From NCBI GenBank assembly GCA_017883185.1, contig JADGOB010000010.1, positions 1-55,970 on the forward strand: 55,970 bases of DNA. Direction: 5' to 3'. The position numbers and the translations under genes were made by a program. Below, piece after piece: positions 1 through 55,970 of the stretch. How positions within the stretch are numbered: the stretch's first letter is position 1; every line of letters starts with the position of its first letter. The notes under the pieces are model-generated. The model was not told where the DNA came from, did not search any database, and worked only from the letters and a program-made list of their open reading frames with translations. Source of the DNA: Acidobacteriota bacterium (GTDB taxonomy: Bacteria > Acidobacteriota > Vicinamibacteria > Vicinamibacterales > Fen-181).

Positions 1-754
1 CGGGCTCGAGCAGCGCCGTAAGGGCGGCCACCGGGTCCGCCACGCCGTGGCCGGCGCGCGAGGCCATGGATTCGACGATCGCGCGCGTGTAGCCCGGGCG
101 ACCCTCGGACAGCGCCTGCACCAGGCGCGCGATGTCGGCGACCGATTCGCCTCCCGTCGTGGTCCCGCCGTTGGACGCACCAACCCCGAGCGCGTCCGCG
201 ACCATCCGCTCCGTTTCGTCTCCGGGCAGCGCTGGCATCGGGACGACCACGAACTGCGGCGAGGCGGCGGCGAGCGCGCGTTCCGTCCGCGCGATGTACC
301 GCGACGTGAGGACGAAGCGGTTTGGCGAGGACGCGATGACCGCGAGCAGCTCGGACAGCGCGCGGCGCAGGCCCGGGAAACTCTCGAACGTGCGGAACTC
401 GAGCACCTCGTCCAGCAGGAACGTGACCGGGCCCAGGTCCACGCGGCGCGCACCGGAGAAGAACGCCAGGACGGCGTCGAACGCCTCGCGCGGACTGATG
501 GTCTGCGGTGTCGGCCGCGCGTCGATGAAGGGCGATCCGGCGGTCAGCGCGTTCAGGAACCGTTCGGGCGTGCTGGCCGTGCGTTCGACGTTGACGTACT
601 GGCTCTCCTGCGGACCGAGGTCCGTTTGCAGCCGGTGGAGCAGGCTTGTGCGGCCGGTGCCACAGAGGCCGAGCACGACGGGGACGCGGCCGGCATCGTC
701 GGTCAGCATCGCCTTGATCCGGTGGTCCACCGTGGGTCTCTGGAAAGTCGTCAC
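1..754 (-). CDS. AAA-type ATPase, 3' end outside the window (partial)
   Basis: About 251 codons are open on the minus strand to the left window edge. A P-loop is visible at residues 29-37 (GLCGTGRTS) and a Walker B-like strand ending in LLDE lies near residue 130, so this is a P-loop ATPase of the AAA/STAND type that probably acts in the cytoplasm. I start it at a GTG at 752-754 that overlaps the TGA stop of hutU by four bases (GTGA), which suggests translational coupling. Residues after Walker B include a segment ending in TSRYIAR, resembling an AAA sensor-1 strand followed by Arg. The C-terminus is missing, so partner domains and specific function cannot be assigned. Coupling to a histidine-catabolism gene is unusual, and co-translation need not mean shared function. 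Confidence 0.75.
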
Positions 755-2448
755 CGTCCGGCGCTCCCGTCTGCCGGCCCGCCCGACCCGAACTCGCGCA
801 TCGGAATTCGCACGCCCCTGGCCTCAGCTGTCGCGATCGCCGTCTCGTAGCCGGCGTCGGCATGGCGCGCGACACCCGTGCCGGGGTCGCACGTCAGCAC
901 GCGCTGCAGTTTCTCGTCGGCTTCCCGCGTGCCATCCGCCACGATCACCATCCCGGCATGCAGCGAGTAGCCGATGCCGACGCCGCCCCCGTGGTGCACC
1001 GACACCCACGTGGCCCCCGACGACGCGTTGAGCAGCGCGTTCAGGATCGGCCAGTCGGCAATCGCGTCGCTGCCGTCGAGCATGCCCTCGGTTTCCCGGT
1101 ACGGCGACGCCACCGAGCCGGTGTCGAGATGGTCGCGGCCAATCACGATGGGCGCCTTGATCGCGCCGGTGCGAACCAGTTCGTTGATGCGAAGGCCGAA
1201 CCTGGCGCGCTCACCGTAGCCGAGCCAGAAGATGCGGGCCGGCAACCCCTGGAACGCCACGCGTTCTCCGGCCAGGCGCACCCAGCGGCACAGCGCTTCG
1301 TTGTCCTTGAACATCTCGAGCGCCGCTTGGTCGGTGGCCCAGATGTCCGCGGGATCGCCCGAGAGCGCCGCCCAGCGGAACGGGCCCTTGCCCTCGCAGA
1401 ACAGCGGGCGGATGTACTCGGGCACGAAACCGGGAATGTCGAAGGCGCGCGCCACCCCGGCCTTCACGGCCTGCGCGCGGATGTTGTTGCCGTAGTCGAA
1501 CGTGATGGCGCCGCGCTGTTGCAGCGCGAGCATCGCCTCGACGTGCACCCCCATCGCCGCGACCGACCGGCGCACGTACTCGTCCGGGTTCTCCTGCCGG
1601 AGCGTGTCGGATTCGGCCAGCGTCATGCCGTTCGGCACGTAGCCGTTGAGCGCATCGTGGGCCGACGTCTGATCCGTCAGCACGTCCGGCGTGATGCCGC
1701 GCTTCACGAGCTCCGGGAGCACGTCGGCGGCGTTGGCGAGCAGCGCGATCGAGCGCCCGCGCTTTTCGCGCTGCCAGGCCGAGACCCGGTCGAGCGCCGC
1801 GTCGAGCGAGTCGGTGGACTCGTCCACGTAGCGCGTCTGCAGCCGCCGCTGGATCCGGTGCGGGTCCACTTCGATGACCAGGGCTGCCGCGCCGTTCATC
1901 GTGGCCGCGAGCGGCTGGGCTCCGCCCATGCCGCCGAGACCGGCCGAGACGAAGACGCGTCCCTCGAGGCTCCCGCCGAACTTCCGGTCGGCCACCGAGG
2001 CCAGCGTCTCGAACGTGCCCTGCAGGATGCCCTGGGTGCCGATGTAGATCCAGCTCCCCGCGGTCATCTGGCCGTACATCGTCAGGCCCTTGTGCTCGAG
2101 ATCGCGAAACGTCTCCCAGGTCGCCCACGCCGGCACCAGCATCGAGTTCACGATCAGCACGCGGGGCGCGCCCGGGTGCGTGTGGAAGATGCCGACCGGC
2201 TTGCCCGACTGCACGAGGAGCGTCTCGTCGTGCTCGAGCGCGCGCAGCGCGCGCGTGATCGCCTCGTAGCAGGCCCAGTTGCGCGCGGCCTTGCCCGAGC
2301 CGCCGTAGACGATCAGGTCGTCGGGACGTTCGGCGACCTCCGGGTCGAGGTTGTTCATCAGCATGCGCAGCGCGGCCTCCTGGGGCCAGCCCTTGCAGGA
2401 GATCGTGGTGCCGCGCGGCGCGCGAACGTGATGGGTGAGCGTGGTCAT
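751..2448 (-). CDS. hutU: urocanate hydratase (urocanase)
   Basis: Predicted to convert urocanate to imidazolone propionate in the second step of histidine degradation, in the cytoplasm with tightly bound NAD. The 565-residue product matches the usual length of about 555. Recognisable segments are the N-terminal [11 protein letters not shown], the Rossmann-like [11 protein letters not shown], the FDYGNNIR motif and the C-terminal [14 protein letters not shown], all typical of the family. I chose the ATG at 2446-2448, which gives the usual N-terminus ([13 protein letters not shown]). An in-frame ATG 57 bases upstream would add an unconserved leader, and neither has a convincing ribosome binding site. 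The 3' end overlaps the ATPase gene by four bases. The only other hut trace in the window is the broken lyase fragment upstream, so the pathway is incomplete here. Confidence 0.95.
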
Positions 2449-2550
2449 GATGAATCGGCTGGGTATCGAGGATCGCGGATGAAGCCTAGAAATTACGGGC
2501 CCCACGCGGGGTTGTCAATGTAAAACGTCGCACGGCGGTTTGCGGAAAAG

Positions 2551-4195
<1,645 letters not shown>

Positions 4196-4199
4196 TCGG

Positions 4200-4856
4200 T
4201 CAGTCCCGCCGGTTGGCGTTGCTGAACGCGCCAATCGCTGCCTTGTCCGGGTCGATGAACTCGATGCCGACCCGGTGGATGGGTCCCTTCCTCGACAACT
4301 CCAGCCTCGCCCACTCGATCGTGCCTGTCACAGTCAGTGGCGGTTCTGATGAACCCAGCGTCACCGTCACCGTCTGCCTCGGCCGGACCGCATCCGGGCC
4401 GATCAGCTGCACGCCGAGGACCGACAGGTCGATCAGGCGCGCGGGTTGGTCGTCGATGGTCGCCGGGGTGTCCTCTCTCATCCTGAAGCGCGGCGCGCGG
4501 CGGGTGAGGCGATCGAGGGTGGTCACCTTCTTCGCCACGACGATCCTGGGTGCCGGCAAGCCGCGGCGACGCGGCGAGACGCGCTGGTAGTCGGTGTCGT
4601 GGGAGAGAATGCGAATCTCGGACGCGTCGAGCCCGGCGTCGGCCTTGATGCGGGCGATCAGCGCCGCGCCGCGCGGGCTGGCCGCGAACAGCCGTTCGAG
4701 GACGATGACCGGCGGATGCTGGGCGGTGATCGCCTCGAGCGCCCGCAACGGTTCCGAGTCGGCGAATGTCAGCACCCGACCGTCATCGCCAACGCGTTCC
4801 CGCAGGGCGGGGATCAGTTCTGGAGCCGCAATCAGGATCACCCTCTCGTCGGACAT
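4200..4856 (-). CDS. PilZ-domain protein with an N-terminal receiver-like region
   Basis: A 218-residue cytoplasmic protein. Its first ~120 residues look like a response-regulator-type alpha/beta fold but lack a clear phosphoacceptor pattern. The C-terminal ~100 residues form a PilZ domain with both cyclic-di-GMP signatures: an arginine motif in TRRAPRFRM (about residue 118) and the DxSxxG motif as DLSVLG. It is therefore predicted to bind c-di-GMP. The gene stands alone, convergent with purA and divergent from the ABC exporter with a 48-base gap, so the output process is unknown. The start ATG at 4856 is the only good candidate. Confidence 0.8.
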   Translation of the reverse strand: MSDERVILIAAPELIPALRERVGDDGRVLTFADSEPLRALEAITAQHPPVIVLERLFAASPRGAALIARIKADAGLDASEIRILSHDTDYQRVSPRRRGLPAPRIVVAKKVTTLDRLTRRAPRFRMREDTPATIDDQPARLIDLSVLGVQLIGPDAVRPRQTVTVTLGSSEPPLTVTGTIEWARLELSRKGPIHRVGIEFIDPDKAAIGAFSNANRRD

Positions 4857-4904
4857 CGGCCTTCAGTCTAGCAGAACAACAGCGGAGCTGACAGCTGTGT
4901 CACA

Positions 4905-5861
4905 ATGCCTCTCGTGGGAGCACCAGATACCAAACGGGCCGCCGCGGTTGTGTGCCGCGGGTTGCAGAAGCGCTATGGCGACGTCGTGGCGGTCGCCGGT
5001 CTCGACCTCGAGGTGCGGGCAGGGGAGTGCTTTGGCCTGCTCGGCCCGAACGGCGCCGGCAAGACCACGACGATCGAGATTCTCGAAGGCCTCCTGAAGC
5101 AGGATGCCGGCGAGGTGGAAGTGCTCGGTCTCCGCTGGGGCACCGACGACCGGGCGCTCCGTCAGCGGCTTGGCATCCAGCTGCAGGACACGCAACTCCA
5201 GGAGAAGCTGTCGGTGGAGGAGGTCGTCCGGCTGTTCCGGTCGTTCTACCGACGCGGCCCGTCGGTCGGTGACGTCCTCCGGATGGTGGAACTCGAGTCG
5301 AAGCGCCGCAGCTGGGTGGGCAAGCTGTCGGGCGGCCAGAAGCAGCGGCTGGCCGTGGCGTGCGCGCTGGTGAACGAACCGGACCTGCTGTTTCTCGACG
5401 AGCCGACGACCGGCCTCGATCCGCAGTCGCGACGGCAGCTGTGGTCGCTCCTCGACCGCTTCCGCGCCGACGGAGGCACGATCGTCCTCACCACCCACTA
5501 CATGGACGAGGCCCAGACCTTGTGCGACCGTGTGGCGATCATGGACCAGGGACGCATCATCGCGCTCGGCACGCCGCGCGAGCTGATCTCGTCGCTCGGC
5601 GCCGAGCACGCCGTCGAGTTCGCCATCGATCGCGGCGCGGAGGTGTCGACCTCGCTTCTGGCGCAGTTGCCTGGCGTCACGGATGCCAGGGTGGATGCCG
5701 GGACCGTGCGACTGCGCGTGACCGAGCCCCATGTCGTGATCCCCGCGCTTCTCCTCGAACTGGAACGGCAGCGCCTGCAACTGTCCCAGTTGGCCACGCA
5801 CCAGGCGACGCTCGAGGACGTGTTCGTGGCGCATACAGGACGGCATCTGCGCGATGAGTAG
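4905..5861 (+). CDS. ABC transporter ATP-binding subunit (ABC-2 exporter type)
   Basis: A 318-residue ATPase subunit that should power export through the permease encoded next. Walker A is GPNGAGKT (residues 47-54), the signature is LSGGQKQRL, Walker B is LLFLDEP, and the switch histidine is in TTHYMDEA. A C-terminal ~90-residue extension after the nucleotide-binding domain is usual for drug or polysaccharide exporters of the DrrA/CcmA type. Its 3' end overlaps the permease start by eight bases, so the two are translated together. No substrate can be inferred, because the pair stands apart from any biosynthetic genes. Confidence 0.92.
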   Translation: MPLVGAPDTKRAAAVVCRGLQKRYGDVVAVAGLDLEVRAGECFGLLGPNGAGKTTTIEILEGLLKQDAGEVEVLGLRWGTDDRALRQRLGIQLQDTQLQEKLSVEEVVRLFRSFYRRGPSVGDVLRMVELESKRRSWVGKLSGGQKQRLAVACALVNEPDLLFLDEPTTGLDPQSRRQLWSLLDRFRADGGTIVLTTHYMDEAQTLCDRVAIMDQGRIIALGTPRELISSLGAEHAVEFAIDRGAEVSTSLLAQLPGVTDARVDAGTVRLRVTEPHVVIPALLLELERQRLQLSQLATHQATLEDVFVAHTGRHLRDE

Positions 5862-6900
5862 ACGTGAACGCCCGTATCATCCGCTGATCGAACTGACGAT
5901 CGCCCGGCTCCTCGAATTCGTGCGCGAGCCGGAGGCTGTCTTCTGGGTCGTCGTCTTTCCACTCGTGGTCGCCCTTGCCCTCGGGATCGCGTTTCGCACG
6001 AAGGGTGACGAGCCGGTGTATGTCGGGGTGCTCGAGGCGGCGGGCAGCGCGGAGGTCACTGCCGCGTTGACGAAGGCGCCGGGCATCCAGGCGCGCCTCG
6101 TGGCGCGCGATCGCGCCGACCTGGCCCTGCGCGACGGCGAGGTGCAGGTGATCGTGCTGCCCGGCACGCCGCCAACCTACCGCTTCGACCCCGCTCGGCC
6201 CGAGAGCAAGCTGGCGCGGCTGGCGGTGGATGCGGCGCTGCAGCGGGCGGCGGGGCGGGCGGACCGGTTCACCGCCGGCGAGGAGACGATCGAGGCGGTG
6301 GGCGCCCGCTACATCGACTGGCTCATCCCCGGTCTGCTCGGCATGAACATCATGGGCACGGGGATGTGGAGTATCGGATTCTCGGTGGTCTGGGCGCGCA
6401 CCCGGCGGGTTCTGAAACGGCTGGCCGCCACGCCGATGTCACGCCGGGACTATCTGCTCGCCCAGATGCTGGCGCGCCTCGTGTTCCTCGGACTCGAGGT
6501 GGGCGCGCTCCTGGGGTTCGCGGCGCTCGCCTTTTCCGTGCCCATCCGCGGGTCGCTGTGGACGCTGTCCGGCGTCGTACTGCTTGGCGCGCTGGCCTTC
6601 GGCGGGCTGGGCCTGCTCGTGGCCAGCCGGGCGCGGACCATCGAGGCGGCGTCTGGCTGGATGAACTTCTCGATGCTGCCGATGTGGGTCGTCTCCGGCG
6701 TGTTCTTCTCGTCGGCCCACTTCCCGGCGCCGATGCAACCGTTCATTCACGCGCTCCCGCTGACCGCGCTCAATGACGCGCTGCGCGCCGTGATGCTCGA
6801 TGGCGCTACTCCGCGCGAGGTCGGGGCCGAGGCCGCGATTCTCGGCGCGTGGGCGGTGGTCTGCTTCTCGATCTCGCTGCGGATCTTCAGATGGAAGTAG
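5854..6900 (+). CDS. ABC-2 type permease
   Basis: A 348-residue inner-membrane protein paired with the preceding ATPase. A first hydrophobic helix around residues 25-45 is followed by an extracytoplasmic domain of about 120 residues. A cluster of five helices follows, with LLGMNIMGTGMW, a cytoplasmic RRVLKRLAATPM loop and a late PMWVVSGVFFS helix, the layout of ABC-2 permeases in which the RLxxTPM loop contacts the ATPase. The start ATG overlaps the ATPase gene by eight bases. Directly behind it lies one copy of the 127-bp structured repeat, which belongs to the opposite strand. Confidence 0.9.
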   Translation: MSRRERPYHPLIELTIARLLEFVREPEAVFWVVVFPLVVALALGIAFRTKGDEPVYVGVLEAAGSAEVTAALTKAPGIQARLVARDRADLALRDGEVQVIVLPGTPPTYRFDPARPESKLARLAVDAALQRAAGRADRFTAGEETIEAVGARYIDWLIPGLLGMNIMGTGMWSIGFSVVWARTRRVLKRLAATPMSRRDYLLAQMLARLVFLGLEVGALLGFAALAFSVPIRGSLWTLSGVVLLGALAFGGLGLLVASRARTIEAASGWMNFSMLPMWVVSGVFFSSAHFPAPMQPFIHALPLTALNDALRAVMLDGATPREVGAEAAILGAWAVVCFSISLRIFRWK

Positions 6901-6919
6901 CAGGGGCGACCGGCGGACC

Positions 6920-7046
6920 ACTTAGTACTTCGACTCGCAATTACGGCCACGATCGGCTCTCGGCGCACGTGGCCGGTTGTGCTCGCTCAGCACTTAGTCC
7001 TGAGGGCACAAATACGTCACCGTATTTGTGCATCGAAGGACTTAGT
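6920..7046 (-). repeat. family 1 structured repeat, copy 1 (127 bp)
   Basis: This 127-bp element matches the segment at 44805-44931 in inverted orientation at all but about five or six positions. Read on the minus strand it begins ACTAAGTCCTTCGA and ends TCGAAGTACTAAGT, imperfect terminal inverted repeats (12 of 14). Inside is a perfect 11-bp stem, GCACAAATACG with CGTATTTGTGC, closed by the tetraloop GTGA, framed by AGTCCT/AGGACT. A second stem is CGGCCACG with CGTGGCCG. The TAA stop of the upstream YqgE-type gene (7042-7044) lies inside its first bases. It could be a MITE/REP-like element or a structured RNA in a 3' untranslated region. Confidence 0.85.
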
Positions 7047-7620
7047 GCACGCCCGGGCTCATCTGCAGTGTGCCCGGCTCGGCGCCCAGCCGACGGAGCG
7101 CTGTCTCCCACATGTCCGCGGCCGGCACGTCGAAGATCAGGTCGAGTTCGACCTGCGTAATGAGCCAGGCTGACTCCAGCAGCTCGGCGTCGAGCTGCCC
7201 CGGTCCCCACCCCGCATACCCCATCAGCAGCCGGGTTCTCTTCGGCCGGTCGTGTTCGAGCAGTTGACGAAGCAGCGACGCGGACCCAGAGATATAGATG
7301 CCGTGACAGATCTGCACCGCTTCGACGTCGTGTGGATCCTCGCCGAGCAGCAGGCACCCGCGCTCCGGTTCAACCGGGCCCCCGACCCACAGCTCGAGCC
7401 CGTTGTCCGAGGCAATCGGCGGATCGAGGCGAACGACCTGCGCCGCGCGCGTCCCCGTCGGCCGATTGAGCACCAATCCCCACGCGCCGTCGGAGGTGTG
7501 CTGGCACAGGAGCACGACCGTGTGACGGAAATTCGGGTCGTCGAGCTGGGGCATCGAGAGCAGCAGCGCCGGGGCCATGGAGGCGGGCGGGGTAGCCGAG
7601 ACTGTCATGCTCTTCATCAT
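7042..7620 (-). CDS. yqgE: YqgE/AlgH family protein (DUF179)
   Basis: A 192-residue cytoplasmic protein of the DUF179 family, whose biochemical role is not settled. Family features are LLLSMPQLDDPNFRHTVVLL near the N-terminus, GLVLNRPTG, WVGGPVEPERG and the C-terminal GYAGWGPGQLDAEL. The ORF runs far upstream, but conserved sequence begins at the double ATG at 7615-7620, preceded by AGGAGA 13-18 bases away. The next in-frame Met (MTVSA) is an alternative start. Its TAA stop is formed by the terminal bases of the 127-bp repeat, so the repeat inserted at, or evolved with, the end of the gene. Confidence 0.9.
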   Translation of the reverse strand: MMKSMTVSATPPASMAPALLLSMPQLDDPNFRHTVVLLCQHTSDGAWGLVLNRPTGTRAAQVVRLDPPIASDNGLELWVGGPVEPERGCLLLGEDPHDVEAVQICHGIYISGSASLLRQLLEHDRPKRTRLLMGYAGWGPGQLDAELLESAWLITQVELDLIFDVPAADMWETALRRLGAEPGTLQMSPGVH

Positions 7621-7722
7621 ACCGCGCGTCCCGTCTCCTGGGCGCACCGGCGGGCTGAAAGGCGATGACACGGTATAATTTCCCCTTCCGCGGTTAACGT
7701 GTTGCTGGCGAAGTAGGGGTTC

Positions 7723-8604
7723 ATGAAACCAGCGCTGATCGTTCACGGTGGCAGTGGGTCGGTTCCACCAAACGCCGATGAGAGGCAGGCGGCCTGCGAG
7801 CGGGCGGCGGATTCCGCGTGGGCCTTGCTGCAGCGGGGCGCGAGCGCGCTCGACGCCGTGGAAGAGGCGCTCCGGCGGCTCGAGGACGAGCCGGTGCTGA
7901 ACGCGGGGACTGGCAGCGATCTCCAGGCCGACGGTGTCATCCGCATGGACGTGTCGCTGATGGCGTGGGATGGGCGGGCCGGGGCGGTCGCGCAGGTGCC
8001 CGGACTGAAGAATCCTGTGCGACTCGCGCGCTACATCCTCGAGCAGGAGACGCACGTGATGCTCAGCGGCCAGGAGGCGCTCCAGCTCGGGCTTCGCGTG
8101 GGTCTCGAGCCGGCCGCGGCGGCGACGCCAGCCAAGGTGACCTACTGGCGGGAGCACCTCGATGCGGCCGGGCAGCGCCTGGACTACGTCGCGATGGCGG
8201 CCGGGTGGAAGCGTGACAACGCGGCGCGGCTGGGAACGGTCGGCTGCGTGGCGCTCGACGCGGAAGGGCGTCTCGCGGCCGGCACGTCAACGGGGGGAAC
8301 GGCGCTGTGCTACCCGGGGAGGGTCGGCGACACGGCGGTGATCGGCGCCGGGACGTACTGCACCCGGCTGGCCGGCGTGTCGATGACCGGCCTCGGCGAG
8401 CGCATGCTGGTGCTGCTCTCCGCCAAGCGGTTCTGCGACCGCGTGCAGGAAGGCCTGGCCGTCGATCGGGCGGCGCGGGCCGTGCTCGAAGAGCTCTCGC
8501 ACCTGACGCCCGGCGTGGCCGGCCTCATTGGCATCAACGTGAACGGCGGCATCGTGTCGATGCACGACACCCCGTTCATGGTGACCTCCGAGCGGCCTTC
8601 CTGA
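7723..8604 (+). CDS. isoaspartyl peptidase / plant-type L-asparaginase (Ntn hydrolase)
   Basis: A 293-residue Ntn-hydrolase precursor that is expected to cleave itself before Thr172 in the motif LGTVGCVALD, giving alpha and beta subunits. The beta-subunit GTSTGG and the N-terminal VHGGSGSV are family marks. The enzyme should hydrolyse beta-aspartyl dipeptides and possibly asparagine. No signal peptide is seen, so it is cytoplasmic. It converges on the M64 peptidase gene with a one-base gap between stop codons, leaving no room for a terminator outside the coding regions. Confidence 0.93.
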   Translation: MKPALIVHGGSGSVPPNADERQAACERAADSAWALLQRGASALDAVEEALRRLEDEPVLNAGTGSDLQADGVIRMDVSLMAWDGRAGAVAQVPGLKNPVRLARYILEQETHVMLSGQEALQLGLRVGLEPAAAATPAKVTYWREHLDAAGQRLDYVAMAAGWKRDNAARLGTVGCVALDAEGRLAAGTSTGGTALCYPGRVGDTAVIGAGTYCTRLAGVSMTGLGERMLVLLSAKRFCDRVQEGLAVDRAARAVLEELSHLTPGVAGLIGINVNGGIVSMHDTPFMVTSERPS

Positions 8605-8605
8605 T

Positions 8606-10048
8606 CTACTTCGCGTACATGTCGATGATGCGGGCGATGGCCCGCTGGCACACCCGGCAGAACCCGACGTTGTCGCGTGTGAACATGATGCAGTCGGCTT
8701 CGGGACGGAAGAGGCCCTTCACTTCGTACGACGCGCCCTCGAACGCGCCGACCTTGCGCGAGTACTTCATCCCGGCGAGGAACGGCGTGGACCAGTTCAA
8801 CTCTTCCGTGAACAGCTGGTTCATTTCGCTCTCGGGCACGTTTCTCGCGCGGAGGTCGCGGCGCCGCTCCTGGATCTCGCGGCTCTTCTTCTCGTACGGA
8901 TCCTTGTCCCACGGCGTCGGCAGCGGCGTCCCGGCTTCGACCAGGTCCTTCCACTTCAACGTGGCCGGGTCCTTCATGGCAGTGATGTTCGGTTCCCACG
9001 GTTCCGGCCGGTCCGCAACGCCGGTTTCGTAGGCCACGTCCGACGTGTAGTACTCGTCGCCCAGGCCGGCGAAGTGGTGGCCGAACTCGTGGACGAAGAT
9101 GTAGTCCGCAAAGGCGGTGTCCACCGCCGCGGTCGCGTGATCGTTGAAGACGCCGCCGCCGCCGTACTGCTTCTCGTTGATCAGGATCTCGAGGAAGTCG
9201 TATGGCGCGGCCGACGCGATGTCCCGCATCGACCGGTTGTCGAGCGTCAGCGCGTACCGCTCGGAGTCGAAGATGTTGTACGACACGCCGAGCGGTGTCC
9301 GCCGGTAGTCGGCGGTGCGCGGCCGGTTCACGCCGCTCCTCTCGGTCGGAAGGTCGATCGCCCGCACGTTGAAGTCGGCCTTTCGGCTCTTGAACGGCTC
9401 GGTGGCGAACAGTTGATCGGTGAGCCGTTTCACGTCGGCATGGAACTTCGGCAGGTCGGCCTCGCTATAGCCGTCGCCCAGGATCAGCAGGTCCACCTTC
9501 GTGGCCGCCGGGCCGTTCTCGAAGACCGTCCAGACCTTCCCGATCGGCCGAGTCTCGGCGGGGGTGACGAACCGTGACGACGGGTCGATCACCGTGGACC
9601 AGACCTCGCGGAACGCATTCGCGCGGTCGCGCTTCTTCACGACCACCTGCACGGGCGCTTTCGGCCACGGAAAGCGGAGCGACTCGTGGAACGACCGGTG
9701 CAGTCCCTGCTTCGGTTCGTCCGTCGACTCCCACTCGCCGTAAATCGACGCGAAGCCTCGCGAGTAGATTGGCTGGTTGGTCTTCCGGTCGATGACCTCG
9801 AAGAAGTACGGTCCGAGGTTCGTGTCGTCGAGAAGCCGCGTGCGGCTGCCTGCCCACGGACCATCCGACACCACCTGGTCGAGCGAGAACACCTCCGGCC
9901 CGCCGCCCGTGTGGTAGTAGTCCACCCGCATCGTCTTTTCGGTGAAGAAGGCGGCGAAGAGGGTCTGGGCCCCCGCGCTGGACGCTGTGGCCAGCAGCAC
10001 CGCGGCCAGCATCCCGACACACAACCGGCAAACGAATCCGTGCGGCAT
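8606..10048 (-). CDS. secreted M64-family metallopeptidase (IgA peptidase M64)
   Basis: A 480-residue exported zinc peptidase. The signal peptide covers about residues 1-28 (VGMLAAVLLATASSAGAQ). The zinc site is FVHEFGHHFAGLGDEYY, an HExxH motif followed by the GLGDEY typical of M64. Upstream residues YSEADLPKFHADV and YNIFDSERYALTLDN also fit the family. The start was chosen from the ribosome binding site: GAGGAGGG lies seven bases before the ATG at 10046-10048 but overlaps too closely with the in-frame ATG at 10052-10054. The in-frame extension to 10333 crosses the ferredoxin terminator and is not coding. Substrate is unknown; the family name does not imply an immunoglobulin target here. 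Confidence 0.92.
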   Translation of the reverse strand: MPHGFVCRLCVGMLAAVLLATASSAGAQTLFAAFFTEKTMRVDYYHTGGGPEVFSLDQVVSDGPWAGSRTRLLDDTNLGPYFFEVIDRKTNQPIYSRGFASIYGEWESTDEPKQGLHRSFHESLRFPWPKAPVQVVVKKRDRANAFREVWSTVIDPSSRFVTPAETRPIGKVWTVFENGPAATKVDLLILGDGYSEADLPKFHADVKRLTDQLFATEPFKSRKADFNVRAIDLPTERSGVNRPRTADYRRTPLGVSYNIFDSERYALTLDNRSMRDIASAAPYDFLEILINEKQYGGGGVFNDHATAAVDTAFADYIFVHEFGHHFAGLGDEYYTSDVAYETGVADRPEPWEPNITAMKDPATLKWKDLVEAGTPLPTPWDKDPYEKKSREIQERRRDLRARNVPESEMNQLFTEELNWSTPFLAGMKYSRKVGAFEGASYEVKGLFRPEADCIMFTRDNVGFCRVCQRAIARIIDMYAK

Positions 10049-10156
10049 CGTCATCCCTCCTCGTCCGTCGTGAACTCGCAAGGGTAGCCCGGCGGAGGGG
10101 CGAGGGCAAGTGGCTGTCACTGTGGCCAGTGACGGACTCTGAAGAAAGGACCGTAG

Positions 10157-10194
10157 GTCAACGAGGCCGCCCGGTGCCGGGCGGCCTCGTTGAC
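10157..10194 (-). terminator. perfect 18-bp stem behind the ferredoxin gene
   Basis: An uninterrupted 38-base palindrome with left arm GTCAACGAGGCCGCCCGG and right arm CCGGGCGGCCTCGTTGAC around TG. It starts about 50 bases after the ferredoxin stop on the minus strand and lies upstream of the M64 gene. No T-run follows, so it may act as a factor-assisted terminator or an RNA-stabilising hairpin and not as a classical intrinsic terminator. Confidence 0.7.
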
Positions 10195-10245
10195 CAATCT
10201 GGTATGGATGCGGGCTGGAGGAAGCCGGAGACGAACCGAAACCGA

Positions 10246-10443
10246 CTACGCTTCCAGTTTGACGACGCAGCCGTCCACCGGGCAGACTTCCACACACTTC
10301 GGCGAGTCGTGGGCCCCGACGCACTCTGTGCACTTCGCGGCATCAATCACGTAAATCGTATCGCCCTGGCTGATCGACTCATTCGGGCATTCCGGCTCGC
10401 ATGCGCCGCAGCTGATGCAATCGTCCTTGATCACCATCGCCAT
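10246..10443 (-). CDS. 2[4Fe-4S] ferredoxin (YfhL-like)
   Basis: A 65-residue soluble electron carrier with two cysteine groups: CISCGACEPECP near the N-terminus, and a later group CTEC separated from CVEVCP by an eight-residue insertion (VGAHDSPK). The longer spacing in the second cluster is the pattern of YfhL-like ferredoxins, which have low-potential clusters. The frame continues upstream to 10539, but the ATG at 10441-10443 has GGAG nine bases away and begins the conserved sequence. It is monocistronic between hairpins at 10157-10194 and 10501-10532. Its electron partner is not evident. Confidence 0.93.
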   Translation of the reverse strand: MAMVIKDDCISCGACEPECPNESISQGDTIYVIDAAKCTECVGAHDSPKCVEVCPVDGCVVKLEA

Positions 10444-10500
10444 CGTGTCCACTCCTCGTTGTTCAGGGGCCAGAATCGGCCGACGCCTTGTTCGTTTTGC

Positions 10501-10532
10501 AAAAGCCGATCCCGTTTGTGATCGGCGGCTTT
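10501..10532 (-). terminator. intrinsic terminator candidate behind the rhomboid gene
   Basis: On the minus strand AAAGCCGCCGATC pairs with GATCGGCTTT across a short loop, with a three-base bulge, and is followed by TTTTGC. It lies downstream of the rhomboid gene and upstream of the ferredoxin gene, a suitable place to separate their transcripts. Confidence 0.55.
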
Positions 10533-10569
10533 CCGTCATATTTTATCGCACTTTGATCGACGACGGCAA

Positions 10570-10593
10570 CATCCCGGCGATTATGCCGGGATG
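10570..10593 (-). terminator. perfect 9-bp hairpin 3' of the rhomboid gene
   Basis: CATCCCGGC and GCCGGGATG pair perfectly around a six-base loop, 56 bases after the rhomboid stop on the minus strand. There is no T-run. It probably protects the transcript end or helps termination together with the hairpin at 10501-10532. Confidence 0.5.
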
Positions 10594-10648
10594 CCGGTAG
10601 CCCGGCGGGCTGATGCGACCAAAGGGGTCGTGGATTGAGGTACGAACG

Positions 10649-11530
10649 CTACGCGCCGCCGCGCAGCAGGCTCAGCCCTTGAATCAGCGACGCCGCCACC
10701 GAGGCGATCGTGAGACCGAGGCAGGCCAGCGCGAGCAGCATGTGGTCGGTCCGCTCGGCGCGGAGCGGGTCGAGCCACATCGCTGCCAGGTAGCCGCCGG
10801 CGAATCCTCCTGCGTGCGCCCAGTTGTCCACGCCTGGCATGATCAGGCCGAACACGAACAGCGAGAGCGCCCACGACCACGCCTGCCCGCGCACCAGGCT
10901 GCCGCCGGTGCGATGGCCGTAGCGCACCAGGGCGCCCAGCAACCCGAAAATCGGCGCCGACGCGCCGATGGTGAACGAGGCGCCCCCAATAATCGGGATG
11001 CCCGGCAGCAGCACGCCCGCAATCGAGCTGAGCAGGAACCCCATGGCCCCGCCAATGGTGTAGATAATCACCAGGCGGCTGGCGCCGTAGAGCTGTCCGG
11101 TGGCGGGTCCGAGCTGGCGCACCCACATCAGGTTGAAGATGATGTGCAGCAGATTGCCGTGCAGCCAGCCGGCGGACAGGATGGTCCACCACCGGCCGAA
11201 CACGAACACCGGCATCGCGCCGCTGGCGCCAAACAGGAACAGCGACTGTGAACTGGGGGAGAGCAGCGAGAACAGGCCGCTCATGCCGATCTGACCGCCG
11301 GAGGCGAGCAGCGTCAGCACGTAGAGCGCGGCGCAGCCGCCCATCACGACCGTGGTGAAGCCGAAGTCGTTGCCGAGGCGGCGCAGCAGGGGAGCGAACC
11401 CCCACATGCCAGGGTTCCAGCGCCCGCAGCTGTAGCACCGCTCGTCGTTGACGCCCACGAGGTTGCCACACGAGGGACAGACGATCGACCCGGTTCGCTG
11501 CCGATTGAACATGGCCCGATCATAGCCCAT
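10649..11530 (-). CDS. rhomboid-family intramembrane protease with an N-terminal zinc ribbon
   Basis: A 293-residue inner-membrane protein. Residues 18-37 carry CPSCG and CYSCG, a zinc-ribbon-like knuckle, and about six transmembrane helices follow. The rhomboid fold is indicated by WLHGNLLHIIFNLMW, by the serine helix IGASAPIFGLLGA and by the histidine helix NWAHAGGFAGGYL. The catalytic Ser and His are both present, but the usual GxSG motif reads GASA. The protein is probably an active serine protease, with some uncertainty. The start at 11530 or the ATG at 11512 (MFNRQR) are both possible, and neither has a strong ribosome binding site. A copy of the 67-bp repeat ends just upstream of it. 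Confidence 0.88.
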   Translation of the reverse strand: MGYDRAMFNRQRTGSIVCPSCGNLVGVNDERCYSCGRWNPGMWGFAPLLRRLGNDFGFTTVVMGGCAALYVLTLLASGGQIGMSGLFSLLSPSSQSLFLFGASGAMPVFVFGRWWTILSAGWLHGNLLHIIFNLMWVRQLGPATGQLYGASRLVIIYTIGGAMGFLLSSIAGVLLPGIPIIGGASFTIGASAPIFGLLGALVRYGHRTGGSLVRGQAWSWALSLFVFGLIMPGVDNWAHAGGFAGGYLAAMWLDPLRAERTDHMLLALACLGLTIASVAASLIQGLSLLRGGA

Positions 11531-11542
11531 CGGCCGCGCCTA

Positions 11543-11609
11543 AGACAGATTCCAGGGACCCCACAGAGACTTGCTTCATTCGTGACGATCTCAGCCCTGG
11601 AAGATGTCT
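11543..11609 (-). repeat. family 2 repeat, copy A (67 bp)
   Basis: On the minus strand the element runs from AGACATCTTCCAGGG to CCCTGGAATCTGTCT, 15-base arms that pair at 13 positions and leave an internal TC/TC mismatch. The same length and mismatch occur at 14703-14769 and 17868-17934. It begins inside the TAG stop of the quinone oxidoreductase gene and is followed by TAGGCGCGG, as in other copies. Confidence 0.85.
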
Positions 11610-12579
11610 AGACCGTCAAGACCACTTTCCCGTGCGCTCCCGGCGACATCACGGCTTCGTGCGCGAGCCTCGCGTCCGCCAGCGAGAACTCGCGGCCGAT
11701 GACCGGCCGCAGCGTGAGGTCCCGCAGGCCCGCGCCCACGGCCGCGTGAATCTCCGCCATCTCCCGCGGCGACGTGTTGAACAGGATCATCCCGCGAATG
11801 TCCGCGTCCCTCGCCATCGTCTGACGTGGATCGATCTCGACCGTGCCGCGGTTGCCGATGACGATGACCCGGCCGTTCCTTGCGAGCAGGCCGAGGTCGC
11901 GGTTGAGGTTGACGTTGGCCAGCATCTCCAGGATGACGTCGATGCCGCGCCCGCCGGTGGCCGCCATGATCTGATCCGCGTAGTCGGTGCCCCGGTGGTT
12001 GAACGCGTGCGTGGCTCCCACCGCTGAGACCTGCGCGAGGCCGCGGTCGGTGCCCGCCGTCGCCAGCACCACCATGCCGGCTGCGCGGGCGAGCTGGATG
12101 GCGGCGGTGCCAACGCCGCCGCTGCCCCCGTGCACCAGCACCCACTCACCGGGCTTCGCCTGCGCCCGCTGGAACAACGCGCGGTAGGCGGTGCCGTAGG
12201 GCACGCCCACCGCCGCTCCCTGCTCGAACGACACGCTGTCGGGCAGCGAATACACATGAGCGAGATCGCAGACGGCCATCTCGGCGTACGCGCCGTAAGC
12301 GCCCTCTGAGGTGCCGGTCATGTAGACGCGGTCGCCGAGGGAGAACATGGCGACGCCCGAGCCACGCGCCTCGATCGTCCCGGCGGCGTCGACCCCCGGC
12401 GTGTACGGCAGCGTCGGACGTCGGGCGTACGCGCCCTTGCGAATGTAGTGGTCCACCGGGTTCACGCCAACGGCGTGGATCCGCACCAGCACCTGGCCGG
12501 GCCCGGGGACCGGGTTCGGCAGCTCCTCCAGCCGCATCACCTCCGGCTCTCCAAACTCACGAACGACGATCGCCTTCAC
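11608..12579 (-). CDS. NADPH:quinone oxidoreductase, zeta-crystallin type (MDR superfamily)
   Basis: A 323-residue cytoplasmic oxidoreductase expected to reduce quinones or enones with NADPH. The N-terminal GroES-like domain contains GVNPVDHYIRKG and YTPGVDAAGTIEARG. The Rossmann domain has GGSGGVGTAAIQLA, and zinc-binding cysteines are lacking, as in the quinone oxidoreductase branch. I start at the GTG at 12577-12579 because GGAGG lies five bases upstream and the product then begins MKAIVVREFGEPEVM, the usual N-terminus. The ORF as such extends upstream to 12690 without conserved sequence. Its TAG stop coincides with the edge of a family 2 repeat. Confidence 0.93.
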   Translation of the reverse strand: MKAIVVREFGEPEVMRLEELPNPVPGPGQVLVRIHAVGVNPVDHYIRKGAYARRPTLPYTPGVDAAGTIEARGSGVAMFSLGDRVYMTGTSEGAYGAYAEMAVCDLAHVYSLPDSVSFEQGAAVGVPYGTAYRALFQRAQAKPGEWVLVHGGSGGVGTAAIQLARAAGMVVLATAGTDRGLAQVSAVGATHAFNHRGTDYADQIMAATGGRGIDVILEMLANVNLNRDLGLLARNGRVIVIGNRGTVEIDPRQTMARDADIRGMILFNTSPREMAEIHAAVGAGLRDLTLRPVIGREFSLADARLAHEAVMSPGAHGKVVLTV

Positions 12580-12812
12580 GGTGCCTCCTTCTACGCAGTG
12601 TATTGATCCAAGACTCCCAAGACTGACTCGTCCCTGCGGCGTTCCAGTGAAATCCGCACCGGGCGTGTAAAAGCTACAGACCGGAGACACCCTGGCTCCA
12701 CGTGCCTGCCGGCGTGAGCGCCTGCATCAAGCGAAAAACAGGCCGATTTCCGACGATGCCAGGTGCTGGCCATACTCTTGCTGTGCGCCAGATGGCAGGG
12801 GGAAACCAATCA

Positions 12813-13124
12813 ATGGTACCGCAGAGCGCCGTGATTGTCTGGCAGATGGGTGGGTTCGTCGAAGAAGTGGACTGTTACTTCGTGAAGCGCACGTCGGCGT
12901 TCACGCTGACCGTCGAGCGTGCGGGTGAATCCCTCGCCGAGGAGCAGTATTCGAGCCTCCACGAAACGATGGTCCGCGCCGGTGAGCTGCGTCGCAGCCT
13001 GATGAAGGTCGGGTTCCTGCCCGTCGCGGCATCGGAAGCGGAGCCGCAGCCCGTGCTCGACTCGTTGCTAAGGCATTTCGTCAAAGAAGGCACCGCGGCG
13101 CTGTACGTCGGATACGGAGCCTGA
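12813..13124 (+). CDS. hypothetical protein, 103 residues
   Basis: I do not recognise this gene. It encodes a soluble, slightly acidic protein of 103 residues with no signal peptide or membrane segment. A GGGGG-rich stretch before the ATG at 12813 could serve as ribosome binding site. The predicted sequence alternates beta-like (FVKRTSAFTLTVERA) and helical (SSLHETMVRAGELRRSLMKVG) stretches. It is divergent from the quinone oxidoreductase and 80 bases upstream of the methyltransferase. The upstream region 12580-12812 must hold both promoters, but I could not pick one out with confidence. Confidence 0.6.
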   Translation: MVPQSAVIVWQMGGFVEEVDCYFVKRTSAFTLTVERAGESLAEEQYSSLHETMVRAGELRRSLMKVGFLPVAASEAEPQPVLDSLLRHFVKEGTAALYVGYGA

Positions 13125-13204
13125 GTTCCGCCCTTCCCGTCACCCTTCGCAATTCGCTATGATGCCCATGTCGGCCGCCCACGGCCGGCATCGAAGGGAG
13201 ACGC

Positions 13205-14206
13205 ATGAACTTCGCCCACATCACACCATCCTTGTCGCCCAAACCGATCATGGAGATGGCGACCGCGTTCCAGCGCAGCCGCCCGCTGCTGACGGCCTTC
13301 GAGCTGGGGTTGTTCACAGCGCTGAACGCGGAGGCGCGGACGTCGGAGGATATAGCGGAAGCGCTCGACACGGAGCCGCGCGCGACCGACCGGCTGATGA
13401 ACGCGCTCGTCGGGCTCGGCCTGCTCGAGAAGCACGAGGGTCGGTTCCGGAACACGCCGCTGGCCCAGGCCTACCTGGTCAAGGGGCAGCCAGACTATAT
13501 GGGCGGACTCGGTCACACCAACCACCTGTGGGACACCTGGAGCCGCATGACCGAGGTCGTGCGCACGGGCCATCCGACCGGTCTGCCCGAGATCAATGAG
13601 CGCGGCGACGATTGGCTGCGTCCGTTCATCGCGGCCATGCACTCGCGGGCCAGGCAGACGGCAGGCGAGGTGATCCGCGCGCTCGACCTCGACGGCGTGG
13701 ATCGGGTGCTGGACATCGGCGGCGGGTCCGGGGCCTACGCGATGGAGTTCGTCCGGGCGCGGCGAGGCGTCTCCGCAGTGGTGTTCGACCTGCCGAACGT
13801 GGTGCCGCTGGCCAGGATGTACATCGCCCGGGACGGGTGTGCGGCCGAGGTCACCACCACGACGGGCGACTACCTGACCGCCCCGCTCGGCGAGGGGTTC
13901 GACCTGGTGTTCATGTCGGCGGTCATCCACAGCAACGCGGCGGACGACAACCGGCTTCTCATCAGGAAGGCGGCACAGGCGCTCAATCCGGGCGGGCAGC
14001 TGGTCGTACAGGACTTTCTGATGAGCGAAGCACGCGACGGCCCGCTCATGGCGGCGCTATTCGCGCTGAACATGCTCGTCGGCACGCCGGAAGGCGACAC
14101 CTACACCGAGTCGGAAGTCCGGTCGTGGATGACGGAAGCCGGCTGCCGATCGGTCGAACGCAAGGACACCACGTTCGGGACGAGCCTGGTCATCGGACGG
14201 CTCTAA
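13205..14206 (+). CDS. SAM-dependent O-methyltransferase (plant-type/HIOMT-like family)
   Basis: A 333-residue cytoplasmic enzyme. Residues ~15-80 form the winged-helix dimerisation domain (LGLFTALNAEARTSEDIAEAL, then RLMNALVGLGLLEK). The methyltransferase domain has SAM motif I as DIGGGSGAYAMEF (about residue 175), an acidic FDLPNVVPLAR, and the late NPGGQLVVQDFLM. This is the layout of acetylserotonin/hydroxyneurosporene-type O-methyltransferases. The acceptor is unknown, and no polyketide or carotenoid genes are near. argR follows after 22 bases, so the two may share a transcript. Confidence 0.88.
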   Translation: MNFAHITPSLSPKPIMEMATAFQRSRPLLTAFELGLFTALNAEARTSEDIAEALDTEPRATDRLMNALVGLGLLEKHEGRFRNTPLAQAYLVKGQPDYMGGLGHTNHLWDTWSRMTEVVRTGHPTGLPEINERGDDWLRPFIAAMHSRARQTAGEVIRALDLDGVDRVLDIGGGSGAYAMEFVRARRGVSAVVFDLPNVVPLARMYIARDGCAAEVTTTTGDYLTAPLGEGFDLVFMSAVIHSNAADDNRLLIRKAAQALNPGGQLVVQDFLMSEARDGPLMAALFALNMLVGTPEGDTYTESEVRSWMTEAGCRSVERKDTTFGTSLVIGRL

Positions 14207-14228
14207 GGATGTAGAATAGCCGCAACGC

Positions 14229-14681
14229 ATGACCAAGACTCGGCGGCAGACAGTCATCCTCGAACTGCTCGATCACGAACAGGTCACGAGCCAGGAGATC
14301 CTGCAGCGGCGGCTGAAGACGCGCGGCATCCACGCCACCCAGGCCACGATCTCGCGCGACCTCAAGGAGCTTGGCCTGGTCAAGCGGGCGGGAGACGGCG
14401 CTTACGGCCGCCCGGGCCAGGACACGACCAGCCCCGAGAACGCGCTGGCCCACCTGCAGCGGGTCGTCGTCCGATCGCTGTCGCGAACGGCGCGGGTCGA
14501 TCAACTCGTCGTGCTCCGCACGCCGCCCGGCGAGGCACAGCACCTGGCGCTCGCCATCGATCGGGTCGCGTTTCCCGAAGTGGTCGGTACGATCGGCGGC
14601 GACGACACGGTGCTCGTGATTGCCGCCGGCTCGCGGCAGGCCGCCGCATTTCTCGACCAACTCGAGAAGATCGGCCGCTGA
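14229..14681 (+). CDS. argR: arginine repressor
   Basis: A 150-residue transcription factor of usual length. The N-terminal winged helix contains the recognition segment [17 protein letters not shown] (residues 37-53), a hallmark of ArgR/AhrC. The C-terminal oligomerisation and arginine-binding domain ends with [13 protein letters not shown], where most relatives have GTIAGDD. It should bind ARG boxes as a hexamer when arginine is plentiful. It sits just upstream of argG, separated by a family 2 repeat and by the argG promoter with its dyad at 14818-14835. Confidence 0.95.
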
Positions 14682-14702
14682 CACGCTCCTCCGACCACGC
14701 CC

Positions 14703-14769
14703 AGACATCTTCCAGGGCGGAGGTCGTCACGGTTGAAGCAAGTTTCTGTCGGTCCCCTGGAATCTGTCT
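14703..14769 (+). repeat. family 2 repeat, copy B (67 bp)
   Basis: It has the same 67-base length and the same arms as copies A and C (AGACATCTTCCAGGG and CCCTGGAATCTGTCT with the conserved TC/TC mismatch). It lies 21 bases behind the argR stop in the same orientation, and is followed by a small GC hairpin, AGCGC/GCGCT, at 14770-14786, just before the argG promoter. Confidence 0.85.
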
Positions 14770-14787
14770 CAAGCGCAGGCCGCGCTC

Positions 14788-14835
14788 TTGCGTCAGCGGC
14801 ATCTCGACTGGTATAGTTATGCAGTGTAATGCATA
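14788..14835 (+). promoter_or_regulatory. argG promoter with ARG-box-like dyad
   Basis: TTGCGT at 14788-14793 and TATAGT at 14812-14817 with an 18-base spacer make a good sigma-70 promoter. Directly behind the -10 is an 18-bp dyad, TATGCA-gtgtaa-TGCATA (14818-14835), that would overlap the transcription start. Its position and the adjacent argR gene make it a likely ArgR operator, although the half-sites differ from the E. coli TGAAT form. GTATAGTTATGCA (14811-14823) recurs exactly at 17606-17618. Confidence 0.7.
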
Positions 14836-14875
14836 CGTATCCGGCCGCGGCCGCGGCCGCCGTGAAGGAGGCGAG

Positions 14876-16182
14876 ATGGAACGCATCGTGTTGGCATACT
14901 CCGGGGGGCTGGACACATCGGTCGCCATTCCATGGCTGGCCGAGCGGTATGGCGCCGAGGTCATTGCGGTCACGCTGGACCTCGGGCAAGGCGAGAACCT
15001 CGACTCGGCGCGCGACCGTGCCCTGGCGACTGGCGCGGTCAACGCGTACGTGCTCGACGTCCAGCAGGAGTTCGCGCACGACTACATCCTGCCGGCGCTC
15101 CAGGCCGGCGCCATCTACGAGGACCGCTACCCGCTGGCGACCGCCCTGGGGCGCCCGCTCATCGCCCGGAAACTCGTCGAGATCGCGCACGTGGAGAAGG
15201 CGAGCGGCATCGCGCACGGCTGCACCGGCAAGGGGAACGACAGGTGCGGATGGACGTCTCGGCCCGGGCGCTCGACCCGACCATCAAGGTGTTCGCCCCC
15301 GCCCGCGAGTGGGGCATGACCCGCGCCGACGAGATCGAGTACGCGCGCGTTCGCGGCATCTCGGTACCGGTCACCAAGCAAAACCCGTACAGCACCGACG
15401 AGAACTTGTGGGGGCGGTCGATCGAGTGCGGCATCCTCGAGGACCCGTGGGAGGAACCACCCGAGGACGCCTACTCGCTCACGCGCTCGGGCGCGGGCTG
15501 CCCGGACCTGCCGGCCTACCTCGAGCTCACGTTCGACGCCGGCGTGCCGACCGAGGTCAACCTCGTCAGCATGCCCCTCACCGAGCTGATCCACAGCGTG
15601 GCCACCATCGCCGGCGTGCACGGCGTCGGCCGGATCGACATGATCGAGAACCGGCTGGTGGGCATCAAGTCGCGCGAGATCTACGAGGCGCCGGCCGCAG
15701 TCGTGCTGCACGCCGCGCACCGCGAACTCGAGGCGCTGGTCACCCCCCGCGACCTCATCCGGCTCAAGCGTGAGCTGAGCGTCAAGTACGCCGATCTCGT
15801 CTACAACGGCCTCTGGTTCACGCCGACACGCCAGGCGATCGACGCGTTCGTCTCGACGATGCAGCCGCAGGTGACCGGGCAGGTGCGCTTGCGCCTCTTC
15901 AAGGGCGAGTGCCGAGTGGTCGGACGCCGCTCGCCGTACGCGCTCTACGACCACTCGCTCGCCACCTACGACGCCGGCGACACGTTCGATCGCACCGCGG
16001 CCGTGGGGTTCATCAAGCTGTGGGGTCTGCCCGTCGAAACGGTGGCGCGTCAGTCGGCCCTGCTCCAGGCACGCCCTGGCAGTCAGGCGACGATCGGCGC
16101 CAGCCTCGCCGACGCGACCGCCAGGCCGGCGGCGGCGATCCACACGCGGTCGGCCATCGTGGCCGATTGGGTCGGGCTGTAA
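14876..16182 (+). CDS. argG: argininosuccinate synthase, interrupted by a one-base frameshift
   Basis: It should join citrulline and aspartate using ATP. The first ~122 codons run in one frame from the ATG at 14876 (AAGGAGG five bases upstream) through the PP-loop [11 protein letters not shown] to GCTGKGND. The remaining two thirds, from [12 protein letters not shown] through SDADDs-equivalent late motifs such as [10 protein letters not shown] and NGLWFTP to the TAA at 16180-16182, lie in the +1-shifted frame. Restoring one C near 15240 (GACAG to GACCAG) gives a continuous protein of about 435 residues with the family's expected GNDQVR-like junction. Conservation on both sides is excellent, so this is either a recent mutation or a sequencing/assembly error. 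argH follows after four bases. Confidence 0.9.
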
Positions 16183-16186
16183 CAAG

Positions 16187-17575
16187 GTGGCCAACCTGTG
16201 GTCGGGTCGGTTCGCCGGCGAGCCGGACCGTGAGGTCTTCGAGTTCGGGCGGTCGTTTCCATTCGATCGCCGGCTCTTCGAAGACGATGTGCGCGGCAGC
16301 CTGGCGTGGGTCGAGGCGATCTCGGCCGTCGGCGCCATCGATGCGGCGGATGCTCGGGCCATCGCCGACGGCCTGCTCGCCATCCTCCGGGACGGACGGC
16401 AGGATCCGGCGTATGTCGACGGCCCGGACGAGGACGTCCACGCCTTCGTTGAGCGGAAACTCGTCGAACGGATCGGCGAAGCGGGGAAGCGGCTGCACAC
16501 CGGGCGTTCCCGCAACGAGCAGGTGTCGGTGGACCTGCGGCTCTACCTGAAGCGCCGGATCCCGGCGCTTCAGGGGGCGGTGGCGGAACTGGTGGCCGCG
16601 CTCGCCGACCAGGCTGCCCTCGCGGGCGACACGCCGATGCCGGCGTATACGCACCTCCGGCGCGCCCAGCCGGTGCTCGTCGCCCATTTCTGGCTCGCGC
16701 ACGTCGCCGCGCTGCGTCGCGATTACGCCTATCTCGACGTCGCCGCAGGGGCGGCCGATTGCCTGCCGCTCGGGTCGGGGGCGGTAGCCGGCACCAGCTA
16801 CCTGCTCGACGTGCAGGCGCTTGCGGCCCGACTCGGATTCTCCAGCGTTGCCGCCAACAGCATCGATGCGTCGTCGGACCGCGACTTCGTCTCCGTCTTT
16901 CTCCACGCCTGTTCGCTCGCGATGGTGCACCTCAGCCGCCTGGCGGAGGACCTGGTCATCTTCACGGGCGAGGAGTTCAGGTTCTTCGAGCTCTCGGACG
17001 ACGTGGCGACCGGCAGCAGCCTGATGCCGCAGAAGAAGAACCCCGACCCGCTCGAGCTCATCCGGGGCAAGGCTGGGCGCGTCATCGGACGCCACGCCGG
17101 CTGGCTGGCCACGATGAAAGGGCTGCCCGGCGGGTACAACAAGGACCTGCAGGAAGACAAGGAAGCCGTGTTCGACGCCGAATCGACGGTCGGCGGCTCG
17201 CTGTCGGCCGCGCGGACGGTCGTGGCGGGGCTCGCACTCGACCAGGCACGCGCTCGCCAGTGGGCGTCGGGGCTGCTGCTGGCGACCGACGTGGCGGAGT
17301 ATCTGGTGGCGCGAGGGTTGCCGTTCCGGCAGGCGCACGAGATCGTCGGGGCGATGGTCCGCATGCTGGTTGCGGACGGTCGTGATTTCGGCTCGCTTTC
17401 GGTGGAGGAGTGGGCGGCGTTCAGCCCGCTGTTCCAACCCGACGTCATCGCGGCGATCACCCCTGGGGCGGCGGTGGCGGCCCGACGCACGCCGCAGTCC
17501 ACGAATCCTGCGGCCGTCGCCTCGGCCCTGGCCGACGTCCGGCTCTGGCTGACTGTCCGGGAAGGTGGCCGCTGA
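16187..17575 (+). CDS. argH: argininosuccinate lyase
   Basis: A 462-residue cytoplasmic enzyme that splits argininosuccinate into arginine and fumarate, the last step of arginine synthesis. It belongs to the fumarase/aspartase superfamily. The signature GSSLMPQKKNPDPLEL (about residue 280) contains the mobile catalytic-serine loop, and HTGRSRNEQV and YTHLRRAQPV are further family motifs. It starts with GTG at 16187-16189, giving the typical MANLWSGRF N-terminus, four bases after the argG stop. There is no independent strong ribosome binding site, so it is probably coupled to argG and cotranscribed from the promoter at 14788. Confidence 0.96.
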   Translation: MANLWSGRFAGEPDREVFEFGRSFPFDRRLFEDDVRGSLAWVEAISAVGAIDAADARAIADGLLAILRDGRQDPAYVDGPDEDVHAFVERKLVERIGEAGKRLHTGRSRNEQVSVDLRLYLKRRIPALQGAVAELVAALADQAALAGDTPMPAYTHLRRAQPVLVAHFWLAHVAALRRDYAYLDVAAGAADCLPLGSGAVAGTSYLLDVQALAARLGFSSVAANSIDASSDRDFVSVFLHACSLAMVHLSRLAEDLVIFTGEEFRFFELSDDVATGSSLMPQKKNPDPLELIRGKAGRVIGRHAGWLATMKGLPGGYNKDLQEDKEAVFDAESTVGGSLSAARTVVAGLALDQARARQWASGLLLATDVAEYLVARGLPFRQAHEIVGAMVRMLVADGRDFGSLSVEEWAAFSPLFQPDVIAAITPGAAVAARRTPQSTNPAAVASALADVRLWLTVREGGR

Positions 17576-17583
17576 ACTTCTTC

Positions 17584-17618
17584 TTGCCAGGCCATGCACT
17601 GATGTGTATAGTTATGCA
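17584..17618 (+). promoter_or_regulatory. promoter behind argH sharing its core with the argG promoter
   Basis: TTGCCA (17584-17589) and TATAGT (17607-17612), 17 bases apart, form a near-consensus sigma-70 promoter. The 13 bases GTATAGTTATGCA at 17606-17618 are identical to the argG promoter core. TGTATA-gt-TATGCA is a near-palindrome, so ArgR might also bind here. The next gene is the small Cys-rich ORF at 17673. Confidence 0.6.
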
Positions 17619-17672
17619 ATGCTTGGCGAGGACTGGCGTCTTGCCGGTCCGGACGGCAGGCGGGGAGCGACG

Positions 17673-17951
17673 ATGAGCGACCGTCCAGCGGCCATCAACG
17701 GGAAGCGCAACCAGGCGTGGGGAACGCTGCATGCCTGCCCCGCGTGCGGGCAGTGCCTGTGCTTCGGCTGTCATCCGACAGGGCCGTGCGTGGACGATGC
17801 CGCGCATGCCGACGGTGTGGCGGTCGGCAGCCACCCGGCATCGGCGTTCACCGCGACCGGCTTCGCTAGACATCTTCCAGGGCTAAGATCAAAACGGTTG
17901 ATGCAAGTTTCTGTGGGGCCCCTGGAATCTGTCTTAGGCGCGGCCGGTTGA
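17673..17951 (+). CDS. small cysteine-rich protein, 3' end running into a repeat
   Basis: A 92-codon ORF with GGGGAG eight bases before the ATG and a good promoter upstream. I do not recognise it. Residues 22-43 carry a dense cysteine group, CPACGQCLCFGCH followed by PTGPC, that could hold zinc or an Fe-S cluster. From about residue 66 the frame enters the family 2 repeat (17868-17934) and stops inside its GC hairpin, so the last ~27 residues are repeat-derived. The original 3' end may have been lost. Third positions are GC-rich as in neighbouring genes. It may be a real small protein regulated with arginine synthesis, or a decaying gene. Confidence 0.5.
   Translation: MSDRPAAINGKRNQAWGTLHACPACGQCLCFGCHPTGPCVDDAAHADGVAVGSHPASAFTATGFARHLPGLRSKRLMQVSVGPLESVLGAAG
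17868..17934 (+). repeat. family 2 repeat, copy C (67 bp)
   Basis: The third full copy, with arms AGACATCTTCCAGGG and CCCTGGAATCTGTCT at the same spacing and with the same TC/TC mismatch as copies A and B. The middle has drifted slightly (AAAACGGTTGATGCAAG). It overlaps the 3' end of the Cys-rich ORF and leads directly into the GC hairpin at 17938-17961. Confidence 0.85.
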
Positions 17952-17961
17952 CCGGCCGCGC
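17938..17961 (+). terminator. GC-rich hairpin attached to repeat copy C
   Basis: GCGCGGCCGG pairs with CCGGCCGCGC around TTGA, a perfect 10-bp stem. The repeat fragment at 52794-52815 is followed by an equivalent stem with GCGCGGCCAC and GTGGCCGCGC, so the last two base pairs changed on both arms. No T-run follows. The remaining bases to the MFS gene at 18225 (about 260) contain no gene that I can support. Confidence 0.55.
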
Positions 17962-18224
17962 ACGCCAGCGAAGAGTCCCAACAATCGGCACCGCGATCTC
18001 GGCGGTTTGAGGCGACGCTTCGCTATCAGCCCGCGACCCAAGTCCCGCCGGCATTCGGCCGATGCCGCGTCTCGCCCGGCGGCGTTGCTCCTTCCTCGAG
18101 TCTTCCCGATATTCTCGGTCGTCGCGCCTGGCCGGCCGGGCGCCTCGTCGCCCTCCGTGCTGCGTCGCGACTTGCACCACGGGCTGCTATCATGGTGCGT
18201 TTGCATGGAGGAGACGATTCAAGT

Positions 18225-19475
18225 ATGACCGCACCAGCACCCGCCGCCGCCGTAGCCACGCGTTTTCCGGTTCGTATCTGGCTGATTTCTTTGGCCGGGT
18301 GGATGTTCGACTTCTACGACCTGGTGCTCTTCTCGTTCCTGCTCGTGCCGATTGGGCACGAGTTGGCACTGACGCCCGGCCAGGAAGCCACGCTGCTGGG
18401 CGTGGCGCTGGGAGGGTCCGGCATCGGCGGCATCGTGTTCGGCTACCTCTCGGACCGGTTCGGCCGGCGGCAGGTGATGACGTGGACGATCCTGCTGTAC
18501 TCGGTCGGCACCGGTCTCACCGGGTTTGCGACCGGCTTCTGGAGCGTCCTCGGGTTCCGGCTGCTGACCGGTCTTGGCGTGGGTGGCGAGTGGGCGGTGG
18601 GCCACGCCCTGCTTGCCGAGTCCGCGCCGCCGCACATGCGCGGCCGCGCCTCGGCGCTGCTGCAGGCCGGGGAGCCGATCGGCGTGGGCCTGGCCGCGAT
18701 CATGGGGTTCCTGGTGGCGCCAGCTATCGGCTGGCGCGCCGTGTTCTTCGTGTCCGCGGCCTCGGGGCTGGTCGCGTTCGTCGTCCGGACGCACCTGCCC
18801 GAATCGCACCTGTGGGAGAGCCAGCGCGAGGAGCGGCTGTCGCCGCTGCAGGCGTTGACGCTGATCGTTCGCTATCGGCTGGTCGGCGCCACGTTGAAAG
18901 GGTTCGTGCTGGCCGTCCTGAAGCTGGGCACCTACTGGACCTGCTACACGTGGCTGCCCAAGTTCCTTCAGACCCAGATGCATCAGCCGATCGGTCGCTC
19001 GGCGCTCTGGATGCTGACGGCGCAGTTGGGGCAGTTCACGGGGATGCTGCTGTTCGGGTACCTGGCCGACCGCCACGGCCGACGGCTGCTGTTCACCCTC
19101 TACTCGCTGCTGACCGCGGCGTCGCTCTATCCGCTGGCGTTCCACTGGCAGGAGTTGCTGCTGCACCCGTGGCTGTTCTGGGGCGCGTTCCTAGGGCTGG
19201 GCCTCGGGTCGGGTTGCACCGCCGGCTTTGGGGCGCTGCTCGCCGAGCTGTTCCCGACCGATATCCGCAACTTCGCGATGGGGACGACCTACAACACCGC
19301 GCGCGGCGTGCAGTTCTTCGCGCCCTTCCTGGTGAGTTTCTTCGTGGCGTCGCACGGCCTCGCTGGAGGCCTGGGGGTTCCGTTCACGCTGGCGTTGGCC
19401 ACGGCGACCTGGGTGTGGACGCTGCCGGAGACGCGCCACCGCGATCTGTCGGCGGTGGTTTCGAAGGGGCGCTGA
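18225..19475 (+). CDS. MFS transporter, metabolite:H+ symporter type
   Basis: A 416-residue inner-membrane protein with 12 predicted helices. The loop between helices 2 and 3 reads GYLSDRFGRRQVM, the classic MFS motif, and helix 4-5 has GLGVGGEWAVGHALLAE, characteristic of the sialate, aromatic-acid and metabolite:H+ symporters. A second MFS loop, GYLADRHGRRLLF, opens the C-terminal half. I start at the ATG at 18225 (MTAPAPAAA), with GGAGGAG about 11 bases upstream. An in-frame ATG at 18192 is possible but less likely. The substrate is unknown. It converges on the hydrogenase maturation protease with a 21-base gap. Confidence 0.87.
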   Translation: MTAPAPAAAVATRFPVRIWLISLAGWMFDFYDLVLFSFLLVPIGHELALTPGQEATLLGVALGGSGIGGIVFGYLSDRFGRRQVMTWTILLYSVGTGLTGFATGFWSVLGFRLLTGLGVGGEWAVGHALLAESAPPHMRGRASALLQAGEPIGVGLAAIMGFLVAPAIGWRAVFFVSAASGLVAFVVRTHLPESHLWESQREERLSPLQALTLIVRYRLVGATLKGFVLAVLKLGTYWTCYTWLPKFLQTQMHQPIGRSALWMLTAQLGQFTGMLLFGYLADRHGRRLLFTLYSLLTAASLYPLAFHWQELLLHPWLFWGAFLGLGLGSGCTAGFGALLAELFPTDIRNFAMGTTYNTARGVQFFAPFLVSFFVASHGLAGGLGVPFTLALATATWVWTLPETRHRDLSAVVSKGR

Positions 19476-19496
19476 GGCGCGGTGCGCGGCCGCACG

Positions 19497-19997
19497 TCAG
19501 CGCGCGGGCTGCTGGGAGAGCCAGGTCGACAACTGATCGGCCAGCTTCCCGACGGCCGCAGCGACCGCGGGAGAGAGACCCTGGCCCATTTCGAGCGTGG
19601 CCGGCTGCACGCCAATCAGGGCGACGCGACACCCGAGATCGGACGAGAGGAAACTGGCGAGGACGGAGGGGGGCAGCGTGTGGGTGGACGCGCTCATCCC
19701 GTCGGCGTCGTGCCAGTCGATCCAGGCGAGCGTTCCCGCTGGCTGTTCCTGGTGCGCCGCGTCGATCTCGAGGACGAGATCGGGGCGGAAGCGCCGCAAC
19801 GGCCCGGTGAAGTTCTCCGGCGCCGTGCCGCCGTCGATCAGTAGCACGCCCGGCGTGGCCGCCATGCGCGCCGACAGTTCTCTCACGACGTACACGCCGG
19901 CGCCATCGTCGCCGTTCATGTCATTACCGACGCCGAGCACCGCGATGCGTGCCGGACGCGGATTGGGAAAGAGCAGTGTGCCCACGCGGTCAGCCAC
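19497..19997 (-). CDS. [NiFe]-hydrogenase maturation endopeptidase (HycI/HyaD family)
   Basis: A 166-residue cytoplasmic protease and the last gene of the hydrogenase operon. It should remove the C-terminal tail of the large subunit after nickel insertion. The family pattern GVGNDMNGDDGAGV is at residues 22-35. Likely nickel-sensing ligands are Asp26, Asp79 (LEIDAAH) and His106 (STHTLPP), the spacing seen in HybD and HycI. It lies 36 bases downstream of the NuoI-like gene. Its presence supports the view that the large subunit encoded at 21423-22607, which carries a 27-residue tail after its last CxxC motif, receives a nickel centre. Confidence 0.9.
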   Translation of the reverse strand: MADRVGTLLFPNPRPARIAVLGVGNDMNGDDGAGVYVVRELSARMAATPGVLLIDGGTAPENFTGPLRRFRPDLVLEIDAAHQEQPAGTLAWIDWHDADGMSASTHTLPPSVLASFLSSDLGCRVALIGVQPATLEMGQGLSPAVAAAVGKLADQLSTWLSQQPAR

Positions 19998-20033
19998 AGG
20001 GACCTGGGAAAACAGAATTCAGATGTCAGCTGG

Positions 20034-20477
20034 CTACGTCGTCGCCGGCGCCACCGGAACCACCGGCGCTGCGCCCGGCTTGCACGTCACCTGGTTGAGC
20101 AGAGCCTGGATGTCTTCTTCGCGGCCGAAGGAGACGAGGAACGCTTCCTTGCTCAAGGCCGCCAGTTCCCACTGCTCGTGCGACATGCCGAGGGCGTCGA
20201 AGTTGCAGCTCACCACGCACTGCGCGCAGTAGGTGCAGCGGTCGGTGTGGAAGCGCATCACGAAGCGCTTGGCGACCTTGTCCACCACCATGATCTCGAT
20301 GCCGTTGGCGGGGCAGTCGCGCACGCAAATCTTGCAGCCGGTGCACTTGGCCGGGTCGAAGGTGAGTTGCCCTCGCAGGCGTTCGGGCGCGGCTTTTCGT
20401 TCGAACGGGTAGCGCTCGGTCACCGGCCGCTTGAACAGCGACCGGGAGATATCGCCAAGCATGGCGCCGATTCTCAT
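20034..20477 (-). CDS. group 4 hydrogenase ferredoxin-like subunit (NuoI/MbhN/EchF-like)
   Basis: A 147-residue peripheral subunit with two [4Fe-4S] clusters, ligated by Cys45, 48, 51, 55 (CTGCKICVRDCP) and Cys81, 84, 87, 91 (CTYCAQCVVSC). It is expected to pass electrons from a soluble donor such as ferredoxin to the NuoB-like subunit. No NuoE, F or G homologue is in the operon, so NADH is unlikely as the direct donor. A Pro/Ala/Val-rich tail ends the protein. It follows the NuoH-like gene after 31 bases. Confidence 0.92.
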   Translation of the reverse strand: MRIGAMLGDISRSLFKRPVTERYPFERKAAPERLRGQLTFDPAKCTGCKICVRDCPANGIEIMVVDKVAKRFVMRFHTDRCTYCAQCVVSCNFDALGMSHEQWELAALSKEAFLVSFGREEDIQALLNQVTCKPGAAPVVPVAPATT

Positions 20478-20508
20478 GTCACTCTCCAGTCAACGGGGTC
20501 GGGATCCC

Positions 20509-21426
20509 CTATCTCATGAACACCAGCAGGAACAACTGCGCCAGCGCCAGCAGGATGCCGATCCGCCACCACATGCCGACCGTCTGGTCGATGCGCAGGC
20601 GGCAGAACAGCGACTGCAGGGCCGCCGTGACGAGCAGCAGGCCTCCGGTCTTCAGCATGAACTCGATCGGGTTGGCGAGCCCGCCGAGGTAGAAGGCAGC
20701 CATCAACGTGAGACCGACGAGCAGCTCCACGTCCCGGCCGATTCGGAACAGCGCCCATCCGCGGCCGCTGTACTCGGTCATCGGGCCGGCCACGATTTCC
20801 GTTTCCGCCTCGGGTGAGTCGAACGGCGGCAGTTCGAGCTTGCCCATCAAGCCCACGAGCGCGACCAGGAAGCCGACCGGCTGCGTGAGGACCAGCCACC
20901 AGTGCCCCTGCGCGTAGGCGTCGACCTGGCTGATCTGCCAGCTGCCGGCGGCGATCGCCGGGCCGAGCAGGGCCATCAGAAACGGCGCTTCGTAGGAGAA
21001 CAGCTGCGTGAGCGCGCGGGTCGCGCCGATGAGGGAGAACCGGTCGAGGGTGTTCGCGCCGGCCAGCCCCATCGAGAGCGTCATCAGGCTGAGCAGGTAG
21101 AGCGTCACGATCAGGTCGCCGGTGAAGCTGTAGGACGGCGCAATGCCGGCCATCGGCACATAGAGGGCCGCGGTGAGCGTCCCGACGAGCGCCACGACGG
21201 GCAGGCCGTGAAAGAGCACGGGGTTCACGCCGTCGGGGACGATCTCCTCCTTGGCGAGCAGCTTGACCACGTCGGCCACGGGCTGGAACCAGCGTGGCCC
21301 GATGCGGTTCTGGAACCGGGCCACCAGCTTCCGGTCGGCCCATTCATACACCGTCCCGGCAGACAGGAGGAACAGCCCTCCCGGGAAGAGCAGTAGCGCG
21401 ACAAGGGGTGGCAGCTCGATGTTCAT
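20509..21426 (-). CDS. group 4 hydrogenase membrane subunit (NuoH/MbhM/HyfC-like)
   Basis: A 305-residue inner-membrane protein with about eight helices. It carries the segment ADRKLVARFQNRIGPRW near the N-terminus and LPPFDSPEAETEIVAGPMTEYSG, the acidic loop that joins the catalytic and proton-translocating arms in complex I-like enzymes. The ATG at 21424-21426 overlaps the stop codon of the large-subunit gene (ATGA), indicating translational coupling. The ORF extends upstream to 21609 only as an out-of-frame shadow of that gene. Confidence 0.94.
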   Translation of the reverse strand: MNIELPPLVALLLFPGGLFLLSAGTVYEWADRKLVARFQNRIGPRWFQPVADVVKLLAKEEIVPDGVNPVLFHGLPVVALVGTLTAALYVPMAGIAPSYSFTGDLIVTLYLLSLMTLSMGLAGANTLDRFSLIGATRALTQLFSYEAPFLMALLGPAIAAGSWQISQVDAYAQGHWWLVLTQPVGFLVALVGLMGKLELPPFDSPEAETEIVAGPMTEYSGRGWALFRIGRDVELLVGLTLMAAFYLGGLANPIEFMLKTGGLLLVTAALQSLFCRLRIDQTVGMWWRIGILLALAQLFLLVFMR

Positions 21427-22607
21427 CGGTAGTACTCGATTCCGTATTGACGCAGCTTGGCCCACGTCCATGTTTCCGCAGTGCTGCGCCGCCGGACCGT
21501 CACCAGGCGGTCGTTGCAGGAGAAGCACGGGTCGATGCCGGCGATCAGCATCGGCACGTCCGCCAGCTTGTGCCCGGGCGCCGTGGCCAGCACCGAGCCC
21601 CAGTTGCACAGGCTGGGCGTGCGGACCTTCACGCGGTCCGGGTTCGGGCCGCCCGCGCTCTTCAGGAAATAGAACAGCTCGCCGCGCGGCGCTTCGACGC
21701 GGCTGACGGTCTCACCCGGCGGGACCCTCGGTTTCACGCGCACCGCCAGGTCGCCGGCCGGCAGCTTGTCGAGGATCTCGCGGATGACCCGGTAGCTCTC
21801 GAACAGCTCCTGGATGCGGACGACGAACTTCGCCTCGAGGTCGCCGGCCGTGGCGGTGATCGTCTTGACTGGGAAGTCCGGGTAGGCGGCGTAGGGTGAG
21901 TCGACGCGGATATCGCGCGGCACGCCGGACGCGCGCGCCGTCGGCCCGACCGTCCCGAGGGTCTCGGCCTCGAGGAACGTCATCTTGCCCACGTTGCGCG
22001 TGCGCCCGATCAGCGTCTCGTCGGTTGTCACCACTTTCAGATAGTGATGCGTGCGCGGCTCGAGGAAGTCGACCGCGCGGCGGATGGCGTCTGCCTGCGT
22101 GTCGTCCACGTCGAACTTCACGCCGCCGAGGACGTTGCACGAGTAGTTGACGCGGTTGCCCGTCAGCCCCTCGAGGACGTCCATGATCATCTCGCGGTCG
22201 CGCCACGAGTACATGAACAGGGTGTCGAAGCCTCCCTCGTGGGCGGCGACGCCCAGCCAGAGCAGGTGGCTGTGCACGCGCTCGAGCTCCGCCACCAGCA
22301 CGCGGATCGCCTGGGCGCGGGGCGGCGCCTGCACGCCGGCCAGCGCCTCGACGCCGAGCGCGTAGGCCGTGGCATGCACGTGCGAGCAGATCCCGCAGAT
22401 CCGCTCCAGCATGTACATGGCCTGCGCCCAGTTCCGTTGTTCAACGCCCTTCTCGATCCCGCGGTGGACGTAGCCCAGGCGCACGGTCGCGGCGGTCACG
22501 ATTTCGCCGTCCACGGTGATCTCGAAGTGGCCAGGCTCCTTCAGGGCCGGGTGTTGCGGCCCGATCGGGACGACGAAGGTCTTGCGGGGTTCCTGCTGAG
22601 TGTCCAT
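21423..22607 (-). CDS. group 4 [NiFe]-hydrogenase catalytic large subunit
   Basis: A 394-residue homologue of NuoD, MbhL and HycE. Both nickel-binding motifs are intact: RICGICSHVHA with Cys71 and Cys74, and DPCFSCNDR with Cys361 and Cys364. Complex I NuoD proteins lack these cysteines, so this subunit should carry a NiFe(CN)2CO site and turn over hydrogen. Twenty-seven residues follow Arg367, a tail of the kind removed by HycI-type proteases, one of which is encoded in the operon. The ATG at 22605-22607 has AAGAGAGA upstream. The hypABCDEF assembly genes are not in the window. Confidence 0.95.
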   Translation of the reverse strand: MDTQQEPRKTFVVPIGPQHPALKEPGHFEITVDGEIVTAATVRLGYVHRGIEKGVEQRNWAQAMYMLERICGICSHVHATAYALGVEALAGVQAPPRAQAIRVLVAELERVHSHLLWLGVAAHEGGFDTLFMYSWRDREMIMDVLEGLTGNRVNYSCNVLGGVKFDVDDTQADAIRRAVDFLEPRTHHYLKVVTTDETLIGRTRNVGKMTFLEAETLGTVGPTARASGVPRDIRVDSPYAAYPDFPVKTITATAGDLEAKFVVRIQELFESYRVIREILDKLPAGDLAVRVKPRVPPGETVSRVEAPRGELFYFLKSAGGPNPDRVKVRTPSLCNWGSVLATAPGHKLADVPMLIAGIDPCFSCNDRLVTVRRRSTAETWTWAKLRQYGIEYYR

Positions 22608-22652
22608 CGCATCTCTCTTTCGCAATCTCTGGCAAGCCGACGGCCCGCCCAT

Positions 22653-23174
22653 CTACACCGCTCTGTTGAGACCCTTGAACGACTTCCGCAAGGGATAGGT
22701 GTGGTCCGGCCAATCGTCGGGCAGCAGCAGGCGCCCGGTGTCCGGAGTCCCTTCGACGATGATCCCGAACATCTCGTGCAACTCGCGCTCGTAGAGCGTG
22801 GCCGACGGAATGATCGAGCAGATGCTCGGCACCCTGGCGTCGTGATACGTCACGCTCACGCGCAAGGTGGCCACCAGGGCCCCGTTCACGAACTGATAGA
22901 GCGCCTCCAGCCGGTCTTCGATCGGGCCGACCGGTTCGGCCGGAGGCTCAGCCGGCTTGGCCCCGGGCTTGGGCTTCGGCCACGGGTGGTCGAGGCCGGT
23001 GATGGCCGCGAGGTAGCCCCAGCGCGCATCGACGAGGGCCTTCACCGCGGCCGGCAAGTCCGCGCGCCGGATGACGACGTCGATGCGCGACACTTCACGC
23101 GACGGCGCGCCGACGGTAAACGGTTTCAGCAGCGTTTCTGCCGCGACGACGGTCTGTTCGAGGTCCATAGCCAT
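22653..23174 (-). CDS. group 4 hydrogenase NuoC/MbhK-like subunit
   Basis: A 173-residue hydrophilic subunit of the catalytic arm. The C-terminal YERELHEMFGIIVEGTPD and the basic YPLRKSFKG ending are typical of the 30-kDa subunit family (NuoC, HycE N-terminal part). A Pro/Lys-rich linker around residues 65-85 (PWPKPKPGAKPAEPPAEP) separates the two halves and is longer than usual. It is a separate gene here, not fused to the large subunit as in formate hydrogenlyase. Confidence 0.9.
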   Translation of the reverse strand: MAMDLEQTVVAAETLLKPFTVGAPSREVSRIDVVIRRADLPAAVKALVDARWGYLAAITGLDHPWPKPKPGAKPAEPPAEPVGPIEDRLEALYQFVNGALVATLRVSVTYHDARVPSICSIIPSATLYERELHEMFGIIVEGTPDTGRLLLPDDWPDHTYPLRKSFKGLNRAV

Positions 23175-23178
23175 CTCC

Positions 23179-23667
23179 TCACGCCACCGCTTCGGCGTCC
23201 GGGGCCTTGGGCGCCGGTTGCTTCAGGCTGTTCAGCAGCGCGACCACGCCGTAAATAATCGCCTCTGGCCTCGGCGGACACCCGGGCACGAACGCGTGGA
23301 CCGGGATCACGTCCGCCAGGTTCCCGACGATGTTGTAGCAGCCCTGGAAGACGCCGCCAGAGATGCCGCAGGATCCGACCGCGACGACGAACTTCGGGTC
23401 GGGCATCTGCTCGTAGATGCGAACGAGCCGGTCCCTGGCCTGCCGCGTCACCGGCCCGGTGCAGATCAGCACGTCGGCATGACGAGGGCTGCCCTGGAGC
23501 TTGATGCCAAAGCGCTCGATGTCATACCTGGGGGTCAGCGTGGCCAGGATCTCGATGTCGCAGCCGTTGCACGACCCGCTGTTGAAGTGGATGGCAAACG
23601 GCGAGTTGACCCGCGCCCACGTCCTGAGCGGGTTCATGATCGCCTGGAGCAGCGACTGGTTACCCAT
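23179..23667 (-). CDS. group 4 hydrogenase small subunit (NuoB/MbhJ-like)
   Basis: A 162-residue subunit holding the proximal [4Fe-4S] cluster beside the nickel site. Likely ligands are Cys33 and Cys36 (SCNGCDIE), Cys100 (GSCGIS) and Cys130 (PGCPPRPE). The CxxC form of the first pair is the group 4 hydrogenase and Ech type, unlike the adjacent CC pair of complex I NuoB, which is a second line of evidence against complex I. The NuoC-like gene begins four bases after its stop. Confidence 0.94.
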   Translation of the reverse strand: MGNQSLLQAIMNPLRTWARVNSPFAIHFNSGSCNGCDIEILATLTPRYDIERFGIKLQGSPRHADVLICTGPVTRQARDRLVRIYEQMPDPKFVVAVGSCGISGGVFQGCYNIVGNLADVIPVHAFVPGCPPRPEAIIYGVVALLNSLKQPAPKAPDAEAVA

Positions 23668-23676
23668 ACAACGCTC

Positions 23677-23988
23677 CTATCCGAGAATCAGCGCCACGAG
23701 CGCGATGAAGAGCCCGACCAGATACACCGCGGCGGGCATCGGGAGACTGCCGATCCCAAGCACCAGCATGGCGAGGTGCACCACGGCGAAGAACAACGCG
23801 ATCAGGAAGAAGGGCTGGTAGCCCGGCGCCGCCTCGAAGGTCGGCGACGCCTCGCCGCTGCCGTACACGCTCGACTTGACCGCGTTCGCATTGGCCGGCC
23901 CCGCGAGCAGGCGACCAAGGCCGAGGAGCACCAGCACCAGCGGGACATACGCGAGGAACGCGACCGGGGGTGAAAGTAGCAGGTCCAT
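23677..23988 (-). CDS. NuoA-like membrane subunit of the hydrogenase complex
   Basis: A 103-residue membrane protein with three helices, in the size and layout of NuoA/ND3. The loop after helix 1 reads KSSVYGSGEASP, comparable to the KxxxYECGxxP loop of NuoA but with the cysteine replaced. Helix 2 (FFLIALFFAVVHLAMLVL) lacks the acidic pair of NuoA. The ATG at 23986-23988 has GAGGAG just upstream. A free-standing NuoA-like gene is not part of the usual Ech, Hyf or Hyc sets, so this call rests on position, size and the loop and deserves a structural check. Confidence 0.75.
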   Translation of the reverse strand: MDLLLSPPVAFLAYVPLVLVLLGLGRLLAGPANANAVKSSVYGSGEASPTFEAAPGYQPFFLIALFFAVVHLAMLVLGIGSLPMPAAVYLVGLFIALVALILG

Positions 23989-24031
23989 GATCTCCTCACA
24001 AGTAGGGGCGGGTTTCAAATCCGCCCCCACG

Positions 24032-25561
24032 CTAGAACTGCGCCAGCGCCGCGCCGCTGCTGAAGATCGACACCAGGTGCACCGCCGCCGGGTGCGTGAT
24101 GAAGTCCACCAGGCCCGGCCAGAACCCGAGCACAACCACGAGCAGCGTCAGCACCGCCAGCGGGGCGCCCATCAGGAACGACACCGGGCGCCCGGCTGCC
24201 ACCGCGGCCGAGGGTTCGTGCCGGTACATCCGGTTCACGAGCGGCGCGTAGTAGGCGAGCGACAACACGCTGTTGACCGCCGCGAAGATGACGAGCAGCT
24301 CGACGCCCGTGCTCCGGGTCTCGAAACCCGCCACGAAGATCTGCCACTTGGACATGAACCCGGAGAGCGGCGGCAGGCCACCGAGGGCCAGCACCGCGAC
24401 GCTCAGCGCAAACGCGGTCATCGGATACCGGTTTCCGGCACCGTTCAGGTCGTCCACCGTCAGGGGGGCGTGGCTGCCGCGGGCCACGTGCAGCGAGTAG
24501 AGCAGCGCACCAGCCGCCATGAAGGCGAGCCCCTTCATCAGCGCGTGGTTCAGCAGGTGGAAGAAGCCGCCGGCCGCGCCGTTCACGATGCCGTACCCGA
24601 CCGCCACACCGAAGCCGATGAGCATGTACCCCATGTGACTGACGCTCGAGTAGGCGAACAGGCGCTTCACCTGCGTCTGCCGCAGCGCCATCAGGTTTCC
24701 GACGATCATGTTCAACGCGCCGAACCCCAGGAGCAGGGCGCCCCAGGTCGCGGCGGCGGGCGCCAGGCAGCCGAGCGACCGGAGCATCGCCACCAGCCCG
24801 GCTTCGATGACGACGCCGGAGAGCATGGCGCTGATGCCGCTCGGCGCCTGCGAGTGGGCGTCGGGCAGCCACGTGTGCAGCGGGACCAGCGCCGTCTTCA
24901 CGCCGAAGCCGATCAAAAACAGCGCGCCGGCCGCCAGCAACTGCGGCGGCGTCGGCTGTGCCGCCGTCGCGGCCACCTGCTGCAGGTCGAGGGTGCCGGT
25001 CTGCGCGAACACGAACGCGATGCCGATCAGCACCAGCGCCGACCCGACCGCCGACTGCACCAGGTACTTCACCCCGGCTTCGAGCGCGCCCCGCTGCTCG
25101 CGGTAGAACGCCACCAGCAGGAACGAGGTGACGGTCATCGCCTCGAACCACACCCACAGGTTGAACAGGTCGTGCGCGCACCCGAGGCCGACCATCGTGG
25201 CGGCCATCGACACGAGCAGCGCGTAGTACTTCTCCTCGCCCTCTTCACCGCGCATGTACGGGATCGAGAAGATCGACACCAGGAAGGTGAGCGCCATCAC
25301 CGTGACCGCGACGACGAGGCCCACGCCGTCCATGCGCAGCGAGATGGCCCCGACCGACAACGACACCGGGCCGCCCGCGAGCACCGCCTCGCCGAGGAAC
25401 CAGAGCGGAACGCCGGTCACCGCCAGCGCCAGCACCGCCAGCCATCGGGCCGGGGCCGCGGTCGCCCCCAGGCGGAAGCTGATACGACCGGCCAGGTAGA
25501 TGACGGGCGACGCCACGAGGGGCAACAGGAGCAACCAGGTCAACGCCAATATCGGGTTCAT
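24032..25561 (-). CDS. antiporter-like subunit (NuoN/MrpD-like)
   Basis: A 509-residue inner-membrane protein with about 14 helices of the proton-conducting antiporter family. It carries the conserved Glu helix WVWFEAMTVTSFLL, the Lys helix FGVKTALVPLHTWLPDAHSQAP and the HALMKGLAFM helix, all associated with ion transfer. The ATG at 25559-25561 lies four bases after the stop of the NuoL-like gene. The ORF track-like extension further upstream overlaps that gene out of frame. It is one of two large antiporter-like subunits in the operon, so the complex is predicted to couple electron flow to H+ or Na+ pumping. Confidence 0.93.
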   Translation of the reverse strand: MNPILALTWLLLLPLVASPVIYLAGRISFRLGATAAPARWLAVLALAVTGVPLWFLGEAVLAGGPVSLSVGAISLRMDGVGLVVAVTVMALTFLVSIFSIPYMRGEEGEEKYYALLVSMAATMVGLGCAHDLFNLWVWFEAMTVTSFLLVAFYREQRGALEAGVKYLVQSAVGSALVLIGIAFVFAQTGTLDLQQVAATAAQPTPPQLLAAGALFLIGFGVKTALVPLHTWLPDAHSQAPSGISAMLSGVVIEAGLVAMLRSLGCLAPAAATWGALLLGFGALNMIVGNLMALRQTQVKRLFAYSSVSHMGYMLIGFGVAVGYGIVNGAAGGFFHLLNHALMKGLAFMAAGALLYSLHVARGSHAPLTVDDLNGAGNRYPMTAFALSVAVLALGGLPPLSGFMSKWQIFVAGFETRSTGVELLVIFAAVNSVLSLAYYAPLVNRMYRHEPSAAVAAGRPVSFLMGAPLAVLTLLVVVLGFWPGLVDFITHPAAVHLVSIFSSGAALAQF

Positions 25562-25565
25562 AAGA

Positions 25566-27320
25566 TCAGGCCCCACCGAGCGCCAGGATGGCCAGGACAA
25601 CGACCAGCCCGACGAGGATCGCCATGACATTCCAATTGAGCACTCCGTTGTGCGTCGTGCGGAGCGACTCGGCCGACGCCTCCGTCACGCTGACGACGGC
25701 GCGATTGATCGCCTCGAAACCGAAGCTGTTCGACGCCATGGTCCCGATCCCGCGAAGCGAGTGGGCGAGACCAGCCAATCGCGCGCGCTGCCACCAGGCG
25801 GCGAGGCCGAGCGCCACCACCGCGAGCGCCACGAATGTCGTCGGCGCCGTCGCGACCTGCAGCAAGAGGGCTCCCGTCGATTCGACGTCGTGACCCTCCG
25901 GCAGCGCCTTCCCGAGGAAATGGCCGAAGCTCCCCGCCAGCAGCCACGTCGTCAGCGTGCCGAGCGCCAGCGGCACCAGCGCGACCTTCATCGCCGGGCC
26001 CGCGTCGTGCACGTGCTGGCCGCTGCGCGGCTCGCCGTAGAACACCATCGTCAGGAACCGGAGCGTGTAGAGGGCCGTCAGCCCTGCGCCGACCAGCATG
26101 AACAGCCAGGCCCATAGCGGCCCGCCCTCGTGACCCGCCTCGAGCACCAGTTCCTTGCTCCAGAACCCGTTCAGGACGGGGATGCCCGCCAGCGCCAGCC
26201 CGCCGATGATCATCACCACCTTCACCAGCGGCATCTGCTTGCCGAGGCCGCCCATCTCGCGCATGTCGCGGGTGTGCACCGCGTGGATCACCGCGCCCGC
26301 CGACAGGAACAGCAGTGCCTTGAAGACCGCGTGCGAGAGGAGGTGGAACTGGCTGGCGAAGATGCCGCCCGCGCCAATCGCGTACACCATGTAGCCGAGC
26401 TGGCTGACGGTCGAATACGCCAGCACCCGCTTCAGGTCGTTGGAGACGAGGGCCATCACGGCCGCCATCAGCGCGGTGATGGCGCCGACCGAGACGACCG
26501 CGAGCTTCCAGTTCGGCACCGCCTCGAAGGCCGGGTAGAAGCGCGCGAGCAGGTACACGCCCGCGTTCACCATCGTCGCCGCGTGGATGAGCGCGCTGAC
26601 CGGGGTGGGCGCTTCCATCGCGTCCGGCAGCCAGGTCTGGAACGGGAACTGCGCCGACTTGGCCGCGGCCGCAACCAGGAAGCCGAACGCCATCAAGGCC
26701 AGCACGTTCGGCGGTAGCCTGTCGGCGCCGGCCAAGAACGTCGGCACGTCGTAGTTGCCCTGATACGCGTAGAGAAACAGCGCGCCGGCGAGCAGGCCGA
26801 TGCCGCCCACCTGCGTGATGATCAACGCCTCGATCCCCGCCGTCACCGCCTTCGGGTCGTCGTTGTAGAACGAGATGAGGGCGTACGAGCAGAGCGCCGT
26901 GATCTCCCAGAACACGAAAATCAGCAGGAGGTTGCTCGAGAGGACGAGGCCCACCATCGACCCGATGAAGAAGAGCACGTAGGCGTAGTAGCGGCCCAGC
27001 TGCTTCTCGCCCTTCATGTAGTCGACCGAGAAGACGACCGCCAGACAGCCGATCGTCGTCGCGACGACGGCCAGGAATACCGCCAGGCCGTCGGGCAGGA
27101 ACGTCACCTGGCCGAACGCCGAGCCGAGCGGGAAATCGAGGACGTTCACCTCGCTCCGCTGAGGAATCATGGCCAGCGCGGCCGCTGCGCCAGCGAGGGT
27201 GAACACCACCGCCAGCGCGTGCTGAAGTTGCGGTTGTCGGTCCCGGACCAGCCAGATCAGCACCGCGCCTGCCCACGGCAGGGCAATCGAGAGGATGGCA
27301 AGGGTTGAGATGTCCGGCAT
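25566..27320 (-). CDS. antiporter-like subunit (NuoL-like)
   Basis: A 584-residue membrane protein close in length to NuoL (about 610). It has DYMKGEKQLGRYYAYVLFF, the Glu helix IFVFWEITALCSYALI, the Lys segment AAAAKSAQFPFQTWLPDAM, and the HAVFKALLFL helix. The C-terminus contains a polar stretch of about 60 residues followed by a terminal transmembrane helix, which suggests that a lateral-helix-like extension is kept. It begins four bases after the NuoK-like stop. Together with the NuoN-like subunit it would form the ion-pumping arm. Confidence 0.94.
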   Translation of the reverse strand: MPDISTLAILSIALPWAGAVLIWLVRDRQPQLQHALAVVFTLAGAAAALAMIPQRSEVNVLDFPLGSAFGQVTFLPDGLAVFLAVVATTIGCLAVVFSVDYMKGEKQLGRYYAYVLFFIGSMVGLVLSSNLLLIFVFWEITALCSYALISFYNDDPKAVTAGIEALIITQVGGIGLLAGALFLYAYQGNYDVPTFLAGADRLPPNVLALMAFGFLVAAAAKSAQFPFQTWLPDAMEAPTPVSALIHAATMVNAGVYLLARFYPAFEAVPNWKLAVVSVGAITALMAAVMALVSNDLKRVLAYSTVSQLGYMVYAIGAGGIFASQFHLLSHAVFKALLFLSAGAVIHAVHTRDMREMGGLGKQMPLVKVVMIIGGLALAGIPVLNGFWSKELVLEAGHEGGPLWAWLFMLVGAGLTALYTLRFLTMVFYGEPRSGQHVHDAGPAMKVALVPLALGTLTTWLLAGSFGHFLGKALPEGHDVESTGALLLQVATAPTTFVALAVVALGLAAWWQRARLAGLAHSLRGIGTMASNSFGFEAINRAVVSVTEASAESLRTTHNGVLNWNVMAILVGLVVVLAILALGGA

Positions 27321-27324
27321 CGCA

Positions 27325-27639
27325 CTACCTCCGCAGTGTCGACAGCGCCTGGAGATCCAGGGTGCCGAACTGCCGCCGCACCTGCACCGCGAGGGCGAGC
27401 GCGACGACGGAGACGATCGTGTCGGCCACGATCACGGTGAGTGCCAGGGTCTGGCCGGTCTGCACCTGGCCGGACAGCCGGCCGGCCAGCAGCAGCGCGA
27501 GCAACGCGCCTTTGACGAGGACCTGCAGGCCGACCACCACCTTGATCAGGTTGCGCGTGACGAGCAGGCCGAGGAGGCCGATCCCGAGCAGTCCGAGCAC
27601 CGCCACCGCGGCCATGAGGGGAAGCGACAGCGACATCAT
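27325..27639 (-). CDS. NuoK/MbhG/MrpC-like membrane subunit
   Basis: A 104-residue protein with three transmembrane helices. TRNLIKVVVGLQVLVKGALL is the family's second helix, and TLALTVIVADTIVSVVALALAV is the third, where NuoK carries conserved acidic residues; here an Asp is visible. The ATG at 27637-27639 overlaps the TGA of the MbhDE-like gene (ATGA), so translation is coupled. Confidence 0.9.
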   Translation of the reverse strand: MMSLSLPLMAAVAVLGLLGIGLLGLLVTRNLIKVVVGLQVLVKGALLALLLAGRLSGQVQTGQTLALTVIVADTIVSVVALALAVQVRRQFGTLDLQALSTLRR

Positions 27640-28124
27640 TGACTCTCCTTCCGGGCGTTCGCCCGTCCCTCGGCCAGCAGCCCCAGCACCGCCAGAACGC
27701 CGCCGATGATCAGGACCACCTGGAGGAGGACGTCCAGGCTGCGGTGCTCCCACAGCACCGTGGCGAATTTGTCGGCCTGCAACAGGCTCGACTCGACGCG
27801 GAGGTTCGGCAGGGCCATGGCCGCGCCGAGACCGACGGCACACAGGGCGACGATCCACGCCAGCGGCGCCGGCACGAGCGACCGGAGTGTGACGGGCGGT
27901 TCCTCGCCGGCAATGTTGATGGCAAACACGAACAGGACAGTGACGAGCCCGGCACCAACGCTCAGCTCGATGACGGCCACCTCCGGCGCGCCCAGCCGGA
28001 ACATCATGATGGCCGTGAGCGCCGACGCGCCCGCCAGCCAGAGCGCTGCGATGAGCAGGCGTGTGCCGCGAACGGCCTGGAACGCACACCCCAGCATCGC
28101 TGCCACGATTAGCAGATCGAACAT
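27636..28124 (-). CDS. first gene of the hydrogenase operon: DUF4040/MbhD-MbhE-like subunit (NuoJ position)
   Basis: A 162-residue membrane protein. The N-terminal half, with FRLGAPEVAVIELSVGAGL, is the DUF4040 domain of MbhD and MrpA-type subunits. The C-terminal half, with LWEHRSLDVLLQVVLIIGG, resembles MbhE/MrpB. It therefore looks like a natural MbhD-MbhE fusion in the place that NuoJ takes in complex I. The ATG at 28122-28124 has AAGGAAC seven bases upstream. A longer reading from 28208 has no ribosome binding site. Mrp-type subunits point to kinship with the Mbh/Mrp branch. Confidence 0.85.
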   Translation of the reverse strand: MFDLLIVAAMLGCAFQAVRGTRLLIAALWLAGASALTAIMMFRLGAPEVAVIELSVGAGLVTVLFVFAINIAGEEPPVTLRSLVPAPLAWIVALCAVGLGAAMALPNLRVESSLLQADKFATVLWEHRSLDVLLQVVLIIGGVLAVLGLLAEGRANARKESQ

Positions 28125-28190
28125 GGACGAGTTCCTTGATGGAAAATAAGGATGGAAATGCTGCGCCTTCCCGAGGGGCTGTCTGGTGAC

Positions 28191-28206
28191 GCCGCATAAT
28201 TGCGGC
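28191..28206. promoter_or_regulatory. short perfect dyad upstream of the hydrogenase operon
   Basis: GCCGCA-taat-TGCGGC, a perfect 6-bp dyad with a four-base AT spacer, centred about 75 bases before the first hydrogenase ATG. It could be an operator. The rest of 28125-28409 (285 bases) contains no gene that I can support, and I could not fix a -35/-10 pair. Confidence 0.4.
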
Positions 28207-28409
28207 ACATGTCCCGACTCGGAACGGCAGCAGATGGCAGGACCGACGAAGCTAGTCCCCGACGAGAGCCACGCGAGCGAACGAAGATAATGGCGTCAAC
28301 GGACGGATATAAGCGAAGTGGCCTTCGACACGGTCTGCGGCCGCGTCCGATTCCTGGCATATTACCACGATTTCTTTTTCCCGACGTCGAAGACTTCGCG
28401 CATAAGGGA

Positions 28410-29306
28410 CTATTGCGGGGGGGTCGGCAGGTGCAGCCTCAGCTCGAGCTGGCGTGCTGTCAGTGACATCACACCGAATTTGCTCTCGTAGTCCTTGAAC
28501 ACCAGCTTCGTGGCGATCGTCGTGACCGGCTCGAGGTACTTGTCGAGGTTCTGCTGAACGTTGATAAATGCCTTCTTCGCGGCCGCCGCGTTGGGATAGT
28601 TCACCAGAATCAGAGTGGTCGCCGGGCCGGTCGCGTTTTTGTATGTGCCCGCGACCCCCACGATCTTCCCGCCGAGTTGGAGGATGTCCCCGTCGCCCAG
28701 CGTGTAGAGCGACTGCAGGCTGAACGGCCCGCGCACGACGCGCTCCGAGCCGGCGACGAGCCCCTGCGCCGGCAACGCCTCGAGTTCGGCCGGCAGCCGG
28801 TCGGCGGGCAGCTTCGCCGCGACCATCCCGCCGAACGTCAGCAGCCCGGGTGCCATCCGGTCGGCGCCCGACAGGTTGTTGATCGTCACGTAGTAGCGTT
28901 CGCGGACGAACATCAGCTGGTGACGGTTGAGCGTGTGGCGTTCCTTGAAGGCGGGATCGCGGGTTTCCTTGCCGCACTTCATGAGGTAGATCCCGGTGGC
29001 TGCCGCCGGGTCGGTCATCCGAGAGATCTCGACAGCGAACTCGTTCGCCCCATTGCGGTACTTCTGCAGCGTGAGCTGATCGAATCCCAACTCGAGGAAC
29101 AGCTCCGCGCCGCCGTCGATATAGCCGTAGAGATCCTCGCGGCTGAACACGCGGAGGTTCTCCACCTTCTTCCACCCCGGGACGGCGCTCTCCGACGGCG
29201 TGAGCGCGGCGTCGCCGGTAGGACGGGCCGCCTGCCGGGGGGCGGCGGCCGCCAGCTGGCAGGCCACGAGGACGAGAATCGACAAAAGAGACAGTCTGGT
29301 TCGCAT
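28410..29306 (-). CDS. exported DUF6599-type protein
   Basis: A 298-residue protein with an N-terminal signal sequence (LSLLSILVLVACQLAAAA), possibly a lipoprotein because VLVACQ could serve as a loose lipobox. The body contains FSREDLYGYIDGGAELFLELGF, a motif of the DUF6599 family of unknown function. The start at 29304-29306 is two bases after the upstream gene's stop, with AAGG eight bases before it. It is the last gene of the DUF362/Fe-S operon, and its surface location would place it outside the membrane with the Tat-exported DUF362 partner. Family assignment is from motif memory. Confidence 0.72.
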   Translation of the reverse strand: MRTRLSLLSILVLVACQLAAAAPRQAARPTGDAALTPSESAVPGWKKVENLRVFSREDLYGYIDGGAELFLELGFDQLTLQKYRNGANEFAVEISRMTDPAAATGIYLMKCGKETRDPAFKERHTLNRHQLMFVRERYYVTINNLSGADRMAPGLLTFGGMVAAKLPADRLPAELEALPAQGLVAGSERVVRGPFSLQSLYTLGDGDILQLGGKIVGVAGTYKNATGPATTLILVNYPNAAAAKKAFINVQQNLDKYLEPVTTIATKLVFKDYESKFGVMSLTARQLELRLHLPTPPQ

Positions 29307-29308
29307 GC

Positions 29309-30544
29309 CTAGACCTTGACAACCTGCATCTTGTCCGGATTGACCACGCCGATCCCGAGGGATTCCGCGTAGCGCAGGTACTCGGTGAACTGTGGATTGT
29401 CGTTTACGTTCACCCCTTTCTCCTTGCGCTTCGCCGTCAGTTCCTGGTGGCACATCATGTCGAGGGCAAAGGGATCGGTGGCGAAATAGAGCGCGTGGTT
29501 GTCGTAGACGAACTGCGCGTCCTTGTCCGGGCCTCCGTCGTACTGCGCGCGCAGGCCGTCGGTGATGTTCAGCGCCAGCTTGTCGCGGAGCACCGGCGCC
29601 GCGAGCACCTCGGTGTTGACCTTCAACGAGAGGCCGGCGTGCAGCCGGCCGGTGTTGCAGATCGCCCCGTAGCCCATGTTCTTCGTGGCCATCGAGATCG
29701 CCTGGCCGGTGTTCTTGTAGGCGGCGAGGTTGATGATCCGCGTGAGCTTCTTCGTGACCAGTTTTCCGAAAAACGAGCGGTCGCCGTTGAAGACGTGCTG
29801 ATTGAGGTAGCCGTCCTCGCTCTTCTGGTTCCGATCCGACGTCCACACCGCGCCCTTCGCCTCGTAGTACACGTCAGGATCGAAGTTGTTGATCGACAGG
29901 TGCTTCCCGTCCGGACCGCGCCACGTGTTCCCCGCTTCGTCCATCGTCTGCAGCCCTTCGAGGGCGATGCCTGGGAAGCGTTCCTTCGTGAAGCCGGCAT
30001 CCTTCAGCATGTAGTCGAAGCGGTCCCAGATGATGATGTTCGACTTGGGGACGCCGTTGTCCACGAGCCACTTGATGACGGCGTCGGCCAGCTCGGGCCG
30101 GGTGTTGATGAGCGGCGGGCCGACCGGGTTCACCTTGATGCCGACCACGTCGCGAGGGTCGATCAGCAGGCGGAAGCTGTCCTTCAGGTTCTTGCCCGTG
30201 AGCGTGGTGATTCCCTTCTGGACCATCTCGTCGATCACCTTCGCATCGAACTTCTCGTTCACGACCGCGCGCGTGTCCGTGACCTTGACCACCTTGCCCG
30301 GGAACGGGCCGGGCAGTGACCGCGCCGTCCGCGGCGCTTTCTGGAACTCCGCGATGTTCGTCTCGATGACCGGCGGCGGGGTGGGCGACTGGCCGAACGT
30401 CGGCCCGGCGAGGACGAGGGCGCTGGCCGCCGCCGATCCCACGCCGACGGCCTTGACGAACTCGCGACGGTTGCAGCCCGGGATCACTTCCATCGAGCGG
30501 TAACGCTTCTTGCTCACGCGATCTACCTTTCGTGTGAACCTCAT
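29309..30544 (-). CDS. Tat-exported DUF362 protein
   Basis: A 411-residue protein with a twin-arginine signal, NRREFVKAVGVGSAAASALVLAG (residues 25-47, shown here only for its RR and hydrophobic core), implying export in folded form with a cofactor. The DUF362 region includes IDPRDVVGIKVNPVGPPL, IIIWDRFDYMLKDAGF and a late FATDPFALDMMCHQEL. The ATG at 30542-30544 overlaps the stop of the Fe-S gene (ATGA). DUF362 proteins are poorly understood and often stand next to ferredoxin-type genes. No catalytic role is claimed. Confidence 0.8.
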   Translation of the reverse strand: MRFTRKVDRVSKKRYRSMEVIPGCNRREFVKAVGVGSAAASALVLAGPTFGQSPTPPPVIETNIAEFQKAPRTARSLPGPFPGKVVKVTDTRAVVNEKFDAKVIDEMVQKGITTLTGKNLKDSFRLLIDPRDVVGIKVNPVGPPLINTRPELADAVIKWLVDNGVPKSNIIIWDRFDYMLKDAGFTKERFPGIALEGLQTMDEAGNTWRGPDGKHLSINNFDPDVYYEAKGAVWTSDRNQKSEDGYLNQHVFNGDRSFFGKLVTKKLTRIINLAAYKNTGQAISMATKNMGYGAICNTGRLHAGLSLKVNTEVLAAPVLRDKLALNITDGLRAQYDGGPDKDAQFVYDNHALYFATDPFALDMMCHQELTAKRKEKGVNVNDNPQFTEYLRYAESLGIGVVNPDKMQVVKV

Positions 30545-32235
30545 CGTTTCGGGGCCGGGGGCAGAATGAACTGGTTGGTCTTCGACCGTGTCTCACCGAC
30601 GCTGGTCACGTACACCGCCGGCCGGTCCTTGACCGGGCAGGCGAACTCGCACGCGCCGCAGCCGATGCACCTTTTCGCATCCATGTACGGCCGCCGTACC
30701 GCCTTCCTGTTCCCGTCGGCGTCGGCCACGTCGGCGGTCACCAGATAGATCGCCTTGGGCGAGGTCGGGCACCACTCCTCGCAGACGATGCAGTCGGTGG
30801 CCATGGCCCAGGGGAGGCAGCGGCCCTGGTCGTAGAACGCGGTGCCGATCTTGATCGGGTTGCTCGCCTCGGGGGGCGACGCCGCGCCTGCACGAGCCGG
30901 AGTGGCGCCGGGCCGCCCGAGTTTCTGCGCCTCGGTGATCTCCCAGATGGCGCCCGTCGGGCAGACCTGGCTGCACAGCACGCAGTTCGGCTCGCAGTAG
31001 CCGACGCGCGCCACGAGCACCGGCGTCCAGATCGCTTCGAGTCCGCCTTCCATGAACGTCGGGTGCAGCGCGTTGTTCGGGCACACTTTCATGCACTCGC
31101 CGCAGCGGATGCAGCGCTCGAGGAAGTGAAGTTCGTCGAGTGCGCCTGGCGGTCGGATCAGGCGCGGGTCGGCCTCGACCTCGAGGCCGGTTGTCGAGCG
31201 CAGCAGCGGGACGAGGGCCACGCCAGCCGCCATGGCGGTGATCAGCTTGCGGCGCTGCGCCTGCGGCGCCTCGATGGTCGTCGCGGCGGAATCGAGCGGC
31301 CCGACGCTGAAGGCGATGCCGCTGGTGGGGCAGTCGCCCACGCAGTTGAAACAGAGGTGGCACTCCGCCTTGCGCCACTTGGGCCCCGGGATCGGATCGT
31401 CTCCCCCCTGGCAGTGGACGAGGCAGCGGTTGCAGTTGTCGCAGCGGCCGGGGTCCTTCTTCAGGTGCACGAGCGACCAGCGCGAGGCGAGGCCGAGCAG
31501 CGCGCCGAGCGGGCAGATCGCGCGGCACCAGAAGCGGGTGACCCGCAGGTTGAGCGCGAGGAGGCCGATGAAGATCGCGCCGAGGAAGAACGCCTGGCGG
31601 AAGTGCGGCTGCCTGAAGCTGACGATCGTCCCCTGGAACAGGAACTGCGCCGCGTCGGCGCCAAGGCGCGCCCAGCGGGACGGGCTCTCATACCACACGT
31701 CGAGCAGGGCGCCCGAGGTGTAGTTGAGCCCGGGCAGGACTGAGAGCGCCAGCGACCGCACCGTCAACGGGATCGGGTCCACCAGGCCGGCGAGGACCGC
31801 CCCGAAGACCGACGATGCCAGGACGGCGGCCAGCACGTAGTACTTGATCGCCTGCCACGGCTTGTAGCGGTTGGAGTCGAGGAGCGCCTTGCCGCGTTTC
31901 TTCTCGGAGCGGAGGCTGCCGAAAAAGTGATTCAGCGTGCCGAGCGGGCACATCCAGCCGCAGAAAAAGCGGCCCAGGAAGAACGTCGGCACAAGGATGA
32001 CCAGGCTCCACCAGAGGCCGCGATACAGCGTGTGGGTCGCGATGGCGGTGGTGATCCCGGCCAGCGGGTCGGCCTCGAGGAAGATCGACACGGGCCACGG
32101 CAGGCGCACCTGGCCGGACGCGCCGCGGAACGAGCCGGTGAACTCCGACTTGAACAGCAGGACGAAGAACGCCGCGAGGAACACGGCCTGCGACACTCGG
32201 CGCACACGGACCAGGGTGGTCTGGGTCAGACGCAT
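30541..32235 (-). CDS. membrane polyferredoxin, NapH-like with a NapG/MauM-like C-terminal half
   Basis: A 564-residue protein. The N-terminal half has about five helices with FFCGWMCPLGTLNHF and a second cytoplasmic-side FWCRAICPLGALLG, the paired CxxxCP motifs of NapH/RdxA proteins. The C-terminal half has at least five ferredoxin-type groups, including CDNCNRCLVHC, CHLCFNCVGDCP, CIRCGECMKVCP, CVLCSQVCP and CIGCGACEFACP, in the manner of NapG/MauM. It could carry quinol electrons across or along the membrane. It looks like a natural fusion of two proteins often encoded separately. It sits between the two DUF362 genes. Confidence 0.85.
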   Translation of the reverse strand: MRLTQTTLVRVRRVSQAVFLAAFFVLLFKSEFTGSFRGASGQVRLPWPVSIFLEADPLAGITTAIATHTLYRGLWWSLVILVPTFFLGRFFCGWMCPLGTLNHFFGSLRSEKKRGKALLDSNRYKPWQAIKYYVLAAVLASSVFGAVLAGLVDPIPLTVRSLALSVLPGLNYTSGALLDVWYESPSRWARLGADAAQFLFQGTIVSFRQPHFRQAFFLGAIFIGLLALNLRVTRFWCRAICPLGALLGLASRWSLVHLKKDPGRCDNCNRCLVHCQGGDDPIPGPKWRKAECHLCFNCVGDCPTSGIAFSVGPLDSAATTIEAPQAQRRKLITAMAAGVALVPLLRSTTGLEVEADPRLIRPPGALDELHFLERCIRCGECMKVCPNNALHPTFMEGGLEAIWTPVLVARVGYCEPNCVLCSQVCPTGAIWEITEAQKLGRPGATPARAGAASPPEASNPIKIGTAFYDQGRCLPWAMATDCIVCEEWCPTSPKAIYLVTADVADADGNRKAVRRPYMDAKRCIGCGACEFACPVKDRPAVYVTSVGETRSKTNQFILPPAPKR

Positions 32236-32257
32236 CGGAATTCTGGAATCCAGGAAT

Positions 32258-33241
32258 CTAGACCGTCAGGAACGTGGTCCTGACTTCCTCGAAATTCATT
32301 TTCCCCAACCCCCGGGCCTGGGCCATGCGCAGGAACGGGAGCCGCTGATAGTCGAGATCCCACCACGCCTTGGCCGCGTAGGAGTCGAGTGCGACGGGAT
32401 CCGTGCCGGCGAGCAGCGTCTTCTTGAACTCCACGTCCGCGAGGCTACCGCCGGTCGGACCGCCGCGCATCAGCACGCGGTACGCATCGATGATGGTGAG
32501 CGTCGGGCGCGCGAACGCGGTCAGGTCCACCAGGCTCTCGTTGATCCGCTGGTGCAGCCGGCTCCGCTGGCCGCCGATGATGCCATAGAAATTCTTCATG
32601 CCGAGCGTGCAGCCGGTCAGGCTGTGGTGCTTGGCAATCGGGAGGTTGATGATCTTGTCGGCGGTCAGGAACGGCTCGAGCACCGGCCACGCGGTCAGCA
32701 CTTCGCCGCCGAGGTTGACCTGCCTGAACTTCCGCTCGTCGGGCAGAACGACCTGCGCGCCGACCGCCCTTGCGGCCGCCGCGATCCCGCTCCGCTCGAA
32801 GCACGTCCGCGGATCGTTGCAGCTCATGTCGGTCACGATGACCGTCCGCGCGCCCGCATCCTGGCAGAGGCGCACGACTTCCGCCACGAGCTGCGGGTTG
32901 GTGTTCGCGGCCTGCTCGGGCGCGCGGTCCCAGCCGATGTTCGGCTTGACGACCACCACGTCGCCGCGGGCGATGAAACGACGCATTCCGCCCAGAGCCT
33001 CCACCGCGCGGCGAACCAGGGCCTCCGGCGATTCGCCCTGCGCCACCACCATCTCCGGGAGGTTGGGGTCGGCCGGCACGCCGGTGCGGCGATCGGCCAC
33101 CAGGACCTCCGACTCCTTCGGGCGGTCGCTCCGGTAGTGAAGCCAGGCGCCCGCGCCGATCGTGGCAGCGCTGAGCCCGCCCAGGCGGAGCACACGAAGC
33201 ATGAACTCACGGCGATCCGCCGCAGGTGAATCACTCGCCAT
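32258..33241 (-). CDS. DUF362 protein with an N-terminal Tat-like signal
   Basis: A 327-residue protein that opens the operon. It begins with ADRREFMLRVLRLGGLSAAT, a twin-arginine-like signal. The domain has RGDVVVVKPNIGWDRAPEQ, a cysteine pair in TDMSCNDPRTCFERSG, KHHSLTGCTLGMKNFYGIIGG and LAGTDPVALDSYAA, characteristic of DUF362. GGAG lies nine bases before the ATG. The two DUF362 proteins of this operon share only family-level similarity, so they are not a recent duplication. Function unknown. Confidence 0.85.
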   Translation of the reverse strand: MASDSPAADRREFMLRVLRLGGLSAATIGAGAWLHYRSDRPKESEVLVADRRTGVPADPNLPEMVVAQGESPEALVRRAVEALGGMRRFIARGDVVVVKPNIGWDRAPEQAANTNPQLVAEVVRLCQDAGARTVIVTDMSCNDPRTCFERSGIAAAARAVGAQVVLPDERKFRQVNLGGEVLTAWPVLEPFLTADKIINLPIAKHHSLTGCTLGMKNFYGIIGGQRSRLHQRINESLVDLTAFARPTLTIIDAYRVLMRGGPTGGSLADVEFKKTLLAGTDPVALDSYAAKAWWDLDYQRLPFLRMAQARGLGKMNFEEVRTTFLTV

Positions 33242-33497
33242 GTTGACCGCTCCATCGGCGTCCGGCCCGGACGGGAATGGAGAAAGGGAAGGGCGACGGG
33301 GCGAAAACGAGTGCTATGGTAGCACCTTGGGGCAGCCCAGACCATGTCAGGGAGACCGTTGCGGGATTCACCGCGCACCGCGTTCCGATGTCGTGGAGGA
33401 GCGCGGCCCTCCACTCGCCGCGAGTGGACAGAAGGGCCTGGCGGAACGACTGCAGCACTGCCGGATCGTCGTGCACGAAAAGGATTGTTCGTGGCAT
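33231..33497 (-). pseudogene. truncated response-regulator receiver fragment
   Basis: An 88-codon ORF whose first ~30 residues (TILFVHDDPAVLQSFRQALL, then STRGEW) match the start of CheY-like receivers found in HDOD or HD-GYP regulators, including the acidic pair after the first strand. The rest does not continue as a receiver: the phosphoacceptor Asp and the later Thr and Lys are absent. Its end overlaps the DUF362 start. No clear ribosome binding site precedes it. I read it as the stump of a lost regulator. Confidence 0.5.
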
Positions 33498-33536
33498 AAT
33501 CGACCGGGGGCATGCCCATTGTCCCGGGGAGATTCC

Positions 33537-33971
33537 GTGAAACTGATTCGTGCGTTTCAGGTCGCGTTCACGCTCATCCTGCTCGTCGTGGCCGTCGCCG
33601 GGTGCAGCAACACACCGGTCTCACCTTCGAGCGCGCCGTTCAGCCAGACGGATCTGCGAGTGGGATCCGGCACGGCGGCCGTCACCGGCAGCACGATGAC
33701 GGTGCAGTACACCGGCTGGTTCTACGACGCGTCGAAGGCCGACAAGCGGGGCGTGCAGTTCGACACATCGATTGGCCGGACGGCGTTGACGTTCACCCTC
33801 GGCGCCGGTTCGGTGGTCCAGGGCTGGGAGCAGGGTCTCGTGGGTATGAGCGTCGGCGGGCTGCGGCGGCTGGTCATCCCCCCGTCGATGGCGTACGGAT
33901 CCAGCCGCTACGCGACCATCCCACCGAACACCACGCTGGTATTCGACATCGAATTGCTCGACGTCCAGTAG
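33537..33971 (+). CDS. FKBP-type peptidyl-prolyl isomerase lipoprotein
   Basis: A 144-residue exported protein with lipobox VAGC (Cys23), so it is probably anchored to a membrane outside the cytoplasm. The FKBP fold is shown by TVQYTGWFYD, FDTSIGR, VVQGWEQGLVGMSVGG and the ending AYGSS...IPPNTTLVFDIELLDV. It should assist folding of exported proteins. It starts with GTG at 33537-33539 with GGGGAG five to six bases upstream. A hairpin follows directly after the stop. Confidence 0.93.
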   Translation: MKLIRAFQVAFTLILLVVAVAGCSNTPVSPSSAPFSQTDLRVGSGTAAVTGSTMTVQYTGWFYDASKADKRGVQFDTSIGRTALTFTLGAGSVVQGWEQGLVGMSVGGLRRLVIPPSMAYGSSRYATIPPNTTLVFDIELLDVQ

Positions 33972-34001
33972 GCCGGCCGGGTCAATCCGGTCGTGCCGGC
34001 C
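33971..34001. terminator. hairpin between convergent FKBP and outer-membrane protein genes
   Basis: GGCCGGC pairs with GCCGGCC, and an inner CCGG pairs with CCGG. It begins at the FKBP stop codon and lies 50 bases from the stop of the convergent gene. No T-run is present, so it is only a candidate terminator. Confidence 0.4.
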
Positions 34002-34051
34002 GCGTCCGGGTGCGCCGCGCTGCTACCTGGCGTGCTGCGGCGGTTCTCGCG

Positions 34052-35143
34052 TCAACGGCCGATGCGCAACCGGATGCCCCCGACGACATACGTCAGCGTC
34101 TCGTCCAGCGCCCCTTCTCCTCCTCCGACGGCGGAACCCTTGAGCTTGGCACGTCCGGCCTCCCCGAAGATGGCCAGGGAGCGAGAGATCCACGCCTCCG
34201 CGCCACCACCGAGGACCCAGCCCCATCCGTCCGTTTTCCATTCGAACGTCTGTGTGCCGCCCGTGATGGTCTGCGTGACGCCATCGACCGTGATGATCTG
34301 GTCGTCGATGGTCTCCGTGGTGCTGAACGTCGCCCGATGGTAGGTGGCGCCTCCCTCGACGTAGATCCTGAACCGGCCAACCGGGATGGCGACCTTCCCG
34401 GTGAGGGTCGCCACGTGAGGAGCGAGTGACGTGTTGAACCGGTCGTTCGATCCACTGCCATCCGCTGTGGCGTTCATCGGCTTCAGGTAGCTGGCCGACA
34501 CGGCCAGGAACGGGGCGAACCAGTAGTCTCCACCCACGCGGAGAGCGGGGCGACGATCGCTGCCGGTGCAGGCCACGGTCGCGACTCCGCACGCCACCCC
34601 CACGATGTTTCCATACATTGCGATCCCCCCGCCCCCGAAGAGCACGAGGCCCTTCGGCAGCAAGAACTTGGCGACCGATTTGCCCGAGGCGCTCGCCAGT
34701 TCCGGGTTCAACCACAATGCAGGCGCCGGTCCCTGCCGAATCCAGACGGCGGGCGCCGCTTCGGCGGTCTCGACGACCAGGGTGGTGACCTCGCGAACCA
34801 GGAAGACTCCGAAGATTGGCCGCCTCGAGCAGTTTGCCGCCGGCGCGGGTGGCTCGAAGCCGGACTCGAGCAGCATCACGCGGCGCGACATCTCGCACAC
34901 ATCGACGAAGATGCGCGCGTCAATCTCCGACTTGCCCCCGTGCTGGGACAGGTCGACGGGGATCGTGCCGATGCCGTCGGCGCCGGCTTTCGCCGTCCCG
35001 ATCGTGGCCGCGTTCAGCACCAGCTCGAGCGTGGCGCCAGGTGGCGCCTTTGTGACGACGACGGTCTGCGCCGTGGCCACGCCCACAGCGACGATCACGG
35101 TGAACGCGGCTGCCAGCGTCAGCGGCCGCAGGAATGCCCTCAT
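34052..35143 (-). CDS. probable outer-membrane beta-barrel protein
   Basis: A 363-residue exported protein with a signal peptide (residues 1-25, ending AVGVATAQ). The C-terminal ~190 residues alternate Gly, aromatic and polar residues in short strands (RVGGDYWFAPFLAVSASYLKP, FRIYVEGGATYHRA, GWVLGGGAEAWIS) and end in TYVVGGIRLRIGR, as beta-barrels do. An N-terminal ~150-residue region with two cysteines precedes the barrel. GGAGGGGAG stands before the ATG. I do not recognise the family more closely. Confidence 0.65.
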   Translation of the reverse strand: MRAFLRPLTLAAAFTVIVAVGVATAQTVVVTKAPPGATLELVLNAATIGTAKAGADGIGTIPVDLSQHGGKSEIDARIFVDVCEMSRRVMLLESGFEPPAPAANCSRRPIFGVFLVREVTTLVVETAEAAPAVWIRQGPAPALWLNPELASASGKSVAKFLLPKGLVLFGGGGIAMYGNIVGVACGVATVACTGSDRRPALRVGGDYWFAPFLAVSASYLKPMNATADGSGSNDRFNTSLAPHVATLTGKVAIPVGRFRIYVEGGATYHRATFSTTETIDDQIITVDGVTQTITGGTQTFEWKTDGWGWVLGGGAEAWISRSLAIFGEAGRAKLKGSAVGGGEGALDETLTYVVGGIRLRIGR

Positions 35144-35188
35144 GCGCGTCTCCCCTCCGAAAGCCCAGCAAAGACCGTTAATGTTACC

Positions 35189-36562
35189 TCAAGGATGGAT
35201 CGCAAGCTCTCTTATCCTGTGTCTCCACGTCAGGACGAGGAACACGCCGATGGCAACCAGCCCCAGGGAGAGGCCGACCCACAGGCCCACGACCCCCCAA
35301 CCCCACCAGAAGCAGAGCGCATAGCCGACCGGCAGGCCGAGGAGCCAGTGACCGGCCAGGTTGCTGAGCATCGGCGTACGCGTGTCGCCAAGCCCGCGCA
35401 GCACGCCCGTGGACACGCCCTGCAGGCCGTCGAACAACTGAAACATCGCCGCGACGAGCAGGAGCTGACGGCCCATTGCCAGCACGGCCTCGTTCGACGT
35501 GAATATCCCGATGAGCGGCCGTGGGACGGCGATGAAGATGAGTGCCGCGGTGGACATGAAGCCGGCGCCGAGGATCAGCGCCACCCACCCTGAGCGGGAT
35601 GCTGCCTGCGCGTCGCGTCGCCCGATCGCGTGGCCGACACGTACGGCGCCCGCCGACGCCACGCCGAGCGGCACCATGAACGTCAGGCTGGCCAGGTTGA
35701 GCGCGATTTGATGGGACGCGAGCGACACGGGATCGAGGCGTCCGGCGAGGGCGCTCGCGGCCGCGAAGACGCCGAGCTCCAGCATCACTTGCGTCGCGGC
35801 CGGAAGCCCGAGGCGCAGCAACCGGACGAGGCTTCGCTTCTTGGGCCTCCAGGTGATGGTGAACAGGCTGATATGGTGCTGTCGGTCGTACCACTCCACA
35901 GCCGCGAGCAGGACGGCCGCCAGGTAGATCCGCGAGATAAGCGTGGCCACGGCGGATCCGGTGGTCCCCATCGCCGGAAGCCCAAGATGCCCGTACACCA
36001 GCGCCCACGCGGCGACCGCATTGATGAGGTTTGCCGTGACGAGTGCGAACGTGATCGGTGCGACGATGCCCAGCGCCTGCAGGTAGCGGCGGAACGACGC
36101 GTAGAGCAGCAGTGGGAGCAGGCTCCACGTGATCACGTGCAGGTAGGGCACGGTGAGCGACAAGACCTCGGGCGGGAACCCCCAGGACGGCAGCAGCAAG
36201 ATCCCGACAAGCGCGACCGCGGTCAGAACCGGTGCGCCGATCAGGCTGAGCAGGATGCCGTGCAGCAGCCACCGATGACACTCGTCGAGGCGCCCGGCGC
36301 CGTAAGCGTGCGACACGAGCGTGTCGAGGCCCAGCAGCAGCCCCATGCCGAAAATAGCCAGCGCCAGGAAGAGGATGCTGCCGATGCCGACCGATCCGAT
36401 CGCCGCCGGGCCCAGGGGCCCGACGATGATCGTATCGACGATGCCCATCATGACCCAGCCGACCTCGGCCAGGACCACCGGGCCCGCCAGCGCGAGCATC
36501 GGCTGAAGTTCGTCGCGAAAACGCACGCCAGCCACTATGACCAAATCCGGCTCACGGCTCAA
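35189..36562 (-). CDS. MATE-family multidrug/cation exporter (NorM-like)
   Basis: A 457-residue inner-membrane protein with 12 predicted helices in two homologous halves. The first half contains the DTIIVGPLG and GLDTLVSHAYGAG segments, and the second has the corresponding GVASAGAVRVGHAIGRRDAQAA and FQLFDGLQGVSTGVLRGLGDT. It should expel organic cations or toxins in exchange for H+ or Na+. The start at 36562 is the longest; a GTG at 36532 (VAGVRF) could also serve. It is monocistronic and divergent from the first M28 peptidase gene. Confidence 0.92.
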   Translation of the reverse strand: MSREPDLVIVAGVRFRDELQPMLALAGPVVLAEVGWVMMGIVDTIIVGPLGPAAIGSVGIGSILFLALAIFGMGLLLGLDTLVSHAYGAGRLDECHRWLLHGILLSLIGAPVLTAVALVGILLLPSWGFPPEVLSLTVPYLHVITWSLLPLLLYASFRRYLQALGIVAPITFALVTANLINAVAAWALVYGHLGLPAMGTTGSAVATLISRIYLAAVLLAAVEWYDRQHHISLFTITWRPKKRSLVRLLRLGLPAATQVMLELGVFAAASALAGRLDPVSLASHQIALNLASLTFMVPLGVASAGAVRVGHAIGRRDAQAASRSGWVALILGAGFMSTAALIFIAVPRPLIGIFTSNEAVLAMGRQLLLVAAMFQLFDGLQGVSTGVLRGLGDTRTPMLSNLAGHWLLGLPVGYALCFWWGWGVVGLWVGLSLGLVAIGVFLVLTWRHRIRELAIHP

Positions 36563-36630
36563 GGCCCAAGACGCGGCGCCTGGTGTAGAATCCTCCCTGT
36601 CGAACCCAGCCCTCGTCCAGGAGTCAAGAT

Positions 36631-38328
36631 ATGAATCGCTCGTTTGTCGTGGTCTTGTCGATGTCGGTCGCCGCGCTGGCCGGAGCGTGCGGCGGCGCTT
36701 CCACCCCGGCGCCGGTGCCGAACGCGGAAGCGGCGGTCTCGTTCCCCGCGATTGACGGCACCCTGGTGCTGGAACACACGAAGGTCCTCGCGTCCGACCA
36801 GTTCGAGGGACGCGCGCCCGGCACGAAGGGCGAAGACCTGACTGTCGCCTACATCACCGATCAGTTCACCAAGGTCGGCCTGAAGCCGGGCAACCCCGAC
36901 GGAACCTACATCCAGAAGGTGCCGATGGTTGGCATCACCCCCGATCAGAAGGCGGTGCTGTCGTTCCGCAAGGGCGCGAAGGAGCAGAAGCTCGCGTGGC
37001 GCGACGATTTCGTGGCCTGGACGAAGCGCGTGGCCGACACGGTCAGCGTGGACAAGTCCGATCTGGTGTTCGTGGGCTACGGCGTCCAGGCGCCCGAGTT
37101 CAACTGGGACGACTACAAGGGGATCGACCTGAAGGGCAAGACGATGGTCGTGCTGGTTGGCGACCCGCCGGTGCCCGATCCGGCCGACGCCGCCAGGCTC
37201 GATCCCAGGGTATTCGGCGGTCGCGCCATGACCTACTACGGCCGCTGGACCTACAAGTACGAGATGGGGCAGAAGATGGGCGCAGCCGCGGTCCTCATCG
37301 TCCACGAGACGGGGCCCGCCGGCTACCCGTTTACCGTCGTCCAGGGCAAAATTGCCGAGCAGTTCAGCCTGGTGGCGCCCGACAGGAACATGAGCCGCGC
37401 GGCGGTCGAAGGGTGGATCTCGCTCGACCAGGCGAAAAAGCTGTTTGCGCTGGCCGGCAGGGATTTCGACGCCGCGAAGAAGGACGCGGCGACGCCCGCG
37501 TTCAAGCCGGTGCCGCTCGGCACGACCGCCTCGGTCACGCTGCGCAACACGATCCGCACGGTCGACTCGAGGAACGTCGTGGGCCGGATCGAGGGCAGCG
37601 ACCCGGTGCTCAAGAACGAATATGTGATCTACACATCGCACTGGGATCACTTCGGGATCGGCGCGCCGGTGAATGGCGACAAGGTGTATCACGGCGCGGT
37701 GGACAACGCGACGGGCATCGGCGGGACGATCGAGCTCGGCCGCGCGTTCGCGAAGATGCCCGTGGCTCCGAAGCGTTCGATTCTGTTCCTGGCCGTGACG
37801 GCGGAAGAGCAGGGATTGCTCGGCTCGGGCTACTACGCCGCCAACCCGCTGTACCCGCTGGCGAAGACGATCGGCGTGATCAACATGGATGCCCTGAACG
37901 TCAACGGGAAGACGAAGGACATCACCATCACCGGGCTGGGGAACTCCGAGCTGGACGCCTACGCGACGAAGGTCGCGGCCGAGCAGGGGCGTGAGATTCG
38001 GGCCGACCCCGAGCCGGAACGAGGCGGCTTCTATCGATCCGACCACTTCCCGTTCGCACAGCAGGGCGTGCCCGCGCTTGCGAGCGGTGGCGGCATCGAC
38101 TTCATCGGCAAGCCGCCGGGATGGGGCAAGGAGCACTCGGACGCCTACACGGCGAATGACTATCACAAGCCGTCCGACAAGGTGAAGCCGGAGTGGGAGA
38201 TGAGCGGCGCCGTGCAGGACCTCCAGTACTACTGGATGGTCGGCTACCGGCTGGCGCAGGCCGAGAAGTTTCCGCAGTGGAAGCCGGGAACCGAGTTCAA
38301 GGCGAAGCGCGACGCGATGTTGAAGTGA
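36631..38328 (+). CDS. M28-family zinc peptidase lipoprotein (first of a tandem pair)
   Basis: A 565-residue lipoprotein with lipobox LAGAC (Cys20). It is an M28 aminopeptidase with a protease-associated (PA) insert in the middle. Zinc-site motifs are SHWDHFG, HGAVDNATGIGG, TAEEQGLLGS, NMDALN and YRSDHFPF, covering the His, Asp, Glu, Asp and His positions of the family. It should remove N-terminal residues from peptides on the cell surface. The next gene is a close paralogue. The region before the ATG contains GTCCAGGAGTC, a usable ribosome binding site. Confidence 0.92.
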   Translation: MNRSFVVVLSMSVAALAGACGGASTPAPVPNAEAAVSFPAIDGTLVLEHTKVLASDQFEGRAPGTKGEDLTVAYITDQFTKVGLKPGNPDGTYIQKVPMVGITPDQKAVLSFRKGAKEQKLAWRDDFVAWTKRVADTVSVDKSDLVFVGYGVQAPEFNWDDYKGIDLKGKTMVVLVGDPPVPDPADAARLDPRVFGGRAMTYYGRWTYKYEMGQKMGAAAVLIVHETGPAGYPFTVVQGKIAEQFSLVAPDRNMSRAAVEGWISLDQAKKLFALAGRDFDAAKKDAATPAFKPVPLGTTASVTLRNTIRTVDSRNVVGRIEGSDPVLKNEYVIYTSHWDHFGIGAPVNGDKVYHGAVDNATGIGGTIELGRAFAKMPVAPKRSILFLAVTAEEQGLLGSGYYAANPLYPLAKTIGVINMDALNVNGKTKDITITGLGNSELDAYATKVAAEQGREIRADPEPERGGFYRSDHFPFAQQGVPALASGGGIDFIGKPPGWGKEHSDAYTANDYHKPSDKVKPEWEMSGAVQDLQYYWMVGYRLAQAEKFPQWKPGTEFKAKRDAMLK

Positions 38329-38381
38329 CCACCCGACCGGGGCGACGCTCACCTCACGCGACCGTCGTCTCGTCCGAACCA

Positions 38382-38440
38382 GTCCGGGAGGGGTTTGTCG
38401 AACCCTCTCGGACCGGTCCGGGAGTCGTCGTCTTTCTTTT
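38382..38440 (+). terminator. stem-loop and T-rich tract between the M28 paralogues
   Basis: GTCCGGGAGGGGTT pairs with AACCCTCTCGGAC around TGTCG, with a single bulged G and one G-T pair. TCTTTCTTTT follows about 17 bases later, just before the second gene's GTG. It could attenuate read-through, leaving the second paralogue at lower expression. Confidence 0.55.
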
Positions 38441-38455
38441 GACAGGGGTGGCTCC

Positions 38456-40129
38456 GTGAAAATCAGGCTGGGGGTCTTCGTCGCCTCGGGGGTCGTCATC
38501 GCGGCGCTCGGCTGGTTCGTGCTCTACGCCCTGAAGCCGGCACGACCGGCGGTCGTGGCGTTTCCGTCGATTGCGGCGGACGCCGTGCTGCGACACACGA
38601 AGGTGCTGTCGTCGGACGAGTTCGAGGGACGGGGGCCGGCCACCCGTGGCGAGGAACGAACGGTCACCTATATCGCCGATCAGTTGAAGGCGATGGGGCT
38701 GAAGCCAGGAATGCCGAACGGCAGCTACTTCCAGAACGTGCCGCTCGTCGGCATCACGCCTGACCCGTCGGCCACGCTGGTCTTCCAGAAGGGCGCGACG
38801 AAACAGACGCTCGCGTTCAAGGACGATTTCGTGGCGTGGACGAAGCGGATGACCGAGTCGGCGACCCTCGACCGGTCCGAGATGGTGTTCGTCGGCTACG
38901 GTGTCCAGGCGCCCGAGTTCAACTGGGACGACTTCCAGGGGATCGATTTCAAGGGTAAGACACTGGTCGTGCTGATCGGCGATCCGCCCGTGCCCGATCC
39001 TGCCGATGCGGCCAGGCTCGATCCCAGGGTGTTCGGCGGATCGGCCATGACGTATTACGGCCGCTGGACGTCCAAGTTCGAGATGGCGCAGAAGCTGGGC
39101 GCCGCCGGTGCGCTCATCGTGCACGAGACCGGCCCGGCCGGCTATGCCTACTCCGTCGTCCAGGTGAAGGTCGGCGAGCAGTTCGACATTGCGAGGCCGG
39201 ATGGCAACATGACGCGGGCGGCGGTCGAGGGCTGGATTCCGATCGAGAAGGCCCGGGCCCTGTTCACGATGGCCGGGAAGGACTTCGACGCGTTGAAGTC
39301 GCTGGCGGCCACGCGCGAGTTCCGCCCGGTTCCGCTGGGCGTCACGGCGTCCACGGTGTTGAAGAACACGCTCCGCAACGTGGCATCGCGGAACGTGATC
39401 GCCAGGGTGGAGGGGAGCGACCCGTCGCTGAAGAACGAGTACGTCCTCTACACGTCGCACTGGGACCATTTCGGGATCGGCGCGCCGCTCAACGGCGACC
39501 CGGTGTATCACGGCGCCGTGGACAACGCGGTGGCTGTCGCCGGCTTTCTCGAGGTGGCGCGCGCGTTCGCCGCGCTGCCGACGCCGCCGAAGCGCAGCAT
39601 CGTCTTCCTCGCGGTCACCGCCGAGGAACAGTTGATGCTCGGGTCCGAGTACTACGCGTCGAACCCGGTCTACCCGCTCGACAAGACGCTCGCCGTCATC
39701 AACCTCGAGATGCTGAACGTGCACGGGAAGACCCGCGACCTGACGGTGGTGGGCCTCGGGACGTCCGATCTTGACGACTACGCGCAGCAGATCGCGAAGG
39801 AGCAGGGACGCACGCTGAAGCCTGATCCCGAGCCGGAGCGCGGGATGTACTACCGCTCCGACCATTTCTCGTTCGCGCGCCGCGGCGTGCCGGCGTTCGA
39901 GCCCGATCATGGCGACGACTACATCGGCAAGCCGGCGGACTTCGGCGCCGAGGTACGGAAGGACTTCTTCACGAACCTCTACCACAAGCCGACCGACACG
40001 GTGAAGCCGGACTGGGACTTGAGCGGCGGCGTGCAGGACCTGCAGTTCTACTGGATGATGGGATACCGGGTGGCGCAGGCGGACAAGTACCCGCAGTGGA
40101 AACCCGGCACCGAATTCCGACGACAGTAG
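38456..40129 (+). CDS. M28-family zinc peptidase (second of a tandem pair)
   Basis: A 557-residue paralogue of the preceding gene, with the same motifs in order: SHWDHFG, HGAVDNAVAVAG, TAEEQLMLGS, NLEMLN and YRSDHFSF. The last acidic zinc-site residue reads NLEM here and NMDA in the first copy. The lipobox is absent; instead residues 5-26 form an uncleaved-looking membrane anchor (GVVIAALGWFVLYAL). It starts with GTG at 38456. Shared stretches such as DPRVFGGSAMTYYGRWTSK next to the first copy's DPRVFGGRAMTYYGRWTYK show an obvious local duplication followed by a change of membrane anchoring. Confidence 0.92.
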   Translation: MKIRLGVFVASGVVIAALGWFVLYALKPARPAVVAFPSIAADAVLRHTKVLSSDEFEGRGPATRGEERTVTYIADQLKAMGLKPGMPNGSYFQNVPLVGITPDPSATLVFQKGATKQTLAFKDDFVAWTKRMTESATLDRSEMVFVGYGVQAPEFNWDDFQGIDFKGKTLVVLIGDPPVPDPADAARLDPRVFGGSAMTYYGRWTSKFEMAQKLGAAGALIVHETGPAGYAYSVVQVKVGEQFDIARPDGNMTRAAVEGWIPIEKARALFTMAGKDFDALKSLAATREFRPVPLGVTASTVLKNTLRNVASRNVIARVEGSDPSLKNEYVLYTSHWDHFGIGAPLNGDPVYHGAVDNAVAVAGFLEVARAFAALPTPPKRSIVFLAVTAEEQLMLGSEYYASNPVYPLDKTLAVINLEMLNVHGKTRDLTVVGLGTSDLDDYAQQIAKEQGRTLKPDPEPERGMYYRSDHFSFARRGVPAFEPDHGDDYIGKPADFGAEVRKDFFTNLYHKPTDTVKPDWDLSGGVQDLQFYWMMGYRVAQADKYPQWKPGTEFRRQ

Positions 40130-40194
40130 GACGAGCGTCCCCGCCGCGGTCGCGGAACCCCACGGCACGCGTCGTGAGGGTCAATCGCGGGCGG

Positions 40195-41037
40195 TCATGC
40201 GCCGTATTGGCTCAGCACCTGCTCGAGGCGCTTGGCGACCCGCGCACAGAGGGCGTCGAATCCGTTGTCGCCCATCTTGAGGCGGGAAACCGACGCGGCA
40301 TTCACCTGCTTGTCTTCTTCAAGTGCCCAATGCCCGGCGCCTACCTGCTTGGCGGCCAGGTTGGCCACGTGCACCACGTCGGCAATGATGTCTTGGGCGT
40401 CGTCGGGAGTGTGATGGTGAATGATCCCGCAAACCAGGCGCTCGGGAAGACCCCAGTGCTGGGCGATCAGGCCGCCCAGTTCGCCGTGGTGGACGCCGAG
40501 GATTTTCGACTCGGCCTTCAGGCTCGACAGGTGCCCCTGCTCGCGGGCCAGCGCCAGGACGCTGAGGACATCGGGCGCCAGTTCGCGCAAGAGGACCAGC
40601 TTCCCGATGTCGTGGAGCAGGGCAGACGCGAAGGTCTCGGGAGGGAGTTCGACGTCGCAGAAGGCCGCCGCGGATTCCGCGGCCAGGGCTGCCGCCACCG
40701 AGTGGCGCCACAATTCTCCCTCGCTCAAGCCGTATTCCGGGATCGCGCTGGTCAGCTTTTTCTGCACGCTCGTCGCCGTGGCCAGCGAGAGCAGCGATCC
40801 GAGACCGAGCCTGACCACCGCATCGCGAATCGTCACGATGGGCATCAGGCTCGCGCTGGCCGCGGAGTTCGCCATCCGCAGCAGGCGGAAGCTCAGGGCC
40901 TGGTCGAGCGATACCACCTCCTCGACTTCCCGAACGTTCCAGCTGTCCTTGGCGGCTATCGAGGCGAGGCGGGTGACGCTGGCGGGCAGCGCTTCGAGCG
41001 TGTTCACAGAGCGGGTCAACGCCTGCAGATCGATCAC
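40195..41037 (-). CDS. HDOD-domain signalling protein
   Basis: A 280-residue cytoplasmic protein almost wholly made of an HDOD domain: SVNTLEALPASVTRLASIA, SLDQALSFRLLRMANSA, AVVRLGLGSLLSLA, LLHDIGKLVLLREL and a late IIHHHTPDDA. HD-like histidines and aspartates are partly retained (ALLHDIGK), but catalytic activity is doubtful for the class. I start at the GTG at 41035-41037 with GGAGG four bases upstream. The ORF continues to 41118 without family sequence. It is monocistronic. The receiver stump at 33231-33497 resembles the partner domain often fused to HDOD. Confidence 0.87.
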   Translation of the reverse strand: MIDLQALTRSVNTLEALPASVTRLASIAAKDSWNVREVEEVVSLDQALSFRLLRMANSAASASLMPIVTIRDAVVRLGLGSLLSLATATSVQKKLTSAIPEYGLSEGELWRHSVAAALAAESAAAFCDVELPPETFASALLHDIGKLVLLRELAPDVLSVLALAREQGHLSSLKAESKILGVHHGELGGLIAQHWGLPERLVCGIIHHHTPDDAQDIIADVVHVANLAAKQVGAGHWALEEDKQVNAASVSRLKMGDNGFDALCARVAKRLEQVLSQYGA

Positions 41038-41246
41038 GGTGCCTCCTGACTGACTGACGCGAGGCTCTGCTTGCCCGGCCCGACGGCCGAGGCAGTCAGG
41101 CACCGACGTTCTCCCCATCTCTCAGATTATCGACCGTTTGCGCGGCCGCTTAAACCGGACGGCGGTCGACCGGCATGTTGCCCAGCATGATATCCCTGTC
41201 TCCAAGGGGGCAGCAAACCGACCGTGGACCCGGCGTCCTCGCCGGG

Positions 41247-42155
41247 CTATCGGGCCGGCACCACCTGCATCTGGGCGCAACTGCCGGCGGGAGCGGGGAA
41301 GCTGCTGGAGGAGATGGCTTTCATCATCTCGGCCGCGAAGATCGCGTAGCCGGTGTCGTTCGGGTGAAATCCGTCGGGAGAAAAGACCGCCGGGTCGGCG
41401 AAGCTCTGGTTACACAGGAGGTCCACCACGGCGATGCCCTGCGAGGAGAGCGGGTTGATCACTAGCGTGCTGAAGCCGACCGAAATCTTCTGCATCAGCT
41501 GCCGTTCTTCGACGGTGTAGCCGCTGGTCATCGGGATCGCGGCGAAGTTCGGCAGGTTCGCGACGACGAGGCGCGCGCCTGGCGCGCGGTTCCTGATGCC
41601 CGCGATGAGCGTCGCGTATTCGCCGCCGAACGCCTTGATCTGCTGATCGACGAATGTCCACGGGTCATTCCCACCGGCGCCGCTCCTGATGGCCTCGCCC
41701 ACGGTGTTGACGTCGTTGCCGCCGGCGAACACCGTCACCAGGGTGGAGGTGCGCGGAACGAAGGGCACCTCCTGGTCGATGAAGTTTCCCAGGACCGTTC
41801 GATGGTACTGGGCGGCCAGGGCCTCCATGCCGGGGCCAATCACGGCGCCAGGAATACCCAGGTTGTTGAGATTGACCGTGGACCCCTGCGCCTGCAGTTG
41901 GCGCACGATCACCTGGACGTAGCCCATGCCGTTCTGGCAGTCCGCCGCGAACGGGATGCAGACGACGCTCGAGCCGTAGCCGATCGCGTCGCTGGCGCCC
42001 AACGCGGTGTAGTACACGATGGAGCCGGCGGCGGGAGGTCCACTCGGCGACGTCGGACTGCTCTTCGAGCAGTGTGCTGCCAGCAGGGCCAGCAGGCAGG
42101 TCGCCGTAAGGCAGGAGAACCGGGTTCGGCCCGGACGACGTCGAGTCATGGTCAT
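41247..42155 (-). CDS. SGNH/GDSL-type hydrolase lipoprotein
   Basis: A 302-residue exported esterase or lipase-like protein with lipobox LLAAHC (Cys29) after a Tat-like RRRPGR start. Catalytic blocks are ALGASDAIGYG (Ser of block I in a GASD variant of GDSL), a Gly in NNLGIPGAVIG (block II), VFAGGNDVN (block III Asn), and FSPDGFHPNDTGY (block V, Asp and His). The enzyme is probably surface-located. It is divergent from the topoisomerase gene. The 41038-41246 stretch downstream holds no gene that I can support. Confidence 0.88.
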   Translation of the reverse strand: MTMTRRRPGRTRFSCLTATCLLALLAAHCSKSSPTSPSGPPAAGSIVYYTALGASDAIGYGSSVVCIPFAADCQNGMGYVQVIVRQLQAQGSTVNLNNLGIPGAVIGPGMEALAAQYHRTVLGNFIDQEVPFVPRTSTLVTVFAGGNDVNTVGEAIRSGAGGNDPWTFVDQQIKAFGGEYATLIAGIRNRAPGARLVVANLPNFAAIPMTSGYTVEERQLMQKISVGFSTLVINPLSSQGIAVVDLLCNQSFADPAVFSPDGFHPNDTGYAIFAAEMMKAISSSSFPAPAGSCAQMQVVPAR

Positions 42156-42310
42156 CTTGTAGATTACACGCTACGCAACCTTGATGCCTATCGGATGAAA
42201 TCGGGATTCCGTTGAGTTTCTGCCCGCGCTGTCCGCGAATGGTACAGTTTTGTATGTCGCGGGCGAATCACGGCCGTGGTCATGCGCCATCAATCGTCGC
42301 TGGAACCAGA

Positions 42311-42326
42311 CCTGGAAGATGTCTAG
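42311..42326 (-). repeat. family 2 repeat, left-arm fragment E
   Basis: On the minus strand CTAGACATCTTCCAGG repeats the left edge of the 67-bp element, including the preceding CT found in copies A and C. The right arm is absent. It stands 28 bases before the TTG start of the topoisomerase gene and is the only copy not behind a gene in the same orientation. Confidence 0.6.
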
Positions 42327-42353
42327 TATCATTCGTTCTGGAGGATCCGAAGA

Positions 42354-44792
42354 TTGTCGAACGACAAGGACGATCAGACCCCGCCGCGCTCGCTGTTCGA
42401 TCTCGAGGAGTATGTGAAGGCCCCGGCCGGCCAGGCGCCCACATGGCCGCCGCTGGCCACGCGCGCCGCCGCCAGCGGCGGTGACGGGGATGTGGTCGCG
42501 CTCCACGAGGCGGCACAGTCACGATACCTGAACTACGCGCTCTCGGTCATCACGTCCCGCGCCCTGCCGGACGTGCGCGACGGGCTCAAGCCGGTGCAGC
42601 GCCGCATCCTCTTCACGATGTGGCAGCAGAACCTCACCTCGTCGGCCAAGCACCGGAAGTGCGCGAAGATCGTCGGCGATGTGATGGGCAACTACCATCC
42701 CCACGGCGATGCCGCTCTTTACGAGACGCTCGTCCGCATGGCGCAGCCTTTCTCGCTGCGCTACCCGCTGGTGGACGGCTCGGGGAATTTCGGCTCGCTC
42801 GATGGCGACAGCGCCGCGGCGATGCGGTACACCGAGTGCCGGCTGGCCCGGATCAGCGATGAGATGCTGTCCGAGATCGACCAGGACACGGTGACCTTTC
42901 GCCCCAACTACGACGGGACGAAGACGGAGCCGGTGGTCCTGCCCGCGCGGCTGCCGAACCTCCTGGTGAACGGCGCCACCGGCATCGCGGTCGGCATGGC
43001 CACCAACATCCCGCCGCACAATCTGCACGAGGTGTGCACCGCGCTGGTGAAACTCCTCGACAACCCGGACCTGAGCATCGTCCAGTTGTGCCGCTATGTG
43101 AAGGGGCCCGACTTCCCGACCGGCGGCCAGGTGCTGAACTCGGCCGACGAGTTGAAGGAGATCTACCGGACCGGAAGCGGCTCGATCCGGCTGCGCGCCA
43201 CGTGGACCGAAGGGCCGACCACCCGCGCCACCAGGACGCTCTACATCACGAGCGTCCCTTTCATGGTCAACAAATCGCAACTGGTCGAGCGCATCGCCGA
43301 CGTGGTCGTCAGCCGCAAGTTGGCCGCGCTTGTGGACGTCAAGGACCTCTCGGCCGACGATGTGCGGATTGCGCTGGAGATCAAACGCGATGCCGACGAG
43401 AAGATGGTGCTGGCGTATCTCTACAAGCACACGCCGCTGCAGACCAATTTCATCGTCAACCTCACCTGCCTGATTCCGACCGAGAACGCGGAGGTCTGTC
43501 GCCCGGAGCGGCTGGACCTGAAGTCGATACTCTGGCACTTCCTCCATTTCCGCCTGGAAGTGGTGACCAAGCGGCTCGAGCACGAGCTGGCGGCGCTCGG
43601 CCGTCGCATTCACGTGCTCGAGGGGTTCGACAAGGTCTTCGACGCGCTCGACGAGATCATCCGGATCATCCGGAAGTCGGATGGCAAGCAGGATGCGGCG
43701 CGCCAGATCATCAAGCGCTTCGGCCTCGACGAAGAACAGACCGACGCGATCCTCGAGCTGAAGCTCTACCGGCTGGCCAGGCTCGAGATCCTCGTGATCC
43801 GCAAGGAGCTCGAGGAGAAGCAGAAGCGGGTTCGCCAGATTGGCGCGCTGCTCTGCGACGACGAGGCGCGGTGGAAGCTGGTGCGCGACGAGATCGTGGA
43901 GTTGCAGCGGAAGTACGGCAACCCCAGGACCGACCCGCGCCGCACCCTGCTCGAACCGGCCGGCGAGGAGGTCGAGTACTCGGCCGACGACTTCATCGTC
44001 GAGGAGGACAACGTCGTCATCGTGTCGCGCGACGGGTGGGTGAAGCGGCAGAAGGAAGTGCGCGACCTCGCCACGACCCGCCTGCGGGAGGGCGACGCGG
44101 TGCTGGCGGTGCTGCCGGGCAGCACGCGGGCGACGGTGGCGTTCTTCACCAACTTCGGTGTCGCCTACACCGCGCGGATCATCGACGTGCCGGCGTCCAC
44201 GGGCTACGGCGAGCCGATCCAGCGGTTCTTCAAGTTCCGGGATGGCGAGAAGGTGGTGAACGCGATCAGCCTCGACCCGCGGGTGGCGCATGGCATCGCG
44301 CCCTCGAAGGAGGGCGACGTGCCCCCGACTCACGCGCTGGCCGTGACCAGCGACGGGTTCAGCCTGCGGTTCGGCCTCGACGGGTTCGTCGAGGCGAGCA
44401 CGCGCGCAGGGCGGCGCTACGCGCGGCCGGCGAAGGGTGTCGAGGTGGTGGGCGTGTCGGTCGTGCACGGGGACGAGACGATCATCGCGGTCACCGAGCG
44501 GGCGCGCGCCATGCTGTGCAAGCTCTCGGAGGTGAACTACCTGTCAGGGCCCGGCAAGGGCGTCATCCTGATCAAGTTGAAGCCGGGCGAGGACCGGGTG
44601 CTCGGGTTCCTCGCCTCGAAGGGCGACCGCGACCTGCTCACCGTCGAGACCAGCCGGGGCGCGGAGCAGACCGTCAGCACGACCAAGTACGAGGTGACGA
44701 GCCGGGGTGGGCGAGGGCGCGAGCTGCTGCAACGCGGCCAGTTCATCCGCGTGATCGTGCCGACGCCGGAGATCCCGTCCCCGCTGCAGTAG
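42354..44792 (+). CDS. type II DNA topoisomerase subunit A (GyrA/ParC family)
   Basis: An 812-residue DNA-cleaving subunit. The catalytic tyrosine is in [10 protein letters not shown], and flanking motifs are [35 protein letters not shown] and [22 protein letters not shown]. It starts with TTG at 42354 with GGAGG eight bases upstream. The C-terminal beta-propeller region is present, but the GyrA-box (QRRGGKG) that allows negative supercoiling is not visible, so the enzyme is closer in function to topoisomerase IV. At the quinolone-contact positions equivalent to E. coli GyrA 83 and 87 it has Ala and Glu in place of Ser and Asp. No B-subunit gene is in the window. Confidence 0.9.
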
Positions 44793-44804
44793 GGTACCCG
44801 CGCG

Positions 44805-44931
44805 CCTAAGTCCTTCGATGCACAAATACGGCGACGTATTTGTGCCCTCAGGACTCAGTGCTGAGCGAGCACAACCGGCCACGAGCGCCGAGAACCGATC
44901 GTGGCCGTAATTGCGAGTCGAAGTACTGAGG
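44805..44931 (+). repeat. family 1 structured repeat, copy 2 (127 bp)
   Basis: The inverted partner of 7046-6920, starting 12 bases after the topoisomerase stop in the same orientation. The main stem GCACAAATACG/CGTATTTGTGC is unchanged, while the tetraloop is GCGA here and GTGA in copy 1, both GNRA. The CGGCCACG/CGTGGCCG stem is also intact, and changes fall mostly in loops and terminal bases. The last 21 bases include TTGCGA, the likely -35 box of the PfkB gene. Confidence 0.85.
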
Positions 44932-44940
44932 GACTATACT
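44911..44940 (+). promoter_or_regulatory. PfkB-gene promoter partly made by the repeat
   Basis: TTGCGA (44911-44916, inside repeat copy 2) and TATACT (44935-44940, just outside) are 18 bases apart. Transcription would start about position 44947, right at the GTG start codon at 44948, so the mRNA could be leaderless. Confidence 0.55.
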
Positions 44941-44947
44941 CTGCCGC

Positions 44948-45880
44948 GTGAATCGAGCGGCATCCAGACAGCCTCGCGCGTGGGACGTGGTCGGCATCGG
45001 GGCGAACTCGATCGACCTCGTCACCGTCGTCCCGGCGTTTCCGCGGCCGGAAGGCTGGCACTCCAAGATGCGCATCAGTCGCCACCTCTCGTGCTGCGGG
45101 GGACAGGCGGCGACCACGATGGCGGCGTGCGCCCGCTTTGGCCTCAGGTCGTGGTACGTCGGGGCGATCGGCCGGGACGACAACGGGCGGAGGATTCGGG
45201 AGGAACTCCCGCAGTACGGGCTCGATCCCGCCGGGCTCGTCGTGCGCGACGGGCGCAACCAGTTTGCCGTCATCGTCATCGACGAGCAGACGGGCGAGCG
45301 CGCGGTCCTGTGGGATCGTGACGAGGCGTTGCGCCTGCGGGAAGAAGACGTGTCGCTCGACGCCATCGCGTCCGCGCGGGTGCTGCACGTGGACGATGTG
45401 GACCAGGAGGCGGCGATTCGGGCCGCACGCCACGCGCGGGGGTGCGGGATCCCGGTGACCAGCGACCTGGACAGGATGACCGACCGCACCGACGAGCTCG
45501 TGATGGCGGTGACCTGTCCGATTTTCGCCGACGGGCTGCCGGAGCAGTTGACCGGGGAACGCGACCACGAGAGGGCGCTGCGCCGGTTGCGTCGGCGTCA
45601 CGACGGGTGGCTGGTCGTCACGCTTGGCCAGCAGGGCGCCGCTGCCCTCGACGGCGACCGTTTCGTCCTCTCGCCGGGATTCCCGGTCAAGGCGGTGGAC
45701 ACGACAGGGTCGGGCGACGTGTTCCGCGCCGGCTTCATCTACGGCGTGCTGGAGGGATGGGACCTGGACCGCACGCTTCGAATGGCGAACGCGGCCGCGG
45801 GGCTTGCCTGCACGCGGCTCGGGGCGATGGCGGGTATCCCGGCCCTCGACGAAGTGCTGGCGCTCGCCGGCCAGAGCTGA
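44948..45880 (+). CDS. PfkB-family carbohydrate/nucleoside kinase
   Basis: A 310-residue cytoplasmic sugar kinase. The N-terminal GIGANSIDLVTVVPAFP and GGQAATTMAACARFGL segments bind the substrate. The catalytic motif DTTGSGDVFRAGF (about residue 245) contains the base Asp and anion hole, and the ATP site has VTLGQQGA. The substrate is unknown (ribokinase, adenosine or fructose types are all possible). It starts with GTG at 44948. A GAGGG lies 15 bases upstream, which is far, consistent with a leaderless or weakly translated message. Confidence 0.9.
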   Translation: MNRAASRQPRAWDVVGIGANSIDLVTVVPAFPRPEGWHSKMRISRHLSCCGGQAATTMAACARFGLRSWYVGAIGRDDNGRRIREELPQYGLDPAGLVVRDGRNQFAVIVIDEQTGERAVLWDRDEALRLREEDVSLDAIASARVLHVDDVDQEAAIRAARHARGCGIPVTSDLDRMTDRTDELVMAVTCPIFADGLPEQLTGERDHERALRRLRRRHDGWLVVTLGQQGAAALDGDRFVLSPGFPVKAVDTTGSGDVFRAGFIYGVLEGWDLDRTLRMANAAAGLACTRLGAMAGIPALDEVLALAGQS

Positions 45881-46120
45881 CTCCCTCTTCCGCCAAGCCG
45901 GCCCATCGCACAGATCGTCGCACAGGGGATCCCTGGCTTCCGGTGTCCCGTCAGGCCGAGGCCGTCGGTGCCGCATTTCGCCTTTCTTGGAGGATGAAGT
46001 CTACTGACGTTCACACAGAGACAAGGCGAACATGACACCTGTGATAAAGATCGACCTGTCCTGTCGCCCTTTTCCGTTCCGCGCAGTGTTTCCGGGTCTC
46101 CGGCGTCGTGCCAGGCGGTA

Positions 46121-48541
46121 TCAGGGAAGCCTGAGCGCATTCACCGGATCAATCCTCAGAGCACGCCGGGCGGGCAGGTAGCACGCCACCCAACCGAGCA
46201 CGACCAGCAGAACCCACGCGATGAGGACGGCGACGGGACGCAACGGCTCCATCTGGGGCAGCGCGGACCCGACCAATCGCGTGAGTGCCAGCGTTGCGAG
46301 GAGTCCCACAACGCTTCCCGTCATCACCGCCGTGAAGCCGCTGGCGGCGACCAGCCGGAACACCTGCACGGGCCCGGCGCCGAGGCTGATTCGCACTCCG
46401 ATTTCCCGCGTGCGCTGCGCGAAGGTGTACGACACGAGCCCGTAGACGCCGATGCCGCTCAGCAGCGCGGCGACGCCGGCGAACAGGCCGAACAGCAACA
46501 ACAGGAAGCGCGGCCCGCGCGAGGACCGCGCGATCCGTTCGCTCAGGATCTGCGGCGGGCCTGCCCGCAGGTCGGCATCCACCGCACGCATGCGCCCACG
46601 CGCGGCGGTCATGACATCCGCGGAGCCGTCGCCGCGGACGACCAGGAACGCGGCCCACCGCGGGCGTTGGGTGTAGGGCCAGTAAATCTCCGCCTCCGCA
46701 ACCGCTCGCGGCTTGAATTCCTGCAGCACATCGCCGACGACCCCGACGATGCTGAGGACATCGCCCAAGCGGGCAAGCCGGATGCGCGCCCGGAGCGGAT
46801 CGCTCCCGGTAGGCAGATGGCGGCGCACGAAGGTCTCGTTCACGATGGCAACGCCCGGCGCCCCCGCGGTATCGTCGGCCGTGAAGTCGCGGCCGCGCCG
46901 GAGGGGCACCTTCAGCGTGCGGAAATAGCCGGGCGCAACGTTGAAGGAGTTCGCCGTGACCGGCGTCGCGCCGGACGCATGCTCGTCGATGGTGAATTCA
47001 ACCGGCTCGGCTCCTTCTCCAGATAACGGCACGGCCGACGCCGCGCTCGCCGCTCGCACGCCCGGCACCGCGCGGATCTCCTCGAGCAGCCGCGCGTACA
47101 GCGCCGCCACCTGCGGGCCTTGCGGGTACTTGTCCAGCGGCACGGACATCTGGAGCGAGGCGACGCCTGCGGGATCGAAACCGGGACGAAGCGTCAGCTG
47201 ACCGACGAATGTCTGGCCTGCGACGACGGCCCCGGCGAGGAGCATGACGGCGAGCGCCAGCTGCCCGCCGACGAACGCCATGCGCGCGCGAAGCGCCGGG
47301 GCGTTGGCGACGTGGCCCGATTCCTCCTTCAGCGTCTGCGCGGGATCCAGCCGGGCGATGAGCAGCGATGCCGGCACTGCGAGCATGAGTCCCGCGGCGA
47401 GGCACACGCCGAAGGCGAAGGCAAAGACGACCGCGTCGAACTGCAGCGCGTCGATGCGGGGGATCGCCGGGCCGGCGGTGAGCACCAGGTCAACGAGCCA
47501 TCGTGCGCCAATCAGGCCGCAGACACCGCCGATGAGCGACAGGAGCGCGCTTTCGACCATGAGCGCTCGGACGACGGCCAGCTGGCTGCCTCCGAGCGCC
47601 TTCCGGATCGAGAATTCGCGCCGGCGCGCCATCGCGCGCGCGAGTTGCAGCGCCGCCACGTTCGCGCACGCGATCAGGAGGACGAAGCCGACCGCCGCAA
47701 AGAACGCGCGAAGCGTGTCAGCCATCGGGCCGACCTCGTGATCGATCAGCGGCTCGACGGACGCGTCCCACCGACTGTTGGTGTCCGGATACTGCCGGTC
47801 CAGTCGTGCGGCAATCACGCGCATCTCGGCGCCCGCTTCCTTGATCGACACGCCTGCGCGCAGACGGCCGAACACCCGCCGGTTCCGCAGGTCACGCCCG
47901 GTCGCCGCGTCCGGGTCGATCGACGAGAGCGCGAACACCTTCATGTCCTCGAACGACGGGAGCTGGCCGAACTCGCGCGGCAATACGCCGATGATCGTAT
48001 AGGTGGCCTTCTCGCCCCGCTCCAGGACCATCGTCTTGCCGACAACGCCGGCGTCGGAACCGAACCGCTGGCGCCAATAGTCGTGAGCGAGGAGAATCAG
48101 GCGGTTGTGCCCCGGCCTGTCGTCTTCGGACCTGAACAACCGTCCGAGTACCGGCGTGGCCGGCAGCACCTGAAACAGCTCGGGCGTCACGATCGCGCCG
48201 TAGGCGCTTTCCATGTTCGCGCCGTCGTGACGCGTCATCCCCCAGTCGCGCCACCCGGCAAACACCGCAACGGTCTGGCTCTGTCGCTGCCAGTCACGCA
48301 GTTCCTCGAGCGACACGGTGCGGAGCCGGCCGGGCGCATCGCGCCGCACGGCGCCAACCGCCACAAGGCGATCCGAATTGGGGAACGGAAGAGGCCGCAG
48401 GAGCACGGCGTTGACGATCGAGAAGATGGCCGCGGTCGCCCCGACGCCAACGGCGATGGTGAGAACCGCGGCGATACTGAAGCCGGTGCTGGCACGGAGC
48501 GCCCGGGCCGCATAGCGCACATCGCGAAGCAACGCGCTCAT
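46121..48541 (-). CDS. orphan MacB/FtsX-type ABC permease (ADOP family)
   Basis: An 806-residue inner-membrane protein made of two MacB-PCD plus FtsX units: helix 1 at ~20-40, a periplasmic domain to ~250, three helices, then a second set ending in the DPVNALRLP C-terminus. The start LLRDVRYAARALRASTGFSIAAVLTIAVGVGA is given here as LLRDVRYAARAL and later TIAVGVGA, both hallmarks of 'Acidobacterial duplicated orphan permeases'. No ATPase gene is adjacent. The ATG at 48539-48541 has GGAGG eight bases upstream. Upstream to 48634 the frame is open but unconserved. It may export peptides or lipids, but the substrate is unknown. The 45881-46120 stretch behind it carries no supported gene. Confidence 0.92.
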   Translation of the reverse strand: MSALLRDVRYAARALRASTGFSIAAVLTIAVGVGATAAIFSIVNAVLLRPLPFPNSDRLVAVGAVRRDAPGRLRTVSLEELRDWQRQSQTVAVFAGWRDWGMTRHDGANMESAYGAIVTPELFQVLPATPVLGRLFRSEDDRPGHNRLILLAHDYWRQRFGSDAGVVGKTMVLERGEKATYTIIGVLPREFGQLPSFEDMKVFALSSIDPDAATGRDLRNRRVFGRLRAGVSIKEAGAEMRVIAARLDRQYPDTNSRWDASVEPLIDHEVGPMADTLRAFFAAVGFVLLIACANVAALQLARAMARRREFSIRKALGGSQLAVVRALMVESALLSLIGGVCGLIGARWLVDLVLTAGPAIPRIDALQFDAVVFAFAFGVCLAAGLMLAVPASLLIARLDPAQTLKEESGHVANAPALRARMAFVGGQLALAVMLLAGAVVAGQTFVGQLTLRPGFDPAGVASLQMSVPLDKYPQGPQVAALYARLLEEIRAVPGVRAASAASAVPLSGEGAEPVEFTIDEHASGATPVTANSFNVAPGYFRTLKVPLRRGRDFTADDTAGAPGVAIVNETFVRRHLPTGSDPLRARIRLARLGDVLSIVGVVGDVLQEFKPRAVAEAEIYWPYTQRPRWAAFLVVRGDGSADVMTAARGRMRAVDADLRAGPPQILSERIARSSRGPRFLLLLFGLFAGVAALLSGIGVYGLVSYTFAQRTREIGVRISLGAGPVQVFRLVAASGFTAVMTGSVVGLLATLALTRLVGSALPQMEPLRPVAVLIAWVLLVVLGWVACYLPARRALRIDPVNALRLP

Positions 48542-48945
48542 TCTGTGTCCTCCAGTGGAGTGAGAAGCGAGGCTGACCGCTAATCCAAGATGCGTGCCAC
48601 TGCATCTGGGAGACACACGACGAAAGGCCGGCATTTTTCCCGAGGGAATGACTGAGACGTAGCGGGCGTTTGGCCGGTTGTGGGACGGCCAGTGTCACGC
48701 CCGGACAGTGTGAAATGCGGTGGTGCCAGTCGTAGGGGCACGGCACGGCGTGCGGGAGCGTCGTCGTCTCTCAGGGCGATTCCGCTCGACGTGTGGCATC
48801 GGAAGCTCTTCCCATGCCGATGGACTGAAATCGTAATCGGACTGGTTCCTGTCTTCAGAGCCACTCGCGTGGACGGGCACAGCACGCTCGAAGAGAACCC
48901 GCGTGCGCGTCGCGGGCGAGACCGCCGAACCGCAGGTGGGCCTGT
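48542..48945. other. 404-base intergenic region with no supported gene
   Basis: It lies between the permease start and the kinase stop, both on the minus strand. It must contain the permease promoter, but I could not choose -35/-10 boxes with confidence. ORFs here have no recognisable domain, no ribosome binding site and irregular codon use, and I see no repeat copy in it. Confidence 0.5.
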
Positions 48946-51552
48946 TCAGCGCGTCGTCGGACTGCAACGCGCGAGATCGGTTTCCACGCGCGCCACTGTC
49001 CCCGCGCTGCCGCGGGCCAGGCCTCGCTTGGCGAGATCGCGGAACACCGTGAGACTTCGCGCCAGGAACGGTATGGCCTCTCGGCACGCGCCCGCCATCT
49101 TCCCCTGCTTGTCCAACTCGGCGTACCCCACCCCGATTGTCGCGAGGGAATCGGCGAGCGCCTGCTCCATCTGCGTGTCCGTGGGATTGCCCTTGGTGAG
49201 GCGTTCCAGGAGTCCCAGGGCCTGGCGGTGACGCGCGAGGGCTTGCGCCGCGTCACCCAGCTCCCAGAACAGTAAGCCGGTTCGGGTCAGCGTGGCCGAC
49301 AGGGCGAACCTCGCGCGCGTGTCGTTCGGATCCGCTCGCACCAGCTCCTCTCGGATCGCGCGCGCTCGCTCATACTGCTCCAAAGCGACACGGCGATCGC
49401 CGCTCCTCCAGAGAATGAAGGCGATATCGCTCACATCGATGGCCACATCCGATTGAGCTTCCGAGTTGTGCGGTTCGGTCGAGAGTCTGGCCTCGTCAAC
49501 CGAGAGTGCTTGCCGGTAGGCCTCGAGACCTTCCGGGTAGCGCTTCAGCCTGGCCTCGATCGCCCCCAGGCGTTTGTTGGCGAGGGCCAGCGACCGCTGA
49601 AGCTCGCCGGACTGGGGCGCACGCTGAGCCGCCTGGCGGAAGAGGGGCAGCGCCCGCTGTCGCAGACCCAGCACCCGTGGCCAGTCCTCGAGCGTCGCCA
49701 GCGTGTCGCCCATGCCCTGGTAGCTGGCAGCGAGCGCCACCTGGAGCTGTGCGTCACCCGGTCGTGACGCGAGCAACCGCTCGTGAATGGCGACGGCCTT
49801 CTGGAAATGCTCGAGGCTCGCCTTGCCCTCGCCCATCCGATCGAGCAGGGCCCCAACCGGCACGTGGGCCCGTGCTACCGCGCCGAGCGCGCTGGGGTCG
49901 GAGGGCATGAGAGTCGCGATGTGCTCACAAAGCGCGAGCGACTTGCGGTAGCTGTCAAGCGAGGCCGTCGCGAGGCCGAGGTTGGCCCTGCCGACGCCGC
50001 CTTGCACCTCACCCATGCGCGCGTAGGCCTCGGCAAGCTCTCGCTGAAGCGAGACGTCGCTCCCTGCCTCTGCCGCCAGGCCGTCCAGATACGACAGGGC
50101 CCGACGGACGAGCAGTTCGCGTGCGGCGGTCGATCCGGGCAGCGGGGCGATGGCATCGTGCAGCTCGAAGATCACCGATTTCGCCAGGCTGCGCACGTCG
50201 CTGAAGCGCCGCTCCGCGCGCGCCCGCTCGATGCGTGCCGCCCGCGCTTCCCACAAGGTGGCGCCGGCGCCGGCGATCATCGTCACCAACAGGGCCGCGG
50301 AGGCGGCGAGGCCGGCAGGGTGACGCCGGATGAACTTACCCGCGCGGTAGCGCCATGAATCCGGAGCCGCCTCGACCGGGTCGCCCCTGAGGTACCGCCG
50401 CACATCGTCGGCCAACCGCTCGACCGACGCGTAGCGGCGTTCCGGTTCCTTCCTGAGCGCCTTGATCGTGATGAGGTCGAGATCGCCCGCAAGCTCGCGC
50501 CGCGACGCGGTCGAGAGTGCCGGGGACGGCACGCTCCCCGCCGGCTCACTGTCCGCTCCGCCGTCAGCCCTGCCGGCTGCCACGGCGTCGCTGGGTTTCG
50601 CGGGGATCTCCTCGCACACCGCACGCACGATCTCGACGTCGGTTGTCGGCGTCCGCCGATACGGGGACCGGTCCGTCAGGAGTCGGTAGAGCAGCACCCC
50701 GAGCGAATAGACGTCACTGGCGACGGTGACAGGCTCACCGCGCACCTGCTCCGGGCTCGCGCTCTCCGGCGTCAGGGCCCGGAACTCGGTCTGGGTCCTC
50801 TGCGCATCGGCCACCAGGGGATCGAGCAGCTTGGCGATGCCAAAGTCGAGCAGTTTCGGTACGCCCTCCGGGGTCACGAGGATGTTGCCCGGCTTGATGT
50901 CTCGATGTACGACGAGACGCTGGTGCGAGTACTGCACCGCGTCGCAGACGGTGCAGAACAACTCGAGGCGATGCCGGGTGGAGAGCCGGTGCCCGCGAGC
51001 GTAGGCGTCGATCTTGACGCCTTCGACGTACTCCATCACGACGAAAGGCGTTCCAAAGTCATCCCGACCCGCGTCGAGCAGGCGCGCAATGTTCGGGTGT
51101 TCGAGGGAGGCCAGGATGCGCCGCTCCGCATCGAAGCGCTCAGCGAGGGCCGGATGGACGCCGCCGCCCAGCACCTTGATGGCCACCTGCTTGCGGAACG
51201 TCTCGTCGTCTCGCTCGGCGAGGTACACGACGCCCATGCCCCCACGGCCGAGTTCGCCGGTGATGCGATACGAACCGAGGCGCCGGCCGATCATGGGGGG
51301 GAGGGCTCGCGATGCGGTGGCGCTGACGATGGCGTCAGCCGCCCCTGCTGTGGCCATGGCGGGAGCCTCGATGAACGCGCCTGCGCGGTCGTGCGACGCG
51401 ATCAGGGTTTCCAACTCGTGTCGAAGGTCGGCGTCGTGGCCGCAACGATCGTCGAGCCAGGCCGGCAGCGCCTCGCGACCGACCTCGAGGGCCGCGTCGA
51501 ACAGGTCCTTGATGCGCAGCCAGCGCGCGTCGCTCATCGGCACTTCAGCCAT
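48946..51552 (-). CDS. membrane Ser/Thr protein kinase with C-terminal TPR region
   Basis: An 868-residue kinase. A ~90-residue N-terminal helical region is followed by the catalytic domain (about 95-350): GRGGMGVVYLAE (P-loop), QVAIKVL (Lys), VVHRDIKPGNIL (catalytic Asp), DFGIAK (Mg), and ASPEQ. One helix near residue 435-455 (ASAALLVTMIAGAGATLW) crosses the membrane. The last ~400 residues form TPR-like repeats. The start ATG at 51550-51552 stands six bases after an in-frame GTG that directly follows the sigma-factor stop codon; AGGTG precedes it. It is cotranscribed with the ECF sigma gene, so it probably acts in the same signalling route. Confidence 0.92.
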   Translation of the reverse strand: MAEVPMSDARWLRIKDLFDAALEVGREALPAWLDDRCGHDADLRHELETLIASHDRAGAFIEAPAMATAGAADAIVSATASRALPPMIGRRLGSYRITGELGRGGMGVVYLAERDDETFRKQVAIKVLGGGVHPALAERFDAERRILASLEHPNIARLLDAGRDDFGTPFVVMEYVEGVKIDAYARGHRLSTRHRLELFCTVCDAVQYSHQRLVVHRDIKPGNILVTPEGVPKLLDFGIAKLLDPLVADAQRTQTEFRALTPESASPEQVRGEPVTVASDVYSLGVLLYRLLTDRSPYRRTPTTDVEIVRAVCEEIPAKPSDAVAAGRADGGADSEPAGSVPSPALSTASRRELAGDLDLITIKALRKEPERRYASVERLADDVRRYLRGDPVEAAPDSWRYRAGKFIRRHPAGLAASAALLVTMIAGAGATLWEARAARIERARAERRFSDVRSLAKSVIFELHDAIAPLPGSTAARELLVRRALSYLDGLAAEAGSDVSLQRELAEAYARMGEVQGGVGRANLGLATASLDSYRKSLALCEHIATLMPSDPSALGAVARAHVPVGALLDRMGEGKASLEHFQKAVAIHERLLASRPGDAQLQVALAASYQGMGDTLATLEDWPRVLGLRQRALPLFRQAAQRAPQSGELQRSLALANKRLGAIEARLKRYPEGLEAYRQALSVDEARLSTEPHNSEAQSDVAIDVSDIAFILWRSGDRRVALEQYERARAIREELVRADPNDTRARFALSATLTRTGLLFWELGDAAQALARHRQALGLLERLTKGNPTDTQMEQALADSLATIGVGYAELDKQGKMAGACREAIPFLARSLTVFRDLAKRGLARGSAGTVARVETDLARCSPTTR

Positions 51553-51558
51553 CGTCAC

Positions 51559-52188
51559 CTACGACGCCTTGCCGTCCGTCAGAGCAGGGCCGTCCAGGGA
51601 CGTGGGTCGGCCCTCGAGTTCCCGATACAGCCACGCCCTGGCGAGCGTCCATTCCCGCTTCACGGTGCTCGGAGACGTGCCCATGACGTTGGCCGTCTCC
51701 TCGACGGTCAGCCCACCGAAGAACCGCAACTCGACAATCCGCGCCTGTCCCGGATCAAAGGTCTCCAATTTCTCTAACGCGCGGTCCAGGTCAATCGCGT
51801 CCGCCGGGTGGACATCCGCCTCGGCCGCAGCGGGCTCGACGGCATCGAGCGCGACGCGTGGCGCCGACGCGCCCCGCTTCGATCGACCCCGGGCGCGCGC
51901 GTGATCGACCAGAATTCGGCGCATGGCCTGGGCCGCGAGGCCGAAGAACTGCGCGCGACTCTGCCAGTCGACGCGGCGCTGATCCACCAGCTTGACGTAG
52001 GCCTCGTGTACGAGCGCCGTGCTTTCGAGCGTGTGGTCCGGCCGCTCGTGGCTCAGGTACCTGGACGCGATGCGGTGCAGTTCCTGATAGACGAGCGGCA
52101 TCAATCGCTCGAGTGCCTCCCGATCGCCTCCACGCCAACGCCGGAGCAAATCGGTGACGTCGGATGGCGGTCCCAGATTGTCGGGCAT
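51559..52188 (-). CDS. ECF-type RNA polymerase sigma factor (TIGR02999-like)
   Basis: A 209-residue sigma factor. Region 2 has YQELHRIASRYLSHERPDHTL and LVHEAYVKLVD. Region 4 has the helix-turn-helix FGGLTVEETANVMGTSPSTVKREWTLARAWL. The DWQSRAQFFGLAAQAMRRILVDHARAR segment is typical of the subfamily that travels with Ser/Thr kinases, in place of an anti-sigma factor. The kinase gene follows after six to seven bases, so the pair likely forms one regulatory unit. The regulon cannot be read from this window. Confidence 0.92.
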   Translation of the reverse strand: MPDNLGPPSDVTDLLRRWRGGDREALERLMPLVYQELHRIASRYLSHERPDHTLESTALVHEAYVKLVDQRRVDWQSRAQFFGLAAQAMRRILVDHARARGRSKRGASAPRVALDAVEPAAAEADVHPADAIDLDRALEKLETFDPGQARIVELRFFGGLTVEETANVMGTSPSTVKREWTLARAWLYRELEGRPTSLDGPALTDGKAS

Positions 52189-52390
52189 GTGCAGCAGAAT
52201 AGCGAATTCCGAGAAAGACCGTCAAATCGCCGGACTCCCGCCTCTCTGACCCTGTTTCCTCGCGGTTGCCGCGTTAGGTAATGAGGCTACCCAAAACCAA
52301 ACGACGGCTTGCCCCACCGAGCGCCCGGCCCTCCCGGTGTCCGTGCCTGGCGTTCGCGCAGCCGGAGTGGGCACCACCAGGAGACCGATT

Positions 52391-52732
52391 ATGACGTTGA
52401 GAAAGATCGTCTCGACGACGTTGATGGCATCCCTGCTGCTTGCCGCCGCGCCGATCACCGCGCGTGCGGCGGACGGCCCGACACCCGCACCGAGCCTGCG
52501 CGCCTCCATGGACCGTGCCGTGGCTGACGCCGTTGCGGCTCAGAAGGCCAATCCGGCCGCAAAGGCCGTGCGGAGACAGGCGAGCGCGGCGACAGGCGCG
52601 CGGATGACGGGCGGCGGCGGCGGCGGCGGGAAGGGAATGATGGTGATGATGATCCTCGGCACCGCGGCCGGCCTGGCTGGCACGTACTTCGTGGTCAAGG
52701 AAATGCGCAAACAGTCCAATCCGGGTCAGTGA
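52391..52732 (+). CDS. small exported/membrane protein, Gly-rich
   Basis: A 113-residue protein with signal peptide (MTLRKIVSTTLMASLLLAAAP, cleavage after ARA near residue 24), an Ala-rich middle, a run of seven glycines and a C-terminal transmembrane helix (MMVMMILGTAAGLAGTYFVV). AGGAG stands before the ATG at 52391. I do not recognise the family. It resembles small phage-shock or stress-type membrane proteins only in layout. It diverges from the ECF sigma gene and is a possible target of it, although no promoter motif was identified. Confidence 0.65.
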   Translation: MTLRKIVSTTLMASLLLAAAPITARAADGPTPAPSLRASMDRAVADAVAAQKANPAAKAVRRQASAATGARMTGGGGGGGKGMMVMMILGTAAGLAGTYFVVKEMRKQSNPGQ

Positions 52733-52793
52733 AGTGGAGGACTGATCACCAGCACGTAGACTTCGCGCGCGTTGTTTAGGAGTTCTCGAACCG

Positions 52794-52841
52794 ACGTGGG
52801 GTCTGGAATCTGTCTTAGGCGCGGCCACTTTGTGGCCGCGC
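52794..52841 (+). repeat. family 2 repeat, right-arm fragment D, with GC hairpin
   Basis: GTGGGGTCTGGAATCTGTCT, then TAGGCGCGG, matches the right end of the 67-bp element. A perfect 10-bp stem, GCGCGGCCAC with GTGGCCGCGC around TTT, follows (52819-52841). The left arm is degenerate or lost. It lies 61 bases behind the small exported-protein gene in the same orientation and overlaps the 3' end of the convergent amidohydrolase gene, whose last codons and stop it encodes. Confidence 0.7.
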
Positions 52842-53849
52842 GTGCACACCGGCCGACGCCTCCAGATCCCGGATGCCGAGCAACGTCGCCGCGTTACCAC
52901 CGAGAATGCCGGCCTTGGCGGTATCGTCGATCTCGAGTGAGCGGATGCTCTCGAGCATGAGCGGAATGCTGCCAATCTGATGCGGGTAGTCGCTGCCGGC
53001 CAGGATATGGTCCGCACCGGCAAAGGCGATCGCCATCTTCTGGGCGTCGGGGTCGAAGTTCACCGTGTCGAAGTAGAACGCCTTGAGATACTCGCTTGGC
53101 GGCCTTGTGATGTGCTCGCGGCATTCGCGGAACGCCCGGAACCCGCGGTCGAGCCGCTCGGCCAGATACGGAATCGCGCCACCGAGGTGACCGAGCACCC
53201 ATCTGATGCGCGGGAACCGCTCGGGCACACCGGCAAACACCAGATGCGCCGCCGCCAGCGTCGTATCCATGAGGAATCCGACCAGCGGCATCAGCCAGAA
53301 TTCCGTCATCGCCTCCACACTGATCGGGTGATTCGGGTGGATGAAGAAGACGGCTCCCATGTCGTTGGCGACCTCGTACAGCGGCCAGAACCGGCGGTCG
53401 GCTAGCGGCACGCCATTCACGTTACTGAACAGCATCGCACCGGGCAACCCCAGCTTCTTCATGGCCCGCTCCAGCTCCTTCGCCGACGCGAGTGGATCGT
53501 TGAGCGGCAGCGTGGCGAGCGCCGAGAATCGGCCGGCCGGTCGCGCCACCGCCTGCGCAAACTCGTCGTTCACGAGTCGCGCCAATTCGACGGCCCGCTC
53601 CGGCGTCTCCACGTGCGTCCCCGGCGTCGTCAGGGTCACGACCTGGCGATCGACACCGTGCTCGGCCAGCACCTGCTCGCGGTACTCGATGTCGCGATGC
53701 CCGGGCACGACGACGTTGTAGTCGCCGGGATAGTACAGGAGCGGGTTGCCCTCCTTGTCGATGCCGACGGTCACGCTGGTGCCTCCCGATCGCAGCGCAT
53801 CAAGGTAGGCTGGGGGGTAATAGTGGTTGTGGAAATCGATCACCGGCAT
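52815..53849 (-). CDS. amidohydrolase, ACMSD-like (metal-dependent hydrolase/decarboxylase)
   Basis: A 344-residue cytoplasmic TIM-barrel enzyme of the aminocarboxymuconate-semialdehyde decarboxylase family. Metal ligands are the HxH of DFHNHYYPP at the N-terminus, His in FFIHPNHP, and Asp in DHILAGSDYPHQIG. It may cleave a C-C or C-N bond of an aromatic breakdown product, but the substrate is unknown. The ATG at 53847-53849 has AGGAGG eight bases upstream. It overlaps the end of the permease gene by ten bases, so the two are coupled. Its last ~8 codons and TAA stop are made by a family 2 repeat. Confidence 0.88.
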   Translation of the reverse strand: MPVIDFHNHYYPPAYLDALRSGGTSVTVGIDKEGNPLLYYPGDYNVVVPGHRDIEYREQVLAEHGVDRQVVTLTTPGTHVETPERAVELARLVNDEFAQAVARPAGRFSALATLPLNDPLASAKELERAMKKLGLPGAMLFSNVNGVPLADRRFWPLYEVANDMGAVFFIHPNHPISVEAMTEFWLMPLVGFLMDTTLAAAHLVFAGVPERFPRIRWVLGHLGGAIPYLAERLDRGFRAFRECREHITRPPSEYLKAFYFDTVNFDPDAQKMAIAFAGADHILAGSDYPHQIGSIPLMLESIRSLEIDDTAKAGILGGNAATLLGIRDLEASAGVHARPQSGRA

Positions 53850-55183
53850 GCAACATCCTCCTGCACTCGGGTTCGCGGCCTGAACAGATAGTACGCCGGA
53901 AGGCCGGCGGCGACCAACAGCAGACCAATTAACGCTTCGACCGGGTCGGCCACGAGCTGGTGGATCGCAATCGCGGCCGCCACGATCGCGAAGAGCGCCG
54001 GCGCGACCGGATACCCCGGCATGCGGTAGGTGGGCTTGTAGTCGGGCCTCCTGCGCGCCACGAACAACCCCACCGCCATGGCGGCAAAGAAGATCCATTC
54101 CGTGTAGACGACGCGGGTAAAGAGCGCCGTGTAGGTGCCCGTCGCCACCAGCACCGACGCCCATACGGCCTGAGCCATGATGGCCCGATGCGGCGTCTGG
54201 AAACGAGGGTGCACGGCGCCGAGCCACCCGAGCGCGCGGCTGTCGCCCGCCATCGAGAAGTAGACGCGCGGCCCAAGCAGCACGATGCCGCTCAACGCGC
54301 CAAACGTGGAAAAGACGACCAGTGCCGACATCAAAGCCCCGCCGCCGTAACCGAGCACGGCATCGGCCGCATCGGCAGCCACGCGGGTCGACTCCATCAC
54401 GCGGTCGAGCGGGAGTATGTACAGGTAGACGGTGTTCAGCGCCACGTAACACACGGTCACGATCGCGGTGCCCAGCATCAGCGCCCTCGGAATGGTCCGC
54501 TTCGCCTCGACTGTCTCTCCCCCGATATAGGTCACCATGTGCCAGCCGCCGAATGCGAACAGTCCCGCCGCCACCGCCCGCGGAAACTGCGCAAGCGCGT
54601 CGGGCGGCGTGCGGCTCCCGGCGAAATGCGGCAACTGCGCTCCGAGAACGAATCCGAACAGGATGATCAGCGCGACCGCACAGAGCTTGCCCAGCGTGAA
54701 GCCGGCCTGCACGCGGCTGCCGAACCTGACACCCACGTAATTGATCGCCGAGAGCACGAGGATGGCCGCGACCGCCGCAGCCTGCTGCGCGGCCGGCGAG
54801 AGCGGCACGAAGTACGCGGCATAGCGGCCGAACACGACAGCGATCGCCGCGATGATGCCCGAGTGCATCGTCCAGAACATCGCCCACGCCCAAAGGAACC
54901 CCACGGCCGGGGAGAGCGTTTCGCTCAGAAACACATAGACGCCGCCCGTGCGCGGAAACGCGGATGAGAGTTCGGCGCAGATGAGCGAACCGGCGATGGT
55001 GAGCAGGCCGGCCACGGTCCATGCCGCCAGGAGGCCGGGGATCGAGGGCAGCGCGCGACTGATCTCCGAGGGCTGGACGAAGATCGACGCCCCGATAATC
55101 GTGCCGACCACCAGCGCCGTCGCGTGCGGCAGACGGACTGCGCGCTGGAGCGCCGGCGACGGACTGGGAGCGGCTGATGCCAT
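53840..55183 (-). CDS. APC-superfamily amino acid permease
   Basis: A 447-residue inner-membrane transporter with 12 helices. The first helix has the family signature VVGTIIGASIFVQPSEI, and FPRTGGVYVFLSETLSP follows helix 2. A second family motif, FAFGGWHMVTYIGGETVEAKRTIPRAL, with the consensus Glu and Pro, lies near the middle. It probably imports an amino acid or amine as a H+ symporter or exchanger. It precedes the amidohydrolase in one operon, so the two may act on the same compound. Confidence 0.9.
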   Translation of the reverse strand: MASAAPSPSPALQRAVRLPHATALVVGTIIGASIFVQPSEISRALPSIPGLLAAWTVAGLLTIAGSLICAELSSAFPRTGGVYVFLSETLSPAVGFLWAWAMFWTMHSGIIAAIAVVFGRYAAYFVPLSPAAQQAAAVAAILVLSAINYVGVRFGSRVQAGFTLGKLCAVALIILFGFVLGAQLPHFAGSRTPPDALAQFPRAVAAGLFAFGGWHMVTYIGGETVEAKRTIPRALMLGTAIVTVCYVALNTVYLYILPLDRVMESTRVAADAADAVLGYGGGALMSALVVFSTFGALSGIVLLGPRVYFSMAGDSRALGWLGAVHPRFQTPHRAIMAQAVWASVLVATGTYTALFTRVVYTEWIFFAAMAVGLFVARRRPDYKPTYRMPGYPVAPALFAIVAAAIAIHQLVADPVEALIGLLLVAAGLPAYYLFRPRTRVQEDVACR

Positions 55184-55310
55184 GAAGCCCGCATCCTAGC
55201 ACGGGCGCCGATTTCCGCCGACACCCGTTGATCCGCGCGGGCGAAGATAGGGCGGCACGAGCGCGGGGCCGTCCGAGAACCCATCGGCGGTCCCGCACGT
55301 CTAACTCTCC

Positions 55311-55970
55311 GTGAGCCATCGAATACTCCTGGTTTGCATTGGTCTGTTCTGCAGCCTCGTTCAACCTGACTGGTCGGCCGCCGGTCCTCCCGCGGCTTCG
55401 TCTTCCGACCCCGTTCCCATCGTCCTGCTGCGGCGAAGTGCGAAGCGTGGGCCGGGCCAGGTCGGCCTGCCCCCCAGCCTCATGGGTGAGGACCGTCCCG
55501 CGTTCGAGGCGCGCATGTACCGCGACGTCATGCCTCCGGAGCCGGGCGGGGCACTCGAGAACGCGTCGCAGATGATGGCCAGCGAGGGCGTGATCGCGAC
55601 GCTCTTCTACCGGCTAGCCAGCGACGAGCGGTTGAAGAACGCCTATCGCGAGGCGGCCTTCTACGAAGCGTTCCTTCAGCCGGATCAGGTTGCCGAGCTT
55701 CATCGGCTCGGGCCGCAGGCCGTGGTCTCGGCAGCGGAGAACATCTATCTCAAGATGTTCGACGTGATGCACCGTTCGTTCACCTGGGGCAGCTGGCCGG
55801 CGATTGCGTTCGTGTCCGCATACGCGAAGCAGTTCCCGGGCGAGGCGTCGGCCGTCTACGACGTGTTCCTCGACGTGACGCGCGGGGTGACGGTGGATCG
55901 CGCCGCGCACACCCGCCATGGCGAGCCCGGATACCTCGCGGGATTGCGCGACCGACTGCTGGCTGGTGAG
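55311..55970 (+). CDS. secreted protein of unknown function, 3' end outside the window (partial)
   Basis: 220 codons are open to the right edge. It starts with GTG at 55311 and a short hydrophobic signal (ILLVCIGLFCSLVQ) with an Ala-rich cleavage region. The rest is a helical, hydrophilic domain with no motif that I recognise. No clear Shine-Dalgarno site precedes it, so a later Met is possible but would lose the signal. The reading frame uses normal high-GC codons. The gene is divergent from the APC permease. Confidence 0.6.
   Translation, partial: MSHRILLVCIGLFCSLVQPDWSAAGPPAASSSDPVPIVLLRRSAKRGPGQVGLPPSLMGEDRPAFEARMYRDVMPPEPGGALENASQMMASEGVIATLFYRLASDERLKNAYREAAFYEAFLQPDQVAELHRLGPQAVVSAAENIYLKMFDVMHRSFTWGSWPAIAFVSAYAKQFPGEASAVYDVFLDVTRGVTVDRAAHTRHGEPGYLAGLRDRLLAGE

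Follow-up and report, generated by a model that had tools for sequence, protein, structure and literature searches.

An inverted pair of 125-nt sequences, 96% alike, lies in the window (the whole stretch of DNA that was analysed, 55,970 nt from an Acidobacteriota genome) and raises the question of whether selection on a folded RNA or the mobility of a DNA repeat accounts for it. The initial annotation had argued for a selected RNA structure rather than a plain DNA repeat. We find that the pair belongs to a MITE-type family that extends across phyla, is absent from the literature we searched and has at its centre an unusual triplet that follows the insertion target. It is probably a non-autonomous mobile element, built of two related hairpins in inverted order around a common central CTNAG, which is moved in trans and whose hairpins self-correct.

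A twin-hairpin element in two copies

Both copies follow the plan N1-hairpin 1-N2-hairpin 2-N3, in which N1, N2 and N3 are CTNAG pentamers (Table 1). In forward order, as found in copy B, this reads N1 - TCCTTCGA - 11-bp stem with tetraloop - CTCAGGA - N2 - TGCTGAG - hairpin 2 - TCGAAGTA - N3. Hairpin 1 resembles the reverse complement of hairpin 2, so the element can be described as two related hairpins in inverted order around a shared pentamer. The inverted-repeat body has the ends GTMCTTCGA. Terminal inverted repeats (CTNAG-TCCTTCGA / TCGAAGTA-CTNAG) are present in the anchored copies, a finding for which the same anchors had served to locate the copies and the alignment provides a second source.

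Brought into a common orientation, copies A and B show 7 mismatches over 127 positions, two at the outermost flanking bases and five inside the 125-nt element: one in the tetraloop (GTGA/GCGA), one in N2 (CTAAG/CTCAG), two in the hairpin-2 loop and one in N3 (CTAAG/CTGAG). Neither the 11-bp stem nor the 8-bp CGGCCACG/CGTGGCCG stem carries any change. The initial annotation had placed the copies correctly with about five or six differences, and its unchanged 11-bp stem, variable tetraloop and retained 8-bp stem all reappear in our comparison; its list of changes included the tetraloop and missed those in N2 and N3, which are the informative ones. On either strand, both copies fold far more stably than dinucleotide shuffles (z -5.4 to -7.0).

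Next to copy A, the AlgH-like gene takes its stop codon from the TAA of that copy's N1, and about twenty upstream open frames across the copies end exactly in N1. We considered a preference for stop codons and rejected it, as computed empty sites showed no enrichment over the available CTRAG sites (13/80 vs 15/137, p 0.30). Copies lie in either orientation relative to neighbouring genes, and apparent overlaps with open frames are probably often spurious frames of GC-rich DNA. Elsewhere in the window, two adjacent open frames of ~600-650 aa (36559-38499 and 38354-40168 (-)) are 73-84% alike in stretches of their DNA, a probable tandem gene duplication.

Table 1 Features of the two element copies in the window and motif of the element ends
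Feature	Position	Strand	Remark
Copy A, whole 125-nt element	6921..7045	-	Convergent gap between ABC-2 permease gene and AlgH-like (DUF179) gene
Copy A N1, read as CTAAG on the minus strand; one of the two target-duplication copies	7041..7045	-	G001 empty site: single CTTAG
Copy A hairpin 1: TCCTTCGA - 11-bp stem - CTCAGGA	6998..7040	-	
Copy A tetraloop GTGA	7017..7020	-	
Copy A N2, internal pentamer CTAAG	6993..6997	-	Not complementary to copy A's duplication
Copy A hairpin 2: TGCTGAG ... TCGAAGTA	6926..6992	-	Contains the 8-bp CGGCCACG/CGTGGCCG stem
Copy A N3, CTAAG	6921..6925	-	Other copy of the target duplication
Copy B, whole 125-nt element	44806..44930	+	Flanked by gyrA and PfkB-family carbohydrate kinase gene
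Copy B N1, CTAAG	44806..44810	+	
Copy B hairpin 1	44811..44853	+	
Copy B tetraloop GCGA	44831..44834	+	
Copy B N2, CTCAG	44854..44858	+	Complementary to copy B N3 CTGAG
Copy B hairpin 2	44859..44925	+	
Copy B N3, CTGAG	44926..44930	+	
Element ends, two-ended motif			Left TNA-GTMCTTCGATTC, right GAATCGAAGSAC-TNA

Insertion sites and distribution

A BLAST search of the element's own genome (G000, 395 contigs) gave 19 match places, three of which are short or reverse-strand self-matches, leaving ~16 separate copies, 12 of them complete by all anchors. No copy examined contains a gene, and in this the element behaves as a MITE.

N1 and N3 are a target-site duplication generated by insertion at CTNAG. 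For copy A, the sister genome G001 (contig C182) retains the empty site: ACTTAGTGCACG occurs there once, whereas in the window CTTAG flanks the element on either side. The surrounding sequence is 96-98% identical to that in the window. Three further copies (L003, L006 and L007) are nested in the terminal CTTAG of another repeat, which is uninterrupted elsewhere in the window. Beyond the single empty site in G001 and these nested copies, the evidence is statistical: across eight genomes, the N1 core equals the N3 core in 50 of 80 copies, compared with 19.7 by within-genome permutation (0/5000). CTNAG positions 2-4 tend to covary and positions 1 and 5 vary independently, so the duplication is probably the TNA inside CTNAG. 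At the site of copy B, G001 holds the element as well; in G002 and G004 both flanks match, at a divergence too great for the junction to be read.

The repeat that receives these nested copies is itself dispersed in the window (14703-14776, 17868-17941, 11531-11611 (-)). It has the form AGACATCTTCCAGGGC...CCCTGGAATCTGTCTTAG, spans ~74-81 nt with copies 85-89% alike, and its end CTTAG is the target of the twin-hairpin element in L003, L006, L007 and L036. At what appears to be the same site of this repeat, the element lies in opposite orientations in L003 (G000) and L036 (G001), reflecting either independent insertions or an inversion in place.

The element is patchily distributed, occurring in 10 of the 60 genomes searched (G000 included), with dozens of copies in related Vicinamibacterales (Acidobacteriota). 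Scanning 84,980 species genomes for the pattern yielded 71 stretches from Acidobacteriota, Desulfobacterota, Nitrospirota, Bacteroidota/Ignavibacteria and Brocadiaceae, one of them on a 4.7-Mb chromosome record. Because most of the records are MAGs, a given taxon label could reflect a binning error. As we read them, the listed copies have the common form CTAAGTCCTTCGATTCATAAATTCGATGACGAATTTATTCACTCAGGACTTAGTGCTGAGTGAGCA - ~25-30 variable bases - AAATACGTCACCGTATTTGCGAATCGAAGCACTAAG. The element matched no Rfam family at gathering score and nothing in the plasmid, phage and viral collections, and literature searches with the repeat sequences returned nothing relevant to it.

Partial matches that we fetched are copies of the element with other small palindromes inserted at the hairpin loops or the centre. 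In stretches L255-L268 (G060, G062, G063; other phyla), extra short palindromes such as CCGTTCGGCCCGAGCTCACGGCCGAGG have inserted next to the centre or at the tip of hairpin 1; some are nested in each other, and identical insertion places are reused. Palindromes of the CCTTCGACAGGCTCAGGGTCATCCCGAG type lie within the element or replace part of it in L128 (G022 C37), L139 and L176 (Nitrospirae MAG). They have a CCTTCGA...CTCAGG core in common with hairpin 1 and may belong to a wider related family.

Stem pairing and the internal triplet

The initial annotation had proposed covarying pairs as a check on its structure, and these are present. Among 132 distinct sequences of hairpin 1, double-sided compensated cells numbered 202, whereas shuffling gave 72 on average and 89 at most; these cells count sequences rather than events, and relatedness inflates them. 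Covariation by itself does not exclude a DNA-level cause. Selection on RNA is expected to favour G-U over A-C, and on the modelled strand we found 76 G-U pairs and 93 A-C mismatches. A GNRA tetraloop occurs in 31 of 35 copies of the own genus and 35 of 44 in genome G010; it occurs in only 6 of 53 in the cross-phylum set, whose loops are mostly ATGA, ATTA or ATAA. With G-U no commoner than A-C and GNRA not kept outside the lineage, strand-specific selection on RNA is unsupported. The conserved GNRA loop that the annotation had read as a sign of RNA holds in the own genus and G010 and fails in the other phyla. One-sided stem mismatches are numerous too, so the uncompensated stem mutation that it had set against a selected structure does occur, alongside compensated change.

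A selected structured RNA that has itself spread, an mRNA 3'-end element or a small RNA whose required folding makes stems and feet covary, would explain the excess over shuffles, the strong folding, the GNRA loops in the own genus and G010 and the frequent position of copies beside gene ends. The counts of G-U and A-C, a GNRA loop that is not kept in other phyla, target-duplicating insertion in either orientation relative to genes and a frequency of stop-codon insertion no higher than the available CTRAG sites give all argue against it, and we regard this explanation as improbable. The maintenance of pairing seen by the initial annotation thus stands, and its step to RNA is not supported, the element being a mobile DNA repeat that duplicates its target site and for which an empty site exists.

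The internal triplet, which ought to be ordinary element sequence, behaves unexpectedly. In G000 the centre of N2 is the most variable internal site (mean pairwise difference 0.74 vs 0.11 elsewhere), as variable as the duplications themselves. Where the local duplication is intact, N2 is its reverse complement in 36 of 50 copies, compared with 17.3 expected (0/5000 permutations). In an enlarged set the same holds for 85 of 112, including the unusual cores TAC, GAA, CAA, AAA and TAG. The association is also found in single sets, namely G000 (6/10, p 0.025), G000+G001+G003 (9/17, p 0.002) and G010 alone (10/13, p < 0.0001). Copies that are closest to each other but sit in different targets have one N2 in common (L003/L004, 99.1%; L167/L199; L150/L200), whereas in several pairs at ~96% identity each N2 matches its own target. 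N2 therefore seems to be carried in at insertion and rewritten later. Nearest-neighbour identity, a crude measure of age, does not separate copies with matched and unmatched N2 (p 0.97).

For N2 to follow flanks that are specific to each locus, either a process must act inside each copy or pairing must be under selection. The reading we favour, as yet unproven and drawn from comparison of the copies, is self-templated hairpin correction. After insertion, a replicating strand would fold back and take its own arm as the template (quasipalindrome template switching). N2 would thereby be rewritten to complement its new flanks, and the stems would stay paired without selection at the RNA level. Any effect on host genes, such as putative 3'-end hairpins on mRNAs, would be secondary. 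Selection for paired feet could reach the same end state as rewriting. In a MITE of the same kind, natural selection acting on a hairpin or cruciform of the DNA, for instance as a binding site for a transposase or host factor, would then keep both the complementarity of N2 and the pairing of the stems. The foot motifs TCCTTCGA and CTCAGGA are kept across phyla and the feet are paired at 84-94%, which speaks for such selection. N2, however, varies beyond every other internal site in G000 and matches local non-consensus flanks, an unlikely preference for any trans-acting factor, which leaves this explanation a lesser possibility that we consider rather unlikely. We hold it unlikely, too, that some transposition step or targeting rule actively sets the triplet to the complement of the insertion site, a new copy then briefly recording the site of its source. 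If true, this would amount to a kind of target-site memory; we know of no description of such a memory for transposons.

Mobilisation and relation to known repeats

The short duplication and the terminal inverted repeats lead us to guess at movement in trans by a DDE-type transposase. Neither a gene-bearing or autonomous copy nor a transposase bounded by these ends was seen in the 11 genomes with mapped ends, where paired ends lie less than ~300 bp apart (in G010 and G022, both statements refer to the matches listed). The one promising candidate for a long autonomous copy, a 1.9-kb end pair at L196, proved to be two separate copies. Many described MITEs have no known parent element.

IS608 follows a logic of guide and cleavage-site pairing, and our element resembles it in having two hairpins with conserved feet and, between them, a sequence that is complementary to either end. 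An HUH/Y1 single-strand element, mobilised as in IS200/IS605 or by a RAYT and thus REPIN- or PATE-like, could use N2 as a guide that pairs with both cleavage sites and chooses the target, as the match of N2 to the target in most copies would suggest. The variable right-end triplet, however, equals the left-end one, i.e. it is a duplication, and to our knowledge IS200/IS605 insertion makes none. The closest pairs with the same N2 occupy different targets, and we accordingly rejected guide-type targeting by N2. RAYT/Y1 was also set aside as a mobiliser: PF01797 (Y1_Tnp/RAYT) had no match in G000, G001 or the 100%-complete G022, which holds at least 15 copies of the element, and the Y1 genes of other hosts are not flanked by it. 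An HUH/Y1 origin is, in our estimation, very doubtful.

Among known repeats, the element is most readily compared with MITEs such as RUP, NEMIS/Correia, ERIC and MITEAba12, which are likewise short, gene-less and multicopy, with terminal inverted repeats, a short duplication, strong hairpins and mostly intergenic positions. The target duplication of RUP, NEMIS and ERIC is TA, whereas here it is TNA within CTNAG; moreover, each half of the element forms a hairpin of its own, the sequence at the internal centre follows the target, and no parent insertion sequence was found. IS200/IS605 guides and the derived PATEs have an internal sequence complementary to flanking or cleavage sequence and subterminal hairpins, as does our element. 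They differ in lacking a target duplication and in their fixed right end, where here the right-end triplet varies with the left and the newest copies do not have their target set by N2. With REP, BIME and REPIN sequences the element shares paired palindromic hairpins in inverted order, intergenic location and covarying stems (PMC3733652, PMC3116915). By definition, a REP palindrome bears a GTAG (or CGTC) tag at one of its ends (PMC3733652), whereas here the feet are CTNAG-TCCTTCGA, a GTAG/CGTC tag was not seen, a duplication is present and G000 has no associated RAYT.

Quasipalindrome correction by template switching is described for E. coli and yeast in passages of PMC7202029 and PMC3820800, where imperfect inverted-repeat arms gain complementarity by self-templating, as we propose for the element. 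These passages concern reporter genes and mutation hotspots; here the substrate would be a mobile element's internal triplet together with its flanks. So described, it predicts both paired stems and rewriting of N2, and we infer its action in this family.

Hairpin covariation is routinely read as a sign of functional RNA, and here it is strong in a mobile DNA repeat without a sign of selection on RNA. If self-templated correction is confirmed, the family would call for caution in covariation-based RNA discovery, and its copies would serve as natural replicates in which template-switch mutation could be measured in uncultured bacteria. That the element has spread across phyla points to a mobiliser with a broad host range.
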